Positions 1 to 64,000 of a stretch of DNA of 64,000 nt are shown here, piece by piece; the first letter of the stretch is position 1; each line of letters begins with the position of its first letter. The notes under the pieces are model-generated. The model ran no database searches and was not told where the DNA came from. It saw nothing but the letters and a program-made list of their open reading frames with translations. The position numbers and the translations under genes are program-made. This DNA comes from Prochlorococcus sp. AG-363-C20 (lineage in GTDB: Bacteria; Cyanobacteriota; Cyanobacteriia; PCC-6307; Cyanobiaceae). The stretch is taken from the NCBI GenBank assembly GCA_003280295.1, contig QCFI01000001.1, positions 1 to 64,000 on the forward strand, read 5' to 3'.

Positions 1-1
1 T

Positions 2-2302
2 GGATATACTCTCTCTCCACTTTTGTGGAAGAAGGTGGCTTGGGGCTTGTCTGCTGGTCGGGTTCAGTCAGTAGCAGTTAGATTGCTAGTACAAAGAGAA
101 CGAGCACGGAGGGCTTTTAGGAGTGGGAGCTATTGGGATTTAAAAGCCAATCTTGAGCAGAAAGGGAGTCATTTTGAAGCAAGACTTATCAAGCTTTCTG
201 GTCAAAAGATTGCCAATGGAAATGATTTTGACGAATCAACCGGGAAATTAAAGATAGGTGCCAATGCCCGACTGATAACTGAAAAAGAGGCAAGAAATCT
301 TGCCGATGATCTGCGTAATGCAGATTGGAAGGTTAAGGCTGTTGAAGAAAAACCTACTGTCAGAAAACCTGTTCCTCCTTTTACGACAAGCACACTTCAA
401 CAGGAGGCAAATCGCAAGTTGAGGCTTTCGGCTAGGGAGACTATGCGTTGTGCACAAGGTTTATATGAGCGGGGGTTTATTACTTATATGCGGACTGATT
501 CGGTTCATTTATCTTCTCAGGCAATAGAGGCTTCACGTAAATGTGTTGAGACTCGTTATGGACAGGAATACTTAAGTGAGAACGTTAGACAATTCAGAAC
601 GAAATCTCGTAATGCGCAGGAGGCTCATGAGGCTATTAGGCCAGCAGGAGAAAGTTTTAGGGCTCCTAATGAAATAGGTCTTGATGGACGTGATCTGTCT
701 TTATATGAGCTCATTTGGAAACGCACGGTTGCTAGTCAGATGGCAGAGGCACGTTTGACAATGCTTTCTATTGATTTAACAGTTGAAGAGGCTTCTTTTC
801 GAGCAAATGGTAAAAGGATTGATTTCCCAGGATTTTTTCGTGCATATGTAGAAGGAAATGATGATCCTGAAGCAGCATTAGAAGGTCAGGAGGTTTTGCT
901 TCCAGTATTGGATGTTGGAGACTCTCCTAAGCCAAAGGATTTAGAAGCTTTAGGGCACCAGACACAACCGCCTGCTCGTTATAGCGAAGCCTCTTTAGTC
1001 AAAATGCTTGAGAAAGAAGGTATAGGAAGACCTTCGACATATGCAAGCATAATTGGAACGATTGTTGATCGTGGGTATTCAACACTCGAGGGCAATTCAT
1101 TAATTCCAAGCTTTACTGCATTTGCTGTAACAGCTCTTTTGGAAGAGCATTTCCCAGATTTAGTTGATACAAGCTTTACAGCACGCATGGAGTCGACTTT
1201 AGATGAGATATCTACTGGAAAAGTTCAGTGGATTCCATACTTGGAGAATTTTTATAAGGGTAATGAAGGGTTGGAAACACAGGTTACTCAGAGAGAGGAC
1301 GATATTGATCCAGGTTTATCAAGAACTATTGATTTAGAAGGCCTTCCTTGTTTAGTTCGAATTGGCCGTTTTGGTGCATATCTTGAATCAAAGCGAGTTG
1401 GTGAGGATGGTGAAGAAGAGTTGATAAAAGCAACACTTCCTCAAGGACTTACGCCTGGTGAACTGGATGAAGAGAAAGTTGAACTTCTTCTAAAGCAGAA
1501 AACAGAAGGGCCTGAGGCTCTTGGGATAGACCCTGAAACCGAAGAAGAAATATATCTGCTTTTTGGGCAGTATGGTCCTTATGTTCAAAGGGGTCAGGTT
1601 AGTGAGGAAAACCCCAAGCCAAAACGTGCTTCTTTGCTTAAAGGAGTTAAGCCCGAGGACTTGTCCCTTGAAGAGGCAATTGGTCTTCTTAGGCTTCCTC
1701 GCTTATTGGGTGACCATCCCGATGGAGGAAGAATTCAGGCTGGTTTAGGTCGTTTTGGACCCTATGTTGTTTGGAACAAAGGCAAGGGGGAGAAAGACTA
1801 TCGCTCCATTAAGGGAGAAGATGATGTTCTTGTTGTTGATTTGGCTAGAGCACTTGAATTATTGGCAATACCTAAACGTGGAAGGGGTGGGAGAACAGCG
1901 CTGAAGGATCTTGGGATGCCCAAAGGAAGTGATGAAAAGATTCAAGTGTTCGATGGCCCCTATGGGCTTTATGTGAAGCAAGGGAAGATCAATGCTTCAC
2001 TTCCAGAAGGGAAAGGCGCAGAGGACATTACTCTTGAGGAAGCAGCGGAATTATTAGTAGCAAAGGCTGCTAGCAAGAAATCTAGTAGAAAGAAAACCAA
2101 AGCTAAGACAGCTTCTAAGTCTGCATCAAAATCCTCGACTAAATCCACCTCAAAGGCAGCTTCTAAGTCTGCATCAAAATCCTCGACTAAATCCACCTCA
2201 AAGGCCGCTAATAAGGCTGTAAACAGTCAAACTCGTTCGACAACAAAGTCAGGGAGGTTGCGAGCTAGTGCAGTCAAGGTAATCAAAATTGGGAATGTTT
2301 GA
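2..2302 (+). CDS. topA: DNA topoisomerase I, 5' end outside window
   Basis: Type IA topoisomerase that relaxes negative supercoils. The frame is open from the first bases, reading GYTLSPLLWKKVAWGLSAGR, a conserved internal block. The N-terminal TOPRIM domain therefore lies upstream of the window. The active-site tyrosine is in GFITYMRTDS, with the Tyr codon at 485-487. The C-terminal third has glycine-rich repeats of the FGPYV type (GRFGAYLES, FGQYGPYVQ, LGRFGPYVV, DGPYGLYVK), as in cyanobacterial TopA, and no CxxC zinc fingers. The last 70 residues form a Lys/Ser/Thr/Ala tail containing an exact 16-aa duplication. The next gene starts at the stop codon. Confidence 0.95.
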   Translation, partial: GYTLSPLLWKKVAWGLSAGRVQSVAVRLLVQRERARRAFRSGSYWDLKANLEQKGSHFEARLIKLSGQKIANGNDFDESTGKLKIGANARLITEKEARNLADDLRNADWKVKAVEEKPTVRKPVPPFTTSTLQQEANRKLRLSARETMRCAQGLYERGFITYMRTDSVHLSSQAIEASRKCVETRYGQEYLSENVRQFRTKSRNAQEAHEAIRPAGESFRAPNEIGLDGRDLSLYELIWKRTVASQMAEARLTMLSIDLTVEEASFRANGKRIDFPGFFRAYVEGNDDPEAALEGQEVLLPVLDVGDSPKPKDLEALGHQTQPPARYSEASLVKMLEKEGIGRPSTYASIIGTIVDRGYSTLEGNSLIPSFTAFAVTALLEEHFPDLVDTSFTARMESTLDEISTGKVQWIPYLENFYKGNEGLETQVTQREDDIDPGLSRTIDLEGLPCLVRIGRFGAYLESKRVGEDGEEELIKATLPQGLTPGELDEEKVELLLKQKTEGPEALGIDPETEEEIYLLFGQYGPYVQRGQVSEENPKPKRASLLKGVKPEDLSLEEAIGLLRLPRLLGDHPDGGRIQAGLGRFGPYVVWNKGKGEKDYRSIKGEDDVLVVDLARALELLAIPKRGRGGRTALKDLGMPKGSDEKIQVFDGPYGLYVKQGKINASLPEGKGAEDITLEEAAELLVAKAASKKSSRKKTKAKTASKSASKSSTKSTSKAASKSASKSSTKSTSKAANKAVNSQTRSTTKSGRLRASAVKVIKIGNV
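2111..2206 (+). repeat. 48-bp tandem duplication in topA tail
   Basis: Two adjacent 48-bp copies (2111-2158 and 2159-2206) differ only at their last base. Each encodes 16 residues of the ASKSASKSSTKSTSKA type. The repeat keeps frame and lengthens the basic C-terminal tail of TopA. Near identity at the DNA level suggests recent slippage or unequal recombination. Confidence 0.95.
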
Positions 2303-2799
2303 TGTTTACTTTGAAATCATCTTTCTTAGTAAGAATTTCGAAATCCTTCTTTCTTCCACTTCTTTTGTTATTAACTCAGTCTTGTTCAAATAAACCAATA
2401 GGGCAGGAGCTTTCGGAAAGTTTTGATTTTCCAGTTGAGAAGGAACCTGCAAAAGATTCAAATTCAAGGATAGTTAAACCTTATTCTTCAGCTCCTCTGA
2501 AACAAAAAGATGATAGAGCTTCATCAGAATCCGCAAGTTTCAATGAGGAAGTAATTAGCAAATCTAATTCTTCACTTAAGCTCGTTAGGAAACAAGTTAG
2601 ACGTCAGAAAAAAAATCCAATTTTTACTCCTCAGCCATATCGCATAACCATAAAACTTTCAGCAACAAACCCTTCAGCTCCAGCAGAAACAGTAACTAAG
2701 GCATTAAGAACAGCTGGAGTGATATTTGAGGTGGAGATGATTGAACGTATTGAGGATTCTTTGCCTAAAGCAGCAAGGCCTTTGAGAAAAAAACGATGA
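2302..2799 (+). CDS. putative lipoprotein, unknown function
   Basis: I do not recognise the family. An ATG at 2302 shares its A with the topA TGA stop, so translation is probably coupled; a TTG one codon upstream (2299) is the alternative. The N-terminus has basic residues, a Leu-rich hydrophobic stretch and the lipobox LTQSC, so it is predicted to be lipid-anchored by Lgt (encoded at 26184-27098). The middle is Ser/Lys-rich and probably disordered. The last 50 residues (PYRITIKLSATNPS onward) look like a small folded domain. It overlaps the next gene by 4 nt, consistent with an operon. Confidence 0.7.
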   Translation: MFTLKSSFLVRISKSFFLPLLLLLTQSCSNKPIGQELSESFDFPVEKEPAKDSNSRIVKPYSSAPLKQKDDRASSESASFNEEVISKSNSSLKLVRKQVRRQKKNPIFTPQPYRITIKLSATNPSAPAETVTKALRTAGVIFEVEMIERIEDSLPKAARPLRKKR

Positions 2800-3482
2800 T
2801 TAGATTTTTTAAGATAAACAAAAGAAAATCGTCGAGATCTTTTGGACCAATTAGCCGTTCGAAAGCTCTCAAGATGATGGAGGCTTCCTATTTGGCAGCT
2901 TCTTCGGCATTGCTATGGATTGCCCTTTATTATTTACCAATTGGGGGTGCTCTTTTTAGGCTTGCATTGCCATTGCCGTTAGCACTCTTACAAGTTCGAC
3001 GTGGCTTTAGAACAGGTTTTGAGGGGGTTTCCCTTGCGGTTTTGCTTTTATCGGCGCTGATGGGACCAGTTCGCGGACCTTTGGTTCTCTTTCCTTATGG
3101 CTTGCTTGCCTTATGGCTTGGTTGGAGTTGGCATCGTGGATTGAGTTGGTGGGTTAGTTGGGGTTGTGGAGTATTTCTAGGAACCTTTGGTTTCTTCGTT
3201 CGGGTTTTAATTCTTTCTTTTTTGGTAGGGGAAAATCTTTGGGTAGTGATTACGCGTGCAGGATCGGTTTTGATTGAACGTTTGGTTGAATTGTTCAGTC
3301 TCCAACTCGTCCCAGAACTTTCTCAGGTCCAGATTGCTGCTTTTTTTCTTGTTGTTGTTCAGGAAATGATTTATGTGTTAACTCTGCATGCATTGGCTTA
3401 TTGGATTTTTCCTCGTTTGCAGGCATCTATACCTGAACCACCAACTTTATTAAATGGTCTTTTTGCTCTTGAATCTCTTTGA
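2796..3482 (+). CDS. DUF2232-type integral membrane protein
   Basis: A 228-aa, very hydrophobic protein with about six membrane segments after a basic N-terminus (KINKRKSSRSFG). The pattern of an N-terminal helix followed by a PLPLALLQVRRG segment, and its position before a cobT-like gene, match the cyanobacterial DUF2232 family from memory. Function is unknown. The start ATG overlaps the preceding stop (ATGA), and the 3' end overlaps the next frame by 29 nt, so it is probably the third gene of an operon. Confidence 0.7.
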   Translation: MIRFFKINKRKSSRSFGPISRSKALKMMEASYLAASSALLWIALYYLPIGGALFRLALPLPLALLQVRRGFRTGFEGVSLAVLLLSALMGPVRGPLVLFPYGLLALWLGWSWHRGLSWWVSWGCGVFLGTFGFFVRVLILSFLVGENLWVVITRAGSVLIERLVELFSLQLVPELSQVQIAAFFLVVVQEMIYVLTLHALAYWIFPRLQASIPEPPTLLNGLFALESL

Positions 3483-4665
3483 GCCTGGGAAAAGCAATGA
3501 CTCTTTTTTTGAACTCCCTCCTGGGTGTAAGGCTTTTGGGGTTGGAGCATCTTCAATGCGTAGTCAAAATTGGCTTGAAAGTTGGGTAAAAAATTTCCAA
3601 GATTGTGCTGCATTATTGGTCTTAGCAGGGTCTCGTACTGCTGAAGTGGAAGGTATCTCAGCGGCTGGTGCTACTTCAGATGCTCGTCGCTATACAGCTA
3701 TAGCAGATGCAGAACTTCTTTTGAATGGGCCACTTGGTCCAAACCATTGGCCTTTACCTCCTCTTGCTGCTGGTGTTTCTCCCGCATTGATTAGTTATGT
3801 CGCTTCACGCTTTGTTGGTATGAACCCGCTGGTTTTGGCAGTGGGATTACATCACATGCCTTCATTCCCACATCTTCGCCTTGAACTGCCTTCATGTGGA
3901 CCTGCTGCTTGTTTGAGTACAGGGGATGCTATGCAATTTGTTCGAGTTCAATATCTTTGGGACAAAGGATACTCAATGGGTCTGAAATTACGCAAACCAC
4001 TTTTACTGGCTGAATGTGTCCCTGGTGGAACAACAACAGCTCAAGCTGTGCTTACTGGCCTTGGCTTATCAGTTGCAGATCTCATTAGTGGAAGTGTTAT
4101 GAACCCTCCGATTGCAATAAAAACAGATTTAGTCGAAAGGGGTCTAAGAAAAGCAGATTTAGGTTTGAAGCCTTCTCCTAAGAGATTGCTAGCAGCTGTA
4201 GGTGACCCTTTCCAAGTGGTTGCTGCTGGGCTTTTGTTAGGAGCTAGAAAAGCAGGACAGCAAGTTCTATTAGGTGGTGGATGTCAAATGCTGGCAGTTT
4301 TAGCTTTGGCGCTTGAAGAGTTGTCGGTATCTTTACGTTCAAGTTTTGTTGAAGGTATTGTTTTGGGGACAACGGCCTGGCTTCTAGAAGAAGTGAATTC
4401 CAAGGACCAGGCAGAAAGTTCTTTTGTTAGATTACTAGATCTTGTTGGTGATCATTTTAAAGTTGGTCTTTTGGGAATGTCTACCGGCTTGCGTTTTAAT
4501 GCTAGTAGCCATGAGGCATTAAGGGATTATGAAAGGGGATACATTAAAGAAGGTGTAGGTGCTGGAGCGTTCGCGTTATTAGCTCAGTTTAAGGGAGCTG
4601 ATTGTAAGGATTTGGTTGATGATTGCGAAGTGTCTTTAACTAAATTACAAAAGAGAACTACTTGA
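3454..4665 (+). CDS. CobT-like nicotinate-nucleotide phosphoribosyltransferase family protein
   Basis: It resembles the cyanobacterial/archaeal branch (TIGR00303 type) of nicotinate mononucleotide:dimethylbenzimidazole phosphoribosyltransferase, which acts in lower-ligand activation for cobalamin. Seen in the sequence: EGISAAGATSDARRYT near residue 65, the Gly-rich ECVPGGTTTAQAVLTGLG in the middle, and LLGGGCQMLAVLALALEEL. The length of 403 aa fits. The start is uncertain: ATG 3454 overlaps the previous gene by 29 nt and TTG 3469 is also possible. Substrate cannot be inferred; marine picocyanobacteria make pseudocobalamin with adenine as lower ligand, so activity on dimethylbenzimidazole is not assured. 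Confidence 0.8.
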   Translation: MVFLLLNLFEPGKSNDSFFELPPGCKAFGVGASSMRSQNWLESWVKNFQDCAALLVLAGSRTAEVEGISAAGATSDARRYTAIADAELLLNGPLGPNHWPLPPLAAGVSPALISYVASRFVGMNPLVLAVGLHHMPSFPHLRLELPSCGPAACLSTGDAMQFVRVQYLWDKGYSMGLKLRKPLLLAECVPGGTTTAQAVLTGLGLSVADLISGSVMNPPIAIKTDLVERGLRKADLGLKPSPKRLLAAVGDPFQVVAAGLLLGARKAGQQVLLGGGCQMLAVLALALEELSVSLRSSFVEGIVLGTTAWLLEEVNSKDQAESSFVRLLDLVGDHFKVGLLGMSTGLRFNASSHEALRDYERGYIKEGVGAGAFALLAQFKGADCKDLVDDCEVSLTKLQKRTT

Positions 4666-4696
4666 TGAAGTTGTTTGATCAATTAATGTCTAAAGC

Positions 4697-5704
4697 ATGA
4701 GAGCAGACATGCTTAAAAGAAGAGAGTTCTTTCAACTAAGCTTATTGGCTGGCCTTGCTGGGATTGTAGGTTGTGGGAAAAGTTCATTTCACCCAATTCT
4801 TAGTAGTGCTTCTTCGGAAAATCTCCCAAAAGAATTGTTGAAGGCTTTGCCAGAGCCCTGGGTGTTTAAGTCTTTAGAAGTTGGATCTGGCCAAGACTTA
4901 TTTCAATCGGCTGTAAATTCAGGAGCTGATCTCCTCGCAATTGGCGATGGCTGGATTCCTGAGTTTTTAAAAGAAGAGCTTTATCCAATTCAATCTGAAG
5001 CAATATTGTCTCGCCTAGATAGGCAAGCTAAAGAATTCCTTGAGGGTTTTGGATTAACAATTTCAGCAAAAATTTTACCTATAGGAGTTAGCCCTTGGGT
5101 GATGCTTTTTAGGAATGGAGAGAAGTGGCTCTCTAGAGCTAATGAAGGTTGGAATGTTTTGTTGGACCCTGAGTTGACTGGGCATTTGGTTCTGCCAGCA
5201 AGTCCTCGACTGATTATGTCTCTAGCTGATCGAATTGAAGAGACTGATGGATTACGTAAATTGCGACAACAAGCATTAACTTTTGATGATCGTAATGGCT
5301 TGAATTGGCTCCTTTCTGGGAAGGCTCGTGTTGTGATTTTGCCTCTTTACCGATGTTTCAGAAGCTTGAGCAGAGATCCTCGATTAAGTATTGCTTTCCC
5401 TCTGAGTGGAGCTCCTTTGCATTGGACTGTATTAGTACGACCTAATGTTTCTAAACAGTTTTTTCCTGAATCTTGGCTTGATGAAGCTTGGTCTATGCCT
5501 TTACTTGGAAAACTATTAGCAAGAGGATGGATCCCTCCTCTTCCAACTTCAGAACTTCTTGAGGCAATTCACTATCTTCCGGATGCTAAAAAAACAATTA
5601 TTCTTCCTCCTGAACCATTTTGGGAGAACAGTTGGTCTTTCTCTCCACTTTCAAAATTTGAAATGAAAGGCCTTGAAAAAAGATGGTCGCAGTCAACCCC
5701 ATAG
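4697..5704 (+). CDS. putative periplasmic solute-binding protein with Tat/lipobox signal
   Basis: The N-terminus has a twin-arginine-like KRREFF motif (Arg 8-9), a hydrophobic stretch and Cys 26 in a lipobox (GIVGC). It therefore looks like a lipoprotein exported by Tat. The body resembles polyamine or iron-type extracellular binding proteins (GSGQDLFQSAVNSGADLLAIGDGWIPEF; PIGVSPWVMLFRNG), but I cannot name the ligand. No permease or ATPase is adjacent. A second ATG at 4709 sits just before the KRRE motif and is an equally good start. The 3' end overlaps the convergent reductase gene by 12 nt. Confidence 0.65.
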   Translation: MRADMLKRREFFQLSLLAGLAGIVGCGKSSFHPILSSASSENLPKELLKALPEPWVFKSLEVGSGQDLFQSAVNSGADLLAIGDGWIPEFLKEELYPIQSEAILSRLDRQAKEFLEGFGLTISAKILPIGVSPWVMLFRNGEKWLSRANEGWNVLLDPELTGHLVLPASPRLIMSLADRIEETDGLRKLRQQALTFDDRNGLNWLLSGKARVVILPLYRCFRSLSRDPRLSIAFPLSGAPLHWTVLVRPNVSKQFFPESWLDEAWSMPLLGKLLARGWIPPLPTSELLEAIHYLPDAKKTIILPPEPFWENSWSFSPLSKFEMKGLEKRWSQSTP

Positions 5705-6862
5705 CCTTTTTTTCGGTTTGTCTTTTAATCGTATGTGAGTCTCTTGAAGAAGCTTTGGAATATCTAAGTTATTTGGACACCTAGGTATGCATTCCTTGCA
5801 GCTTTCACAAGCACTTGCATTAATGCTTTCCCACCAATGCCCTGCTTTCCCAATAAGGTTGTATCTCTCTTTTGTAAAGGCTTTTAGGTCATGGCCAATA
5901 AGTAAGTTGCGAAGCTGAAGAATCTCTGGGATTGGCACTTTATTTGGACAAGGCAGACATGCCTCGCATGATCCGCATAGACTTTTTTGTAGTCGAAGTT
6001 TCATTCCTTCTTGAAGGTGATGAATTGCTTTCTTTTCTAAATCGTTTAGCGGGCCGTCACTATTTCTAAGTTTTTTTGCATGCTCTAGGTCTTTTGGTTC
6101 AGCTGCTCCAAGGGTTAATGTACTTATACCTTCCGATAATAGAAATCTGTAGGCCAGTTCAAGAGGTTGAAGAGGGCGACAATCTTGAATGAGTGTTTTG
6201 CTTGGGTTTTGTAGTTGTCCACCTTTGTCAACGGGTGAGATTGCCATAACCCCCATACCTTTTTTTAAAGCGATTTTTGCAAGAGGGATTTTTCTTGGAT
6301 CCAGCAGGTGCAAATGCAAGCTACAGAATTGAAATCGATTGCTTTCAAGCGCTTTTTGTATAAGTGAAAAAGAGCCATGGGAACTGAAGCCAACTTGGCC
6401 GATAAGATTCTCCTCTTCAGCCCACTTCAATAAAGCAGCCCCTTCTCCTTTTAAGGTCCAGTCAAGGTGTTCTTGAAGGTTGAGTCCATGCACGGCAAGA
6501 TTGTCAATTCTTTTTAAATTGAGTCTCTCAAGAATTAATTTCAGATGATTCTTTCCTTCTTTTAGACTTAGGCCTGGTAAGAGTTTGCTGGTTATTACCC
6601 ATCTGTTTATTGGTGCGATCTTGTTTCTTTGCAGTCGCTTAAGAGCTTCTCCTAGGAAATTCTCTGCAGAGCCATATACAGGAGCTGTTTCTAGGTGATT
6701 AATTCCAGCCATGTGAGCTGCTTTTACAACTGCATACATCTGATCTGTGGAATCAATAGCTCTCATAGTGCCCAGAGTGAAAAGACTCACCCTTGGTCCT
6801 CGGCCGAATCCGTGACGAACTTCTTTAATTCTGCTTTTTAGTGTTGGAATCGTTTTGATCAA
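5693..6862 (-). CDS. aldo/keto reductase with C-terminal 4Fe-4S ferredoxin domain
   Basis: The N-terminal 270 residues are an aldo/keto reductase barrel (TLGTMRAIDST; NHLETAPVYGSAENFLGEAL with the catalytic Tyr). The C-terminus carries Cys clusters CGSCEACLPCPNKVPIPEIL and CESCKECIPRCPNNLDIP, typical of two 4Fe-4S clusters in the AKR-ferredoxin fusion family. Substrate is unknown. The only start giving the complete N-terminus is TTG at 6862, inside the 3' end of the upstream nuclease gene (38-nt overlap); the next ATG (6764) would cut into the barrel. The start is therefore uncertain, but the function class is solid. Confidence 0.88.
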   Translation of the reverse strand: MIKTIPTLKSRIKEVRHGFGRGPRVSLFTLGTMRAIDSTDQMYAVVKAAHMAGINHLETAPVYGSAENFLGEALKRLQRNKIAPINRWVITSKLLPGLSLKEGKNHLKLILERLNLKRIDNLAVHGLNLQEHLDWTLKGEGAALLKWAEEENLIGQVGFSSHGSFSLIQKALESNRFQFCSLHLHLLDPRKIPLAKIALKKGMGVMAISPVDKGGQLQNPSKTLIQDCRPLQPLELAYRFLLSEGISTLTLGAAEPKDLEHAKKLRNSDGPLNDLEKKAIHHLQEGMKLRLQKSLCGSCEACLPCPNKVPIPEILQLRNLLIGHDLKAFTKERYNLIGKAGHWWESINASACESCKECIPRCPNNLDIPKLLQETHIRLKDKPKKRLWG

Positions 6863-7409
6863 AGGGGTTCTCGTTGATTTGATCGTTGTCTTTTAAATGA
6901 CGAATCAGATCTGCAGGGCTGACATTGTTCAAGAAACGACGAAATTCATCTTGATCTTCTGCATCTGCTTCTTCATCAACTGGAATGGCCGCTTCCGCTA
7001 CTACCTTCTCAAGCATCCATATAGAACAATTTGTGCGTATTGCAAGGGCTATTGCATCGCTTGGTCGAGCTTCTACTTCAATTATTGCAGTGGGAGCTTC
7101 TTCAGGATTTTCAACAGTTGACTTTTTAAAATGAAGTTTAAGAACGGCCTGAAAATTGCTTTTCTCTATCGTATGAATAATTACCCGATCTAATTTAAGG
7201 TTCCCTAAATTTAAAAGAGAGACCATTAGGTCGTGAGTAAGTGGTGGCCTATTGGTTTGAGGTTGTTGGAATCCTGCAACTATGTTGTGTGCTTGTGCAT
7301 GGTCGATCCATATTGGGACTTGGCGTCTTCCAGAAGGATCACGTAGCAAAATTATTGGGGAGCGGTTGGCAGCGTCGAGACCTAAACCCGCTATGGTCAT
7401 TTCGACCAC
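6825..7409 (-). CDS. bifunctional nuclease family protein (DUF151)
   Basis: The N-terminus MVEMTIAGLGLDAANRSPII and the following RDPSGRRQVPIWIDHAQAHN are the hallmark of the BFN/DUF151 family, RNase/DNase proteins also found in plants. The C-terminus is acidic and Asn/Asp-rich. The start is GTG at 7409, chosen because cyanobacterial members commonly begin MVEM; ATG 7400 is the alternative. It is divergent from ribE with about 60 nt between them and overlaps the downstream reductase start. Confidence 0.88.
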   Translation of the reverse strand: MVEMTIAGLGLDAANRSPIILLRDPSGRRQVPIWIDHAQAHNIVAGFQQPQTNRPPLTHDLMVSLLNLGNLKLDRVIIHTIEKSNFQAVLKLHFKKSTVENPEEAPTAIIEVEARPSDAIALAIRTNCSIWMLEKVVAEAAIPVDEEADAEDQDEFRRFLNNVSPADLIRHLKDNDQINENPFDQNDSNTKKQN

Positions 7410-7469
7410 TGTTCCTCCAGCACCCTTTGTCCGATTATGGCTTAAGTATTCAAAAATTTGCCACTTGTC

Positions 7470-8138
7470 ATGTTTACTGGCTTAATTCATACGATCGGAA
7501 TAGTTAATCGTCGAGGAGAGGGTTTAGCAGTAGAAGGTTGTGAACCTTTTGCACCTTTGAAACTTGGAGAAAGTGTTGCAGTTGATGGGATTTGTTTAAC
7601 AGTGACTGGCCTTTTAGGAAGTGGATTTCTTGCTGATGTGAGTGAGGAAACTTTAAGTCGAACAACTCTTGGAATGAAGGCTCAACGAGGTGATTTTGTT
7701 AACCTTGAACCCGCACTTCGTCTTTCTGATCGTTTAGATGGCCATTTGGTTAGTGGCCATATAGATGGTCTTGGGAAAGTAGTTTCTATTGAAGAGCTAA
7801 GTAATTCTTGGCGTTTAGAGGTGACTTGGAATGATTTTGACTACGGTAGATATATTTGCGAAAAAGGAAGTATCGCTATTGATGGAATAAGTCTTACAGT
7901 CGGTGGTTGTTCAGAAAAGGGAAGTAGGTTCTGGATAGCGATCATTCCTCAAACTTGGCAAAGTACTTCCCTTAAATACTTATCTGTTGGATCATTAGTA
8001 AATCTAGAAGCTGATTTAATGGCGAAATATGCTGAGTCGTTATTAAGGAGTTTAAATGTAATCCCCTCAGGCTCTGAAATGAATAACCTTTCTTCTGAAG
8101 TGTCTAAGGAGTGGTTAGCTAAACATGGTTGGACTTAA
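7470..8138 (+). CDS. ribE: riboflavin synthase, alpha chain
   Basis: Dismutates two 6,7-dimethyl-8-ribityllumazine molecules to riboflavin. It starts with the near-universal MFTGLI motif at ATG 7470. The two lumazine-binding repeats are visible: GESVAVDGICLTV with LVSGHIDGLGKV in the first half, and GSIAIDGISLTV in the second. The length of 222 aa is normal. No other rib genes are adjacent and no FMN riboswitch was seen in the short 60-nt leader. A stem-loop terminator follows. Confidence 0.95.
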   Translation: MFTGLIHTIGIVNRRGEGLAVEGCEPFAPLKLGESVAVDGICLTVTGLLGSGFLADVSEETLSRTTLGMKAQRGDFVNLEPALRLSDRLDGHLVSGHIDGLGKVVSIEELSNSWRLEVTWNDFDYGRYICEKGSIAIDGISLTVGGCSEKGSRFWIAIIPQTWQSTSLKYLSVGSLVNLEADLMAKYAESLLRSLNVIPSGSEMNNLSSEVSKEWLAKHGWT

Positions 8139-8161
8139 AAATAAAAGCAATTTGGGAAGAA

Positions 8162-8206
8162 AAGACATATGTATAAGTTCTGATTCCATTGAATATGTCT
8201 TAATTT
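8162..8206 (+). terminator. intrinsic terminator after ribE
   Basis: A perfect 9-bp stem (AAGACATAT, 8162-8170, with ATATGTCTT, 8193-8201) closes a 22-nt loop and is followed by AATTTTTATC. It lies 23 nt after the ribE stop, between convergent genes. Confidence 0.6.
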
Positions 8207-8295
8207 TTATCTTTTGCATAAACAATTAACCTGAAAAAACTTATCAAGTCAATTAATTGCCTTGCAATTTTGATTCGTATTAAAAGTTTTTCTCT

Positions 8296-8652
8296 TCAAT
8301 TCTTCCTTTCTAATGGAAGTAGCCATATGGCTTTTGAGTCTTTGCGGATTTCGATTCGGAACTCTTGGCCAGGTTCAAGACCAAGCTTTTTTGTATAGGC
8401 ATGGCCTATTAAAAGATTTCCATTTCCGTGAACACGTGTTCGGAATTCTGCCTGGCGGCCTCTAGAAGATCTTCGCCCAGGACGATTTGTGGTGCGAAGC
8501 TTGTACCCTTTGGCTTCTACCAAAGCTTTGTAGAAGCTTTTTCGTAGAACCCTCCCACTTGGCCCTACATACCCGCATCCTCTAGCAATTTCGTCCTCAG
8601 GACGATTGCTTAGAGATCTGGCTTTGTCAAGTAGTTCTTTTCCGACCAGCAT
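8296..8652 (-). CDS. cyanobacterial AbrB-type transcriptional regulator
   Basis: A 118-aa protein of the cyAbrB family: MLVGKELLDKARSLSNRPED at the N-terminus, then GCGYVGPSGRVLRKSFYKAL. The AbrB-like DNA-binding fold is C-terminal (RTRVHGNGNLLIGHAYTKKL onward), the reverse of Bacillus AbrB. In other cyanobacteria cyAbrBs influence carbon/nitrogen balance; targets here cannot be read from sequence. It stands alone, convergent to ribE and about 90 nt beyond ctaE, which also reads leftward. Confidence 0.9.
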   Translation of the reverse strand: MLVGKELLDKARSLSNRPEDEIARGCGYVGPSGRVLRKSFYKALVEAKGYKLRTTNRPGRRSSRGRQAEFRTRVHGNGNLLIGHAYTKKLGLEPGQEFRIEIRKDSKAIWLLPLERKN

Positions 8653-8745
8653 TTGCCAGTATTAGTTAAGTTAATTCTGACGAGTAAGTTCAATTGTGGC
8701 AAGGAATTGATCGAAACTTTTTTGCTGGTAACAAGATTTACTAGA

Positions 8746-9348
8746 TTAAAGGAGATAGAGGATGATAAATAAAATCACCCAAATCCCATCAACGAAGTGC
8801 CAATAGAGCTCTGCTGCCTCTAAAGGGAAAGTATTCTTACTTGTGACTCGTCCATTAGGTGATCTTGACTGCCACCATACGATCAGAATCATTATTGTTC
8901 CTAGGGTCACATGTAGACCATGAAAGCCAGTAAGGGCATAAAAAGTACTTGCATATACATTGTCTGTAAGCCCGAAGGGCAGAGTGAAGTACTCAACCAT
9001 TTGGCTCGCTAGGAAAGCTATGCCAAGACTTGCTGTTATAAGAAGCCATCGTTGGCAGAGTTTTGCTTCATTATTGTTTAGAGCTTTTCCTGCACGGTGA
9101 AAGGTGGCGCTACTAACTAAGAGCAATATTGTATTTAGTGTTGGTAGTGGTAGTTCAAGCTCATAAATAGCGTCAGGTAGCAGTGGGTTTACTGCTTTAT
9201 AAGTTAGATATGCAGCGAAAAATCCTGCAAATGTCATACCATCAGCCACAAGGAAGGTGGCAAGGCCAAACATACGGTGGTCAGCATGCTCTTCTTGTTG
9301 AAGATCTTCTGTTGTTGAGCTTTGCTCGGTTTGGGTGAGAGTTGTCAT
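8746..9348 (-). CDS. ctaE: cytochrome c oxidase subunit III
   Basis: Integral membrane subunit of the aa3-type terminal oxidase. Five or more hydrophobic helices are visible, with the subunit III signatures FHGLHVTLGTIMI and ELYWHFVDGIWVILF near the C-terminus. The length of 200 aa is normal for the short cyanobacterial form. It is the last gene of ctaC-ctaD-ctaE, starting 2 nt after the ctaD stop. Confidence 0.97.
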   Translation of the reverse strand: MTTLTQTEQSSTTEDLQQEEHADHRMFGLATFLVADGMTFAGFFAAYLTYKAVNPLLPDAIYELELPLPTLNTILLLVSSATFHRAGKALNNNEAKLCQRWLLITASLGIAFLASQMVEYFTLPFGLTDNVYASTFYALTGFHGLHVTLGTIMILIVWWQSRSPNGRVTSKNTFPLEAAELYWHFVDGIWVILFIILYLL

Positions 9349-9350
9349 GA

Positions 9351-11015
9351 TTAGCTCCCCTCTACTTCTTTTGAGCTGGTTGTTGCTTTGTTTATGCTTG
9401 CAGTGCTTTTCCCATATCCGTAGGGTTTTGTGACTAATGGTGCCGGCCCTTCCCAGTTCTCTACCGGTGGAGGAGAACTAGTTAGCCATTCAGGTGTCAG
9501 TGCTAGCCATGGATTATCACCTGCAATAGTTCCTTTAAAAGCACTATGAAAGACATTCCATAGGAATGGCAAGGTGCTAAGAGCCATTATTAGAGCTCCA
9601 ATACTGCTAATTTGATTGATGAACGTAAATTGTGGGTCATATTCAGCAACACGTCGAGGCATTCCATTTAGGCCTAGCCAATGCTGGGGAGCAAAGCAAA
9701 GATTGAAGCCTATAAAAGTAAGAGCAAAATGAAATTTACCTAGACTCTCATTGAGCATTCTCCCTGTAAACTTTGGATACCAATGGTAAATAGAGGAAAA
9801 AATTACAAAAACCGAACCGCCATAGACAATATAGTGAAAATGAGCGACCACAAAATAGGTGTCATGCACATGAATATCGAATGGAACTTGTGCTAGAGCT
9901 ACGCCGGTTATCCCCCCAAGAACAAAGTTGACAATGAACCCACAAGAAAAAAGCACTGCACTATTAAGTGATATTCGACCTCCCCATAGGGTTGCGACCC
10001 AATTGAAGAATTTGATACCAGTTGGTACAGCAATGAATGAAGTGGCAATTGTGAAAAAGAGACGCATCCAAGGCGGTGTACCGCTTGTAAACATGTGGTG
10101 TGCCCAAACTACAAACCCAAGTAGCACGATTGCCATGATTGAGTAAACCATGGTTGTGTAACCAAAAAGTGGCTTTCTGCTATGAACTGGAAGTATTTCA
10201 CTTACTAATCCAAAAGCTGGTAAAACCATTATGTAAACAGCTGGGTGAGAGTAAAACCAAAACAAATGTTGGTATATAACAGCATTACCACCTAGTGCTG
10301 GATTGAAAAAACCTGTATGGGCAATAATATCAAAGCTCAATAGAATTAAAGTTCCAGCCAGAACAGGAGTTGAGAGAACAACTAAAATGCTGGTGCCAAG
10401 CATCGCCCAGCAGTACATTGGAAGTTGCATTAGCTTTAGGCCTGGTCTTCGTAATTTCAAAATAGTTGCAATAAAATTAATGCCTCCGAATATTGAACTC
10501 CCTCCTAAGAGAAGGACACTGAGGATCCAAATTAGTTGACCAGCAGCAGGTGAAGTAATACTGAGAGGTGGGTATGCAGTCCACCCTGATTGAGCAGCAC
10601 CGTTTATGAAGTAACTGCTAATTAAGAGAAGTCCAGCTGGGGGAATTAGCCAAAAGGCAATTGCATTTAGGCGTGGAAACGCCATATCTCTAGCGCCAAC
10701 ATAGAAAGGTATTAAATAATTTCCAAAAGCACCATTTACAACAGGAACTATCCAAAGGAAGATCATTATTGTTCCGTGAAGAGTTAAAATTTGGTTGTAT
10801 ATGTCTCTGGCCATAAAATCTGATATTGGACTTGTAAGTTCAATTCTGATTGCACTAGCTAATGCTCCTCCTATTAGATAAAAAATAAATCCACAAACTA
10901 AATATTGAAGACCTATTACTTTATGATCAAGACTGAAGCTAAAATAACGGAACCAGCCTTTTGGCTGAAGACCTTCTATGGACTCTTTTTTGTCTGGAGG
11001 AATTGAAATAGTCAT
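9351..11015 (-). CDS. ctaD: cytochrome c oxidase subunit I, A2 type
   Basis: Catalytic heme-copper subunit. Visible ligands are His80 (TLHGTIMIF, heme a), His257 and Tyr261 (CuB and its cross-linked Tyr), His306-His307 (CuB), and His392/His394 (hemes a3 and a). Residues 255-261 read YSHPAVY. The D-channel glutamate of mitochondrial-type enzymes (HPEVY) is replaced by Ala, and the Tyr-Ser motif typical of A2-family oxidases is present. Length is 554 aa. ATG 11015 overlaps the ctaC stop by 4 nt. Confidence 0.98.
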   Translation of the reverse strand: MTISIPPDKKESIEGLQPKGWFRYFSFSLDHKVIGLQYLVCGFIFYLIGGALASAIRIELTSPISDFMARDIYNQILTLHGTIMIFLWIVPVVNGAFGNYLIPFYVGARDMAFPRLNAIAFWLIPPAGLLLISSYFINGAAQSGWTAYPPLSITSPAAGQLIWILSVLLLGGSSIFGGINFIATILKLRRPGLKLMQLPMYCWAMLGTSILVVLSTPVLAGTLILLSFDIIAHTGFFNPALGGNAVIYQHLFWFYSHPAVYIMVLPAFGLVSEILPVHSRKPLFGYTTMVYSIMAIVLLGFVVWAHHMFTSGTPPWMRLFFTIATSFIAVPTGIKFFNWVATLWGGRISLNSAVLFSCGFIVNFVLGGITGVALAQVPFDIHVHDTYFVVAHFHYIVYGGSVFVIFSSIYHWYPKFTGRMLNESLGKFHFALTFIGFNLCFAPQHWLGLNGMPRRVAEYDPQFTFINQISSIGALIMALSTLPFLWNVFHSAFKGTIAGDNPWLALTPEWLTSSPPPVENWEGPAPLVTKPYGYGKSTASINKATTSSKEVEGS

Positions 11016-11839
11016 GATTCTGTTATCACCTCTTTTGCATTTTTGTTAAACCATTCGTTGTATTCTTTTGGCTCTTCAACTATTACTGTAGAGCGCATAC
11101 TACCATGGTAAGGTCCACATAACTCAGCACAAATGATTGGATAGCGACCAGCTTTAGTAGGTGTGAAGTTCAATACTGTTGGTTGACCTGGAATTATATC
11201 TTGTTTTATACGAAATTCAGGCACCCAAAAAGCGTGAATTACATCTTTTGATTCTAATCGCATGCTGACTGGTTGATCAATAGGAACGTGAAGTTCACCT
11301 GAAATAATATCTCCTTGGGGATAATGAAAGAGAAATGCAAATTGCAAGGCAGTTACTTCAATGGGTAATTCCGCCATTGAGTTTTGCGTCGAAGATTCAA
11401 TTGATCCAGAGCCAATACCTCCCCATATCTTTTGTGTATTAAGCATTGCTTGATGATGGTGTTCACTGTCATGATTAAGTGTTTGCATGCCGCCCATTCG
11501 GTCGTAGATGTCATAGCTATATAGACCTACAAATAAGATGACTATTGCTGGTACAGCTGTCCAGAAAATTTCTAGAGGTAAATTATCTTCTATTGCAATG
11601 CCATCATCTATTTGGCCAGGTTTTCTTCGGAAGCGAATCAAACTATAAACAACAAGCCCTACCATTCCTAGAAAGAGTATTGTTCCAATACTGAATAAAA
11701 CTTTGAATAGTTCGTCATAGATGCTTGCGTTAGTGCTCGCATCTATAGGTAGGAGGTTTACATTCTGACCAATCCATGTCCCTCCAATCAAAAGGGCAAT
11801 GATCAATAGAGCTATATAAATGGCCGAGGATTTCGGCAC
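11012..11839 (-). CDS. ctaC: cytochrome c oxidase subunit II
   Basis: CuA-bearing subunit that accepts electrons from cytochrome c6 or plastocyanin. There are two N-terminal membrane hairpin helices (about 5-22 and 45-68), then a periplasmic cupredoxin domain. CuA ligands are His202 (VIHAFWVPEF), Cys237, Glu239, Cys241, His245 and Met248 (CAELCGPYHGSM). A His-rich loop (HDSEHHHQ, 123-130) precedes the domain. It is the first gene of ctaCDE, reading away from ctaA across a 265-nt divergent spacer. Confidence 0.98.
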   Translation of the reverse strand: MPKSSAIYIALLIIALLIGGTWIGQNVNLLPIDASTNASIYDELFKVLFSIGTILFLGMVGLVVYSLIRFRRKPGQIDDGIAIEDNLPLEIFWTAVPAIVILFVGLYSYDIYDRMGGMQTLNHDSEHHHQAMLNTQKIWGGIGSGSIESSTQNSMAELPIEVTALQFAFLFHYPQGDIISGELHVPIDQPVSMRLESKDVIHAFWVPEFRIKQDIIPGQPTVLNFTPTKAGRYPIICAELCGPYHGSMRSTVIVEEPKEYNEWFNKNAKEVITES

Positions 11840-12104
11840 AACAGTCTCCCTTTTCTTTTTTAGGTTATTGAGAAGACCCTTTCTGTGCAGCTAGAAATTG
11901 TTAAGCAGAAGTGAAGTTCAGGGGTTGTCTATTAATAGCAAGGCTTTTCATCGGTTTTGAAGAGTCCATTTAGAGACCTTTTGTCAGGGATGAGAGATCT
12001 AGAAGCCCTTTTTTGATGTAGTAGTCGTCCATACAAGGTGACGTGATTGAATTGATCGCTACTTTGCACTGATAATAATTTCTTGTGGGAGGTCTAATAA
12101 TTAA
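11840..12104 (+). promoter_or_regulatory. divergent ctaC / ctaA promoter region
   Basis: This 265-nt spacer must hold the promoters of both the oxidase operon (leftward) and the heme A synthase operon (rightward). A purine-rich tract TGTGGGAGGT at 12084-12093 lies about 12 nt before the ctaA TTG and can serve as its ribosome-binding site. I could not assign -10/-35 boxes with confidence. Confidence 0.5.
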
Positions 12105-13031
12105 TTGAACTCTTTGTCTCAATCTCAGATTCAGTGGCGGTTAGCTCAACTGGCAGCTCATATTGTTGTGGCTCTTGTTGCGCTGATTGTTGTTGGAGGT
12201 GCAACTCGAGTTATGGAGGCTGGATTGGCCTGCCCTGATTGGCCTCTTTGCTTTGGCTCATTCCTTCCTGGTCATCATATGAATCTTCAGGTTTTCTTGG
12301 AATGGTTTCATCGTTTGGATGCATTCTTAATTGGCATGGCTTTCTTCTCTCAACTTGTTCTTGCTTTTATTTGGCAGGCACGATTGCCAAGATGGCTTCC
12401 ATGGGCTTATTCATTTTTGGTCTTTTTGATTGCTTTGCAAGGAGTCCTTGGGGCTTTGACAGTGGTCAATCTTTTACCATCTGGTGTCGTTACTACTCAT
12501 TTAGCATTAGCCTTAATACTTGTAGCCGCGATGAGTGGATTGACTCAGCGGCTGCTTTCACCTAATGGCTTAGTCGCTCCATTGTGGTGGCGTTTTATGT
12601 GTGGAGGTACACTTTTTGCGGTTTTTGGACAGTGTCTCTTAGGGGGATATTTGGCTACAACTTGGACAGCTCAAAGATGTTTAATTCAAGGACAAAACTG
12701 TCAATTGTTGTCTTTACATCGGAGTTTTGCAATTGTCGTGGCTGTTTTTGTGCTGATGTTTGTAGTAACTTCTCTTTTAGTGGGTGGTTGGCCCCGTAGT
12801 CAGTGGCCTTTTTTATTGCCGGTTTCTTTACTGGTTTCTGCACAGATCTGTCTAGGATTATTTACTGTGCAGTTTGGTCTTAATCAACCAGCTATAACGG
12901 TTGCTCATCAACTGGTGGCAGCTTTGTTGGTTGCTTTTTTGGCGGCGCTCAGTTGCAGAAGGCCACAGAAGAAAACAGCAAGCTTTACTTCAATTACTGA
13001 AGAATCTCTTTTTGAACCCTGTCATGGTTAG
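12105..13031 (+). CDS. ctaA: heme A synthase (CtaA/Cox15 family)
   Basis: Oxidises heme O to heme A for the adjacent oxidase. It is a polytopic membrane protein of 308 aa with about eight helices. Heme-ligand histidines sit in [28 protein letters not shown] and [10 protein letters not shown], and the conserved [19 protein letters not shown] loop follows helix 1. The start is TTG 12105, with GGGAGG about 12 nt upstream; no ATG or GTG is available before the conserved region. It overlaps ctaB by 8 nt. Confidence 0.93.
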
Positions 13032-14025
13032 TTCAACCTCTGCGGCAATTACAAGTGAGAATCGACGTGATTATTTAGTTCCTTCTCGTAAACGAGTAAA
13101 ACTTCCTCCATGGTTGGAAGTTGCGAAACCACGATTAATTCCACTTCTTTTGGCAACAACTCTTGGAGGTATGGCTTTAAGCGAGGGTTGGCCTTTACCT
13201 TCTCCTCGTTTGGCTTGCACTCTTGGTGGAGGTGCCCTTGCTGCAGCAGCGGCAGGAGCTCTTAATTGTCTTTGGGAACAGGACCTGGATGGACGTATGC
13301 AACGTACAAGTGGCAGAGCTTTACCTTCCGGCCGTTTATCTCCTGTCTCGGTTTTTGCTGGCGCAATTTCCTGCACATTGGCAGCAGCTGCTCTTTTAGT
13401 TAGTGGTGTTAATTGTTTGGCGGCGGGCCTTTCTTTGCTTGGCCTTTGTAGTTATGTTCTCCTTTACACTGCATTTTTAAAGCCTCGTACACCTAAAAAC
13501 ATTGTTTTTGGTGGAGTGGCTGGTGCTATTCCACCTTTAGTAGGTGCCGCCGCCGCGACAGGTCATGTGGGTCTTAGTGGATGGTGGTTGTTTGCTCTTG
13601 TAATGGTTTGGACTCCCGCTCACTTTTGGGCTTTGGCAATCATGCTAAAGGATGACTACAGGTCAGTTGGGATACCAATGCTCCCGGTTGTAAAGGGATC
13701 TGCTTTTACAGCTAAGGCTATTGAGCGCTATGGATTGGCAACTGTTTTTACAAGTGTTTTTGGTGTTTGGGCTTTACCAGAGGGAGGATTGTTATATGGA
13801 ATTCTATTAGTCCCCTTTAATGCACGTCTTCTTCAAGTGATAAGGAGGTTGGGTGCTGCACCAGAAGATTTAGATGGTGCTAAGGGACTTTTTCGTTGGT
13901 CCATTCTTTATATGTTTGGGGTTTGTCTTTTGCTGGTTATTAGTCGTCAACCAATGGCTGTTCGGTTTGATGTTGAGGGGATAGCTTTACTCACTCAAAT
14001 GATTAGTAGTTTGCCTGTCTTTTGA
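13024..14025 (+). CDS. ctaB: protoheme IX farnesyltransferase (heme O synthase)
   Basis: A UbiA-superfamily enzyme that adds the farnesyl chain to heme b. Asp-rich motifs are visible: [20 protein letters not shown] (N-x-x-x-D-x-x-x-D) and [18 protein letters not shown]. About nine membrane helices. I use ATG 13024, which overlaps the ctaA stop by 8 nt, rather than upstream starts lying deep inside ctaA; this gives 333 aa beginning MVSSTSAA. With ctaA it makes heme A for ctaCDE. Confidence 0.95.
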
Positions 14026-14115
14026 AAAAAAGTCGCAAGCAAATTAACTTGTGGGTTTAAGACAGTTTTGCTGTCTAGATTTTCAACCATTCGCTGAGGA
14101 AAACCTCTCTTTTTG

Positions 14116-15129
14116 ATGTATCTGATTGAACTTCAAGATTTAGTTAAGTCCTATGGGACGGTTAAAGCTCTTAATGGATTAAGTCTTAAGGTCCCAACTG
14201 GAAGCCTTTTTGGCCTTCTTGGCCCGAATGGTTCTGGAAAAACTACTACACTTAGAATTCTTTGTACGCTTTTATCTCCTGATTCCGGGAAGGCAAGCGT
14301 GGCAGGTTTAGATGTCGTTAAGGACCCTCGTTCGGTAAGACGAGAGATTGGATATGTAGCTCAAGAGGTTGCGATAGATAAGATTCTCACAGGCTTTGAA
14401 TTGCTTCAATTGCAGGGTGATTTATATCACCTTGAGCCAAAAGATAGGAATCTTCGAATAGCAGAATTAATTGAAAAACTTGAAATGCAGTCTTGGATTA
14501 ATCGGCGTTGTGGTACTTACTCAGGTGGAATGCGAAGAAGGCTTGACCTCGCTTCAGGATTGTTACATCGACCTCAATTATTGGTGTTAGATGAACCTAC
14601 AGTTGGCTTGGATATTGAGAGTCGTACAGCGATTTGGCAGTTGTTACTTGATTTAAAATCTCAAGGTACAACAGTACTTATTAGTAGTCATTATCTCGAA
14701 GAAGTTGAGGCGCTTGCTGATCAAATGGCGATTCTTGATAAGGGACGCGTCATTGCTGAAGGCAAACCTGAGGACCTTAAAGAACGCCTTGGAGGTGATC
14801 GTGTCACACTGAAAGTTCGTGAATTTAGTAATGAGAATGAATCGGAAAAAGTTAGGAACTTACTTGTGAATGTTCGAGGGGTACGTCAAGTTGTTGTTAA
14901 TTGTGTTCAAGGGTTTTCTTTGAATCTGGTTGTGGATGATGAAAGTGTCTTACCTCGTTTGAGAGAAGCGTTGGATAGATCAAAGATTCAGTTGTTTGCA
15001 CTTTCACATAGTCGTGCCAGTTTGGATGATGTTTATTTACAAGCTACTGGTAGAACTCTTATGGATGCTGAACTCGCCGCTTCGAATCAGCGAGATGTAA
15101 AACTTGAAAATAAACAGGCTATGAGGTGA
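14116..15129 (+). CDS. ABC transporter ATP-binding protein (DrrA-like)
   Basis: An ABC-2 type exporter ATPase of 337 aa. Walker A is LLGPNGSGKTTTLR, the signature is YSGGMRRRLDLASGL, Walker B is LLVLDEPTVGLD, and the H-loop is in LISSHYLEEVEALAD. The C-terminal extension of about 100 aa is as in daunorubicin-resistance-type ATPases. The start is ATG 14116; a TTG one codon upstream is less likely. It follows ctaB by 90 nt and precedes its permease by 64 nt. The substrate is unknown. Confidence 0.92.
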   Translation: MYLIELQDLVKSYGTVKALNGLSLKVPTGSLFGLLGPNGSGKTTTLRILCTLLSPDSGKASVAGLDVVKDPRSVRREIGYVAQEVAIDKILTGFELLQLQGDLYHLEPKDRNLRIAELIEKLEMQSWINRRCGTYSGGMRRRLDLASGLLHRPQLLVLDEPTVGLDIESRTAIWQLLLDLKSQGTTVLISSHYLEEVEALADQMAILDKGRVIAEGKPEDLKERLGGDRVTLKVREFSNENESEKVRNLLVNVRGVRQVVVNCVQGFSLNLVVDDESVLPRLREALDRSKIQLFALSHSRASLDDVYLQATGRTLMDAELAASNQRDVKLENKQAMR

Positions 15130-15193
15130 TTTACCTATTCCTTTAGATCAGATTCTGCTTCTCTTTGATTTGTTTTACGCTTAAAGGAAATTT

Positions 15194-16048
15194 ATGACCA
15201 GTACAAAAGCTATCGAATCTATCTCTTCTTCTAAGGGAAGCGTGAGGTCAGACTTGCGACAAGAAACACTTGCTTTAACAAGACGACTATTTATCCAATT
15301 AGTAAGACGCCCTTCTACTTTGATAGCAGGGGTGGTTCAGCCTTTAATTTGGTTAATTTTATTTGGAGCCTTGTTCTCTAATGCGCCAGAGGGCCTTCTG
15401 CCAGGAGGTATGAGTTATGGGCGCTTTCTAGGAGCTGGAGTGATAGTCTTCACTGCTTTTAGTGGTGCTCTTAATGCAGGTTTGCCTGTAATGTTTGATC
15501 GTGAGTTTGGTTTCCTTAATCGATTACTAGTTGCGCCTTTAAGTAGTCGAAATTCAATTATTTTTGCTTCGGTTATTTATATCACTTCCATTAGCCTTAT
15601 CCAGAGTCTCGCAATTATGGGTACCGCGTTTCTGCTTGGTTATGGTTGGCCTGGCACTACTGGCCTTTTTGTGGTCTTACTCACTCTTTTGCTTTTAGTT
15701 TTTGCAGTAACCGCATTAAGTCTTGGATTGGCTTTTGCATTGCCTGGGCATATTGAACTTATTGCAGTCATATTTGTAATCAACCTTCCACTTTTATTTG
15801 CAAGTACTGCCTTAGCCCCTATTTCTTTTATGCCTGTTTGGTTGGGCTGGCTAGCAGCCGTAAATCCTCTTACCTTTGCAATAGAACCTATCCGTGCTGC
15901 ATATGGCGGACCACTTGACCTCGGTCTAGTAATCCTTCATGCCCCTTATGGGGATTTGACTGGATATGGATGCCTGGGCATTTTGATAGCGCTTTCTATT
16001 GGACTGTTCTTTTTGATCAGCCCACTTTTAAATCGTAAACTTGCTTGA
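15194..16048 (+). CDS. ABC-2 type transporter permease
   Basis: A 284-aa membrane protein, partner of the preceding ATPase. A cytoplasmic N-terminus (TRRLFIQLVRRPSTL) is followed by six helices, with the conserved MFDREFGFLNRLLVAPLSSR coupling loop and MPVWLGWLAAVNPLTFAIEP near the C-terminus, typical of the DrrB/NodJ group. AAAGGAAA at 15182-15190 provides a ribosome-binding site for ATG 15194. The substrate is unknown. Confidence 0.92.
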   Translation: MTSTKAIESISSSKGSVRSDLRQETLALTRRLFIQLVRRPSTLIAGVVQPLIWLILFGALFSNAPEGLLPGGMSYGRFLGAGVIVFTAFSGALNAGLPVMFDREFGFLNRLLVAPLSSRNSIIFASVIYITSISLIQSLAIMGTAFLLGYGWPGTTGLFVVLLTLLLLVFAVTALSLGLAFALPGHIELIAVIFVINLPLLFASTALAPISFMPVWLGWLAAVNPLTFAIEPIRAAYGGPLDLGLVILHAPYGDLTGYGCLGILIALSIGLFFLISPLLNRKLA

Positions 16049-16052
16049 TCTC

Positions 16053-16595
16053 GTGAAAGAAGTTACTTGTGCCACAAGCTTTTCTCTTAGGAGAAATGAT
16101 CTTCACCGTCAAATTGTTGAAGCATCTCGGCTAAAGGATCAGAGCAGGTTTGCTCTATTGGAGATCCAATGGGCTCATCGTTATGGGCTCCAATCTTTCC
16201 CTGAAACTTCTCAACAAGAAAGTTCTTTTCAACACGAAACCCTATTAGGTTCAGGCTTGTTAGAAACTCAACCTGCATTTTTAGATGTGCTTGATCAAGA
16301 GCAGGAAAGCTTGGATGATAATTCACAATTGATCTCTAACAATAATAAAGAAGAGAATGGCTCCGAATCATATTTTCAAAGAACTAGCATCGAAGAATTA
16401 AAGAGCTTAACTTATGATACTTCTGAAGAGCTGGATAATCATTTAGAAGATGATTTAAGTGAATTAAGTAATCATAAAGGAGAGAAATCACCTGCTAAAA
16501 AATTTATACAAGCTTCTCTGCCACCGCGTCCATTCGTAAATCACTTGCGCAGATGGCTGCCTAATCTTGAGGATGAATTGCCTAAAGCTTCTTGA
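16053..16595 (+). CDS. acidic hypothetical protein
   Basis: I do not recognise this family. GTG 16053 (4 nt after the permease stop) or TTG 16041 (overlapping it) are the possible starts; I prefer the GTG, which gives 180 aa. The N-terminal 50 residues (RRNDLHRQIVEASRLKDQSR) look helical and folded. The middle is Glu/Asp/Asn/Ser-rich and probably disordered. The last 30 residues (LPPRPFVNHLRRWLPNLEDE) look like a conserved motif. There is no signal peptide or membrane helix. Close spacing suggests co-transcription with the ABC exporter. Confidence 0.65.
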   Translation: MKEVTCATSFSLRRNDLHRQIVEASRLKDQSRFALLEIQWAHRYGLQSFPETSQQESSFQHETLLGSGLLETQPAFLDVLDQEQESLDDNSQLISNNNKEENGSESYFQRTSIEELKSLTYDTSEELDNHLEDDLSELSNHKGEKSPAKKFIQASLPPRPFVNHLRRWLPNLEDELPKAS

Positions 16596-16965
16596 GCAAT
16601 AAGTTAGGATTAAACTTGATGTAAGGAAAAATAATGTCCTTGATCTCTTTTGTTTAAAGATGTAAGACTCGATCTAAAATTCCAATTTTGTGATTGATAG
16701 CTAGTTGTTTTGTATTTTTATATTGATAATATTCCATTGTTAGTATGAAGATGAAATGAACCTTATTTTCTTCTTTGGCTAAATATTATTTCTAAAACTC
16801 TAGTTAAAGTTGATTAACTAAATGAGTTATAATTATAATTTAGTGCTGAGTTGTGGGTTTGATAATCTCAAGAGAAAGTTCACTTTTTGCTTCGTTAATT
16901 TATTCATTTAAAGAAAGGAATTATTGAGATCTTTCTTTCGACTTATTGAATGTAATTATTTTAAA
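16596..16965. other. 370-nt AT-rich spacer between convergent genes
   Basis: No supported gene is present. It holds a weak hairpin near the groEL end (AAAGAAAG 16910-16917 with CTTTCTTT 16931-16938, 13-nt loop) that could terminate leftward groEL transcripts. The rest is AT-rich with no coding frame longer than about 20 codons that I trust. Confidence 0.5.
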
Positions 16966-18744
<1,779 letters not shown>

Positions 18745-18779
18745 TCACCGTTTAGTAGAAGCTAGTTTATGGTCCAAAC

Positions 18780-18956
18780 ATGAATGACTCAGGTACCTTA
18801 TTTTTTGTTTTGATGGCTGGATTGGCCGGAACAATGACCTTGGTATATTTCCCTCTTCGTTTATTTCTCACTATTACTGCAAGAAGTAGGCGGCTAAAGC
18901 TGTTGCAACGAATTAGAAGATTACGCGACGAATTGGGTCAACCTCTGGAGTCGTAA
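18780..18956 (+). CDS. 58-aa single-span membrane protein, unknown
   Basis: A small gene starting at ATG 18780 (MNDSGTLFFVLMAGLAGTMT) with one hydrophobic helix (about residues 6-34), then a basic amphipathic tail (TARSRRLKLLQRIRRLRDEL). The helix-then-Arg-rich layout is like small thylakoid or plasma-membrane subunits. It sits between divergent groEL and convergent fabG with only 15 nt to the fabG stop. It is coding-like by composition; I do not know the family. Confidence 0.6.
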   Translation: MNDSGTLFFVLMAGLAGTMTLVYFPLRLFLTITARSRRLKLLQRIRRLRDELGQPLES

Positions 18957-18971
18957 TTTACAAGACATTTA

Positions 18972-19724
18972 TTACCCCATTACCATCCCACCATCTACTT
19001 GTATTACTTGTCCTGTTATGTAAGCAGCTGAAGGATCTGATGCTAAAAAACTAACAGCGCCTGCCACTTGATCTGGAGTACCAAAACTACCTAAGGGAAT
19101 GGCTTTAAGAATTCCTTCCGCATTTAGATCCTTTGTCATATCAGTCGAAATAAATCCAGGAGCTACTGCATTAACTGTTATGCCTCTGCTAGCAAATTCC
19201 TTTGCAGTACTTTTAGTCAGGCCAATCACTCCTGCTTTAGCTGCAGCGTAATTAGCTTGACCAGCATTACCCATAAGGCCTACAACAGAGGTGACATTAA
19301 TAATTCTCCCTTTTTTCTGTTTGAGCATTGGTCTGGAGACTGCCCTAGTGCAAAGAAATACCCCGTTTAGATTCAGATTTATCACTGCTTTCCAGTCCTC
19401 TGTTTTCATTCGCATCAGGAGCCCATCACGAGTTATTCCTGCATTGTTGACTAAAATATCAATTTGCCCGCTTCGTTCTAAAACTGTTTTGATTAGGTTT
19501 TCCACCTCCTCCTCTTCAGCAACGTTTGCTTGGATTGCATAAGCCTTGCCCCCATTTCCCTTAATAGATGCAACTACTTCTTCTGCCTTCTGAGGGGAAT
19601 TGGAGTAATTCACAACAATCTCTGTACCTACTTTTGCAAGCTTTAGAGCTATGGCTCTCCCTATCCCACGACTTGCACCAGTAATTACAGCTGTTTGGCC
19701 AGATAAGAGATTAGAAGAATTCAT
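18972..19724 (-). CDS. fabG: 3-oxoacyl-[acyl-carrier-protein] reductase
   Basis: NADPH-dependent reductase of type II fatty-acid elongation. Short-chain dehydrogenase motifs: TGASRGIGRA (cofactor), NNAG, the catalytic Ser in NVTSVVG, and YAAAK. The C-terminus VIQVDGGMVMG is typical. I place the start at ATG 19724 (MNSSNLLSGQTAVITGASRG, 250 aa), which matches the normal family length. A frame-open extension to 19799 would add 25 Lys/Ser-rich residues with no conservation expected. Confidence 0.95.
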   Translation of the reverse strand: MNSSNLLSGQTAVITGASRGIGRAIALKLAKVGTEIVVNYSNSPQKAEEVVASIKGNGGKAYAIQANVAEEEEVENLIKTVLERSGQIDILVNNAGITRDGLLMRMKTEDWKAVINLNLNGVFLCTRAVSRPMLKQKKGRIINVTSVVGLMGNAGQANYAAAKAGVIGLTKSTAKEFASRGITVNAVAPGFISTDMTKDLNAEGILKAIPLGSFGTPDQVAGAVSFLASDPSAAYITGQVIQVDGGMVMG

Positions 19725-20118
19725 TTTTGTGAGTTGCTTATATGAATCGTAAGGACTTGAGGCTCTTGAATTCAATTTTTTCATATATTTCTTTGTCATC
19801 AGAGCTACTTTTAATGGTTTTTGCTCTTTTGAAAGTTTTGACTTGAAGCTGGGTTTATGAAGCTCTTGATTTCCAAAAAGAATATATAGTGAAATTTGAT
19901 TTTTTCTTTGTCAAACCCTTCATTATTAAATTTTTTTTGAGCTCCTAAAGCAATTTTTTCAAAGCTCTTTATTTAGAAACAGCTGAGAAACAGGGGAATT
20001 ATTAAATGAACATCAACATAGAATAATTTTGCTGTTTGATTTAACAAATTTCTTTTTGAAGGAAATTAAAAGCGATTTAATTAAGCTTTCAAGTGAGAAG
20101 CTAATCTTGAAAGGGTAG

Positions 20119-20198
20119 GCAATCTTTGAAGTTGTTTTTTGAGTTTCCGCGACTTAGAGCAAGAACTCCTATGGAGCCTGAAAAACTTTGTAGATTGC
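20119..20198 (+). promoter_or_regulatory. structured leader candidate upstream of ispD
   Basis: GCAATCT (20119-20125) pairs with AGATTGC (20192-20198). Inside, after a 3x3 internal loop, AAGTT (20129-20133) pairs with AACTT (20084-type arm at 20184-20188), extended by TTT/AAA past a bulged G. The roughly 40-nt apex includes a mini hairpin CTCC-TAT-GGAG (20166-20176). This is more GC-rich than its surroundings. It could be a 5' UTR element or a small RNA; no known family matches. Confidence 0.35.
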
Positions 20199-20232
20199 TT
20201 AGATTTTATGGAGGATGTTTAATCCTGTAATA

Positions 20233-20239
20233 GAAGGAG
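20233..20239 (+). promoter_or_regulatory. ribosome-binding site deciding the ispD start
   Basis: The tract GAAGGAG lies immediately before TTG 20240 and 6 nt before GTG 20246. The spacing rules out the TTG and selects GTG 20246 as the ispD start. Confidence 0.7.
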
Positions 20240-20245
20240 TTGATT

Positions 20246-20926
20246 GTGCATCTTTTGATTGCAGCAGCAGGCAGTGGAACTCGTATGGGGGCGAGTTGTA
20301 ACAAGCTTTTGTTGCCCTTGGCTGGACGCCCAGTTTTGGCTTGGACCTTAGATGCAGTTTTGGCTGCGGATGCAATTAAATGGATTGGGATCGTGGGACA
20401 GCCTGGAGATCAGACTTCAATTATGAGATTGGTAGAAGGGGCCTTAAAACCTATTAAGTGGATAAATGGTGGAAGTACACGACAACAATCTGTCCAGTTT
20501 GGTGTTTCAGCTTTGCCTTCTGATGCTAGGTATGTGCTTATTCATGATGGTGCTCGTTGTTTAGTAGAACCTGAACTGATAAATCGTTGTGCACAAAATG
20601 TTGTTAAAGGTCATGCGGTAATTGCTGCAACGCCTTTAACAGATACGGTTAAACGCGTTGATGATAAAGGATTGATTATTGATACTCCTAAACGTACAGA
20701 CCTTTGGGCCGCTCAGACTCCTCAAGGTTTTTCAGTGGCGGAGCTAACCCAAGGTCATTTTAAGGCCCTTGAAAAAGGGTGGAATGTCACTGATGATGCT
20801 TCTTTGTATGAACTTCTGGGATGGCCTGTTCGGATACTGCAATCTGACCCCTCAAATATTAAAGTCACAACTCCATTTGACTTAACTATTGCCGAAGCAG
20901 TACTTGCTAAAAGGGCAAGAGAGTGA
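20246..20926 (+). CDS. ispD: 2-C-methyl-D-erythritol 4-phosphate cytidylyltransferase
   Basis: Third step of the MEP isoprenoid pathway: CTP plus MEP gives CDP-ME. The nucleotide-binding motif [14 protein letters not shown] is followed by [29 protein letters not shown], and [13 protein letters not shown]. Length is 226 aa from GTG 20246, a start supported by the AAGGAG site. The 3' end overlaps the convergent peptidase gene by 20 nt. Confidence 0.95.
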
Positions 20927-21812
20927 TTGTTCCTTCTTTCCCATTTAGTCTTGCAAGACGACCTTCTGGCAATGCGGCATTCCCGCATAGGTGGCCTACA
21001 GGGAGATTCCCTATGATCGGAATTCCAAGGTTTTGAGTACGCTCTCTTAAAACGTCTTGAAAAGTAAATGTCTTTTCTGATGGTGTGATTTTATCAGGTT
21101 CACAGTCGGTGAAGCTACCAAATCCAATTCCTGCTAAACCTTGGAGTAGACCTGCTAGACGCCATTGTGTAAGCATTCTGTCGATGCGGTATGGAGCTTC
21201 GTCGACGTCTTCTAAAATTAAGATGGAGTCTTTTAGTTCTGGCATATGACTACTGCCTATTAGGTGTGATGCAACAGTAAGATTGGCTATTATTAATGGG
21301 CCTGTAGCTATTCCATCCCTCCAGGATTCTCCAACTAGATCCGGGACAGGACTACCAAAGAGAAGAGCTCGTAGCCTTTCTTTGCTCCAGAGTGGTTCGT
21401 TTGCTAAAGAAGTTAGCAATGGGCCATGTATCCCTCCATCGAACCCTGCAGAGAGTCTTGATAAGAGAAGAGAAGTTACGTCGGAATACCCAAGTAACCA
21501 TCCTGGGGCCCAGGGTTGAGGACGTTCTAGTAAGCGAGCAGCTCCCCATCCGCCCCGTGCAAATGCTAGTAAAGGAGCTGGATCCTTTGGATGTAATTCG
21601 CTGTATCGAATGGAATCATTTCCGGCAAGGTATCCCCAATGACGCTCTGTTACAAACTGAGGACGGCATACTAATCCCCAAGTTTCAAGAACTTTCAAAC
21701 CTTTTAATAACGGGCCATCGTCATTAAGAGCTGAACTGGCTGCAACAGTAATGACTTCATCACCTTTTTGAAGCGGCTTTGTAATGGCATGAGAGGAAAT
21801 ATTAATCATCAT
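20907..21812 (-). CDS. LD-carboxypeptidase family protein (peptidase S66)
   Basis: Resembles muramoyl-tetrapeptide carboxypeptidase LdcA, which trims the terminal D-Ala of peptidoglycan peptides in recycling. Seen: [34 protein letters not shown], the nucleophile motif [31 protein letters not shown], and [17 protein letters not shown] with the catalytic His. Length of 301 aa is typical. Two consecutive ATGs (21812 and 21809) are both possible starts. It lies 9 nt downstream of the ubiA-like gene, so is probably co-transcribed with it. Confidence 0.88.
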
Positions 21813-21821
21813 TAATCATCC

Positions 21822-22715
21822 TTAGTTTATTCGACTAAGAATTAATCCCAGAAGCAGTAGCGAACCTAGCCAAACTTGATTGGTGAAATGTCTACTAAAT
21901 ATTGATGTTGTATAGCATGGCTCTTTAAGGATGAAAACTTCGCGTTGCATACCTAAGGTAGCGACTGTCCATATAGGCCAAAAAATCCAACTAACTCCTG
22001 CAAAGTAGGCAGCAATAGCAAGGAAAATATCTGCTGCACAATAACTAATGGCGACTACCTTTTTGGCTTTACCTTTGAGAGTTAGAACACTACTTTTTAA
22101 TCCAATGTTCTTATCATCATTTTGATCAGCCATTGCATAAACAGTATCAAATCCAAATGTCCATAGTAATGTGGCACTCCAACACAAAAGTAGTGGTAAG
22201 CCTCCTGCAAGAGAAGATTCACTTGCTGCCCATGGAATAAGTACTGCGAACCCCCAGCAAATTGCAAGTATGGCTTGGGGGTATGCAAACCATCTTTTAG
22301 CAGAGGGATAAATCAGAATGGTGGGTAAGGCTAATAATGCTATTGATAGGCAGAGAGTTGCACTTTCATTAGGTAGTGAAATTAAAATTAGAAAACTTAG
22401 AAGTAGCATTACAAAAAGTAGTCCCCAAGCAGTTGAAACCCTGATACTTCCTTTAGCCAAGGGGCGACCCTTAGTCCGGGTAACTTTCTTATCAATTCTC
22501 CTATCCCACAGATCATTGGCAATACAACCTGCACCGCTAACAAATAGTCCACCAGCGATGATTAACAAAACAAGTTCCCCAGGAGGAGGGGCGCTGGGAG
22601 TCATCCAGAGTGACCAGCCTGCAGGAATTAATAAGATAAGTCGCCCACTGGGTTTGTTCCAGCGAAGTAATAAAAACCACTGTTGTAATCGTTTGGAAAT
22701 GGAGTTGGCTTTCAC
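21822..22715 (-). CDS. ubiA: 4-hydroxybenzoate polyprenyltransferase-type UbiA protein
   Basis: A membrane prenyltransferase, in cyanobacteria expected to act in plastoquinone synthesis on 4-hydroxybenzoate. The two Asp-rich motifs are NDLWDRRIDKKVTRTKGRPL and YAMADQNDDKNIGLKS. About eight helices; 297 aa. ATG 22715 gives a short basic N-terminus before the first helix. It is divergent from ppx (about 90 nt). Confidence 0.9.
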   Translation of the reverse strand: MKANSISKRLQQWFLLLRWNKPSGRLILLIPAGWSLWMTPSAPPPGELVLLIIAGGLFVSGAGCIANDLWDRRIDKKVTRTKGRPLAKGSIRVSTAWGLLFVMLLLSFLILISLPNESATLCLSIALLALPTILIYPSAKRWFAYPQAILAICWGFAVLIPWAASESSLAGGLPLLLCWSATLLWTFGFDTVYAMADQNDDKNIGLKSSVLTLKGKAKKVVAISYCAADIFLAIAAYFAGVSWIFWPIWTVATLGMQREVFILKEPCYTTSIFSRHFTNQVWLGSLLLLGLILSRIN

Positions 22716-22804
22716 GTGTACCTCTATCGCTGCAACTTAAGAGATTTCTTTTCAGGTTTAGCAAATGATGGCAGAGTATTTATATCTCATGGCTCTTTTA
22801 GGAC

Positions 22805-24442
22805 ATGTCAAGTCTCGAGCCAAATCGACCACTAATGACAGCATCCTATGGGAATCTTCTTCGTACATATGAGGGAGAAGGTTCTCGTTATATTGCGGCA
22901 ATTGATATAGGAACTAATTCCACTCATCTCTTGGTTGCTTCAGTAAACCCTGTTTTACATACATTCAATATTGATCTGGCGGAGAAATCAACTACACGAC
23001 TTGGGGAAACAGATCCTGACTCTGGTGCTCTTACGGAGTTGGCAATGTTAAGGGTGAGGGAGACTTTGCAACGTTTTAAGGAGCTTGTTGACAGTCACAA
23101 GGTTGAAAACTTGGTGATAACCGCAACTAGTGCAGTAAGAGAGGCCCCTAATGGGCGTGATTTTTTAAATCAGATTAAAGATCAGCTTGGATTAGAAGTG
23201 GATCTGATTAGTGGTAGTGAAGAAGCACGATTGATTTATTTAGGTGTTTTGTCAGGGATGTCATTTGGAGAAAGAGATCATCTCCTTCTTGATATTGGTG
23301 GGGGTTCTACGGAGTTGATCCTTGCGGATATTAGAGATGCGAAAGCCCTAACGAGCACAAGATTAGGTGCTGTTCGTTTGCAAAGAGATTTTGTTAAAGA
23401 TGAGCCACTTTCATTTTCAAGACTTGAGTTTTTAAAAACTTTTATTCAGGGTTCTCTTGAGCCAGCGGTCAACAAGATTAAGCGCCGACTAAAGCCTGGA
23501 GAGAAACCATTGATGGTTGCAACAAGTGGTACAGCTACCGCCATTGGATCACTTATTGCTTGTGAAGAAGTTAATCCCCCATTGAAATTGCATGGATACA
23601 AGTTGTCTAAAGAGAAGGTAGATAAATTAATAGATAAGCTTTTGAAGTTGAGGCCTGATCAGAGGAGAAAACTGGCTGAATTAAGTGAGAGACGTGCTGA
23701 GATCATCGTTCCAGGAGCCTTAATTCTTCAAGCAACAATGCAGATGATGGAGATAGATGAACTGGTCATTAGTGAAAGAGCGCTTCGTGAAGGATTGATT
23801 TTTGACTGGATGTTGCGTAAAGGATTTTTGAAAGATCGTTTTGGCTTCCAAAGTAGTATTCGAGAGCGAACTGTTATACATCAGGCTCAGCGATTTGCAG
23901 TTGATCAACGTCGAGCTGCGCAGGTGGCTAAGCATTCATTAGGTCTTTATGACAAGACTTTTGGTGTTTTACATCAAGACTCTGGAAAAGGTCGTGAATT
24001 GCTTTGGGCTGCAGCAATGCTTCATGCTTGTGGTCAACACATTAATCTGAGCGCCTATCACAAGCATTCTTGGTATTTAATACGTCATGGTGAATTGCTT
24101 GGTTATTCAGATATAGAGCATTTAATGGTTGCTGCGATTGCTCGTTACCATCGCAGAAGTCTTCCCAAGAAGAGGCATGAGGCGTGGCAGTCTTTGTTGA
24201 AACGAGATCATCGTCGAACAGTTTCTGAAATGGCAATGCTTCTTCGTTTAGCAACTTCGATTGATCGTCGACCTGAACCAGTAGTTGCTTCAATAGAAGT
24301 CATAACGAATCTAAAGGAAATCACTTTTAAACTTCACTCGCAAAAAAATCAAGATCTCAGTCTTGAGAAGTGGAGTCTGATGAATTGCTCGGATAATGTT
24401 CGTGAGAAATGTGGTTTAATTATGAAAGTTGTAATTTCATAA
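22805..24442 (+). CDS. ppx: exopolyphosphatase / Ppx-GppA family
   Basis: Hydrolyses terminal phosphate from polyphosphate. It has an ASKHA-fold phosphatase domain with AAIDIGTNSTHLLVA near residue 34 and LLLDIGGGSTELIL near 160, then a C-terminal HD-like domain (AAAMLHACGQHINLSAYHKH). Length of 545 aa matches the long two-domain form. ATG 22805 adds about 30 residues before the conserved core; a later start is possible. Convergent with the HTH/LysM gene. Confidence 0.92.
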   Translation: MSSLEPNRPLMTASYGNLLRTYEGEGSRYIAAIDIGTNSTHLLVASVNPVLHTFNIDLAEKSTTRLGETDPDSGALTELAMLRVRETLQRFKELVDSHKVENLVITATSAVREAPNGRDFLNQIKDQLGLEVDLISGSEEARLIYLGVLSGMSFGERDHLLLDIGGGSTELILADIRDAKALTSTRLGAVRLQRDFVKDEPLSFSRLEFLKTFIQGSLEPAVNKIKRRLKPGEKPLMVATSGTATAIGSLIACEEVNPPLKLHGYKLSKEKVDKLIDKLLKLRPDQRRKLAELSERRAEIIVPGALILQATMQMMEIDELVISERALREGLIFDWMLRKGFLKDRFGFQSSIRERTVIHQAQRFAVDQRRAAQVAKHSLGLYDKTFGVLHQDSGKGRELLWAAAMLHACGQHINLSAYHKHSWYLIRHGELLGYSDIEHLMVAAIARYHRRSLPKKRHEAWQSLLKRDHRRTVSEMAMLLRLATSIDRRPEPVVASIEVITNLKEITFKLHSQKNQDLSLEKWSLMNCSDNVREKCGLIMKVVIS

Positions 24443-24445
24443 TTA

Positions 24446-24477
24446 TCTGATACTCTGAATGCTTTTTTGATATCAGA
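24446..24477. terminator. hairpin between convergent ppx and HTH/LysM gene
   Basis: TCTGATA (24446-24452) pairs perfectly with TATCAGA (24471-24477) across an 18-nt loop, starting 4 nt after the ppx stop. No strong U-tract follows, so terminator function is tentative. Confidence 0.4.
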
Positions 24478-24527
24478 AATGTCCTCTAGAAGCTCTAATC
24501 AGAAGTTAATTTTTTAAAATTAGTGTT

Positions 24528-25184
24528 TTATTTTAGTGAAAGCTTAGTCCCAACTTTTAATTTATCTGGATTATTAAGATCATTTATTTTAATTAAAGTT
24601 TTTAATGGTATTTCATGAAACTTTGAGATCGTTGTTAATGTTTGGCCAGGTGCAACTATATGGTAGCTAGAATTTATTGCTTTTGTTTTTGGAGCTAGTA
24701 TTTTGGATGGCCTGGATAATTTTTGAATTGATTGAGTTGGGTTATTATTTAAGAAAGTAATTGCCAATCCTGATGTTGCAATTCCTATTGCTCCAATAAT
24801 TAAAGTCCAAGTAGGGGCTTTGTTGAAATATTGTAGATCTGTGGATCTTTGAGCTTTTGTTTCGGGAAGATTGGGAAGTGTTATGTCTTCTGTTTTGAAT
24901 TCATTAATAACAACTTCTATATCAAGATGTAGGCGTTCAGCGACTCTTCTAACCATGGCTTTTATAAAAACTTTTTCTGGGAGCAGCTCTTCTTGTCCAT
25001 TCTCTAGGGCGATTAGTTGTTCTTGCCCGATGCGAAGACTTCCAGCTAGATCTTCGATTGACAAGTCCTTCTCTTCCCTAGATCTTCTTATCAATTCTCC
25101 AATCTTCTGCAGTGGTTTCAAAGCATGAGAAGCTTCACATTGCTTACTGTTTTGATCTTGCATGTTTTCCACGTCAAGATACAT
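24528..25184 (-). CDS. RodZ-like HTH membrane protein with C-terminal LysM
   Basis: Three parts are visible. A Cro/C1-type helix-turn-helix of the RodZ class is at about 27-90 (GELIRRSREEKDLSIEDLAG; ALENGQEELLPEKVFIKAMV). A transmembrane helix is at about 125-145. A LysM peptidoglycan-binding domain is at about 174-217 (YHIVAPGQTLTTISKFHEIP). The topology suggests a cytoplasmic HTH and a periplasmic LysM. Classic RodZ instead has a C-terminal DUF4115 domain. Start ATG 25184 or ATG 25163 (MQDQNSKQ). A role in cell shape is inference. Confidence 0.8.
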   Translation of the reverse strand: MYLDVENMQDQNSKQCEASHALKPLQKIGELIRRSREEKDLSIEDLAGSLRIGQEQLIALENGQEELLPEKVFIKAMVRRVAERLHLDIEVVINEFKTEDITLPNLPETKAQRSTDLQYFNKAPTWTLIIGAIGIATSGLAITFLNNNPTQSIQKLSRPSKILAPKTKAINSSYHIVAPGQTLTTISKFHEIPLKTLIKINDLNNPDKLKVGTKLSLK

Positions 25185-25422
25185 TAAAGAGGTTCATATT
25201 TATTTTAATAGCCTTGTAAAGGGCTTCCTTGGGAGCTGTTGGGGTAGTTTGATTTCAGCCTCTTTTGCCCTAATTGCCTTCAAATTAATTCAAGAGATTT
25301 TGGTTTTTAGATTCGTAATAAGTGGAGATTTAGACTCTGTCATTCTATTGCTTTTGATGATCTGGGAGAGACTTTGGAGGAAATACTAAATATGCAGGTA
25401 TTTAAAAAAAACTATTTAACTA

Positions 25423-26187
25423 CTAGGATTCTTTGCTTGATGAACGAAAGAGATGGCTATGTTTTGGCTCATAAAGTTTTGATCGATTTCTATTTTGCTT
25501 GAGCGCAGGGCTTATGACATAAAGAGTTGTTCTAATAAGCCCTTGTTTTTTAGAAGTTGAGGCCATTTGCTTAAGTGGAACTACTTTTAACCATTGATCC
25601 TCCCAACTCACGCGGTGGCCAATAATCACTGGTGTATCGGCCTGGTAAAACTTTAATAAAGTTTCTTCTACTTTCTCTATATGACGAGCACTCAGATATA
25701 AGCAAAGAGAAGCGCCAAGTGAGGCAATATTTTCTAGACGCTCTTTTTCAGGGATCCCTGTCCTTCCCCCTGCTCTGCTAAGTACGATTGTTTGGACTAG
25801 TCCAGGAATGGTTAGCTCTGCATTTAAAGTCGCTGCTGTTGCTTGATAGGCGCTTAGACCTGGCACTACTTCTACATCGATGCCAGCTTCAGCGAGTCTG
25901 CAAATTTGTTCTGATAATGCACCATATAGACAAGGATCACCATCATGTAGGCGGACGACCTTCTTCCCTTTTCGATGTTCTTCTATTAGTAGGGAGATGA
26001 TTTCTTCAAGGGTTAAAGAGCTTGAGCTTATTCGTTTGCATTTCTCAGGAGCTAAGGCTGCAATCTGAGAGGGGATTAAAGAATCTGCCCAGACTAGAAC
26101 CTCAGCATGTTTTAAACGCTCTAATGCTCTTATTGTCATTAGATCTAGAGCCCCTGGGCCTGCGCCAACAATAGATATTGGAATCAT
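25423..26187 (-). CDS. cobM: precorrin-4 C11-methyltransferase
   Basis: SAM-dependent corrin-ring methylation in cobalamin synthesis. Tetrapyrrole methylase motifs: [20 protein letters not shown] at the N-terminus, [33 protein letters not shown], and [13 protein letters not shown]. Length of 254 aa is normal. Starts with a 4-nt overlap on the lgt stop, so probably translated from the petC-petA-lgt-cobM gene string. Confidence 0.94.
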
Positions 26188-27098
26188 TTGAATCTCTCTT
26201 TATGGACTAACTGCTTCCAAGGTAATTGTCTTTTTGATTTATATAGCCGCCAAAGACCAAAGCTTCCTACACAAAAAAGAAGAATACTGATTAATTGAGC
26301 TATGCGAATTCCTCCTTCGCAAAATGGTGGCAGGCCTTTCAAACAAAGAGGATCAATACGTAATTGTTCTATCCAAAATCGTCCCAAGCTATAACTTACT
26401 AAATAAAAGCAGCTTAAAGCCCCAGAGGGGAGATTGATTATTCCTTTGCGGCCAAACTGGAAGCAACTAATTAAAAGTACAAAAACAATAATATTCCAAA
26501 GAGATTCATAGAGAAATGTAGGATGAAAATATTCTTGATCCAGAAAAATTTCAGGCCTATAACCATAAGGAATAAATAATTTCCATGGAAGATTAGTTGG
26601 GGTTCCAAAAGCTTCATTGTTAAAGAAATTACCCCACCGCCCTATCGCTTGTCCTAGGACTACTGAAGGTAATAACACATCAAGTACATCCCAAAAAAAT
26701 TGATTTCTTAAGCGACAGAATAAAGCTAATGAAATTGTTCCAGAAATTAATGCTCCATGTATGGCTATTCCTCCTCCCCAAATTTCTAAAGCACTTGGGA
26801 TAGGAATAGTGAGGCCAAATAAATTTACTTTGTCCCAGAAATTTACTCCACTATAATTTCTCCATTCAAAAGCTACATAATATATTCTTGCGCCAACTAT
26901 AGAAGACAATACAAGCAAAGGAAGTAAGTCACTTATTAGTCCATTTTTCAGGCCTCTTAAAGATGCAAGTTTGCTTGAAAGGTTTAGTCCTATTAATACT
27001 GCTATCGCAATTAGTAAGCCATACCAACGTATTATAAAAGGTCCAAAATCTAGGAACTCAGCCCCTGGTGACTGAAAGGTTGCTATTAATGCACCCAT
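26184..27098 (-). CDS. lgt: prolipoprotein diacylglyceryl transferase
   Basis: Transfers diacylglycerol to the lipobox Cys of prolipoproteins in the plasma membrane. Seven helices; the family signature reads [17 protein letters not shown], with a catalytic Arg in IRWYGLLIA and [12 protein letters not shown] upstream. Length is 304 aa. It follows petA by 29 nt and overlaps cobM by 4 nt. Confidence 0.95.
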
Positions 27099-27127
27099 AT
27101 GGTTGTGGAAGTTGAAATAATTTCCTA

Positions 27128-28060
27128 TCAGAACCCTTTTACAGATTGAACTTTTTCAACTTGTTTCTTCTTCAGAACAAGCATTATTTGTGCCAGAGTA
27201 ACACCCATGAAAAAGATAAGTAGGCCAATAACTCTTGCAGGACTTTGCAGTACTACTTCAGTGTCAACTTGGCCAAAGCCACCGACATTAGGATCATTTG
27301 TTAAAGATTGCCCAGCCTTAACCTGATCATTAGTGTTAACAAGTAACTTTGGCCCTGCAGGAATAATTTCGCTAATTGTTTCACCACCTTCTGTTTGAAT
27401 TTTGACAACTCTTGCATTGTTTTCGCCAGCTTCAATAGAACTTATGATTCCTGCTTGAGAAGATATAAAACTTGTATTGTTGCTCTTCTCTCCCGTTGGG
27501 TAGACTTGTCCTCGTCCTCTATTCCCTCCAACATGAATTGAATATTTGCCAAAGTGAATGTTGCTATTAGTAGAGGGGTCTGGAGATAATATTGGGAACA
27601 CTATTTCTTTATTTCTGTCTCCCGGCAAGGGACCAACAAGAATAATATTTTCCTGATCTTCGCTGTATTGAGTAAAATAGACACCTTGGGTCTCTTCCTT
27701 GATCTTTTCAGTCCATCGATCTTGTGGGGCTAATTTGAAGCCATCAGGAAGCATAACTACAGCGCCAACTTGTAAAGGCACTTCACTGCCGTCCGCTCCT
27801 ATTTCCTGTGTTCCAGACTTGTAGGGGATTTTGACTGCCGCTGTAAAGACGCTGTTAGCCCCTACTGACTGGGGTACTTCAGCTTGTGTCGTCATGTTTG
27901 CCAAGTGGCAGTTAGCACAAACGATTTTCCCAGTAGCTTCTCGTGGATTTTCATAGTTTTGTTGTGCCCAGAAGGGGTAAGCCCAACTTGCAGATGGACT
28001 TATAAGCATTGATATGCCTATAAACATTGAACTGAGAAGAAGGGTTATTAGACGACGCAT
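27128..28060 (-). CDS. petA: apocytochrome f
   Basis: c-type cytochrome of the b6f complex. Signal peptide 1-27 ends before mature Tyr28, the N-terminal axial heme ligand ([10 protein letters not shown]). Heme attachment is VCANCHLA (Cys48, Cys51, His52). The large lumenal domain is followed by one C-terminal helix (about 278-298) and a short basic tail. Length is 310 aa. It lies 49 nt after petC, the usual cyanobacterial petCA order. Confidence 0.98.
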
Positions 28061-28109
28061 GGGTGATTAGTTGATTGAGAAGCACGGACGGTGAGAGTGG
28101 ACAAGCTAA

Positions 28110-28646
28110 TTAGATCCACCAGGGTTTATCACCTGTGCGGAAGTCCGTTTCGGTCCACTGACTGATCAAGACGTTGTCATCTTCAACAGAAACATGGGCA
28201 ATAGCAAGAGATAGTGGAGCAGGACCTCGTACAACTTTTCCATTTGAGTCATATTGACTGCCATGACAAGGACAAATGAATTTGTTTGCTCCCGAATTCC
28301 ATGGCACTACACACCCTAGGTGTGTGCAAATAGCATTTATCCCGAAGCTGTTGATTGAATCTGCTTCTTCAATGACTAAATATGTAGGGTCCCCTTTTAG
28401 TCCTTGAACAAGGCTGCGATCACCAACTGGATGCTTTGCAAGCCATCCAGTTGCTGTGACTGGATTGCCAAGCTCATCTTTGGCAGTAGTACCTCCACTG
28501 GCTCCTCCTGCCCTAACAGGGGTGAAATACTGACTAACTGGATATAAAGCACCAAGCGCGACGCCTGTTACCGTTCCAAATGTGAGCAGATTCATGAACT
28601 GCCTGCGACCCATAGAGGGCACATCTTGGGCGGGCATTTGTGTCAT
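28110..28646 (-). CDS. petC: cytochrome b6f Rieske iron-sulfur protein
   Basis: Carries the high-potential 2Fe-2S cluster. The N-terminal Arg pair (GRRQFMN, 13-19) with one helix fits a Tat-exported, uncleaved signal anchor. Cluster ligands are Cys107/His109 (CTHLGC) and Cys125/His128 (CPCHGSQYD), with a disulfide between Cys112 and Cys127. Length of 178 aa is standard. First gene of petC-petA; tatC, whose product could export it, lies upstream at 29082. Confidence 0.98.
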
Positions 28647-29081
28647 AACAGATGCACTTCCATCTCACAATGAATACCATTATGGACTGTGAAGGTCCTT
28701 TGGGCTGCGCATAAAAAGCTTTGTTTTTTTTTGTGCTCACATTTTGAGTATGAGCTTTGCTCTGAATCGCGAACTATTTCAACTTCCCCTTTAAGAGTGT
28801 TGCAAGATACTCCTGAATGAGATTTTGCTGAAGTTTATTCCCTGAGCCGAAATTAATTTTTAATAAAATAATGTTATCTTTAGAAAGAATGATTTTCTAT
28901 ATTTTGGCATGTAATTTTTTGATTTAGATTAAAATTTAAGAAAGGTAATTATTTAATCAATAATTTTGTTTCAGTAATTATGGAAAGCAGTTTCTGGTCA
29001 GTTGATTAATTACGTTATCTCTTGGTTTGGTTTAATTAATAATTTGATTCTAAAGAAGGAGGCCTCTTATGCATAAAATTG
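28647..29081. other. 435-nt spacer between tatC and petC
   Basis: Both flanking genes read leftward, so this holds the petC-petA promoter and 5' UTR. A small inverted repeat GCTCA/TGAGC spans 28734-28754. The right half is very AT-rich. I see no credible coding frame. Confidence 0.5.
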
Positions 29082-29888
29082 TTATTGAAACTGATCAACA
29101 AGGGCAGTTAAACCAACCCCTATAAAAAACAATCCAGATATTGCGCTACCTAATAACAACATTGTGACTGGATCTGTAGAAGGTGTAAGTATCGCTCCTG
29201 CTAATGCAGCTATCATTACTACCCAGCGCCAGGCTGAGAGCATTCGTTTCCATTTGACAAGGCCTAAAACTCCTAAAAGAAGCTGCAATAGGGGCAATTG
29301 AAAAGCTAGCCCTGAGGTAAACATTAAAAGTAGTACAAAGTCTAAGTAACGTTCGATAGACCAAAGTGGCTCAACGACATCAGCTCCATAACTAACTAGA
29401 AAATGCAATGCTGCTGGCACTAAGGCCCACCAAGCAAAGGCTAAACCTGCCAGGAATAAAACTGCCGATCCTCCTACCGCTGGAGCTACTAATCTTCGTT
29501 CTCGTTTTGTAAGGCCTGGTAATACAAATGCTAGTCCTTGATAAAGAATGTAGGGGAAGGCAATTGTTAGACCTGTATATCCCGCAACCTTTATAGATAC
29601 ATATAAAAACTCGCCTGGTGCCAATTGAAGAAACCGAATTGATCCTGCGGGTGCTTCTAACAGACGAACAATAGGTTTTACTAAAAGGAGGCTTGCGGTT
29701 GCCCCTAAAACAATAGAGATCAAGCTTTTCATTACTCTTTGACGTAATTCTTCTAAATGATCTACTAATGGCATTTCAAGATCACTAGAAGGTAAATCGG
29801 TGTTATCCCTGTCATTAAGGTGAATTGGCTTAGGAGGTGTTAACCCCGATGCTTGTTTTTTCTCAGAACTGGTCAGAGGAATAACCAT
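29082..29888 (-). CDS. tatC: Sec-independent protein translocase TatC
   Basis: Twin-arginine signal receptor. The N-terminal block MPLVDHLEELRQRVMKSL contains the signal-binding residues. Six helices follow, with FPYILYQGLAFVLPGLTKRE in the second half of the first region and ERYLDFVLLLMFTSGLAFQLP later. Length of 268 aa includes a short polar N-terminal extension. No tatA/B is adjacent. It starts 25 nt after the NFACT gene stop. Confidence 0.95.
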   Translation of the reverse strand: MVIPLTSSEKKQASGLTPPKPIHLNDRDNTDLPSSDLEMPLVDHLEELRQRVMKSLISIVLGATASLLLVKPIVRLLEAPAGSIRFLQLAPGEFLYVSIKVAGYTGLTIAFPYILYQGLAFVLPGLTKRERRLVAPAVGGSAVLFLAGLAFAWWALVPAALHFLVSYGADVVEPLWSIERYLDFVLLLMFTSGLAFQLPLLQLLLGVLGLVKWKRMLSAWRWVVMIAALAGAILTPSTDPVTMLLLGSAISGLFFIGVGLTALVDQFQ

Positions 29889-29913
29889 TTCGCTTCTTTT
29901 AGGCTAAGAGTCT

Positions 29914-31626
29914 CTAGGCCTTTATATGTTTTATTCCTTTAGATGGGTCTCCCCAACAGATTTTACTGTTGCGATGTCGTACGGTACCTGGCGTTGCTCC
30001 TGATATTCTCTGCAAATGATCAGTGAGGACCATAAGTATTGGAACTTGTTGATTGCCTTTCGCGCGACTAAAAAAAGCTGCTAGGTCTGCTGCCATTTGG
30101 ATATCTGCTTCTGTGGCTATTCCATTTGATGCCTTTAGAACTACATGACTGCCGGGGCATTCCTGCACATGAAACCATAAATCTCCTTTACGGGACTTTC
30201 GAAGACTTATCCATTCGTTTTGACGATGGTTCCTGCCAACTTGCAGCTCAAGCCCACTCGGAGTTGTTAATGTAAGAGGTTGAGGTACTTTCTTTTCTTG
30301 TTTAACTGAACGATTGCTACTTTTATTAGAAGTTGATATTTGATATTCACTTAGTTCTTGCTTTAGTTCACTTACTCTTTCAATCTTATCTTTATCTTCT
30401 TCCCATTGATTTGTACTCAGCTCTTCAAGAAAAGATATGCTTTCGTCAATATTTTCCAATCTTTGTTTGTGATGAAAAACCCGCTTTTCAATTATTGGTG
30501 AAGAACGTCTTAGCTTTTTTGCTTTTAGATATAGCTTTTGAGCCTTATCAATAAGTTCTTTATTAGGTGATGGTAAAGAAAATAATTTATTGGCTTTATC
30601 TTGTATGATTTTGCTTTCCTCTGTTTTTGTTAATAATTTCTTTTGCTCTAGAAGATTTGCTGCTTCATTTCTTTTTAGCTTCATAAGCTTTAGTTGTACT
30701 TCTTTTATAAGCTGATTAAGCTTCTTGGAATCAAGATTTTTTCGATAGTATTTACCAAGATCAAGACTTATACTTGTATTCGTTTGGGTTGTTAATTTTG
30801 ACTTATCTATATTCCATACTCTGAAGGGAGTAGGCCCATTAAAGCAAAGTTTTAAACTTTCATTCTCAAGTTTTTTCAACCAAATACACCATCTACTATA
30901 AAGATGGTGCCATTGTTTTTCTGATACTTCCAAAACAGGTAATTCAAGAAGCTTTTTCGCTAAGTCGGCATCCTCATCGTGGGCTAATTGAAGAGCTAAT
31001 GACGGACTAATACCTTGATAGCTTTCCTGAAGAGCTTTTTTTAGGCTGATTGGGACTAGGGAAACTCTTTCTTTCCAACTATGAAAAGATTCATTTGAGT
31101 TGGGCTCTATACCCTTTGCAGCTGGAGGCGCTACATAAAAATCCCCTGTCCCAATGGGTCTTACTCTGGATTGATGCTCACGTATTTGTCGGCCAAGTGT
31201 GATGACTTTGTTTTGATTGTCTAGGAGCAAAAGATTGCTATGACGTCCCATTAATTCAATAATTAAAACCTTTTGAATAGGTCCCCCAGGACGTTTGGCT
31301 AGGCCAAATTTTACAACTCGTTCAAAACCTTTTTGCTCGATTTCGATCAATGCCATTTGGCTTAGGCCATGTTGAATTTGCTGCGCAAGAGTGCTTTCAC
31401 TTCCTATTTTGGAAGGAGGTGGAATTTGCACTAATCTTGGTGCATCTGCATACCAGCTAAGTTCCAGCCATCTCATCCCTTGCAAGGTCCTTAGACCAAT
31501 TTGAATTGCTCCAGGCTCAGGTTGTTGAGCCCTCTCGAAGCGACTGGGAACAATCAAACTACGAAGATCTGCAATAACAGCCCTCAGACTGGTTAAATCC
31601 ATTATCTGGAGAGTTTGAGAGGCCAT
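29914..31626 (-). CDS. rqcH: NFACT family protein (RqcH / fibronectin-binding-like)
   Basis: Related to RqcH/Rqc2, which adds alanine tails to nascent chains on split ribosomes. Architecture: NFACT-N at about 1-230, HhH and Lys/Glu-rich coiled-coil at about 290-440, then NFACT-R with [20 protein letters not shown] and GSHVVLKAS. Length of 570 aa is typical. Older annotations call it fibronectin-binding protein, which is not informative here. It is divergent from gmk (about 60 nt). Confidence 0.88.
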
Positions 31627-31685
31627 TTGCTTGGTTTGGATATTTAGCTCAGGAAAGGACCTTCCCTACTCTGCGATTTGATCCG

Positions 31686-32267
31686 ATGCAAATTATGCAC
31701 TCCTCCAGCCTTCGCTGCAGGCTAATAGTTATCACTGGCCCTAGTGGAGTCGGGAAGGGCTCTTTGGTTAAGCAACTTCTAGTTCGCCATCCTGAAATAT
31801 GGCTTTCTGTCTCTGCAACAACTCGCTCTCCAAGAGAAGGCGAAATTAATGGTGAACATTATTTCTTTTTAGAAAAGGATAGATTCAAAGAGTTAGTGCG
31901 GAATGAAGGATTTCTTGAATGGGCTGAATTCGCAGGCAATAGTTATGGCACTCCTAGGAAGGAAGTAAAAGAGAAACTTTCAAGTGGAAAAGATGTTTTG
32001 TTGGAAATTGAGCTCAAAGGGGCTAGGCAGGTGCGAAAAAACTTCCCAGAAGCAATCCAAATTTTTCTTGCTCCTCCAAGTTTTGAAGAGCTTGAGAGAC
32101 GCATTAGAGGAAGAGGAACAGATGATGAAGATGCGATTAGTCGTCGCTTATTAAGGGCAAAAGAGGAATTGAAAGCCCAAGACGAGTTTGATGCTGTAGT
32201 GATTAATGCTGATTTTGAGACAGCTCTTCTTGAATTAGAAGAAAAATTGGCCTTGCATAGGCTTTAG
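31686..32267 (+). CDS. gmk: guanylate kinase
   Basis: Phosphorylates GMP to GDP. P-loop [13 protein letters not shown]-binding [39 protein letters not shown] and [15 protein letters not shown] are all present. Length is 193 aa from ATG 31686; ATG 31695 is an alternative. Convergent with psaF-psaJ. Confidence 0.96.
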
Positions 32268-32331
32268 CAACAAAATATTTATAATTAATTAGATCCTTTA
32301 TTGAAATTATATTGGCAGTTGATTGCTATAA

Positions 32332-32412
32332 AAATCCTCCCTAAATAAATACCACAAGAGCAGAAGCTTTAGTTTAGACACTACTTCTGCGGTATTTATT
32401 TAGGGAGGATTT
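32332..32412. terminator. long two-part hairpin after psaJ
   Basis: A perfect 22-bp stem joins 32332-32353 with 32391-32412. Above it, after a 6-nt one-sided bulge (32354-32359), GCAGAAG (32360-32366) pairs with CTTCTGC (32384-32390) around a 17-nt loop. Read leftward (from psaJ) the stem ends in GGATTTTTATAG, so it can act as the psaF-psaJ terminator; read rightward (from gmk) TTTCTTTT follows. Probably bidirectional. Confidence 0.7.
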
Positions 32413-32429
32413 CTTTTGAGTTGTCCTCT

Positions 32430-32567
32430 TTACCAAGTCATTGGATGGAATAGTAGATCTGGGTGGAAGCGATTAAATTCAATTAGATAACCAGCTGTAA
32501 CGATTATCCAACCAGCACCAATTACGGGAACCGATCTAAAGATCTTGTGCTTAGATTTGAAAGACAT
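32430..32567 (-). CDS. psaJ: photosystem I subunit IX (PsaJ)
   Basis: A 45-aa single-helix PSI subunit. It begins [20 protein letters not shown] and has the core segment [20 protein letters not shown], ending in TW, which is diagnostic for PsaJ. It lies 41 nt downstream of psaF, the standard psaFJ operon, and is followed 17 nt later by the long hairpin. Confidence 0.95.
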
Positions 32568-32608
32568 GAGTAAATAGGGAAGTGGTTTTGTAGGTGGTTT
32601 TTATTTAA

Positions 32609-33184
32609 TTAAAAAGGAACTTTGCTGTAATCAGACTCTGGAGAAGTTGTGATGTTTTTGTTGCTTTCGCGTAGTTCACCGGAACGTCCTTGGGAGTTGG
32701 CGGCGAAAGGCCATTGAGCTCCTTTTATTAAGGCTTTTTGAAGAAGGGCTGAATCAATAAAAATTTCTTTGTCTACAGCCTCACCAGATTCGCGGGCCAT
32801 TTTCAGATATTCCCTTCCAGCCCAGCCGATGATTCCGCAAACACCAACAAATATGTGGGCTGGGATCAAGACATTACCTTCATTCCCTCTCATGAAAAGA
32901 GCTCCAAATGGCTCGATTGTTGCAGCAATAATTAGATGAGGGAGGCCATCATCACCACAGGAGACCTTTCCATAACGTTCAAATCGAGCGATTGCTTGTG
33001 GTGTAGAGGCAGCACTTGCACGTTCTTGAAAACGTGGATTTTCTGAGCATTGATTAAGAGGCGCAGCAGTGAATGTAGTGTCAGCTCTGTCTGCATTTAA
33101 TGCAGGCCCAGGTGCAGCGTTTGCTAATGGAGCAAAGCCGACAACAAGGAAAGCCGATATAAGAATGGCGAATAGACGACGCAT
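32609..33184 (-). CDS. psaF: photosystem I subunit III (PsaF)
   Basis: Lumenal/transmembrane PSI subunit at the donor-docking side. Signal peptide (MRRLFAILISAFLVVGFAPL...ANAA), conserved FERYGKVSCGDDGLPHLI, then the hydrophobic segment LIPAHIFVGVCGIIGWAGRE and the ALIKGAQWPFAA C-terminal region. Length of 191 aa includes a C-terminal tail a little longer than in typical cyanobacteria (SPESDYSKVPF). Divergent from tsaD with about 60 nt between. Confidence 0.97.
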   Translation of the reverse strand: MRRLFAILISAFLVVGFAPLANAAPGPALNADRADTTFTAAPLNQCSENPRFQERASAASTPQAIARFERYGKVSCGDDGLPHLIIAATIEPFGALFMRGNEGNVLIPAHIFVGVCGIIGWAGREYLKMARESGEAVDKEIFIDSALLQKALIKGAQWPFAANSQGRSGELRESNKNITTSPESDYSKVPF

Positions 33185-33245
33185 TAGTTTCGATTCCTTT
33201 TTAGACCTGCCAACTTAAGAGCAGGATGTCACTAACTTAAATTAG

Positions 33246-34334
33246 ATGAGATACCCCCCCAAAGCTCAAACAGTCCTTGCCCTCGAAACAAGTTGTGACG
33301 AGTCTGCAGTGGCTATTGTCAGAATCCAGGGAGGTCGGTTTCATTTAATTGCCAATCGGGTGGCTTCACAGATTGAGGAACATGCCAAGTGGGGAGGAGT
33401 TGTTCCGGAAATTGCCTCTAGAAAGCATTTAGAGATACTTCCAGTTCTTATAGAGGAAGCTTTGAGTGCTTCAAATCAATCGATCAGTGAAATAAATGCT
33501 GTAGCAGCAACTGTTACCCCTGGTTTGACGGGTGCCCTTTTGGTTGGATCGGTGACAGGTAGAACTCTTGCTGCTCTTCATGACATTCCCTTTTTAGGTA
33601 TTCATCATTTAGAAGGACATCTCGCATCTGTTCTTCTAAATGAGATCCCCCCAGTTCCGCCCTATATGGTTTTGTTGGTTAGCGGTGGTCATACAGATTT
33701 GATAAAAGTAGAAAAACATTGTGAATTCCAGCGTCTAGGAAGAAGTCATGACGATGCAGCTGGAGAAGCTTTTGACAAAGTTGCCCGTCTGTTGGGACTT
33801 CCTTATCCGGGTGGACCTGCTATTGAGGACTTGGCAAAAGCAGGAAACCCCCAATCATTTGTTTTACCCAAAGGGAGGGTTTCAAGACCTGAAGGCGGTT
33901 TTTATCCTTATGACTTTTCATTTAGTGGGCTTAAAACAGCAATGTTGCGTAAAGTTCAGTCTCTTAAATCTGGACCAGGTGAGTTTCCATTAGAGAATCT
34001 TGCTGCAAGTTTTGAGAATGTTGTTGCAGAGGTCTTAGTTGAGCGAAGTATTCGATGCACCTTAGAACAAGGATTAAATACTTTAGTTATGGTTGGAGGT
34101 GTTGCAGCTAATAAGCGCCTAAGGGAAATGATGTCAGAAGAGGCATTTAAGAATGGTATTTCCATTTACATGGCTAAGAAAGCTTTCTGTACAGATAATG
34201 CTGCAATGATTGGCACAGCTGCTTTAATACGTTTATCATCTGGTATGTGCTCAAGTTCGCTTCAGCTTGGGGTTTCTCCTCGCTGGCCATTAGAGCAGGC
34301 AGATTTGTTATATCAATCTGAAGCTCCTTTTTAA
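33246..34334 (+). CDS. tsaD: tRNA threonylcarbamoyladenosine synthase subunit TsaD
   Basis: Transfers threonylcarbamoyl to A37 of ANN-decoding tRNAs. ASKHA fold with [14 protein letters not shown] at the N-terminus, the metal-binding [17 protein letters not shown], and the C-terminal [14 protein letters not shown] and CTDNAAMIG. Length of 362 aa is normal. No tsaB/tsaE adjacent. The hli gene follows after 44 nt. Confidence 0.97.
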
Positions 34335-34378
34335 AGAAATTTAAATAGTAGCTATCTTCTTAGCTTAGAAAGCAATTT

Positions 34379-34558
34379 ATGGACTCTCACCAGGATCACC
34401 AAGTTGTCAAAGTGGATCACACTGTAAGTAATGGACACTTAAATTCATGGCGTCGTGGATTTACTCCTCAAGCAGAGATTTGGAATGGAAGGATGGCGAT
34501 GTTTGGTTTGTTTGTAGGTTTGAGTCTTTTGATCTTGATTAATATCTTTCTTGGCTGA
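34379..34558 (+). CDS. hli: high-light-inducible protein (Hli/SCP)
   Basis: A 59-aa single-helix chlorophyll a/b-binding-like protein. After a polar N-terminus (MDSHQDHQVVKVDH) comes RRGFTPQAEIWNGRMAMFGL, the E-x-x-N-G-R-x-A-M-x-G Hli signature, then a hydrophobic helix. Such proteins protect photosystems during light or nutrient stress and often form families in Prochlorococcus. ATG 34379, stop at 34556-34558. Confidence 0.95.
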   Translation: MDSHQDHQVVKVDHTVSNGHLNSWRRGFTPQAEIWNGRMAMFGLFVGLSLLILINIFLG

Positions 34559-34953
34559 GAAGTTAGACTTATTTAAACAGTTAAAATGGTTTTTTGTTTT
34601 CTTATCAGATTAATGTCTGAAGTTGAATCAAAAAGCTTTTTTTAGTTTTGACTCTATTGCTAGCAGAATCCTAATTGCTTTATAATAGTTGTTTAGTGTG
34701 GACAAAAGAATCACCTGCAAAGCTTTATAGAAACATTGAAATTCCTTGTGATTTTAACGGGATTGTTTTTTTTGCTTACTGAAGATGTATGACTTGACTA
34801 CCGGTTGAGGATATCTGGAGTTATATAAGGAAATCAAATCCTGATTTGGGGATCATTCAAAGTGTCGCTTATTGAGGTCCCGAATGGGTTTTGGCTTTTA
34901 AATCCAAAATTTTTCATTGAAGATATGGATAGAACTTTGATTGTTTACTCCCT
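34559..34953. other. 395-nt spacer between hli and antiporter
   Basis: No gene is supported. A weak terminator-like hairpin lies at 34889-34914 (TTTTGG 34889-34894 with CCAAAA 34904-34909, followed by TTTTTC). It sits close before the antiporter start, so it may instead belong to its leader. The rest is AT-rich. Confidence 0.45.
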
Positions 34954-36192
34954 ATGAATCCTGAGCGGCTAGGACTGCTTTGGGGGGTCACTGTTTTTGC
35001 AGGGGCTGGGGCCAGGCTATTGGCTGTCCTCACTGGTTTCCCTGGTGTTGTTCTTCTATTGCTCTCTGGGTTGTTAATAGGAAGATCTGGCTTGGGCTTG
35101 GTTGAACCTCTCGATTTAGGACAAGGGTTGGAGACAATAGTTGGCCTTTTGGTAAGTCTTGTGTTGTTTGATGGTGGATTAAAATTGCGTCTACCAGGAG
35201 ACACGCTTAAGACAACAGTCCTAAGGATTTCTCTTATAAGACTTGTCTTTTCTTTAACAGCAGGACTGCTTGCTGCTCATTGGCTTGCAGGCTTGGGTTG
35301 GTCCGTAGCGGCCGTATATAGCGCAATTGTGTTAGCTACAGGCCCCACTGTTGTCACACCACTTGTTCAACAGATCCGTTTGGCTTCTCCTTTGGGAGAT
35401 GTCCTTGAAGCAGAGGGATTGGTTCTCGAACCAGTAGGTGCAGTTTTGGCTTTGTTGTTGTTGGAACTATTACTTGGTGATTTGCATGGTTGGAAGGAAT
35501 TGGCTCTGGGATTGTTGTCTCGTCTTGGAGGAGGTATTGGGATTGGCTTGTCATTTGGATGGCTGCTTTCAGAGTGTTTGAGGCGACTCAAGCCGAACCC
35601 TTCGATAGGGATAAGGTTGCAATTAACTTTGGGCTTTTTATTTCTTCTTTATGGCGTTTGTGAATGGTTATTGCCTGAGTCGGGTTTGCCAGCTTCTGTG
35701 GCTGCAGGGGTTGTAGTTGGACGTAGACCTGCAACTCAGGTGAACCAGTTAGATCAATTGATTAGAGAACTCGCGCAGTTGGCAATAACAATGTTGTTCC
35801 CACTGCTTGCTGCTGATGTCTCTTGGGCTGAATTGAGTCCACTGGGATGGGGTGGAATCACCTGTGTACTTGTTTTGATGCTAATAGTAAGACCAGTAGC
35901 TGTAAGCTTGGCAACGATTGGATTGCCATTAGATGTTAAACAGAGATTGTTTTTAGGATGGTTGGCTCCTAGGGGCATAGTTACAGCTGCAGTCGCTTCT
36001 CTTTTTTCTATTCGATTAGAACAGGCAGGAGTCTTAGGTGCAGGCCGTTTACAGGGATTAGTTTTTCTCACAATTCTTATGACTGTTGGTCTTCAGGGCC
36101 TTACAGCTCAGCCCTTGGCTAATGCTTTGGGCTTGCTGGCTATTGATGAATCGAACGAAGAAGGTCTAAAGACAGCGTCTAAGACGGTCTGA
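34954..36192 (+). CDS. Na+/H+ antiporter, CPA1/NhaP-type
   Basis: A 412-aa membrane protein with about 12 helices. CPA features: [15 protein letters not shown] (helix 3 region), [20 protein letters not shown] in place of the usual TDP-type helix 4, and [20 protein letters not shown] near the C-terminus. Ion preference cannot be read from sequence. The 3' end overlaps the convergent gltX by 27 nt. Confidence 0.9.
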
Positions 36193-37596
36193 GTCTTTAC
36201 TAATCCTAGCTAGTAGGCTCCATGTAGAGATTAGATCTGGTCCTTGCATTCGACCAAGTAGGGCTGCTCTAAGACTTTTCATAATTAAGCCTTTTTTGAC
36301 TCCAGCAGATTTTGCAGAGTTTTCAAGAAGTTCTTTAGCTTTATTTTGATTGATTCCATCCCATGGACTCTTATTAATATTTTCAAGTAGACATTTGAGT
36401 GCTTCTTTTGCACCTTCCACTTCAAGTTGTTTTATACCATCAGTTTCTAGGATTGGATTTTCAAAGAAAGGTCTACTTTGAATTACTCCATCGTTAATTA
36501 ACGTAAGTGATGGGCCAATAAGCTTTGTAAGGTCAATGCACCATTCATGATTAGGCAACTCCCAACCTTCTTTTATCCATAGGGGTTTTAGGGATTTTAG
36601 CAGTGCTTCTGAAGGCCAATTGTGAATTACTTGAGCATTTAACCAGTTCAATTTGTCCCAATCGAATTTCGCCCCGGCTTTATTAACGCGATCAAAGCCA
36701 AACACTAACGATGCCTGATTGATAGAGAATCTTTCTGTCATTCCTTCCGGTACTGACCATCCTAGTAATGTCATGTAATTCGCCATTGCTTCAGCTGTAT
36801 ATCCCATTGACCTGAATTCATTTATGGAAGTAACTCCATCTCGTTTTGAAAGTTTGCGCCCTTCTTGATTGAGGATTAAAGGAGTGTGTGCAAATTGTGG
36901 GCTTTCTAGCCCTAATGCTTTGTATAAAAGAAGTTGTTTCGCCGTATTTGCAATGTGATCCTCTCCTCTTATTACATGAGTTATACCCATTGAAGCGTCA
37001 TCAACTACAACTACGAGGTTGTAAAGAGGATCCCCAATCCTCTGCGCGGGAGCCCTACGGGCAATGACCATATCTCCTCCTAGATCTGAAGCATTCCAGC
37101 GCATTTGTCCACGAACTAGGTCATTCCATTGAATTAGTGTTTCATCTTCGATTCGAAAACGTATAACAGCTTCTTTCCCCTCTGAAAGAAACTTTGATTC
37201 TTCTTCAAAACTTAGATTTCGATGGCGATTGTCATAGCGAGGCGCCTTCCCTTTTTCCCTTTGTCCTTCACGCATTATTTCAAGTTCTTTGTCAGTTACA
37301 TAACAGCGATAGGCCAGCCCAAGATCTAATAAGGATTGAATCGCAGATCGATGTTCATTAATACGTTTACTTTGAATGATTGGCTCCTCATCCCAATTGA
37401 GGCCAAGCCACTTGAGACCTTCGAGAATGTTGGTTGTGTATTCAGGTTTAGACCTCTCTTTATCAGTGTCCTCTATACGAAGAAGGAACTGTCCTCCTTC
37501 TCTTGTTGCGAATAGCCAGTTGTAAAGAGCTGTCCTGGCTGTACCTATATGGAGTGTCCCTGTGGGACTAGGGGCCAGCCTTACTCTCACAGTCAT
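36166..37596 (-). CDS. gltX: glutamyl-tRNA synthetase
   Basis: Charges tRNA-Glu (and, in cyanobacteria, usually tRNA-Gln for later amidation); Glu-tRNA is also the first precursor of tetrapyrroles. HIGH-type motif [19 protein letters not shown] at 10-28 and KLSKRDG motif in [17 protein letters not shown]. Length of 476 aa is standard. Starts 17 nt downstream of the tRNA-Asp gene on the same strand. Confidence 0.97.
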
Positions 37597-37613
37597 GGTT
37601 TTTGTGTTGGATA

Positions 37614-37687
37614 CGGGACCGACGGGATTCGAACCCGCAACTTCCGCCGTGACAGGGCGGTGCTCTAACCAATTGAACTACGGTCCC
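37614..37687 (-). tRNA. tRNA-Asp (GTC)
   Basis: A 74-nt cloverleaf on the minus strand. The acceptor stem GGGACCG pairs with CGGTCCC, with discriminator G. The D-arm contains TTGGTTAGAGC, the anticodon loop is CTGTCAC (anticodon GTC), and the T-arm is GCGGGTTCGAATCCCGT. No encoded CCA. Directly upstream of gltX. Confidence 0.97.
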
Positions 37688-38033
37688 AAGTCGTATTGGT
37701 TGAGACCATTGTTTGGGATCTCAACCGAAAGATCTGACCTGTGTCGCAATTGCGACGAAGGAAGTATCAACCTATTGCATACCACTCGTCAACTTTGTGG
37801 GGAATGTTTTTTTGATTTGAACTAAACCATAGTTGCCTTTAAGCTTGATTTTGTAATGGTTAGATCCATAAAAGTGGGTATTGAGAGGTTTCATTGTTGA
37901 TCTGTTGGGACCTTATATGTGCAAATCCTGAAGTTAAAAAGATTAATCAAAATACCCTGCCTACTAGCCTTCAGGGTTAGACCTGAGGGCCCTTGGAAAG
38001 AGAGTTATACCAGTATGAACAGATATGTACTCT
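37688..38033. other. 346-nt spacer with several inverted repeats
   Basis: No coding gene is supported. Upstream of tRNA-Asp (leftward sense) it contains GGTTGAGA/TCTCAACC (37698-37705 / 37719-37726) and a perfect 14-bp palindrome GTCGCAATTGCGAC (37743-37756). Near the other end is the strong hairpin listed at 37967-37990. Confidence 0.5.
37967..37990 (-). terminator. GC-rich hairpin after the 62-aa gene
   Basis: GCCTTCAGG (37967-37975) pairs with CCTGAGGGC (37982-37990), 9 bp with one wobble and a 6-nt loop. It lies 43 nt after the stop of the leftward 62-aa gene. There is no immediate U-run, so it may be a processing or factor-dependent end. Confidence 0.5.
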
Positions 38034-38222
38034 TTAGGGACGGAATCCTGCTGGCTCTATTAGGCGAACTTGATTGCCTCGAGCAGTGAACTCCCGGCCT
38101 TGATCGCTTTGAACGACCACTCGACCACCAGATTTGACTCGGATTACGCGTGCTCGAACCCAACCTAGAGCGGCTGACTCGAGAACCTTCACGACATCAC
38201 CAGGTTGAAGATCTAACTCCAT
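38034..38222 (-). CDS. small conserved-type protein, unknown function
   Basis: A 62-aa protein starting MELDLQPGDVVKVLESAALG and continuing WVRARVIRVKSGGRVVVQSD. The beta-rich, basic sequence looks like a small SH3/KOW-like barrel, which is inference. I use ATG 38222: the longer open frame to 38288 would run into the tRNA-Trp gene. It lies 37 nt downstream of tRNA-Trp on the same strand. Confidence 0.75.
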   Translation of the reverse strand: MELDLQPGDVVKVLESAALGWVRARVIRVKSGGRVVVQSDQGREFTARGNQVRLIEPAGFRP

Positions 38223-38258
38223 TCTCAGAACTAGGAAACTGCAGGAAGTGGCATCGGA

Positions 38259-38331
38259 CGCGCCGTGGAGGACTTGAACCCCCGACATCAGGTTTTGGAG
38301 ACCTGCGTTCTACCAACTGAACTAACGGCGC
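38259..38331 (-). tRNA. tRNA-Trp (CCA)
   Basis: A 73-nt cloverleaf on the minus strand. The acceptor stem GCGCCGT pairs with ACGGCGC, with discriminator G. The D-arm has TTCAGTTGGTAGAAC, the anticodon loop is CTCCAAA (anticodon CCA), and the T-arm is GGGGGTTCAAGTCCTCC. No encoded CCA. Located between rplS and the 62-aa gene. Confidence 0.97.
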
Positions 38332-38396
38332 ATTAGAGATTCCCTTTGATATTCGCCAAGAGGACGATGGGATTTGGTTTGAACGAGGTCGAGACC

Positions 38397-38888
38397 TCAG
38401 CGGTCGAAGCGCTGCTTCACGCGAGTGGCCTTGCCAACCCGTTCACGCAGATAGAAAAGCTTCGCCCTCCTAACTTTACCGCGGCGCTCAACCTTTACGG
38501 ATGCAACTTGAGGGCTATGAAGCATGAAGACTCTTTCTACCCCAATCCCTTGAAAAATTCTACGGACAGTAATGGTTTCATTAAGCCCACCATGCCTTTT
38601 GGCTATTACTACTCCTTCATAAGGTTGAACACGTTCTTTATTGCCTTCACTGATTCGAACACCCACGCGAACTGTATCTCCTACGTAAATCTCAGTAAGA
38701 TTAGTTTTTTGTTGTGCAGCTTCGAATTCACTTATAAGTTCGGCCGCACTCAATTTGATGTTCTTTGAGTCGTTTTTAGGAACAGCATTCTTCAGTGAGG
38801 TTGACTTCTCCTCTATTTCAGAAGCCTTTTCGGTGGGCTCTTTTTTTTGATCCTCGGTAATTGAGGGGTCCTTGGAATCAGCTGTCAT
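38397..38888 (-). CDS. rplS: 50S ribosomal protein L19
   Basis: The core from about residue 60 is L19: [53 protein letters not shown] and [20 protein letters not shown]. The first roughly 45 residues are an acidic Lys/Glu/Ser-rich extension ([20 protein letters not shown]) absent from standard L19 (about 115 aa). It starts at ATG 38888. tRNA-Trp follows 66 nt later. Confidence 0.96.
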
Positions 38889-39342
38889 TCCAGATCCGAG
38901 TTATATCGGCAAACAATTATCTTAACCGGTCGTTAATCTCCTTTGAATAATTTTGTTTTTTTCGTCAGGCGAAAGGGACCATTATCAATAAAGTGAATTT
39001 TGTTTTTAGGGATCCAAAACAGCTTGGCTCTATTGGAGGTACTAGAGAGAAGACTCTTCTTTCTCAGAAACGTTAGCCTTAATGATTATTCATTGGTTAC
39101 TTCACTTGGTAAACAAAGCTCGCTCACTGTTTTTTGTGGCTATGGTTTTTGTAATTGATAGGAATTTCAAATGGAATATGATCTAAGGTGTTGGATATAT
39201 ATGAGCGCCTAGCTTCCTGAGCTAATTCATTATTATTGGCGTTATATGGCTATTGATAGCCTGAATTTAATCGAGCCTGAAAGTCAGTTTTTAGTAATAA
39301 GCTGACTTTCGGAAAAAACGTTTTCTTAACTATTTCGGCATC
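38889..39342. other. 454-nt divergent rplS / map spacer
   Basis: No gene is supported; the longest open frames are under 30 codons. Just before map lies an inverted repeat GAAAGTCAG/CTGACTTTC (39279-39287 / 39302-39310), flanked by CC/GG, with a 14-nt loop and followed by GGAAAAAACG. Without a U-run it looks more like a leader structure than a terminator. Confidence 0.5.
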
Positions 39343-40185
39343 ATGAATCTTTTCGCCGATCTCATGGCTTCTGGTTCAGGCCTTCCGCAAAAAGTAGATG
39401 GCCCTAGCATTCAAAAAAGGCGTGGAGTCGAGATCAAGTCTGCAAGAGAAATAGAAATTATGCGCAAGGCCAGTCAGATTGTGGCTACTGTTCTGCGGGA
39501 GATAAATCTTATGGTTGAGCCAGGGATGACTACTGGCGATCTTGATGCATATGCTGAGCGTCGGATAAGAGAAATGGGTGCTGTTCCTAGCTTTAAGGGG
39601 TATCACGGTTTCCCAGCAAGTATCTGTGCCAGCATTAATTATGAAGTCGTTCATGGGATTCCTAGCTCTAAGCGGTTGATAAAAACTGGTGATTTACTAA
39701 AGGTAGATACAGGTGCTTATTTCGATGGTTATCACGGAGATAGTTGTATAACGATTGCTGTTGGGGATGTTTCAGAGTCTGCTATGGAGCTCAGCAGAGT
39801 TGCTAAAGAAGCATTAATGGCAGGACTATCTCAAATAAAACCAAGAAATACTCTTTTAGATATTGCAGGTGCTATTGAAGACTTAGTTAAAGCGAATGGA
39901 TTTAGTGTGGTAGAAGATTACACAGGTCATGGAGTAGGGAGGAACCTTCATGAAGAACCTTCAGTATTTAATTTTAGAACAAATGAATTGCCTAATCTTA
40001 CCTTACGGCCAGGGATGACTTTGGCCGTTGAGCCAATTATTAATGCTGGTAGTAAGTTTTGTAGAACCCTTAGAGATGGTTGGACTGTGGTAACTAAGGA
40101 TAGAAATTTATCTGCGCAATGGGAGCATACTATCCTAGTAACTTCTGATGGCTGCGAAATACTTACAGACCGGGGAGATGAATAA
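39343..40185 (+). CDS. map: methionine aminopeptidase, type I
   Basis: Removes initiator Met. Metal ligands: [21 protein letters not shown] (two Asp), [14 protein letters not shown] (His), AVEPI (Glu) and WEHTILVT (Glu). Length of 280 aa includes about 30 extra N-terminal residues (from ATG 39343) before [17 protein letters not shown]. Convergent with the SDR gene, 19 nt apart. Confidence 0.96.
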
Positions 40186-40204
40186 AGAGTTGTGGTTTAA
40201 TTTT

Positions 40205-40996
40205 TTAGGTATTTGAATGAAACTGTCTAGTTACAAAACAATAAATAGATCTTAATATTTCATTTATAGGTATAAATAAATATGTGATTGGATTTGGTGT
40301 GACTATTATTAAATTTAGGCCTAGTTCAGCTTGTCTAATAACTTGATTGGCTACAAATTCAGCACTCATAATGCCGAATGGATTTAGTTTTGAGAAAAAA
40401 GGTCCAAGTATAAGTTTTCGAATCCTAAATTTTTTACGTTGACTTTGGTCCAAGTTGTTCCACATATAACTTACTAGTTGACCTATTAATCTTTTACTGA
40501 CTTCATATCCTGGACTAAGCGCAGGTTGTATTTCTGCTTCTGAGGTGTTAACCCAAACTTCACGGGGACGTTGAGGGGATCTATTTTTATTCGCAAAGGT
40601 TTGGAAATTTTGCACTAGTCGCCAGGTACTTAACGCATTGATTTCAATGGCGTCATTTAGTGCTTGGCAATTTTGTAGGCCTTTTGGATTGAAACCGTGA
40701 TTTAGGACCAAAATATCAAGCTTTTCTAGTTTCTTCATTAGTAAACTCTCTTCCCCACATTGCCAGAGCACCCATTCATTTGGAGCGATTTCTGAAGTAT
40801 CTGGATTTTGAATAGGTCTGTGTGTAATCCCTACAACAAATGCACCTTTTGCACGAAATCTTTTTATCAGAGCCAGGCCAAGGCTCCCATTCGCTCCTGT
40901 AATGCCTATCCGAAAGTTTTTCCAGTTGGCATTATTAGCAATTGGATTTGTTGAATTGCTGAAATCTTCTGAATTTTTTTGAGATTTGTTTTCCAT
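40205..40996 (-). CDS. short-chain dehydrogenase/reductase family protein
   Basis: Rossmann motif GITGANGSLGLALIKRF near residue 33, LVLNHGF in place of the usual NNAG, and an active-site-like GYEVSKRLIGQLVS. A hydrophobic stretch near the C-terminus (LIIVTPNPITYLFIPINEIL) suggests membrane association. Length is 263 aa. Substrate unknown. ATG 40996 gives a 28-residue polar N-terminus. Confidence 0.8.
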   Translation of the reverse strand: MENKSQKNSEDFSNSTNPIANNANWKNFRIGITGANGSLGLALIKRFRAKGAFVVGITHRPIQNPDTSEIAPNEWVLWQCGEESLLMKKLEKLDILVLNHGFNPKGLQNCQALNDAIEINALSTWRLVQNFQTFANKNRSPQRPREVWVNTSEAEIQPALSPGYEVSKRLIGQLVSYMWNNLDQSQRKKFRIRKLILGPFFSKLNPFGIMSAEFVANQVIRQAELGLNLIIVTPNPITYLFIPINEILRSIYCFVTRQFHSNT

Positions 40997-41146
40997 AAGA
41001 TTTGTTAGTGATTTTAAATTGCACTGTTTTTGGATGAGTTTGCTAGTTGATTTGCTGCTAGTTGAAGAGTTTTTCTTGCAAACTGGTTTTGAGAAGTCTT
41101 GTGAAAAGTCTAAGATTATTTAGTTTGATAAGAAAGGAGTTCGGTC

Positions 41147-42262
41147 ATGGGCAAGACCTTAATGATCGGATCTTGCGAGCCTTTTAGCGGGAAATCTGCA
41201 TTTGTTTTAGGTCTCGCTAGGCAGTTAATTGCGGCTAATAAAACAATTCGTTTTGGTAAACCATTAGCTACAAGCCTTGAATTTGAAAATCATGTTGAAG
41301 GTTCTGCTTCTAAAGACCTTTTAATTGATGATGATGTTCGCTTTATTGGCGAGACACTTGGATTATCAGAAAAACAGCTGATTCCATCTCTTCATCTCTT
41401 GGGACCTGCTTCAGCGGATAAACGTCTTGCAAATTCTGATTTGGAAGCTGGTGAAGGGTTTGAGTCTTTAAAAAAACAACTGCACGATCCTTTTGATGGA
41501 GTGAATATTCTTGAAGCAGCGGGAAGCTTGCATGAAGGTCTTCTTTATGGCTTAAGCCTTTGCCAATTGGCACGTGGCTTGAATGCAAAGGTAATTCTTG
41601 TGCATTTATGGAAGGATAGTTGCAGTGTGGATGCACTTATTGCTGCTAAGGAGCAGCTTGGTGATCACCTGATTGGCATTGTCTTGAATGCGGTGAAACC
41701 TGAAGACGTAATTGACTTGGAGACTTCAGTAGTACCTTCTTTAGAGGATCTTGGTTTTGTGGTATTTGGAGTCATGCCACGTTCTCCATTGCTTAGGAGC
41801 GTCACAGTTAGTGAGTTGGTTAGGCGTTTAGAAGCAAGGATTATTTGTTGTCCTGAAAGGCTGGAGTTAATGGTTGAAACTTTAAGTATTGGAGCGATGA
41901 GTGTAAATTCTGCAATGGAGTTTTTTCGGAAATGTCGCAATATGGCTGTTGTGACAGGAGCTGATCGTACCGATATTCAACTGGCTGCTTTAGAAGCATC
42001 TACTCAGTGCTTGATCCTTACGGGAGCTGGAGAACCTTTGCTTCAGTTGATTAATAGGGCTGAAGAATTAGAAGTGCCTTTGTTGAAGGTAGATCACGAT
42101 ACTTTATCTACTGTTGAAGTTATTGAGCAGGCGTTTGGTCATGTCCGCTTACATGAAGCAGTTAAAGCAAACTATGCTTTTCGCTTAGTTGAAGAGCATT
42201 GTGACCTGGATCGTTTGTTTTTGATTCTTGGAATTTCCTCAATAATTACTAAAGACTGCTAG
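41147..42262 (+). CDS. P-loop (BioD/PTA-like) protein with DRTGG domain
   Basis: The N-terminal 200 residues resemble the dethiobiotin-synthetase-like ATPase found in long phosphotransacetylases (TLMIGSCEPFSGKSAFVLGL; VNILEAAGSLHEGLLYGL). The rest matches a DRTGG-type domain (NMAVVTGADRTDIQLAALEA; LILTGAGEPL). The catalytic PTA domain is absent, so it is probably regulatory or an orphan of the family. GAAAGGAG at about 41132-41139 precedes ATG 41147. It lies 15 nt before the next gene. Confidence 0.78.
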   Translation: MGKTLMIGSCEPFSGKSAFVLGLARQLIAANKTIRFGKPLATSLEFENHVEGSASKDLLIDDDVRFIGETLGLSEKQLIPSLHLLGPASADKRLANSDLEAGEGFESLKKQLHDPFDGVNILEAAGSLHEGLLYGLSLCQLARGLNAKVILVHLWKDSCSVDALIAAKEQLGDHLIGIVLNAVKPEDVIDLETSVVPSLEDLGFVVFGVMPRSPLLRSVTVSELVRRLEARIICCPERLELMVETLSIGAMSVNSAMEFFRKCRNMAVVTGADRTDIQLAALEASTQCLILTGAGEPLLQLINRAEELEVPLLKVDHDTLSTVEVIEQAFGHVRLHEAVKANYAFRLVEEHCDLDRLFLILGISSIITKDC

Positions 42263-42277
42263 CTTTAAAGAATTGCT

Positions 42278-42802
42278 ATGGGGATGTCCTTGAGTCGCTC
42301 CCTGGATCTTCCCTCATTAGATCGCGTAGATACCCTTGCCCAAGAATTGGCCTTATTACAGGATAAAGGTAAGAGGCGTATAGCCTTTCTTGGTAGCCGT
42401 CATGTTCCGGTTGTAGCGATACATCTTGTCGAATTGATTGCTCGTTCACTAGCTCAAGAGGGCCATTCAATTATTACCTCAGGTTCTCAGGGTGTAAATG
42501 CAGCAGTGATAAGAGGAGTCTTGGAGGTTGATTCATCCTTGCTAACGGTACTTTTACCTCAGAGCCTCGAGCGTCAAGTCCCTGAAATAAGAGATCAATT
42601 GGGGCAAGTTTTGCATCTCATAGAAAAGGTGGATAATGATGATCTTCCTTTGCCAATTGCAAGTAGCCTTTGTAATCAAGAAATAATTAGCCGTTGTGAT
42701 CAGCTAATTTGTTTTGCTTTTCATGATAGTGAGACACTTTTGACTAGTTGTCATAGCGCAGAAGAAATGGGTAAGGTAGTCAGTTTAATGTTCTTTGATT
42801 GA
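42278..42802 (+). CDS. Rossmann-fold protein, DprA-like, cyanobacterial
   Basis: A 174-aa protein with RRIAFLGSRHVPVVAIHLVE and GHSIITSGSQGVNAAVIRGV, the nucleotide-binding pattern of the DprA/SLOG superfamily. Homologues are often labelled DNA recombination-mediator protein A. It lacks the flanking domains of true DprA, so natural-transformation function is unproven. Closely follows the DRTGG protein, suggesting a two-gene operon. Confidence 0.7.
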   Translation: MGMSLSRSLDLPSLDRVDTLAQELALLQDKGKRRIAFLGSRHVPVVAIHLVELIARSLAQEGHSIITSGSQGVNAAVIRGVLEVDSSLLTVLLPQSLERQVPEIRDQLGQVLHLIEKVDNDDLPLPIASSLCNQEIISRCDQLICFAFHDSETLLTSCHSAEEMGKVVSLMFFD

Positions 42803-42971
42803 TCTTTTGTTTGAGATCTATATTTCAATATTCAACATATTATAAGAATAATAATCTTTACATTTTATAGCGTTAACAATGCATAATTTAAATGCAAACC
42901 TAAAAAATATTCGCAAGTTTTTTTTGTTGTATATATATAATGGATAGTAGATTCGTATTTCGAAGAGATTA

Positions 42972-43469
42972 ATGGCTGAAACTTTTTCTTTTGATGTTGT
43001 TTCTGATTTTGATCATCAGGAGCTAGTTAATGCTGTAGATCAGTTAAAGAGAGAGCTCTTACAGCGATATGATCTCAAAGATACAAATACAGTTGTTATT
43101 TTAGAAGAACTTGAATTAATTATAACTACTGCCAGTGAAATGACTTTGCAATCTGTTCAGGACGTTTTGAGAAAGAAGGTTACCAAGAGAAATCTGTCGC
43201 TAAAGATTTTAGATTTTCAAGCTCCTGAGCCAACTGGCGGTGGAAGGGTTTTGCAGAAGGTACTTTTAAAAAAAGGTCTTACACAAGAAGTCTCAAAGAA
43301 GTTAAGTAAGATGCTTCGTAATAGCCTTAAGAAGATAAATGTTGCTATACAGGGAGACAGGCTTAGGGTTACAGGCAAAAATAAAGATGATTTGCAATCT
43401 GCAATTGCACTATTACGTGAATATGAAGATGACTTGGATTTCCCTTTGCAATTTGAAAATTATAGATAA
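42972..43469 (+). CDS. yajQ: YajQ family nucleotide-binding protein
   Basis: UPF0234/YajQ. N-terminus ETFSFDVVSDFDHQELVNAV, then LKRELLQRYDLKD, KILDFQAPEPTGGGRVLQKV and NVAIQGDRLRVTGKNKDDLQ. Some homologues bind cyclic di-GMP. Length of 165 aa is standard. A TATATATATAATGG tract about 30 nt upstream offers a promoter -10 region. Confidence 0.93.
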   Translation: MAETFSFDVVSDFDHQELVNAVDQLKRELLQRYDLKDTNTVVILEELELIITTASEMTLQSVQDVLRKKVTKRNLSLKILDFQAPEPTGGGRVLQKVLLKKGLTQEVSKKLSKMLRNSLKKINVAIQGDRLRVTGKNKDDLQSAIALLREYEDDLDFPLQFENYR

Positions 43470-43900
43470 TCTATGGATTCTTTTTGTATTTCAAACTGTT
43501 AGCTCTAGAATATTAACGTAACCAATTAAATAGATAGAGAATATGAGCTTTTAAGCCAAGTTAATAATCTGAATCGATTGATTAGTTAATAGAAATATTT
43601 CTTAATTGATTATTTAAACCCTTTGAAAAATAATAATAATGAGAAAAAGAATATATGCATGATTGGATTATTCTCGTTTTATGGGTAGAGGCAGCCAATT
43701 TGTCGGAGCCATTCATTAAAAGAATATAAAAAAACAAGACTAGCAACTCGACTCTGCTGAGAGAAGGTAAAACTCGGCTCTTTATTCTTGAGTGTTTACT
43801 TGCTTTTGGGTATCTCTATTGTTAGTGATTACTGAATACAAATGAAGATCATCACACTAATCGCTAAATAGCCATAAGATTTATACATATAACAACTTCT
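43470..43900. other. 431-nt spacer with a candidate small RNA end
   Basis: No coding gene is supported. The stretch 43675-43780 is less AT-rich than its surroundings and ends in a terminator-like hairpin: GCTGAG (43756-43761) with CTCGGC (43773-43778), followed by TCTTTATTCTT. It is about 290 nt beyond yajQ, so it could end a long 3' UTR or an independent small RNA. Confidence 0.4.
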
Positions 43901-44704
43901 ATGACCACTCCTTTTCGCAACATCACACCATCAGGGCCAGGTGGAAATGCCGCTGCTCTGCTTGTTCTTTCTTTTGCAGGCTTCATATTGCTTACAAGTT
44001 CTTTCTTTGTTGTTCCTGCTGGTCAAGTGGCCGTGGTAACGACATTAGGCAAAGTTAGTGGAGGTGCTCGTCTTCCTGGACTTAATTTCAAAATCCCTTT
44101 TATACAGTCTACTTATCCATTTAATGTTCAAACCCAGGTCAAGCCTGAGAAGTTTGAGTCTTTAACTAAAGACTTGCAGGTGATTGCGGCAACAGCAACG
44201 GTTAAATATGCTTTGAAGCCAAATGAGGCTGGGCGTGTATTTAGAACTATTTCTTATAACGATAGGGAGATTTACAATCGAATAATTAAACCTTCTCTGC
44301 TTAAAGCACTTAAATCTGTTTTCTCTAAGTATGAGTTAGTTACTATTGCTAGCTCTTGGAGTGATATCTCAGAAATAGTTGAGAAGACTGTTGCTGATGA
44401 ACTTAATAAATTTGATTATGTTCAAGTTCAAGCTCTTGATCTTACAGGGTTAGAAATTGCCGAGGAATATAGGGCTGCTATTGAGCAAAAACAAATCGCT
44501 GAACAGCAATTACTTAGGGCCCAAACAGAAGTAAAAATTGCAGAACAGGAAGCAAAGAGGTATGAAACTCTTACTAGAAGTCTTGATGACCAGGTCCTAT
44601 TTAAATTATTTCTAGACAAGTGGGATGGAAAAACACAAGTAGTACCGGCACTACCTGGTAGTAAGGGTGGAGGTACACCAGTAATTGTTGGAGGTAGAAA
44701 GTAG
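43901..44704 (+). CDS. SPFH/prohibitin-like membrane protein
   Basis: One N-terminal transmembrane helix (about 18-38), then a band-7/prohibitin domain (VPAGQVAVVTTLGKVSGGAR; LPGLNFKIPFIQSTYPFNVQ), and a C-terminal Gln/Glu/Ala-rich coiled coil (IEQKQIAEQQLLRAQTEVKI). Length is 267 aa. In cyanobacteria such proteins associate with membrane quality control and FtsH; that role here is inference. The long palindrome follows 48 nt after the stop. Confidence 0.9.
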   Translation: MTTPFRNITPSGPGGNAAALLVLSFAGFILLTSSFFVVPAGQVAVVTTLGKVSGGARLPGLNFKIPFIQSTYPFNVQTQVKPEKFESLTKDLQVIAATATVKYALKPNEAGRVFRTISYNDREIYNRIIKPSLLKALKSVFSKYELVTIASSWSDISEIVEKTVADELNKFDYVQVQALDLTGLEIAEEYRAAIEQKQIAEQQLLRAQTEVKIAEQEAKRYETLTRSLDDQVLFKLFLDKWDGKTQVVPALPGSKGGGTPVIVGGRK

Positions 44705-44751
44705 AGGATTATTGAGCTTTTTAAGAAAAGGATTGTAAACAATATCTAGTT

Positions 44752-44803
44752 ACTTATTACCTACCAAACAAAATTAATTAATTTTGTTTGGTAGGTAATA
44801 AGT
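44752..44803. repeat. perfect 52-nt palindrome
   Basis: The two 26-nt halves (44752-44777 and 44778-44803) are exact reverse complements with no loop; the centre is TTAATTAA. It lies between the convergent SPFH gene and hemL, so is a likely bidirectional transcription end. It could form a hairpin in RNA on either strand or a cruciform in DNA. There is no U-tract directly after it on either side. Confidence 0.9.
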
Positions 44804-44850
44804 TGTTAACTTGTTTATGTTGTTTTGTCCTTAACTTTTTGGTTGAATTT

Positions 44851-46158
44851 TTAGAGAATCTTTGAAATATCAGCAAAACTTTCTTGGAATGCTTTTATTG
44901 TGGTATCTATATCGTCTTCTGAGTGAGCCATTGAAGTAAACCCTGCTTCAAATGCACTTGGAGCTAGGTAAATTCCTCTTTCAAGCATTGACCGATGTAA
45001 TTTTCCAAAAAGTTCTGTGTTTGTTGCTTTTGCTTCTTCGAAATTTCTTACGGGGCCTTCACATAGGTAGAAACCAAACATTGCACTAATGCTACTTCCT
45101 GTTATTGGAAAACCTGCTTCCTTTGCTGATTGGAGGATCCCTTCAATTAATTTTTTAGTGGTTGCTTCAAGTTTTTCGTAAGTGCCTTCTTGCTGAAGTA
45201 ATTCAAGAGTTTTAATACCTGCTGTCATTGCTAGGGGATTACCACTGAGTGTCCCTGCTTGATACATGGGCCCCGCTGGGGCAACCATTGACATTATTTC
45301 AGCTCTTCCTCCATATGCTCCTACTGGTAGACCTCCTCCAATAACTTTGCCTAGAGTCGTTAGATCTGGTGTGACTCCAAATCGAGCCTGTGCGCCTCCA
45401 TAGCTGATCCTGAAACCAGTCATTACTTCATCAAAAACAAGAAGGGCACCATGTTCTTTGGTGAGCTCTCTTAGCCCTTCCAGGAATCCTGGTTCAGGGG
45501 TGATGAACCCAGCATTCCCAACAACTGGTTCAAGAATGACACCAGAAATTGCATCGGGGTTTTCCGCAAAAAGCTCTTTAACAGCTTCTAAATCGTTGTA
45601 AGGAGCAGTAAGTGTATTTTGAGTTGTACTTCGAGGTACTCCTGGTGAATCAGGTAAGCCCAGAGTAGCGACTCCAGAACCTGCTTTAACTAAAAACATA
45701 TCTGCATGTCCGTGATAACAACCTTCGAATTTGATGACCTTGTCACGCCCTGTGAAAGCTCTCATCAGGCGAAGGACTGCCATGCATGCTTCTGTTCCAC
45801 TATTAACAAATCGGACCATTTCAACGCTTGGAACAGCTTCTATAACCATTTTTGCAAGTTTGTTTTCCAACTCGCATGGGGCACCAAAACTAGTTCCTTT
45901 TTCTAAAGTCTCTTGAAGTGATGTGATCACTTCAGGGTGGGCATGTCCGCAAATTGCTGGTCCCCAGCTTCCTACATAGTCGATGTAGCGGTTCCCATCT
46001 ACATCCCATGCATATGGTCCCTTTACTCGATCAAAAACAATTGGTTGTCCACCAACAGACTTGAATGCTCTGACAGGAGAACTAACACCACCTGGCATTA
46101 GCCCCTGTGCTTCGCTGAAAATGTTTTCTGAAAGGTTGGTGTTCAAGGCGTTTGTCAC
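44851..46158 (-). CDS. hemL: glutamate-1-semialdehyde 2,1-aminomutase
   Basis: PLP enzyme making 5-aminolevulinate, the tetrapyrrole precursor. Seen: [67 protein letters not shown] and [19 protein letters not shown] (PLP Lys). I place the start at GTG 46158 ([20 protein letters not shown], 435 aa), which fits the family; the open frame extends to ATG 46188. Confidence 0.96.
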
Positions 46159-46527
46159 GGAGACTGATGCCAATGGGCTAATAAACACAGTTGGACATAT
46201 TGGCCTAAAAGAGTCAATTTCGTCTCAATTTTCTTTGGAAGTTCTAAACCTCTATTTATTTATTACTTGTTTTTGGACCCTAATATAGGTTGGTTGCTTT
46301 GCCCTAGCTTTTAGCTATACAAAGGGAATTCGGTAAATCTGGAACAGGAATCTTTTTGCTTTTGCTTGAAGGAGCTTTTGTTGACAGTGTGACGGTATTC
46401 CGATAAACGTCACACATTTCTACTATTGGTTCAATTCATAAGGGGGGATGGATTTGGTCGTAAATGGGAGATTTGTAGAAATTTCGGACTCTTGACGTTT
46501 TTTATGCAAATCCTCACACAAGTTTCA
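46159..46527. other. 369-nt spacer upstream of hemL, with an inverted repeat
   Basis: Both neighbours read leftward, so it holds the hemL promoter and the xth 3' end. GTGTGACG (46387-46394) and CGTCACAC (46408-46415) form a perfect 8-bp inverted repeat with a 13-nt gap. It may be an xth terminator stem or an operator; half-site spacing does not fit a CRP or NtcA site. Confidence 0.5.
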
Positions 46528-47364
46528 TTATTGGATGAAGGTGTCAAGTTCCTCCTCTTCATCCATAGGAGGCCAATTCAGGTCCAGTACAACTGGGGCA
46601 TGATCACTAGGCTGAGCATTGCCACGTATTTTTTTTTCAATTTCACATCCTTTTGCATATCTGAGGAGTTCTTCGCATAAATAGATGTGATCAATTCTCC
46701 AGCCTTTATCACGTTCCCAGGCACCACTTCGGTAGTCCCACCAGCTCCAATGATTTGTTTCAGGTTCAAATATCCTAAAAACATCTTGAAGTCTTTCTCC
46801 TAAGAGACTGTTTAGAACCTTTCGTTCAGGCTCGCTAGCCATTATTCCTCCTGTTAGTCGTTCAGGATTGTGGATATCTCTGGATTCAAGTGCGATATTG
46901 AAGTCTCCTAAAATGCAAAGAGGTTCGTTACGTTTGGCTTGGGCGTTGAGATAGCGATTAAGGCATTGGAGCCATTCGATCTTGTAAGTATATTTTTCTG
47001 AGTTCAATGCTGAACCATTAGGCACATAGAGATTTACCACGCGAATATCCTTCACTAAGGCGCTTATAACTCGCTTTTGCTCTCCGAAAAAAGAGGCTTG
47101 GGAATCATTTGGAAGTTCTCCACTAAGTCCAAAGCGAATATCTTTTAGAGGATGGCGACTTATTAAGGCAACTCCGTTGTATGACTTTTGTCCATGAAAG
47201 CAAACTTGATAGCCATTTTCTTCTAATGCTGTTTTTGGGAAAAAAGGGTCATCTACTTTTGTTTCCTGTAGGCATAGGAGGTCAGGTTTTACTTCTTCTA
47301 GCCAATCTTTTACTTGTGTAAGACGAGTCCGGATTGAATTGACATTCCAGGTGGCAATTAGCAC
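46528..47364 (-). CDS. xth: exodeoxyribonuclease III
   Basis: AP endonuclease/3' exonuclease of base-excision repair. Motifs: LIATWNVNSIRTRL at the N-terminus, LCLQETKVDD (metal Glu), LYVPNGS, LGDFNIALESRDI (Asp/Asn) and QPSDHAPVVLDL (catalytic Asp-His). Length of 278 aa. ATG 47364. Divergent from the next small gene (about 50 nt). Confidence 0.95.
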   Translation of the reverse strand: MLIATWNVNSIRTRLTQVKDWLEEVKPDLLCLQETKVDDPFFPKTALEENGYQVCFHGQKSYNGVALISRHPLKDIRFGLSGELPNDSQASFFGEQKRVISALVKDIRVVNLYVPNGSALNSEKYTYKIEWLQCLNRYLNAQAKRNEPLCILGDFNIALESRDIHNPERLTGGIMASEPERKVLNSLLGERLQDVFRIFEPETNHWSWWDYRSGAWERDKGWRIDHIYLCEELLRYAKGCEIEKKIRGNAQPSDHAPVVLDLNWPPMDEEEELDTFIQ

Positions 47365-47415
47365 TGGTTAAAATCTGTAGGAATAAACCATTAGCATTAA
47401 ATCAATTGATTAGGG

Positions 47416-47814
47416 ATGGGATCAATGAATCATGAATTTCCCTACCCTTTCCACTTTGTGAGAAAGACCTTTGCAACAACCTTATCAATAGCGTTATTAA
47501 GCGTTTTTGGAATTCCCTTTTCATCCTTTGGGCAGTCTGCCCCAAAAAATGAACCTTCTAAAGAAAGAGAAATACATAACACCTTTTCAAGTGATCAGAA
47601 CAATGGTTCTCTGCTTGATGCAACTAATCCAATGGAATTGATAAATCGTTTACGCAAAGCCACAGCTATGGATGATGCCACTAGTCCTTCAGATGCCATT
47701 GATCAAGCTCTAAGGGCTCTGGATGAACAGGAAGACTTAGAGGAGTCTTCTGCGGGATTAAACAATTCTTCTGAAAGCTCAACATTAAGTGTGGGATTTG
47801 ATAAAGAGAATTGA
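47416..47814 (+). CDS. secreted hypothetical protein
   Basis: Unrecognised 132-aa protein. The N-terminus has Arg/Lys and a hydrophobic stretch (TTLSIALLSVFGIPFSSFGQ) consistent with a Sec signal peptide, cleaved near SFGQSA. The remainder is polar and acidic, with a short helical segment (TNPMELINRLRKATAMDDAT) and a Ser/Glu-rich end. ATG 47416 or in-frame ATG 47425. Not clearly in an operon. Confidence 0.55.
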   Translation: MGSMNHEFPYPFHFVRKTFATTLSIALLSVFGIPFSSFGQSAPKNEPSKEREIHNTFSSDQNNGSLLDATNPMELINRLRKATAMDDATSPSDAIDQALRALDEQEDLEESSAGLNNSSESSTLSVGFDKEN

Positions 47815-48009
47815 GCGAATCAATTAATAACCAAAAAATTTATGACTTCTCGATAGCTTTTCAACATAGCTTGAATAATGAATTTGGATCTTCTGAAAAA
47901 CTACTATTTCATATTTTTGATGAACGCATATTTTTTGTGGAAGTAAATCTGAGCAATTGACTAAGGTTAGCTAGATTAAGAGTCGGGTCAGATATTTGCT
48001 TTTTATTCG

Positions 48010-48690
48010 ATGCGAGACCACCCGATACCCCCGGTTACGGAGCCTTTGCAATATCGGGCAATAGGTATTGTTCGAGGAATATATAAGCCATATGAGCAAG
48101 ATCAAATTACACGTGGTCATCTCATAGACACAAATGGACTGGAAATAGAAGCAGTTGTATTGGGTCGGGTCTTGACTTTAATGAGACGCCATCTGGATCT
48201 AAATAAACCTCATCTCTGGGTGGTGTACCCAAGATGTAGGGAAGCTGATCATCTTCATTTGCAAATAGCTGGCATTTGGGAGCCAAGCACTCTTGAAAAA
48301 AACAAACTTGATATTGATAGTCCGAATAAATCAGGAAGGGACTTTGAGATTCCCTGTGATGAATTACCTGAAGGAGATGATTATTTTTCGATTAGAGGAG
48401 AATTGATTTATACTAAGCCTGATACAGAAGATTTAGTTTTAAAGGTTCGTCAAAGATCCAGAACTGATGGTAGTCGACCTTTACCATTTAAGCTTAATTT
48501 AAAAGGACGCATCTCTATAGAATATTTGCGTCATTTTGTGAGTTTGAAAGTCCGCAGGCATGAAAATCAACTCTTTTTGGAAGAACAGAAAGTTATAGGA
48601 CCTCTACCTAATAGAGGTAGCAATAAAAGACGTGGAGGAAAAAAATCAGTCATACGGAAATCAGGTAATAAGCAGAGTCAAGGTTTATGA
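48010..48690 (+). CDS. hypothetical protein with basic C-terminus
   Basis: Unrecognised 226-aa protein. The first 180 residues look like a folded beta-rich domain (YRAIGIVRGIYKPYEQDQIT; HLWVVYPRCREADHLHLQIA; DDYFSIRGELIYTKPDTEDL). The tail is Lys/Arg/Gly-rich (NRGSNKRRGGKKSVIRKSGN), suggesting nucleic-acid contact, which is inference. No signal peptide. ATG 48010. I believe it has cyanobacterial homologues but cannot verify this. A strong hairpin follows it. Confidence 0.65.
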   Translation: MRDHPIPPVTEPLQYRAIGIVRGIYKPYEQDQITRGHLIDTNGLEIEAVVLGRVLTLMRRHLDLNKPHLWVVYPRCREADHLHLQIAGIWEPSTLEKNKLDIDSPNKSGRDFEIPCDELPEGDDYFSIRGELIYTKPDTEDLVLKVRQRSRTDGSRPLPFKLNLKGRISIEYLRHFVSLKVRRHENQLFLEEQKVIGPLPNRGSNKRRGGKKSVIRKSGNKQSQGL

Positions 48691-48742
48691 AACTTTGTTT
48701 TCCTATGCTGTGACACTTCTTATTTATTTAGAATATAGCCTT

Positions 48743-48775
48743 CAACCCCCTAACCTCTAATAGGTTAGGGGGTTG
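48743..48775. terminator. perfect 14-bp hairpin upstream of larC
   Basis: CAACCCCCTAACCT (48743-48756) pairs perfectly with AGGTTAGGGGGTTG (48762-48775) around the 5-nt loop CTAAT. It lies 53 nt after the hypothetical's stop. GC-rich and very stable, it lacks a following U-run, but its position suits an end of transcript. Confidence 0.65.
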
Positions 48776-48843
48776 CCTATTAAGAAATTTATTTGAATAG
48801 TTATTTTTGACTTTCTATATCTTTTCCAGACAAATTTTCAACA

Positions 48844-50076
48844 ATGAAAACACTATTTATTGATTGCTCTACTGGCATTGCTGGAGATATGTTATTGGCG
48901 GCATTTTTGGACTTAGGTGTACCTCGACAGGTTATTGAGGAACCACTTATTTCAATTGGTCTGGGAAAATCTTTTTCCTTGAGAATTGACGAAGGGCAAA
49001 GTTTTGGAATTAGAGGATTAAGAGTCTTTATTGAGGGTTTGGAACAAGATTCTTCTCCTACTCGTTTACAAGAAATAACTGCAATGGTTGAAGACTTCTC
49101 ATGGGAAGCTTCTTTAAGAAATAAGGTTCTGGATGTATTTAAGGCTCTTGGAGAAGCAGAGTCTTCTGTTCATGGAATACCTTTGGAAAAAGTACATTTT
49201 CATGAGCTTGGATCAATAGATGCTTTGATTGAAATCGTATGTGTGTGTGCGGCAGTTGAATATTTGAATCCAATTAGTATTTTTTGTTCGAATCCTCCTG
49301 CAGGTTCTGGAATTATCGATACTTCTCATGGGCTTTTACCAGTTCCTGTACCTGTTGTTTTGGAACTTGCCCAAAGGTTTCAGATACAACTTGCTGGCGG
49401 AGAGAATTATCCAAATGGTGAATTGACTACACCAACAGGTCTCGCTCTGATGGCAGTTTTGGCAGATAGATTTGCTCAGCCCACTGCTATTGCCTTAGAG
49501 GCTTATGGCATTGGATTAGGTAAGCGAAGCCTTGATCGTTCTAATTTTCTTAGGATTTGTTTGATAGATAAAAACGAAACTTCTGATTTGAATAATGATA
49601 ATCAAATCCTATATTGGCAAACCTTAGTGTCTCAAGAAACTTGGATAGATGATGCTACTCCTGAGGATATATCTCATTTGATTGATGAATTGCGAAGAGC
49701 TGGTGCAATTGAAGTTGTTAGTCAACAAGTTCAGATGAAGAAGGGGCGTCAAGGTGTTTGTGTAAAGGCAATAGTTAAATCAGATAAGGCTAATGCAGTT
49801 CGTCAAATATGGTTTTTAAAAGGTACAACTATTGGCCTTCGTGAAGACTTGGTTGGTCGATGGGTTTTGCTTCGACGGAAAGGTACTTGTACTACACCCT
49901 TTGGCAATGTTTCTTGTAAGCAGATTAGGAAACCAGATGGAAGTTTAACTATTAAGCCTGAACATGATGAGCTTGAGCGTATTAGTAATGATAATGGACT
50001 TTCTTTAGAGCAAGTTCGCAGGGAAGTAACTTCTTTTAATGAAAGCTTTGTACCTAATGAGGAGTGGTCGTGGTAA
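48844..50076 (+). CDS. larC: nickel-pincer cofactor synthesis protein LarC
   Basis: LarC (DUF111) inserts nickel into the pincer nucleotide cofactor of lactate racemase-type enzymes. N-terminus TLFIDCSTGIAGDMLLAAFL, then VHFHELGSIDALIEIVCVCA, NPPAGSGIIDTSHGLLPVPV and PNGELTTPTGLALMAVLADR. Length of 410 aa is full. No larA, larB or larE lies in the window. The stop overlaps the next gene's start by 7 nt. Confidence 0.9.
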   Translation: MKTLFIDCSTGIAGDMLLAAFLDLGVPRQVIEEPLISIGLGKSFSLRIDEGQSFGIRGLRVFIEGLEQDSSPTRLQEITAMVEDFSWEASLRNKVLDVFKALGEAESSVHGIPLEKVHFHELGSIDALIEIVCVCAAVEYLNPISIFCSNPPAGSGIIDTSHGLLPVPVPVVLELAQRFQIQLAGGENYPNGELTTPTGLALMAVLADRFAQPTAIALEAYGIGLGKRSLDRSNFLRICLIDKNETSDLNNDNQILYWQTLVSQETWIDDATPEDISHLIDELRRAGAIEVVSQQVQMKKGRQGVCVKAIVKSDKANAVRQIWFLKGTTIGLREDLVGRWVLLRRKGTCTTPFGNVSCKQIRKPDGSLTIKPEHDELERISNDNGLSLEQVRREVTSFNESFVPNEEWSW

Positions 50077-51053
50077 ATAATTTATTGAAGCGGTCTTTTT
50101 ACCGTTTAAAGTTATCGCAGCTTCAGAGACTTATCCCAAGTAGTCTTCGTTCATGGATCACATTTGGCTGTTTATTTTTTGTTGGATATACTGTTCATTT
50201 GAATGGCGAGCAGTTGGTAAAGATAGATTTAAGCAGGTTAACTATTGGCTGGTTACTTGTGGCTATCGGAATTAGCTTTTTAAGCCTTTTGATTAATGCA
50301 ATTGCATGGAGAACCTTGATTGAATGGTTAGGTTATCGTTCAAGCAAAGTTGACTTAATAGCACTCTTTTTAAGTAGTAATTTACTTAAATATCTGCCTG
50401 GAGGTATTTGGCATTTTGTTGATAGGCTTAGGGTGCTCAAAAATCACCTTGGTGTAGGTAAAGCACTTGCATCAGTTTTGCTTGAACCCCTTCTTATGGC
50501 AGCAGCAGCTCTCCTTTTGGTTGCCTTTGGGGGGTGGCAATCAGGGATAGGAATACTTTGTTTTATACCATCCTTATGCTTTACTAAACATATTAGAGAG
50601 CCCATATTAAGAAAATTAGAACAGATAAAAGCCAATCAGTTAGAGCAAATTTATTATGAAACTCAGTTTGTTGATGAAAGAAACAATATGGCTATAGGAA
50701 GGGATGATTATCCTTTCAAAGTATTACTACAAGAAATGCTTTTTGTTTTTTTGCGTTTTGGTGGGTTTTGGTGTTGTTTAAATGCTTTTCCTTTAGATGA
50801 AAGTATTTCATTCTTGGTTTGGCTGTCTGCTTTCTCTTTGGCTTGGACTATTGGTTTACTTGTCCCAGCGGCCCCTGGAGGGATTGGTGTTTTTGAAGCT
50901 GCTTTGTTGATTCGTGTGGGATCTGTTGTCCCAGAAGCTAATTTTTTAGCGTCTTTACTTTGCTATAGGCTTATTTCTATTTTGGTAGATTTACTTGCGG
51001 CTCTTGGTGTTTCAATAAGAAGAATCTTCATGCTAAAAAGAATTAATTTATAA
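50070..51053 (+). CDS. lysylphosphatidylglycerol synthase TM region-like (UPF0104) protein
   Basis: About eight membrane helices with the UPF0104/AglD pattern (GYTVHLNGEQL near the start; SSNLLKYLPGGIWHFVDRLR; LVPAAPGGIGVFEAALLIRV). Flippase-like or lipid-related function in relatives, unknown here. GTG 50070 has AGGAG 5 nt upstream and overlaps larC's stop; GTG 50064 would give two more residues. Length is 327 aa. Confidence 0.8.
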   Translation: MVNNLLKRSFYRLKLSQLQRLIPSSLRSWITFGCLFFVGYTVHLNGEQLVKIDLSRLTIGWLLVAIGISFLSLLINAIAWRTLIEWLGYRSSKVDLIALFLSSNLLKYLPGGIWHFVDRLRVLKNHLGVGKALASVLLEPLLMAAAALLLVAFGGWQSGIGILCFIPSLCFTKHIREPILRKLEQIKANQLEQIYYETQFVDERNNMAIGRDDYPFKVLLQEMLFVFLRFGGFWCCLNAFPLDESISFLVWLSAFSLAWTIGLLVPAAPGGIGVFEAALLIRVGSVVPEANFLASLLCYRLISILVDLLAALGVSIRRIFMLKRINL

Positions 51054-51114
51054 AAATTAACTTTGTGCTTTTGATTATTATTTTAAATAATTAATTAAAT
51101 TTAATTTCTTTATC

Positions 51115-52686
51115 TTATAGCTCATCATTGGCACTTAAGCCTGAAATCAGTGCTAGAGAAGCTATTAAACCGAGTAAAAGAATTATAAGAGCAGGTAAGA
51201 TTGCTTCAGATATTCGCTCGTCACCTGCATATTGAAAGATTCGAACTGAAAGTGTATCAAAATCAAATGGCCTGAGTGTAAAACTAAGAGGTAATTCTTT
51301 TAAGGTATCAACAAAAACTAATAATGCGCCAACGCCTATTGGCCCTTTTAATAGAGGTAAATGAACTGTCCTAAAAACTTCTTCCCATTTGTACCCAAGT
51401 CCTGTTGCTGCTTCGTCAAGACTTGTAGAAATACGTTCAAAGGCTGCGTCTAGGCCTCCTTTTGCGACAGCTAGAAATCTATCGCTGTAACCCCATAGCA
51501 GCAAAAATAAAGGAGTGAACCTCCATGGCGGTCCACCGAATGAAAAAAGGCCTAAGGCAAGTACAGCGCCTGGAACTGCATATCCAATACCAGCAAGAAA
51601 AGTTAGGCTTTGCATCCATTTGCTTTTATTCCATCTTTTTGCAAGTGATAGAAATAAAGCTGCGATTACAGCAAGGCATGCTGCACAAAGGCCAAGTCCA
51701 AGACTTCTGGCAGTTAGGGCGAAAAGCTCCCAGTCCAACCCTTTTCCTAATTGATTGGAATTTATTACTATCCATGTAATAGGGGTTCCAAGAGCGAAGG
51801 TCGGGGGGAAAAAAGCAATACTTTGCGCAAGTAATGCTCTTATTCCTTTTAGCTGCCATGAAGGTGCTTCTCCACCAGCCACACCTTCTGTCCATCTTCT
51901 GCTTTTATTTCTTAGTTGACGTTCATAGGCAACAAGGCCCATGACTATTGTTAGGCCGATAATTGCCAGTGCGATAGCTCCTGATGGATTTCCATTTGTC
52001 ACCCAGTTTTCAACTATGCCGGCTGAGATACTTGGAATATTTAATAGCTGGACAGCTCCTAGTTCATTAATTACCTCCATGCTAGTAAGAGCAACTCCTG
52101 CTCCTATAGCTGGAAGTGCTATAGGTAGAGCAATGCGTCTGAAACTGTTCCATGGCCCTACTCCCAGACTTCGACATGCTTCAAGTTGTCGTCTACCACA
52201 TTTAGTGAAACTTTCAGTGCTAAGTAGGAATACATATGGATAAGTTGTAAGAGACATAATGATTACACCCCAACTCATTCCATGAATTCTGATGGAATTG
52301 ATGCTGCCGAGGTCTATGAGAGTTGCAGCGAGTAGATATGCAGGAGTTGCTAAAGGAAGTAATTGCGCAACACGCAGAATCTTTCTGCCTGGAAATCTGC
52401 AATTTGCGAGTAGCCAACCATTTGATGTCCCTACAAGAGCACTAATGAGTCCGGTATATAAAACTAAAGATAATGTCCCCCAAATTTGTCTAGGACCATC
52501 TATGCCTAGAGTTATTGATCCGTTTCTTAGCCCATTTATTCCTTCTCCTAATAATCCAAGTAGAGGCCACAAGGCAAAAACACAAATAATGACTGCAAGG
52601 GCACTAAGCAAAGATCGCCTGGAATGCAAATTTGGAAAATCCAAATACCTTCTGTTTCGGTTTTGTGGGATTACATCATTGATCAT
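51115..52686 (-). CDS. futB: iron(III)-type ABC transporter permease
   Basis: A fused double permease of 523 aa with about 12 helices and two binding-protein-dependent inner-membrane loops ([40 protein letters not shown]), the FbpB/FutB layout. It is the likely membrane part of the Fe(III) importer; the binding protein and ATPase are elsewhere. Gene symbol by analogy. Its ATG overlaps the cobW-like stop by 11 nt. Confidence 0.85.
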
Positions 52687-53788
52687 TTAGAGAAACCTTG
52701 CCCGTATCTTTTGTTACACAAGCTTCTAATTGTTTCCGCAGTGTCGAATGGTCAAGCTTTCGACCAATTAAAACTAGTTGATTCTTTTGTTTGCTATGCC
52801 ATTCGCTGTCATCAATTGAGAAACGCTTACCTGCAAGATGAAAGATGTGCCTTAGGTTGCTTTCATTGAACCAAAGAATACCTTTCGCTCGGAAGACACC
52901 TTCAGGAAGTTGATTGTCAAGAAAATTCTGGAATTTTCTTAGTGAAAAAGGACTAGTACTTTCAAAAGCTAAAGAAGTAAAGCCTTCTATTTCATGAATG
53001 TCTCCGTTGTGAATATGTTGTTGTTTATGGCTGTCATAACCATGTGAATGATTGCAGTGGCCATGTTCATGGTCACATTCGGAGTGATCAGTTTTTTGTG
53101 TTGAGTGCTTAATATTAACTCGATCAGTTTCAAACAGGCCAACACTCATTAATAGAGCCAATGAAACTTTCCCTTTAATAGATTGCAAAATTCTTGCATC
53201 ATTTTTGATCTCTTTTAACTTTGACTTGACTTCTGATAAACGATGCTTTGAAACTAGATCACATTTGTTGAGGAGGAGGATATCTCCGTAAATAATTTGT
53301 GCACGACCGACTTCGCTATCAAGCAGCTCATTGTTAAAATTTTCAGCGTCAACAACGCTAATAATTGAATCCAGTCTTGTTAGATCTCTTAGTTCGCTAG
53401 TAAGAAAAGTCATTGCAACGGGGAGAGGGTTTGCTAGACCTGTTGTTTCAACTACCAAATATTCAATAGAGTTGGGTTTCTTTAGAATACGCTTAACTGC
53501 TTCAAGTAGCTCACCATTAATTGAACAGCAGATACATCCATTGCTAAGTTCAATCATCTCCTTGCCAGTAGTAACAATTAGGTCATTATCAATACCGATT
53601 TCTCCGAATTCATTTACCAGTACTGCGGTTTTTAGGCCTTCTTGATTACTTAGAATATGGTTTAGTAGTGTTGTTTTCCCTGCACCAAGAAATCCAGTGA
53701 GAATAGTGACTGGTATGCCGTTGCAATCCTCTAAATTAATCTTGTCACTTGAGGAACTTACAGAAGGTGAGGCGGTAGATTCGCTCAT
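52676..53788 (-). CDS. CobW/COG0523 GTPase, putative metal chaperone
   Basis: G3E GTPase: Walker [15 protein letters not shown] at 32-45, Glu/Asn motif [14 protein letters not shown], metal-binding GCICC (Cys85, 87, 88), and NKCD. A His-rich loop ([20 protein letters not shown]) follows at about residue 235. The C-terminal CobW domain has [15 protein letters not shown]. Start at ATG 53788 ([10 protein letters not shown]); a longer frame to 53824 lacks support. Metal could be Zn, Fe or Co. Overlaps futB-like gene. Confidence 0.88.
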
Positions 53789-53875
53789 ATGAGTGATTTT
53801 AAAAGAGTTGACATTGGGCCACATTTAAGGCCTTTTTAATGTTGCCAGTTATCTAAGCATTTGTCTTATTCAAAT

Positions 53876-54160
53876 TTAGTTAAGTAAATTGATTGATTTG
53901 GCTAATTCGACGTCCTTATTGGTTAAACCATTTAGATCATGAGTTGTTAGTTCAATCGTCACTGTTGCGTAGACGTTTCTCCATTCTGGGTGGTGATTCA
54001 TTGACTCAGAAAGCATTGCAACTTTTGTGATAAATCCGAAGGCTTCTACAAAGTCTGAAAATTGCCATTTTCTGCAAAGCTTTGAATCTTGAATTTCCCA
54101 CTTTGGCAGCTCTTTACTGAGAGCTATCAGTTCCTGACTCCCCAGAAGCTTTGCTTTCAT
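53876..54160 (-). CDS. phhB: 4a-hydroxytetrahydrobiopterin dehydratase (PCD/DCoH)
   Basis: A 94-aa pterin-4a-carbinolamine dehydratase family protein, with the motif [20 protein letters not shown] and [20 protein letters not shown]. The family recycles pterin cofactors; in organisms without aromatic hydroxylases a different role is suspected. It lies 87 nt upstream of the CobW gene on the same strand; COG0523 members are known to cluster with pterin genes. Confidence 0.9.
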
Positions 54161-54340
54161 TTTTTCTCCTTGTGAAATGGGGTAAGAGTTGTTTGCCTGA
54201 TCATGTATTCAATTGGTAAATAAGTCCATGTCTTTTTTGCCTCTTGTTTTGTTTACAGGATTAAGATTGTGTTTTATTCACTGGTTTGTTTTCTGAGAAG
54301 GGATCCAGTCAGTTGCTCAGGCCTTGTAAGTCGATGATGC

Positions 54341-54811
54341 TTAGGCGGCTTTGAGTGGTAAGACTTCTCCTATTGCGTGCAAACATAACGTTCTGAGATG
54401 ATTCAAGTAACGGTGCTCCCAAAGGTAAACCGCTTGCCAAGTACCTAAGACAAGTTTGCTTTTGTCAATGCTGAAGCTTAAAGAAGTACAAGTTAGCGAT
54501 GTCTTGATGTGGGCTGGCATGTCATCTACACCTTCATCTGAATGAAGATATGAAATGTGCGCTCCTTTTCCGTTTATTTGTCGAATGCCTTCTTCAGGTA
54601 CAAGTGCTTTCATGTATGAAGAAAGATCTTTTAATACCTTTGGATCAGCATTTTCGTTGATCGTTAAACTACAACTTGTATGTTTTGTAGATAACACCAA
54701 GATCCCTTGTGATATTTTGTTTGTAGCGATCCATTTATTAATTGTAGAAGTGATATCTATGAAACCTTCACCATGAGTTTCTATTTTTAGCTCAGAAAGG
54801 ATTTGTTTCAT
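54341..54811 (-). CDS. YjbQ family protein (UPF0047)
   Basis: A 156-aa beta-rich protein of the secondary thiamine-phosphate synthase/UPF0047 family: LVLSTKHTSCSLTINENADP near the middle, HLKTSLTCTSLSF-type strand, and GTWQAVYLWEHRYLNHLRTL at the end. Enzymatic role of the family is poorly established. Separate from phhB by 180 nt with no clear terminator. Confidence 0.88.
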   Translation of the reverse strand: MKQILSELKIETHGEGFIDITSTINKWIATNKISQGILVLSTKHTSCSLTINENADPKVLKDLSSYMKALVPEEGIRQINGKGAHISYLHSDEGVDDMPAHIKTSLTCTSLSFSIDKSKLVLGTWQAVYLWEHRYLNHLRTLCLHAIGEVLPLKAA

Positions 54812-55015
54812 TTATAGACCACAAGTTAATTTCTTTTTAGTTATGGACGAATTTGTTCAAGAAGGCAAGCTACTGATACAAACACCTACTTCCTGCTTTA
54901 TTTGTCTTTGGTAAATATCTTGTTATAGGGTTTCTTTCTCAATGATTTCTCTAGTTTGATTTTCAAAGGAGAATATCTCATTAAAAGATTGGGTTTCTAT
55001 AGCTAACGTCTATAT

Positions 55016-56593
55016 ATGGTTATTTCTGTGAGAGATCAAGTTTTGCCTCACTTGGCTTGGCATCGACTGGGTGAGTATTTGCATGAGACTCAGCTCTTGG
55101 GGTCTATCCAAGCGACCCTTTACTGGGATCAGAACACAACTATGCCTACTGAATCAGCTTCTTGGAGGGCTGAGCAATTAACCCTTTTGGCAAGGCAATT
55201 ACATTCAAGACAGAGCAGTGATCATTTTGCAGACCTCATTGCTGAAGCAAAAGCTGAATTCCACCAGATGCGTCAGTCTGGGGATTTGAATTTAAAAGAG
55301 ATTGAAGATCGCGAAAAAAATATAGAACTTTTGGAAATAGATCTAGGTCGTCAGAAGCGCCTTGATCCTGATTTGGTTAGCTCACTTGCAGCTGCAAAGG
55401 CCAAAGGCTATAGCCTTTGGCAACATGCTAGATCGAGGTCAGAGTTTGAGTGCTTTGCTCCTGCATTGCGTGAGCTGATTTCGCTAAGGAAAGAGCAAGC
55501 AAGACAACTTTCAGAGCAAAGAAGTTGTTGGGAAACCTTAGCCCAACCATTTGAACCTGATTTGACCATTGGACGTCTCACTGAATTATTTGAACCTCTT
55601 AGAAAGTCTCTTCCACAATTAATAGAGAAAGTGAAAGGTAGGGAAAGGCCTATTAGTTCTCAATGGGATCTATCAGCAACTTCTCAAAAAACTCTATGTA
55701 ATCAGTTGCTTAAGGAATGGGGTAGAGATTCAAGGATTACTTGCATAGCAACGTCTCCTCATCCATTTTCAATAACTCTTGGGCCAAAAGATTTTCGATT
55801 AACCACTCGTATAGTTGATGGACAACCTTTGTCATGTTTTCTGGCCACTGCTCATGAGTGGGGGCACTCTCTTTATGAACAGGGATTGCCTAATCAAAGC
55901 CATCAGTGGTTTGCGTGGCCTCTTGGACAGGCAACTTCTATGGCTGTTCATGAAAGTCAATCACTCTTTTGGGAGAATAGAATTGCTCGCAGTCGTGCAT
56001 TCTCAGAGAGGTTCTGGCCGTATTTTGCAAAAGAGGGTGCACCTCTGAATTGTGGGTTGGATCTGTGGCAAGCTATGAACCCCTTAATACCTGGGTGTAA
56101 TCGTGTAGAGGCTGACGAACTTAGTTATGGCTTACATATTCTTATTAGAACAGAAATTGAGATAGCTCTATTAGAGGAAGATATGGAAGTGGAGTCTTTG
56201 CCAAAAGAATGGAACAGAAGATATGAAGATCTGCTTGGGGTCCAACCTGAAAATGATAGGGAAGGCTGCTTACAGGATGTGCATTGGAGTGAAGGCCAAT
56301 TTGGATATTTTCCTTCTTATTTATTAGGGCATTTAATTAGTGCTCAGTTAGCCGAAGCTATGACAGCCACACTCCAAAAATTAGGTATTGACGACGAGGA
56401 CCCGATTGAGAAATGTATTCGTAATGGTGATGAGTCTACGTTACTTTCTTGGTTGAGGAAGGAAGTGCATATCCATGGTCGAAAAATGAATGCTGAGACT
56501 TTGGTTGAGCGGGTGACCGGGACCCCCTTGTCAAGTTCTGCTTTCCTAAATTATCTACAGAGAAAACTAGATATCGTTAATTGTGCCTCGTAG
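55016..56593 (+). CDS. carboxypeptidase Taq (M32) metallopeptidase
   Basis: M32 zinc carboxypeptidase. Zn site HEWGHSLYEQGLP (HExxH) and, further on, MAVHESQSLFWENRIARSR with the third ligand Glu. The N-terminus has LGSIQATLYWDQNTTMPTES, also characteristic, and the C-terminus has FGYFPSYLLGHLISAQLA. Length of 525 aa is normal. ATG 55016. Followed by ppa. Confidence 0.94.
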   Translation: MVISVRDQVLPHLAWHRLGEYLHETQLLGSIQATLYWDQNTTMPTESASWRAEQLTLLARQLHSRQSSDHFADLIAEAKAEFHQMRQSGDLNLKEIEDREKNIELLEIDLGRQKRLDPDLVSSLAAAKAKGYSLWQHARSRSEFECFAPALRELISLRKEQARQLSEQRSCWETLAQPFEPDLTIGRLTELFEPLRKSLPQLIEKVKGRERPISSQWDLSATSQKTLCNQLLKEWGRDSRITCIATSPHPFSITLGPKDFRLTTRIVDGQPLSCFLATAHEWGHSLYEQGLPNQSHQWFAWPLGQATSMAVHESQSLFWENRIARSRAFSERFWPYFAKEGAPLNCGLDLWQAMNPLIPGCNRVEADELSYGLHILIRTEIEIALLEEDMEVESLPKEWNRRYEDLLGVQPENDREGCLQDVHWSEGQFGYFPSYLLGHLISAQLAEAMTATLQKLGIDDEDPIEKCIRNGDESTLLSWLRKEVHIHGRKMNAETLVERVTGTPLSSSAFLNYLQRKLDIVNCAS

Positions 56594-56619
56594 AATGTTG
56601 CGCTGGGATTTCCTTAATC

Positions 56620-57207
56620 ATGGCTAACGTTGAACAATCTCCAAGCCGAAGCATGCCCAACTTGTTGCATGTTTTGCCTGCATTTGCGGATGAAGTCAAT
56701 TTGCGTCTTAACACGATTGTTGAGCTCAATTCAAATACCATCAATAAGTATGAATTGATCACTGAAACAGGTCATCTAAAGTTGGATCGAGTTGGATATT
56801 CTTCTCTCGCTTATCCATTTGCATATGGTTGTATTCCTAGGACATGGGATGAGGATGGAGATCCTTTAGATATAGAGATTGTTGGAGTAACAGAACCATT
56901 GATACCAGGTTCTATTGTTGAAGCGAGGATAATCGGCATTATGACTTTTGATGATGGAGGCGAAGTCGATGACAAAGTAATTGCTGTGCTTGCAGATGAT
57001 AAACGAATGGATCATATAATTAGTTTTGAGCAATTAGGTGAGCATTGGGAGAAAGAAACTAAATATTATTGGGAGCATTACAAGGATCTTAAAAAGCCAG
57101 GTAGCTGTAAAGTAAATGGCTTTTTTGGTGTTAAAAAGGCGCTCGAAATTATAAAATCGTGTGAAGCTCGTTATCTTTTAGATGTTGAGCCTAAATTGGT
57201 AGATTAG
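56620..57207 (+). CDS. ppa: inorganic pyrophosphatase
   Basis: Soluble family I pyrophosphatase. Metal-binding signature DEDGDPLDIEIVG, plus YPFAYGCIPRTW, DDKVIAVLADDKRMD and HYKDLKKPGSCKVNGFFGV. I take ATG 56620 (MANVEQSPSRSMPN, 195 aa). An in-frame upstream start at 56581 would overlap the M32 gene and is not supported by family length. Confidence 0.95.
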   Translation: MANVEQSPSRSMPNLLHVLPAFADEVNLRLNTIVELNSNTINKYELITETGHLKLDRVGYSSLAYPFAYGCIPRTWDEDGDPLDIEIVGVTEPLIPGSIVEARIIGIMTFDDGGEVDDKVIAVLADDKRMDHIISFEQLGEHWEKETKYYWEHYKDLKKPGSCKVNGFFGVKKALEIIKSCEARYLLDVEPKLVD

Positions 57208-57227
57208 AGATTAATAACTATAAAGTA

Positions 57228-57263
57228 AGCTTGACAATTATAAGCCTGATAAATAATCAAGCT
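57228..57263. terminator. hairpin between convergent ppa and hemC
   Basis: AGCTTGA (57228-57234) pairs perfectly with TCAAGCT (57257-57263) around a 22-nt loop, 20 nt after ppa. AATTTGATCTTT follows. Weak stem, plausible position. Confidence 0.4.
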
Positions 57264-57296
57264 AATTTGATCTTTAAAAAACCCTAACTAACAAAT

Positions 57297-58250
57297 TTAG
57301 ATTTCAGGTCTCACAGAATTAAAGATTTCCTGAAGTATTTCTCCTGCCCCTTGACTTCTTAGAATTTTTGCAAGCTCTATCCCAATTGATTCAGGATCGT
57401 CTATAGAGCCTTTCTTATTGTCTCGGATTAGCCTTTGGCCATCCAAGCTTGCAACCATACCTGTGAGAATCAATTCATGAGATTCTATTTTGCTATTTAC
57501 ACCTATAGGTACTTGGCATCCGCCTTCTAACTCTCTTAAGAAGGCTCTTTCAGCAAGACATCTAATTGAAGTGGGTTTGTGCTCCAGGCTTTTAATTATT
57601 TCTAGAACCTCAGGTCTTTGTCCTACACATTCAATACCAAGTGCTCCTTGCCCTACTGCATGTAAAGAGATATCGCTTGGAATCAGTTGATGGATCCGAT
57701 TCTCAAAGCCAAGTCTACTTAGGCCAGCTGCTGCAAGTATAAGGCAATCATATTCACCTGAATCAAGTTTCTCTAGACGGGTGATTACATTCCCTCGGAC
57801 GTCTTTAAAAATTAAATCTGGGTATTTGTTTCGTAGTTGTGCGAGTCTTCTTAGGGAACTAGTACCAACTACTGATCCAGCTGGGAGGGTCTCTAGTTGG
57901 TAATCAGCATTTTGCTTATTGACTACTAGTGCGTCTGCTGGATCTTCTCTCTCAGTGATGCATCCAAGTATTAGGCCGTCAGGAAGGTTAGTTGGTAGAT
58001 CTTTAAGTGAATGAACAGCTATTTCTGCATGACCAATAAGCATTTGTGCTTCTAATTCTTTTGTAAAGAGACCTTTATCTCCAATTTTGGCTAGTGCTAC
58101 ATCGAGGATTTTGTCCCCTTGAGTTGCCATTGCCTCGATAGAGACAACCAGGCTTGGGTGCTTTCGCTCTAGCTCTTGCTTGACCCAGTTTGTCTGGACC
58201 ATGGCCAGCTGGCTTCGGCGGGAGGCGATGCGCAGTTGGTCGAGGGACAT
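57297..58250 (-). CDS. hemC: porphobilinogen deaminase (hydroxymethylbilane synthase)
   Basis: Assembles four porphobilinogens into hydroxymethylbilane. [20 protein letters not shown] at the N-terminus, [38 protein letters not shown], and the dipyrromethane Cys in [10 protein letters not shown]. Length of 317 aa. ATG 58250. Lies downstream of rpoD on the same strand across a 276-nt spacer. Confidence 0.96.
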
Positions 58251-58526
58251 TGATGAAGATTGCTAGCACCTATTCACATTAAACAAGCGACCTTCCAAAA
58301 ATCACCAAGACTGACAATCCGTTATTAGATCTATGTTCACTATCAACATAAAAGTTAAAATAATTCAAATCAATATTTGACATGATGTTCTCTCTTTGAT
58401 CATTTATGGATTAATTATTTAACTTGTTCCGACTTTGTTGATGATTAACTGGCTTTCAACCAAAACAAATTAAGTCTAGTCCTTGTTGCTTATATCTATA
58501 ATTTATATAGAAGCTATTTAATTAAT
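58251..58526. other. 276-nt rpoD-hemC spacer
   Basis: Contains the hemC promoter and rpoD 3' end. A weak stem TATGTT/AACATA lies at 58332-58350. Otherwise AT-rich with no frame I would call. Confidence 0.45.
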
Positions 58527-59819
58527 TCATTTTATATATTCCTTAAGTACTCCATTGCGATTGGGATGACGCAGCTTCCTTAGGGCTTTGGCCTCTATTT
58601 GTCTGATTCGCTCTCTAGTTACATCGAAAATTTGTCCAATTTCTTCTAAGGTTTTCATTCGACCATCATCTAGGCCATAACGAAGTCTTAGAACATCTCT
58701 TTCTCTTGGACTTAAAGTTGCAAGTACACCCTCTAAATCTTCTCTCAATAAGTTCTTGGCAACATCTTGTTCTGGATTTTCTATGTCCGCTTCAATAAAG
58801 TCTCCTAACCGAGAGTCTTCTTCTTTCCCAATCGGTGTCTCTAATGAGATTGGTAGTTGAGCACTTTTCGCGATAAATCTTAGTTTTTCAATTGTCATCT
58901 CCATGCTCTCTGCTATTTCTTCTTCTGTTGGCTTTCTTCCAAACTCTTGACTTAAAACCTTTGTTGTTTTTTTGATTCGTGAGATGGTTTCATAAAGATG
59001 AACAGGGAGCCTAATAGTGCGACTTTGATCTGCTATTGCTCTAGTAATTGCTTGACGGATCCACCAGGTGGCATAAGTAGAGAATTTATAGCCTTTTTCG
59101 TGATCAAACTTTTCAGCTGCTCTTATAAGACCTAAACTTCCTTCTTGAATTAGATCTTGGAATGAAAGACCTCTGTTCATATATTTCTTTGCTATAGAAA
59201 CAACTAAACGCAGATTGGATTGAACCATTTTTTCTTTTGCTCTACGGCCAAGCATTAACCTTCTGCGGAATTTGGTTAAGGGCATCTCAACAAGGACGGC
59301 CCATTCTTTTGTTGAAGGGTAGTGGTCGTTTTCACTTTCAAATTGGGCAGCTAATTCTTCTAATTGAAGAAGATCTGCAATTTTTCTAGCCAATTCAATT
59401 TCTTCGTCAGGTCTAAGTAATCGGATACGGCCAATTTCTTGAAGGTAGACCCTTATTGAGTCTTCGGTATAAACTCCTTTTGGTCCGATTTTGATACTTG
59501 CTAGGGCACGAGCTCGTGCTTCTTGTTCGCTTAGGGAGAGAGCAGAAGTTGTATCGGGAAGATCAATAGCCTTGGCTTCTGTATGAGAAGCTTCAGCTAG
59601 TAATTGATCAGCTGCTGCATCTAGGGATTGTCCTTGAGTATCAATTGCTTTAGGTTTTGTATTGGTTTTTTTTGCAGAAGAAGTTTTTTTAGCTTGCTTT
59701 TTCTTAGCTTTTGAGATTACCTTCTTTTCTTTCCCTTCGACAGTAGGAAGTGTTAGGGCTTTCCCCGCCGAATTGGATTTTGTTTTTGGAGTTGTTGATT
59801 TGGTAGCAGCTGGGCTCAT
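58527..59819 (-). CDS. rpoD: principal RNA polymerase sigma factor (group 1)
   Basis: Principal sigma factor (SigA). A Lys/Ala-rich N-terminal region ([18 protein letters not shown]) of about 60 residues precedes region 1.2 ([20 protein letters not shown]), region 2 ([40 protein letters not shown]), region 3 and region 4 ([20 protein letters not shown]). Length of 430 aa fits cyanobacterial SigA. ATG 59819. The 6S RNA gene diverges from it. Confidence 0.96.
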
Positions 59820-60004
59820 TTCAGGTCACGCGAACTAAAAGGGGGGATTGACTATTCGGATTGCATGTTTTTGCAAAAATATGCTTCCGAGTTCTCCATT
59901 ACATCTGAAACAGGACACATTATTCTTTTAAATCGTGATAATGCATACGATCAACAATTCACAATGGAGTTCGATGATCGTATTTATCCGATTAGATAAG
60001 AGTT
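59820..60004. promoter_or_regulatory. divergent rpoD / 6S RNA promoter region
   Basis: This 185-nt stretch should carry the leftward rpoD promoter and the rightward 6S promoter. A candidate -10 for 6S is TTAGAT at 59992-59997, placing transcription start near 60004; I see no clear -35. AT-rich, no coding frame. Confidence 0.45.
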
Positions 60005-60193
60005 GTGATGGTTTTAGATGTGGAAACTAAAAAGGACCAAATGTGGATAGTGGCAGGGCTGTCAGGGGCTTTCTCAGACCGGCATACCTTTTCATGGGTT
60101 GTCACCCAAGTGGTTCATGCTTCTTGTCTTCCCACTGGACGGAACTCTGCTTGGTTCCGACAACAGCCTTTGGGCTGTCCAACAATCTAATGT
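60005..60193 (+). ncRNA. ssrS: 6S RNA
   Basis: RNA that binds sigma-70-type RNA polymerase holoenzyme by mimicking an open promoter. The fold supports it. Closing stem TTAGAT (60014-60019) with ATCTAA (60185-60190). Lower stem GGCTGT (60057-60062) with ACAGCC (60163-60168). Central bubble whose 3' side holds the hairpin GGAAC/GTTCC (60141-60145 / 60154-60158). Upper rod AGAC/GTCT, GCAT/ATGC, ACC/GGT and GGGT/ACCC with loop TGTC (60096-60107). The E. coli-like GGTTC..ACAGCC order agrees. About 185 nt, a typical length; both ends are estimates. Short open frames here are spurious. Confidence 0.85.
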
Positions 60194-60205
60194 TAAAAAA
60201 AACTT

Positions 60206-62482
60206 GTGACCTCCGCAAGTATTGACCATCAAGATCGCTATGCGGAAGTCGATGTTTGGCTAGATGTCGGGCAGGAAGGCCGTCGCTTCACATATATAGA
60301 TAAGAATCGCTTAGGAGTAGATCTTGGTGATTTGGTTCGTGTGAGATTGAGGGGTAGACCAATGCATGGCCTAGTAGTTGCAAGAAGAACTTCTTCCTCC
60401 TCTCCCGACAAAACAGAATCCAAGAAAACTGTTTGGGCCGAAGTAGAGACCCTTGTTCAGCAGGCTGCTGTTGATTCTGAATGGTGTGATTGGTTAGAAG
60501 CTATGGCTGTTAACTGCCATATAAGTTCATTTCGCATGCTAAAAGCTGCTTTGCCGCCAGGTTGGTTGGGGCAGAGAAAGTTGCGCAATATAGAGCCCAG
60601 AAGTTTTTGGTGGGTATATCTTGAAGCGGACCTTCCTAATGGGGGTGACCTTACAAAACGTCAAGAGGAGTTAGAAATTTGTCTCAGAGAATGTGGAGGT
60701 GGTCTTTGGCAAAAGGATCTTAATTCTGCTGGTTTTTCAGTTGCAACTATTAAAAGTTTGATATCGACAGGGCGAGTAAGTAGGGAGAAGCGGCAAATCT
60801 TTGTTGAGGATGAAATTAGTCCTAAAACTTCTTTAACTCGTTTTGTTGAATTAGAGGGACCTCGTGTTTTGACTGATGAACAAAAAACAGCAATTAACGT
60901 TTTTGATTCACAGTCGCCAGGAGATGCTTTATTGCTATGGGGTATTACTGGCTCAGGGAAAACAGAGATCTATCTACAAATTACAGCGAAGGAATTAGAT
61001 GCAGGTAGAAGTTGTTTAATTCTTGCTCCTGAAATTGGATTAATCCCCCAACTTGTTGATCGCTTTCTAAGGCGTTTTGGCCCTCAAGTGTTGGAATATC
61101 ACAGTGGATGTTCTGAAAAAGAGCGCGTTAGAACTTGGCGCAAGATTTTGACATCTCCACAACCACTTGTGTTAGTAGGAACTCGTTCAGCTGTCTTTCT
61201 GCCCCTGTCACCTTTGGGTTTGATTGTGCTTGATGAAGAACATGACAGTTCTTATAAACAGGAATCACCTATGCCTTGTTATCACGCAAAAGATATGGCT
61301 TTAACTAGAGCAGTTAGGACTGGTGCAAGGGTTGTTTTAGGAAGTGCAACACCTTCAATTTCTACTTGGAAAAATCTTGTTCCAGATGGGCCTATAAATG
61401 TTGTTCGATTAAGTCGCCGTATTTCAGACAAACCTCTACCTTCAGTTCATGTTGTTGACATGCGCCAGGAATTGGCCGCAGGTAATCGTCGACTAATTAG
61501 TCGCTCTTTAATGGAGCAGCTTTCAAGGTTGTCAAAAACCAATGAGCAGGCAATTATTCTTGTACCACGACGTGGTTATAGCAGCTTTTTGAGTTGTAGG
61601 AGTTGTGGAGAAGTTGTTCAATGTCCTAACTGCGATGTTGCCTTAACTGTTCATAGAGGAACACAAGGACAACAGTGGTTGCGCTGTCATTGGTGTGAAC
61701 ATCGGGAAAGCATTGAGTCTTGTTGTGATCAATGTGGTTCTAGTGCCTTTAAACCTTTTGGTGCAGGGACTCAGAGAGTAATGGATCACCTCACTCGAGA
61801 ATTAGAAGGATTGAAATTATTGCGTTTTGATAGAGATACAACAGGAGGACGTAACGGACATCGTCAATTGCTTGAAAGATTTGCTGCTGGTGAAGCAGAT
61901 GTTCTTATAGGCACTCAAATGATTGCTAAAGGGATAGATCTACCTCGTGTCACGCTTGCGGCAGTATTGGCTGCAGATGGCTTGTTACATAGGCCTGATT
62001 TATTGGCTGGGGAGCAAAGTCTTCAACTTTTTATGCAACTTGCTGGGAGAGCTGGGAGGGGTGAATTGCCAGGGAAAGTGTTAATACAGACTTATTGTCC
62101 AGATCATCCTGTGATACTTCATTTAGTTGATGGCCGGTATGAGGAGTTTCTGAAAAAAGAATTACTTCTAAGGAAGGAGGCTGGCTTGGTTCCTTTTAGT
62201 AGAGCATGTTTGCTTAGATTTGCTGGAGAATCAGCAACTCTTACAGCGACTACTGCTGCTGCTGTGGCTGAACAGATAAGGCCCATTTGCGATTCGGAGG
62301 GGTGGTGCTTGCTAGGACCAGCTCCCGCATTAATAGCTAAGGTCGCAGGAAAGACTCGTTGGCAGCTTTTGTTGCATGGCCCTGAGGGAAGCTCTTTACC
62401 TCTTCCTTTAGGGTCAGAATTATGGTCTGGACTCCCTCGTGGAGTTACTTTGGCGGTAGATCCTGATCCAATACAATTATGA
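60206..62482 (+). CDS. priA: primosomal replication restart helicase PriA
   Basis: 3'-5' DNA helicase that reloads the replisome at stalled forks. N-terminal DNA-binding region (VDVWLDVGQEGRRFTYIDKN), Walker A LLLWGITGSGKTEIYLQ, DEEH box LIVLDEEHDSSYKQ, a zinc module (CRSCGEVVQCPNCD; CHWCEHRESIESCCDQCGSS), and helicase motif V/VI (VLIGTQMIAKGIDLP; QLAGRAGRGELPG). Length is 758 aa. GTG 60206 is the first good start, about 15 nt after the 6S closing stem. Confidence 0.95.
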   Translation: MTSASIDHQDRYAEVDVWLDVGQEGRRFTYIDKNRLGVDLGDLVRVRLRGRPMHGLVVARRTSSSSPDKTESKKTVWAEVETLVQQAAVDSEWCDWLEAMAVNCHISSFRMLKAALPPGWLGQRKLRNIEPRSFWWVYLEADLPNGGDLTKRQEELEICLRECGGGLWQKDLNSAGFSVATIKSLISTGRVSREKRQIFVEDEISPKTSLTRFVELEGPRVLTDEQKTAINVFDSQSPGDALLLWGITGSGKTEIYLQITAKELDAGRSCLILAPEIGLIPQLVDRFLRRFGPQVLEYHSGCSEKERVRTWRKILTSPQPLVLVGTRSAVFLPLSPLGLIVLDEEHDSSYKQESPMPCYHAKDMALTRAVRTGARVVLGSATPSISTWKNLVPDGPINVVRLSRRISDKPLPSVHVVDMRQELAAGNRRLISRSLMEQLSRLSKTNEQAIILVPRRGYSSFLSCRSCGEVVQCPNCDVALTVHRGTQGQQWLRCHWCEHRESIESCCDQCGSSAFKPFGAGTQRVMDHLTRELEGLKLLRFDRDTTGGRNGHRQLLERFAAGEADVLIGTQMIAKGIDLPRVTLAAVLAADGLLHRPDLLAGEQSLQLFMQLAGRAGRGELPGKVLIQTYCPDHPVILHLVDGRYEEFLKKELLLRKEAGLVPFSRACLLRFAGESATLTATTAAAVAEQIRPICDSEGWCLLGPAPALIAKVAGKTRWQLLLHGPEGSSLPLPLGSELWSGLPRGVTLAVDPDPIQL

Positions 62483-62506
62483 CTTTGAGTGGTGTAAATG
62501 GGTCTT

Positions 62507-63604
62507 CTATGGAGGCAGTTCGGGAAATCCAAACCCCATCTTTAATCTAATTCTTTGAAGAATTAGGTTTAATACAAATAGGATAATCACTAAAACCGTT
62601 CCTATTCCAAGTTTGTTCCAACGCCATTGGTGAAATTCAATAGAGTTTAGTTCGCCTTGTTTTATCTGCCAATTTACATTGGTGCCAACTTGTGAGGTTG
62701 CAAGGGGTTTGCCTAGCATATCTTTGTTCTTAGCTTTATGAATTCGTGCCAGAAGTTTTAAGTCAGGTATCTGAGGTATTTCTTCTAGGTCCACTGTTAA
62801 ATGCAATTCTTGTTGAACACCAATGATCCAATTTTTCTCTTTTAAGGAAAGGGTTGGTGGTGGTATTTTAACGCCTGCAGTTTTTGCAGCAGTGGAGAAT
62901 ATTTCTTGAACGACCATACTTGCTTCATCTGATCTTAAGGTCTTAGTTTGAATCTTTTGTTGACCCTCTGATGTGGTATTAACTTTTACTTTGATACGTG
63001 ACTCTTGAATAGATCTTTCGAACTCGACTTGCCAAGGTAAAAGTTGTTTAGAAATACTTTTTATTTCCCAATTAAGTTGTATCTGATCAGGACCTTGGAC
63101 CTCTATATCAGTAATTATTTGGACACATCCGCTTAAAAAAATAGTCAAACTAATGAGTATTACTAAGACTAAGCTTGAAAAACCTAGGCTTAGATCCCTT
63201 GTTGGACCAGTAAGGGGTGCTTTCTCTTCTGGTTGCTTTTCTCGGGCTTCTTTTGTTTTATAGAAATTACTTCCTGTGCTAGGATCCAGATCTAAACTTG
63301 GAAGTTGAATTGACCAGTTGTCAGGCCTTCCCAGTCTTGGTGATTCTAGCACTGATAATAGTTGTTTAGATACTTGACGTATCTCATTATCTTTAGAGTG
63401 TGTTAGTTGACGACATATTAAGACGGCTTTTTCCTGATCACCTTGTCCAATTAATGCGGTGATCATTAACATTTTAAGCTTGGAGTCTTTATGACTATTA
63501 AGTGGATATTTGTGGGCTAATCCTTCTAGAGCTATTAAACATTGTCTGTAATCTCCACGTGCTAACGCCGCCTCGGCAAATGCTAGGACTAATTCATCTT
63601 TCAA
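62507..63604 (-). CDS. DUF3153 protein with helical N-terminus
   Basis: A 365-aa cyanobacterial-type protein. Residues 1-90 are helical and repeat-like ([20 protein letters not shown]), similar to TPR. A transmembrane helix with an internal lipobox-like LSGC lies at about 142-160. The DUF3153-type domain follows ([20 protein letters not shown]), and a second helix is near 333-353 ([17 protein letters not shown]). Function unknown; a periplasmic/lumenal domain is inferred. Its ATG overlaps the argB stop by 4 nt, so translation is probably coupled. Confidence 0.72.
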
Positions 63605-64000
63605 CCTCTTGCAACAACCATAGTTCCGATCCCTGAGTCAGTGAAGACTTCTAGGAGAAGGGAATGGGAGATGCGTCCATCGATGATATGAGCTGCGGCG
63701 ACTCCTTGTGCCAAAGCTCTTATGCAGCAGTTTGTTTTTGGGGTCATTCCACCATCAACTATGCCTTCCTTGATTAGTTGACGGGCCTCTGATAAAGGCA
63801 GTTTCCTAATAAGGGATGAAGAGTCTTCTTTATTCCTAAGAATGCCTGGTGTGTCAGTTAAAAGAATTAGTTTTTCTGCTTGCAGTGCTGCTGCAAGTTC
63901 TCCCGCAACGGTATCAGCATTTATGTTGTAAGAAGTTCCATCAATTGTCGCAGCCACACTAGATATCACTGGAACATAACCTTTACTCAGAAGTGGTTCC
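63601..64000 (-). CDS. argB: acetylglutamate kinase, 5' end outside window
   Basis: Second step of arginine synthesis; in cyanobacteria it is regulated by PII. The frame is open to the window edge ([15 protein letters not shown]), so this is the C-terminal part only. Visible: [45 protein letters not shown] and [20 protein letters not shown]. The upstream part of the gene continues beyond position 64000. Confidence 0.96.

Follow-up and report, generated by a model that had tools for sequence, protein, structure and literature searches.

A perfect 52-nt palindrome between convergent SPFH and hemL genes of Prochlorococcus as a candidate bidirectional 3'-end hairpin

The window, by which we mean the whole 64-kb stretch of DNA analysed from Prochlorococcus sp. 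AG-363-C20, contains a perfect palindrome in the spacer between the stop codons of two convergent genes (Table 1). A sequence-only reading of the window had placed the palindrome between an SPFH gene and hemL, and the Pfam matches of both flanking products agree with that placement; the second match supports the class of protein only, hemL being a presumed name. Gene order on both flanks is that of the relatives, which argues against a chimeric or inverted junction at this site. A further hairpin (GTGACGGTATTCCGAT..CGTCAC, positions 46389-46413) lies upstream of hemL, between it and an adjacent gene that is likewise on the minus strand; conservation of its stem and loop extends to three other loci (L033, L034, and L073). 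Its 16-nt motif was not found at two or fewer mismatches in the remaining loci scanned, matched once in the window and never in 100 shuffles, and the hairpin had no match in an Rfam search; possibly it represents a regulatory RNA, or else a binding site, confined to the genus.

Table 1. Features of the SPFH/hemL spacer region, in window coordinates
Feature	Position	Strand	Details
SPFH / Band 7 gene, 3' end facing palindrome	43901..44704	+	267 aa; PF01145 Band_7, E 6e-32
Spacer between stop codons of convergent SPFH and hemL genes	44705..44850	.	146 nt
Perfect 52-nt palindrome, two 26-nt arms	44752..44803	.	Self-reverse-complement comparison and RNA fold
Loosely U-rich stretch 3' of palindrome on SPFH transcript	44804..44833	+	18 T of 30
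Class-III aminotransferase gene (hemL, presumed name), 3' end facing palindrome	44851..46188	-	445 aa; PF00202 Aminotran_3, E 3e-73

The palindrome is identical to its own reverse complement at 52/52 bases, confirming the earlier description of two exact 26-nt halves without a mismatch. Given the base composition, the chance expectation of a loop-less palindrome with 26-bp symmetry is about 3e-11 per 64 kb, and no perfect stem in the window is longer; the runner-up, in a co-directional spacer at 48743-48775, is a GC-rich hairpin whose 14 bp pair perfectly around a 5-nt loop. RNA of either strand is predicted to fold into a 24-bp stem closed by a 4-nt loop, placing a stable hairpin soon after the stop codon on both strands; the term "loop-less" thus describes the DNA, while at the RNA level the center is simply a self-complementary loop. 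The fold of the whole spacer is far more stable than that of shuffled sequences (z = -9.0 and -9.5 for the two strands). A known RNA family was considered for the palindrome and rejected, as the Rfam matches in the window were two tRNAs only, neither at this site. Elsewhere in the window, an imperfect inverted repeat (32332-32412; 32-nt arms, 88% complementary, 17 nt apart) occupies another convergent spacer.

The hairpin does not have the usual build of a terminator. When T runs were measured across the outermost 8 nt of the stem and the 10 nt next to it, the longest was 2 on the plus strand and 1 on the minus strand, in line with the earlier observation that neither side carries a U-tract. 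On the plus side, the first TTTT begins about 16 nt from the stem and no T run lies near it; the minus side is less U-rich than the plus side (14 T in 30). A terminator scan of the window did not include the palindrome among its predictions. With no U-run directly after the hairpin, we do not regard it as a canonical intrinsic terminator.

The palindrome occurs at one place in the draft genome of AG-363-C20 (1.75 Mb, 65 contigs), so that the further copies envisaged in the sequence-only reading were not found. Among 300 family genomes, the sole match covered 32 nt at 88% identity, was chance-like, and lay at an unrelated gene end; exact 20-mers of the arm were absent from viral contigs. Near copies of the arm in 462 kb did not exceed the level for shuffled arms, and the 13-nt core had no other near match there. 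A repeat family or mobile palindrome was therefore rejected. The draft state of the assembly would leave room for a REP- or MITE-like element or for an assembly or amplification artefact, but the single copy, the isolated short match, the undisturbed gene order of the flanks, and the presence of comparable palindromes in a genome assembled as one contig (G003) make either explanation barely credible.

These same searches bear on the possibility that the palindrome acts as DNA, either as a protein-binding site (for a regulator or nucleoid protein) or as a cruciform serving as a supercoil sink. Its perfect two-fold symmetry would suit such a role, and positive supercoils meet between convergent genes. 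Against this, related half-sites near promoters were not found: the spacer joins two 3' ends and has no promoter side, there is no second site or excess of arm copies, the symmetry is far longer than that of an operator, and among relatives it is the place that recurs and not the sequence. The protein-binding palindrome proposed from the sequence is thus not supported, and we consider a DNA-level role very improbable.

We compared the hemL/SPFH spacer across relatives; those retrieved by the SPFH protein were Prochlorococcus single cells and isolates. Of 83 loci examined, 25 that lacked either a nearby hemL or SPFH (7 Prochlorococcus, all 17 of the Synechococcus/Cyanobium type, and L154) were dropped and 58, including the window and G003, were kept. 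The first 29 loci (L003-L031) share genomes with the named loci and were left unpooled except for L003 and L004; for L036 the stretch to be read was chosen by hand, and genes were called throughout by a simple, uncurated longest-ORF rule. A strong hairpin (score of at least 12) was present in 38 of the 58 spacers, with sequences unrelated between lineages; in a subset of 52 named-relative spacers of 30-400 nt, the count was 35. In the same loci, strong hairpins were found in 3/259 co-directional spacers, in 0/109 divergent spacers, and in 1/14 other convergent spacers, the one that passed (L036) being itself on the SPFH side.

Matched controls gave a similar picture. Within the same relatives, 9/22 SPFH spacers carried a strong hairpin, as compared with 0/15, 3/21, and 4/20 for three other convergent pairs taken from the window (7/56 when pooled; Fisher p 0.01). 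Convergent spacers other than hemL/SPFH also exceeded divergent ones (11/134, a total to which one G003 spacer without a hairpin contributes twice, versus 2/211; p 0.0008), and within AG-363-C20 itself, 35 of 38 convergent spacers fell below the cut-off. Taken together, the matched-pair counts indicate a sporadic occurrence of such hairpins at convergent gene ends in general and a frequent one at hemL/SPFH.

Most of these recurrent hairpins carry the U-runs that the window palindrome lacks. T runs of at least 4 flank the hairpin on both strands in 21 of the 38, on one strand in 9, and on neither in 8, and the palindrome has the weakest U-runs of the entire set, confirming that it departs from the usual terminator build. 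In length it is less exceptional. The longest perfect stem at this spacer, in AG-363-B04, has 31 bp, three others have 28 or 27 bp, and that of AG-409-I11 has 26 bp, which makes the 26 bp of the window long without being unique; the sequence-only claim that its symmetry exceeds what is usual holds against ordinary terminators and less so at this particular spacer, where perfect stems of 20-31 bp recur.

One clade, whose 24 loci all carry a hairpin, offers a view of how pairing is maintained. In 22 rows the stem is of the CCAATT/AATTGG type (the arm pair was found in 22/23 rows, L038 being dropped for want of it), and among the 15 distinct hairpins pairing is retained at 13/13 positions. Several pairs have changed on both sides, one and the same pair being T-A in some hairpins and A-T or C-G in others. 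None of 2000 shuffles paired as well. A MAFFT alignment misplaced four of the 5' arms, and a count by hairpin register was used in its place; because this count chooses the best-pairing motif for each sequence, and so leans towards pairing, and because the sequences are related, we take the result as support and not as a formal test. On this sequence evidence, the clade's hairpin appears to have been kept by paired changes and, with U-runs mostly on both strands, to be built as a bidirectional terminator would be. Compensatory changes that keep the symmetry are thus seen at this spacer in a clade distant from the window, but the window sequence itself has no alignable homologue among the same-genus spacers compared.

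Among close relatives the palindrome is not conserved. The three nearest on a tree of both proteins are G003, L033, and L034. The G003 hairpin (18 bp within the spacer, 23 bp including the stop codon) has no U-tract and is unrelated in sequence to that of the window, and L033 and L034 have no strong hairpin at this spacer; these two evidently manage without one, indicating that there is no strict need for it. The window spacer showed no homology beyond shuffles to the same-genus spacers L004, L033, L034, and L073. Over the whole tree, hairpin presence requires at least 11 gains or losses, of which at least six are forced by well-supported branches. Near homologues thus lack the palindrome, which is half of what the sequence-only reading named as counting against it; the sequence is indeed unconserved, but the spacer is a recurrent site of hairpins.

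Long exact stems are found elsewhere in the genus. G003 contains a perfect loop-less 64-nt palindrome (L140:18653-18716) between two co-directional genes, which from their sequence we take to be petH and zwf; within each of its 3' arms is a T8 run, followed by 14 more perfectly paired bases. The same genome has a 32-bp stem (L150:1721-1790) and a perfect loop-less 44-nt palindrome within a long predicted reading frame (L145:11611-11654), with the caveat that some stems classed as coding in the G003 table may be spacers. Loop-less examples make up 4/53 of the perfect stems of at least 14 bp, an excess that, at such small numbers, is suggestive at most. We also considered an arm motif common to the window palindrome and the long G003 stems. 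The likeness was equalled in 0.026 of shuffles for the window and L140 and in 0.001 for L140 and L150, figures that follow a post hoc choice of A-rich arms; the motif is weak, and no family was found.

The exactness of long stems, some of which continue past the T run in G003, hints that mutation produced them, for instance by template switching, which in Escherichia coli is reported to make quasipalindromes more perfect (PMC7202029). We think that the perfection of the window palindrome is probably owed to palindrome-correcting mutation of this kind. It could follow that the palindrome is nothing but a by-product, made or perfected by a template switch in a little-constrained spacer and without function here. 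That its sequence is private to AG-363-C20, that its exact arms exceed what termination needs, and that in G003 stems overrun the T run and a loop-less palindrome lies inside a predicted gene are all as this explanation would have it. A blind process, however, would not lead strong hairpins to shun divergent spacers and cluster at one convergent spacer, nor would it account for pair-keeping changes in one clade. We therefore regard an exclusively mutational explanation as unlikely; birth by template switching and later function are, in any case, compatible with each other.

If the palindrome acts in RNA, the factors available to the cell become relevant. The RNA-binding domain of Rho was found in 0/40 relatives by a search that was positive in 9/14 well-known genomes used as a control, while RNase III domains were present in 38/40 and AG-363-C20 has two PF00636 matches. 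An RNase III site needs an uninterrupted duplex of some 20 bp or more, and the hairpin, with 24 bp, provides one. Read-through RNAs of either gene, or the duplex formed between them, might then be cut and trimmed at the palindrome. RNase III is nearly universal, so that its presence says little, and the ordinary U-run hairpins of relatives at the same place suggest stopping rather than cutting; we accordingly find cutting quite unlikely to be the main role. Of the functions listed in the sequence-only reading, a bidirectional terminator or an RNase III site still lead, in view of the hairpins in 38/58 spacers, the both-strand U-runs, and the pair-keeping clade.

We favor the reading, to which we assign a probability of roughly 0.6, that the palindrome is a lineage-specific bidirectional 3'-end hairpin common to both convergent mRNAs, acting in stopping transcription, in protecting the ends, or both. 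Its position, the preference of strong hairpins for convergent spacers, their avoidance of divergent ones, and the pair-keeping clade all fit this reading. We infer that transcripts end at the palindrome and that it is the RNA hairpin, rather than a DNA form, that acts. Whichever gene is transcribed, the nascent RNA would fold into the same 24-bp hairpin just past the stop codon, and this hairpin would set the 3' end by (i) helping RNA polymerase to stop and (ii) blocking 3'-5' exonucleases. Without a U-run, stopping might involve pausing and an unknown release step, or the hairpin might mainly protect ends left by a diffuse stop; the exact long arms would probably reflect template-switch (quasipalindrome-correcting) replication errors that created or maintained them. 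As far as its anatomy goes, the palindrome is as compatible with end protection or RNase III trimming.

A broader proposal can be made, tentatively and at odds that we place well short of even: that in Rho-less Prochlorococcus a fixed convergent site repeatedly acquires new long perfect palindromes, unrelated to one another, which template switching supplies and selection for a bidirectional gene end keeps, with or without a U-tract, that of the window being a U-tract-independent bidirectional end signal. By itself the palindrome is an ordinary kind of feature. If the proposal is true, the palindrome would be one candidate explanation for cyanobacterial transcript ends that have so far lacked one; the mechanism by which transcripts end in this phylum, where Rho is missing and a U-tract often is too, is treated as an open question in PMC13289151. 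A spacer in which strong, weak, and U-run-less hairpins replace one another across sister lineages would also provide a natural series for 3'-end features, and for the birth and loss of gene-end hairpins. The open-licence literature yielded no report of hairpins at the hemL/SPFH spacer or of long perfect gene-end palindromes in Prochlorococcus, which is weak evidence of their absence from the record.

Several known systems invite comparison. Bidirectional intrinsic (Rho-independent) terminators of tail-to-tail genes resemble the palindrome in their convergent setting, in forming a hairpin on both strands, and in lying at the 3' end of both genes, and the relatives' hairpins at this spacer share the A-run/hairpin/T-run build described in PMC1852404; the window palindrome differs from them in having no T run on either strand, an AT-rich apex, and a 24-bp perfect stem. 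REP elements are similar in palindromic form and in their place between gene ends, and may protect mRNA 3' ends (PMC3733652), whereas the palindrome is single-copy and without the many copies per genome that mark such a family. Perfect inverted repeats are enriched just past genes in E. coli (PMC6060812) and across 118,019 genomes (PMC13155455), where they are thought to serve termination; as these sources present them, they mostly have short arms, with a bacterial preference for a 4-bp spacer, while the 4-nt loop in the window is itself palindromic. In Synechococcus elongatus, only 22% of transcription units are reported to have intrinsic-terminator-like ends; another 22% have defined ends that lack a U-tract, and strong structure is present in less than half of these (PMC13289151); by these figures, U-tract-less ends would be normal in the phylum. 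The palindrome shares with these defined ends a Rho-less phylum and a gene end without a U-tract, and it differs in that most of them lack strong structure, whereas the putative end in the window has an extreme hairpin.
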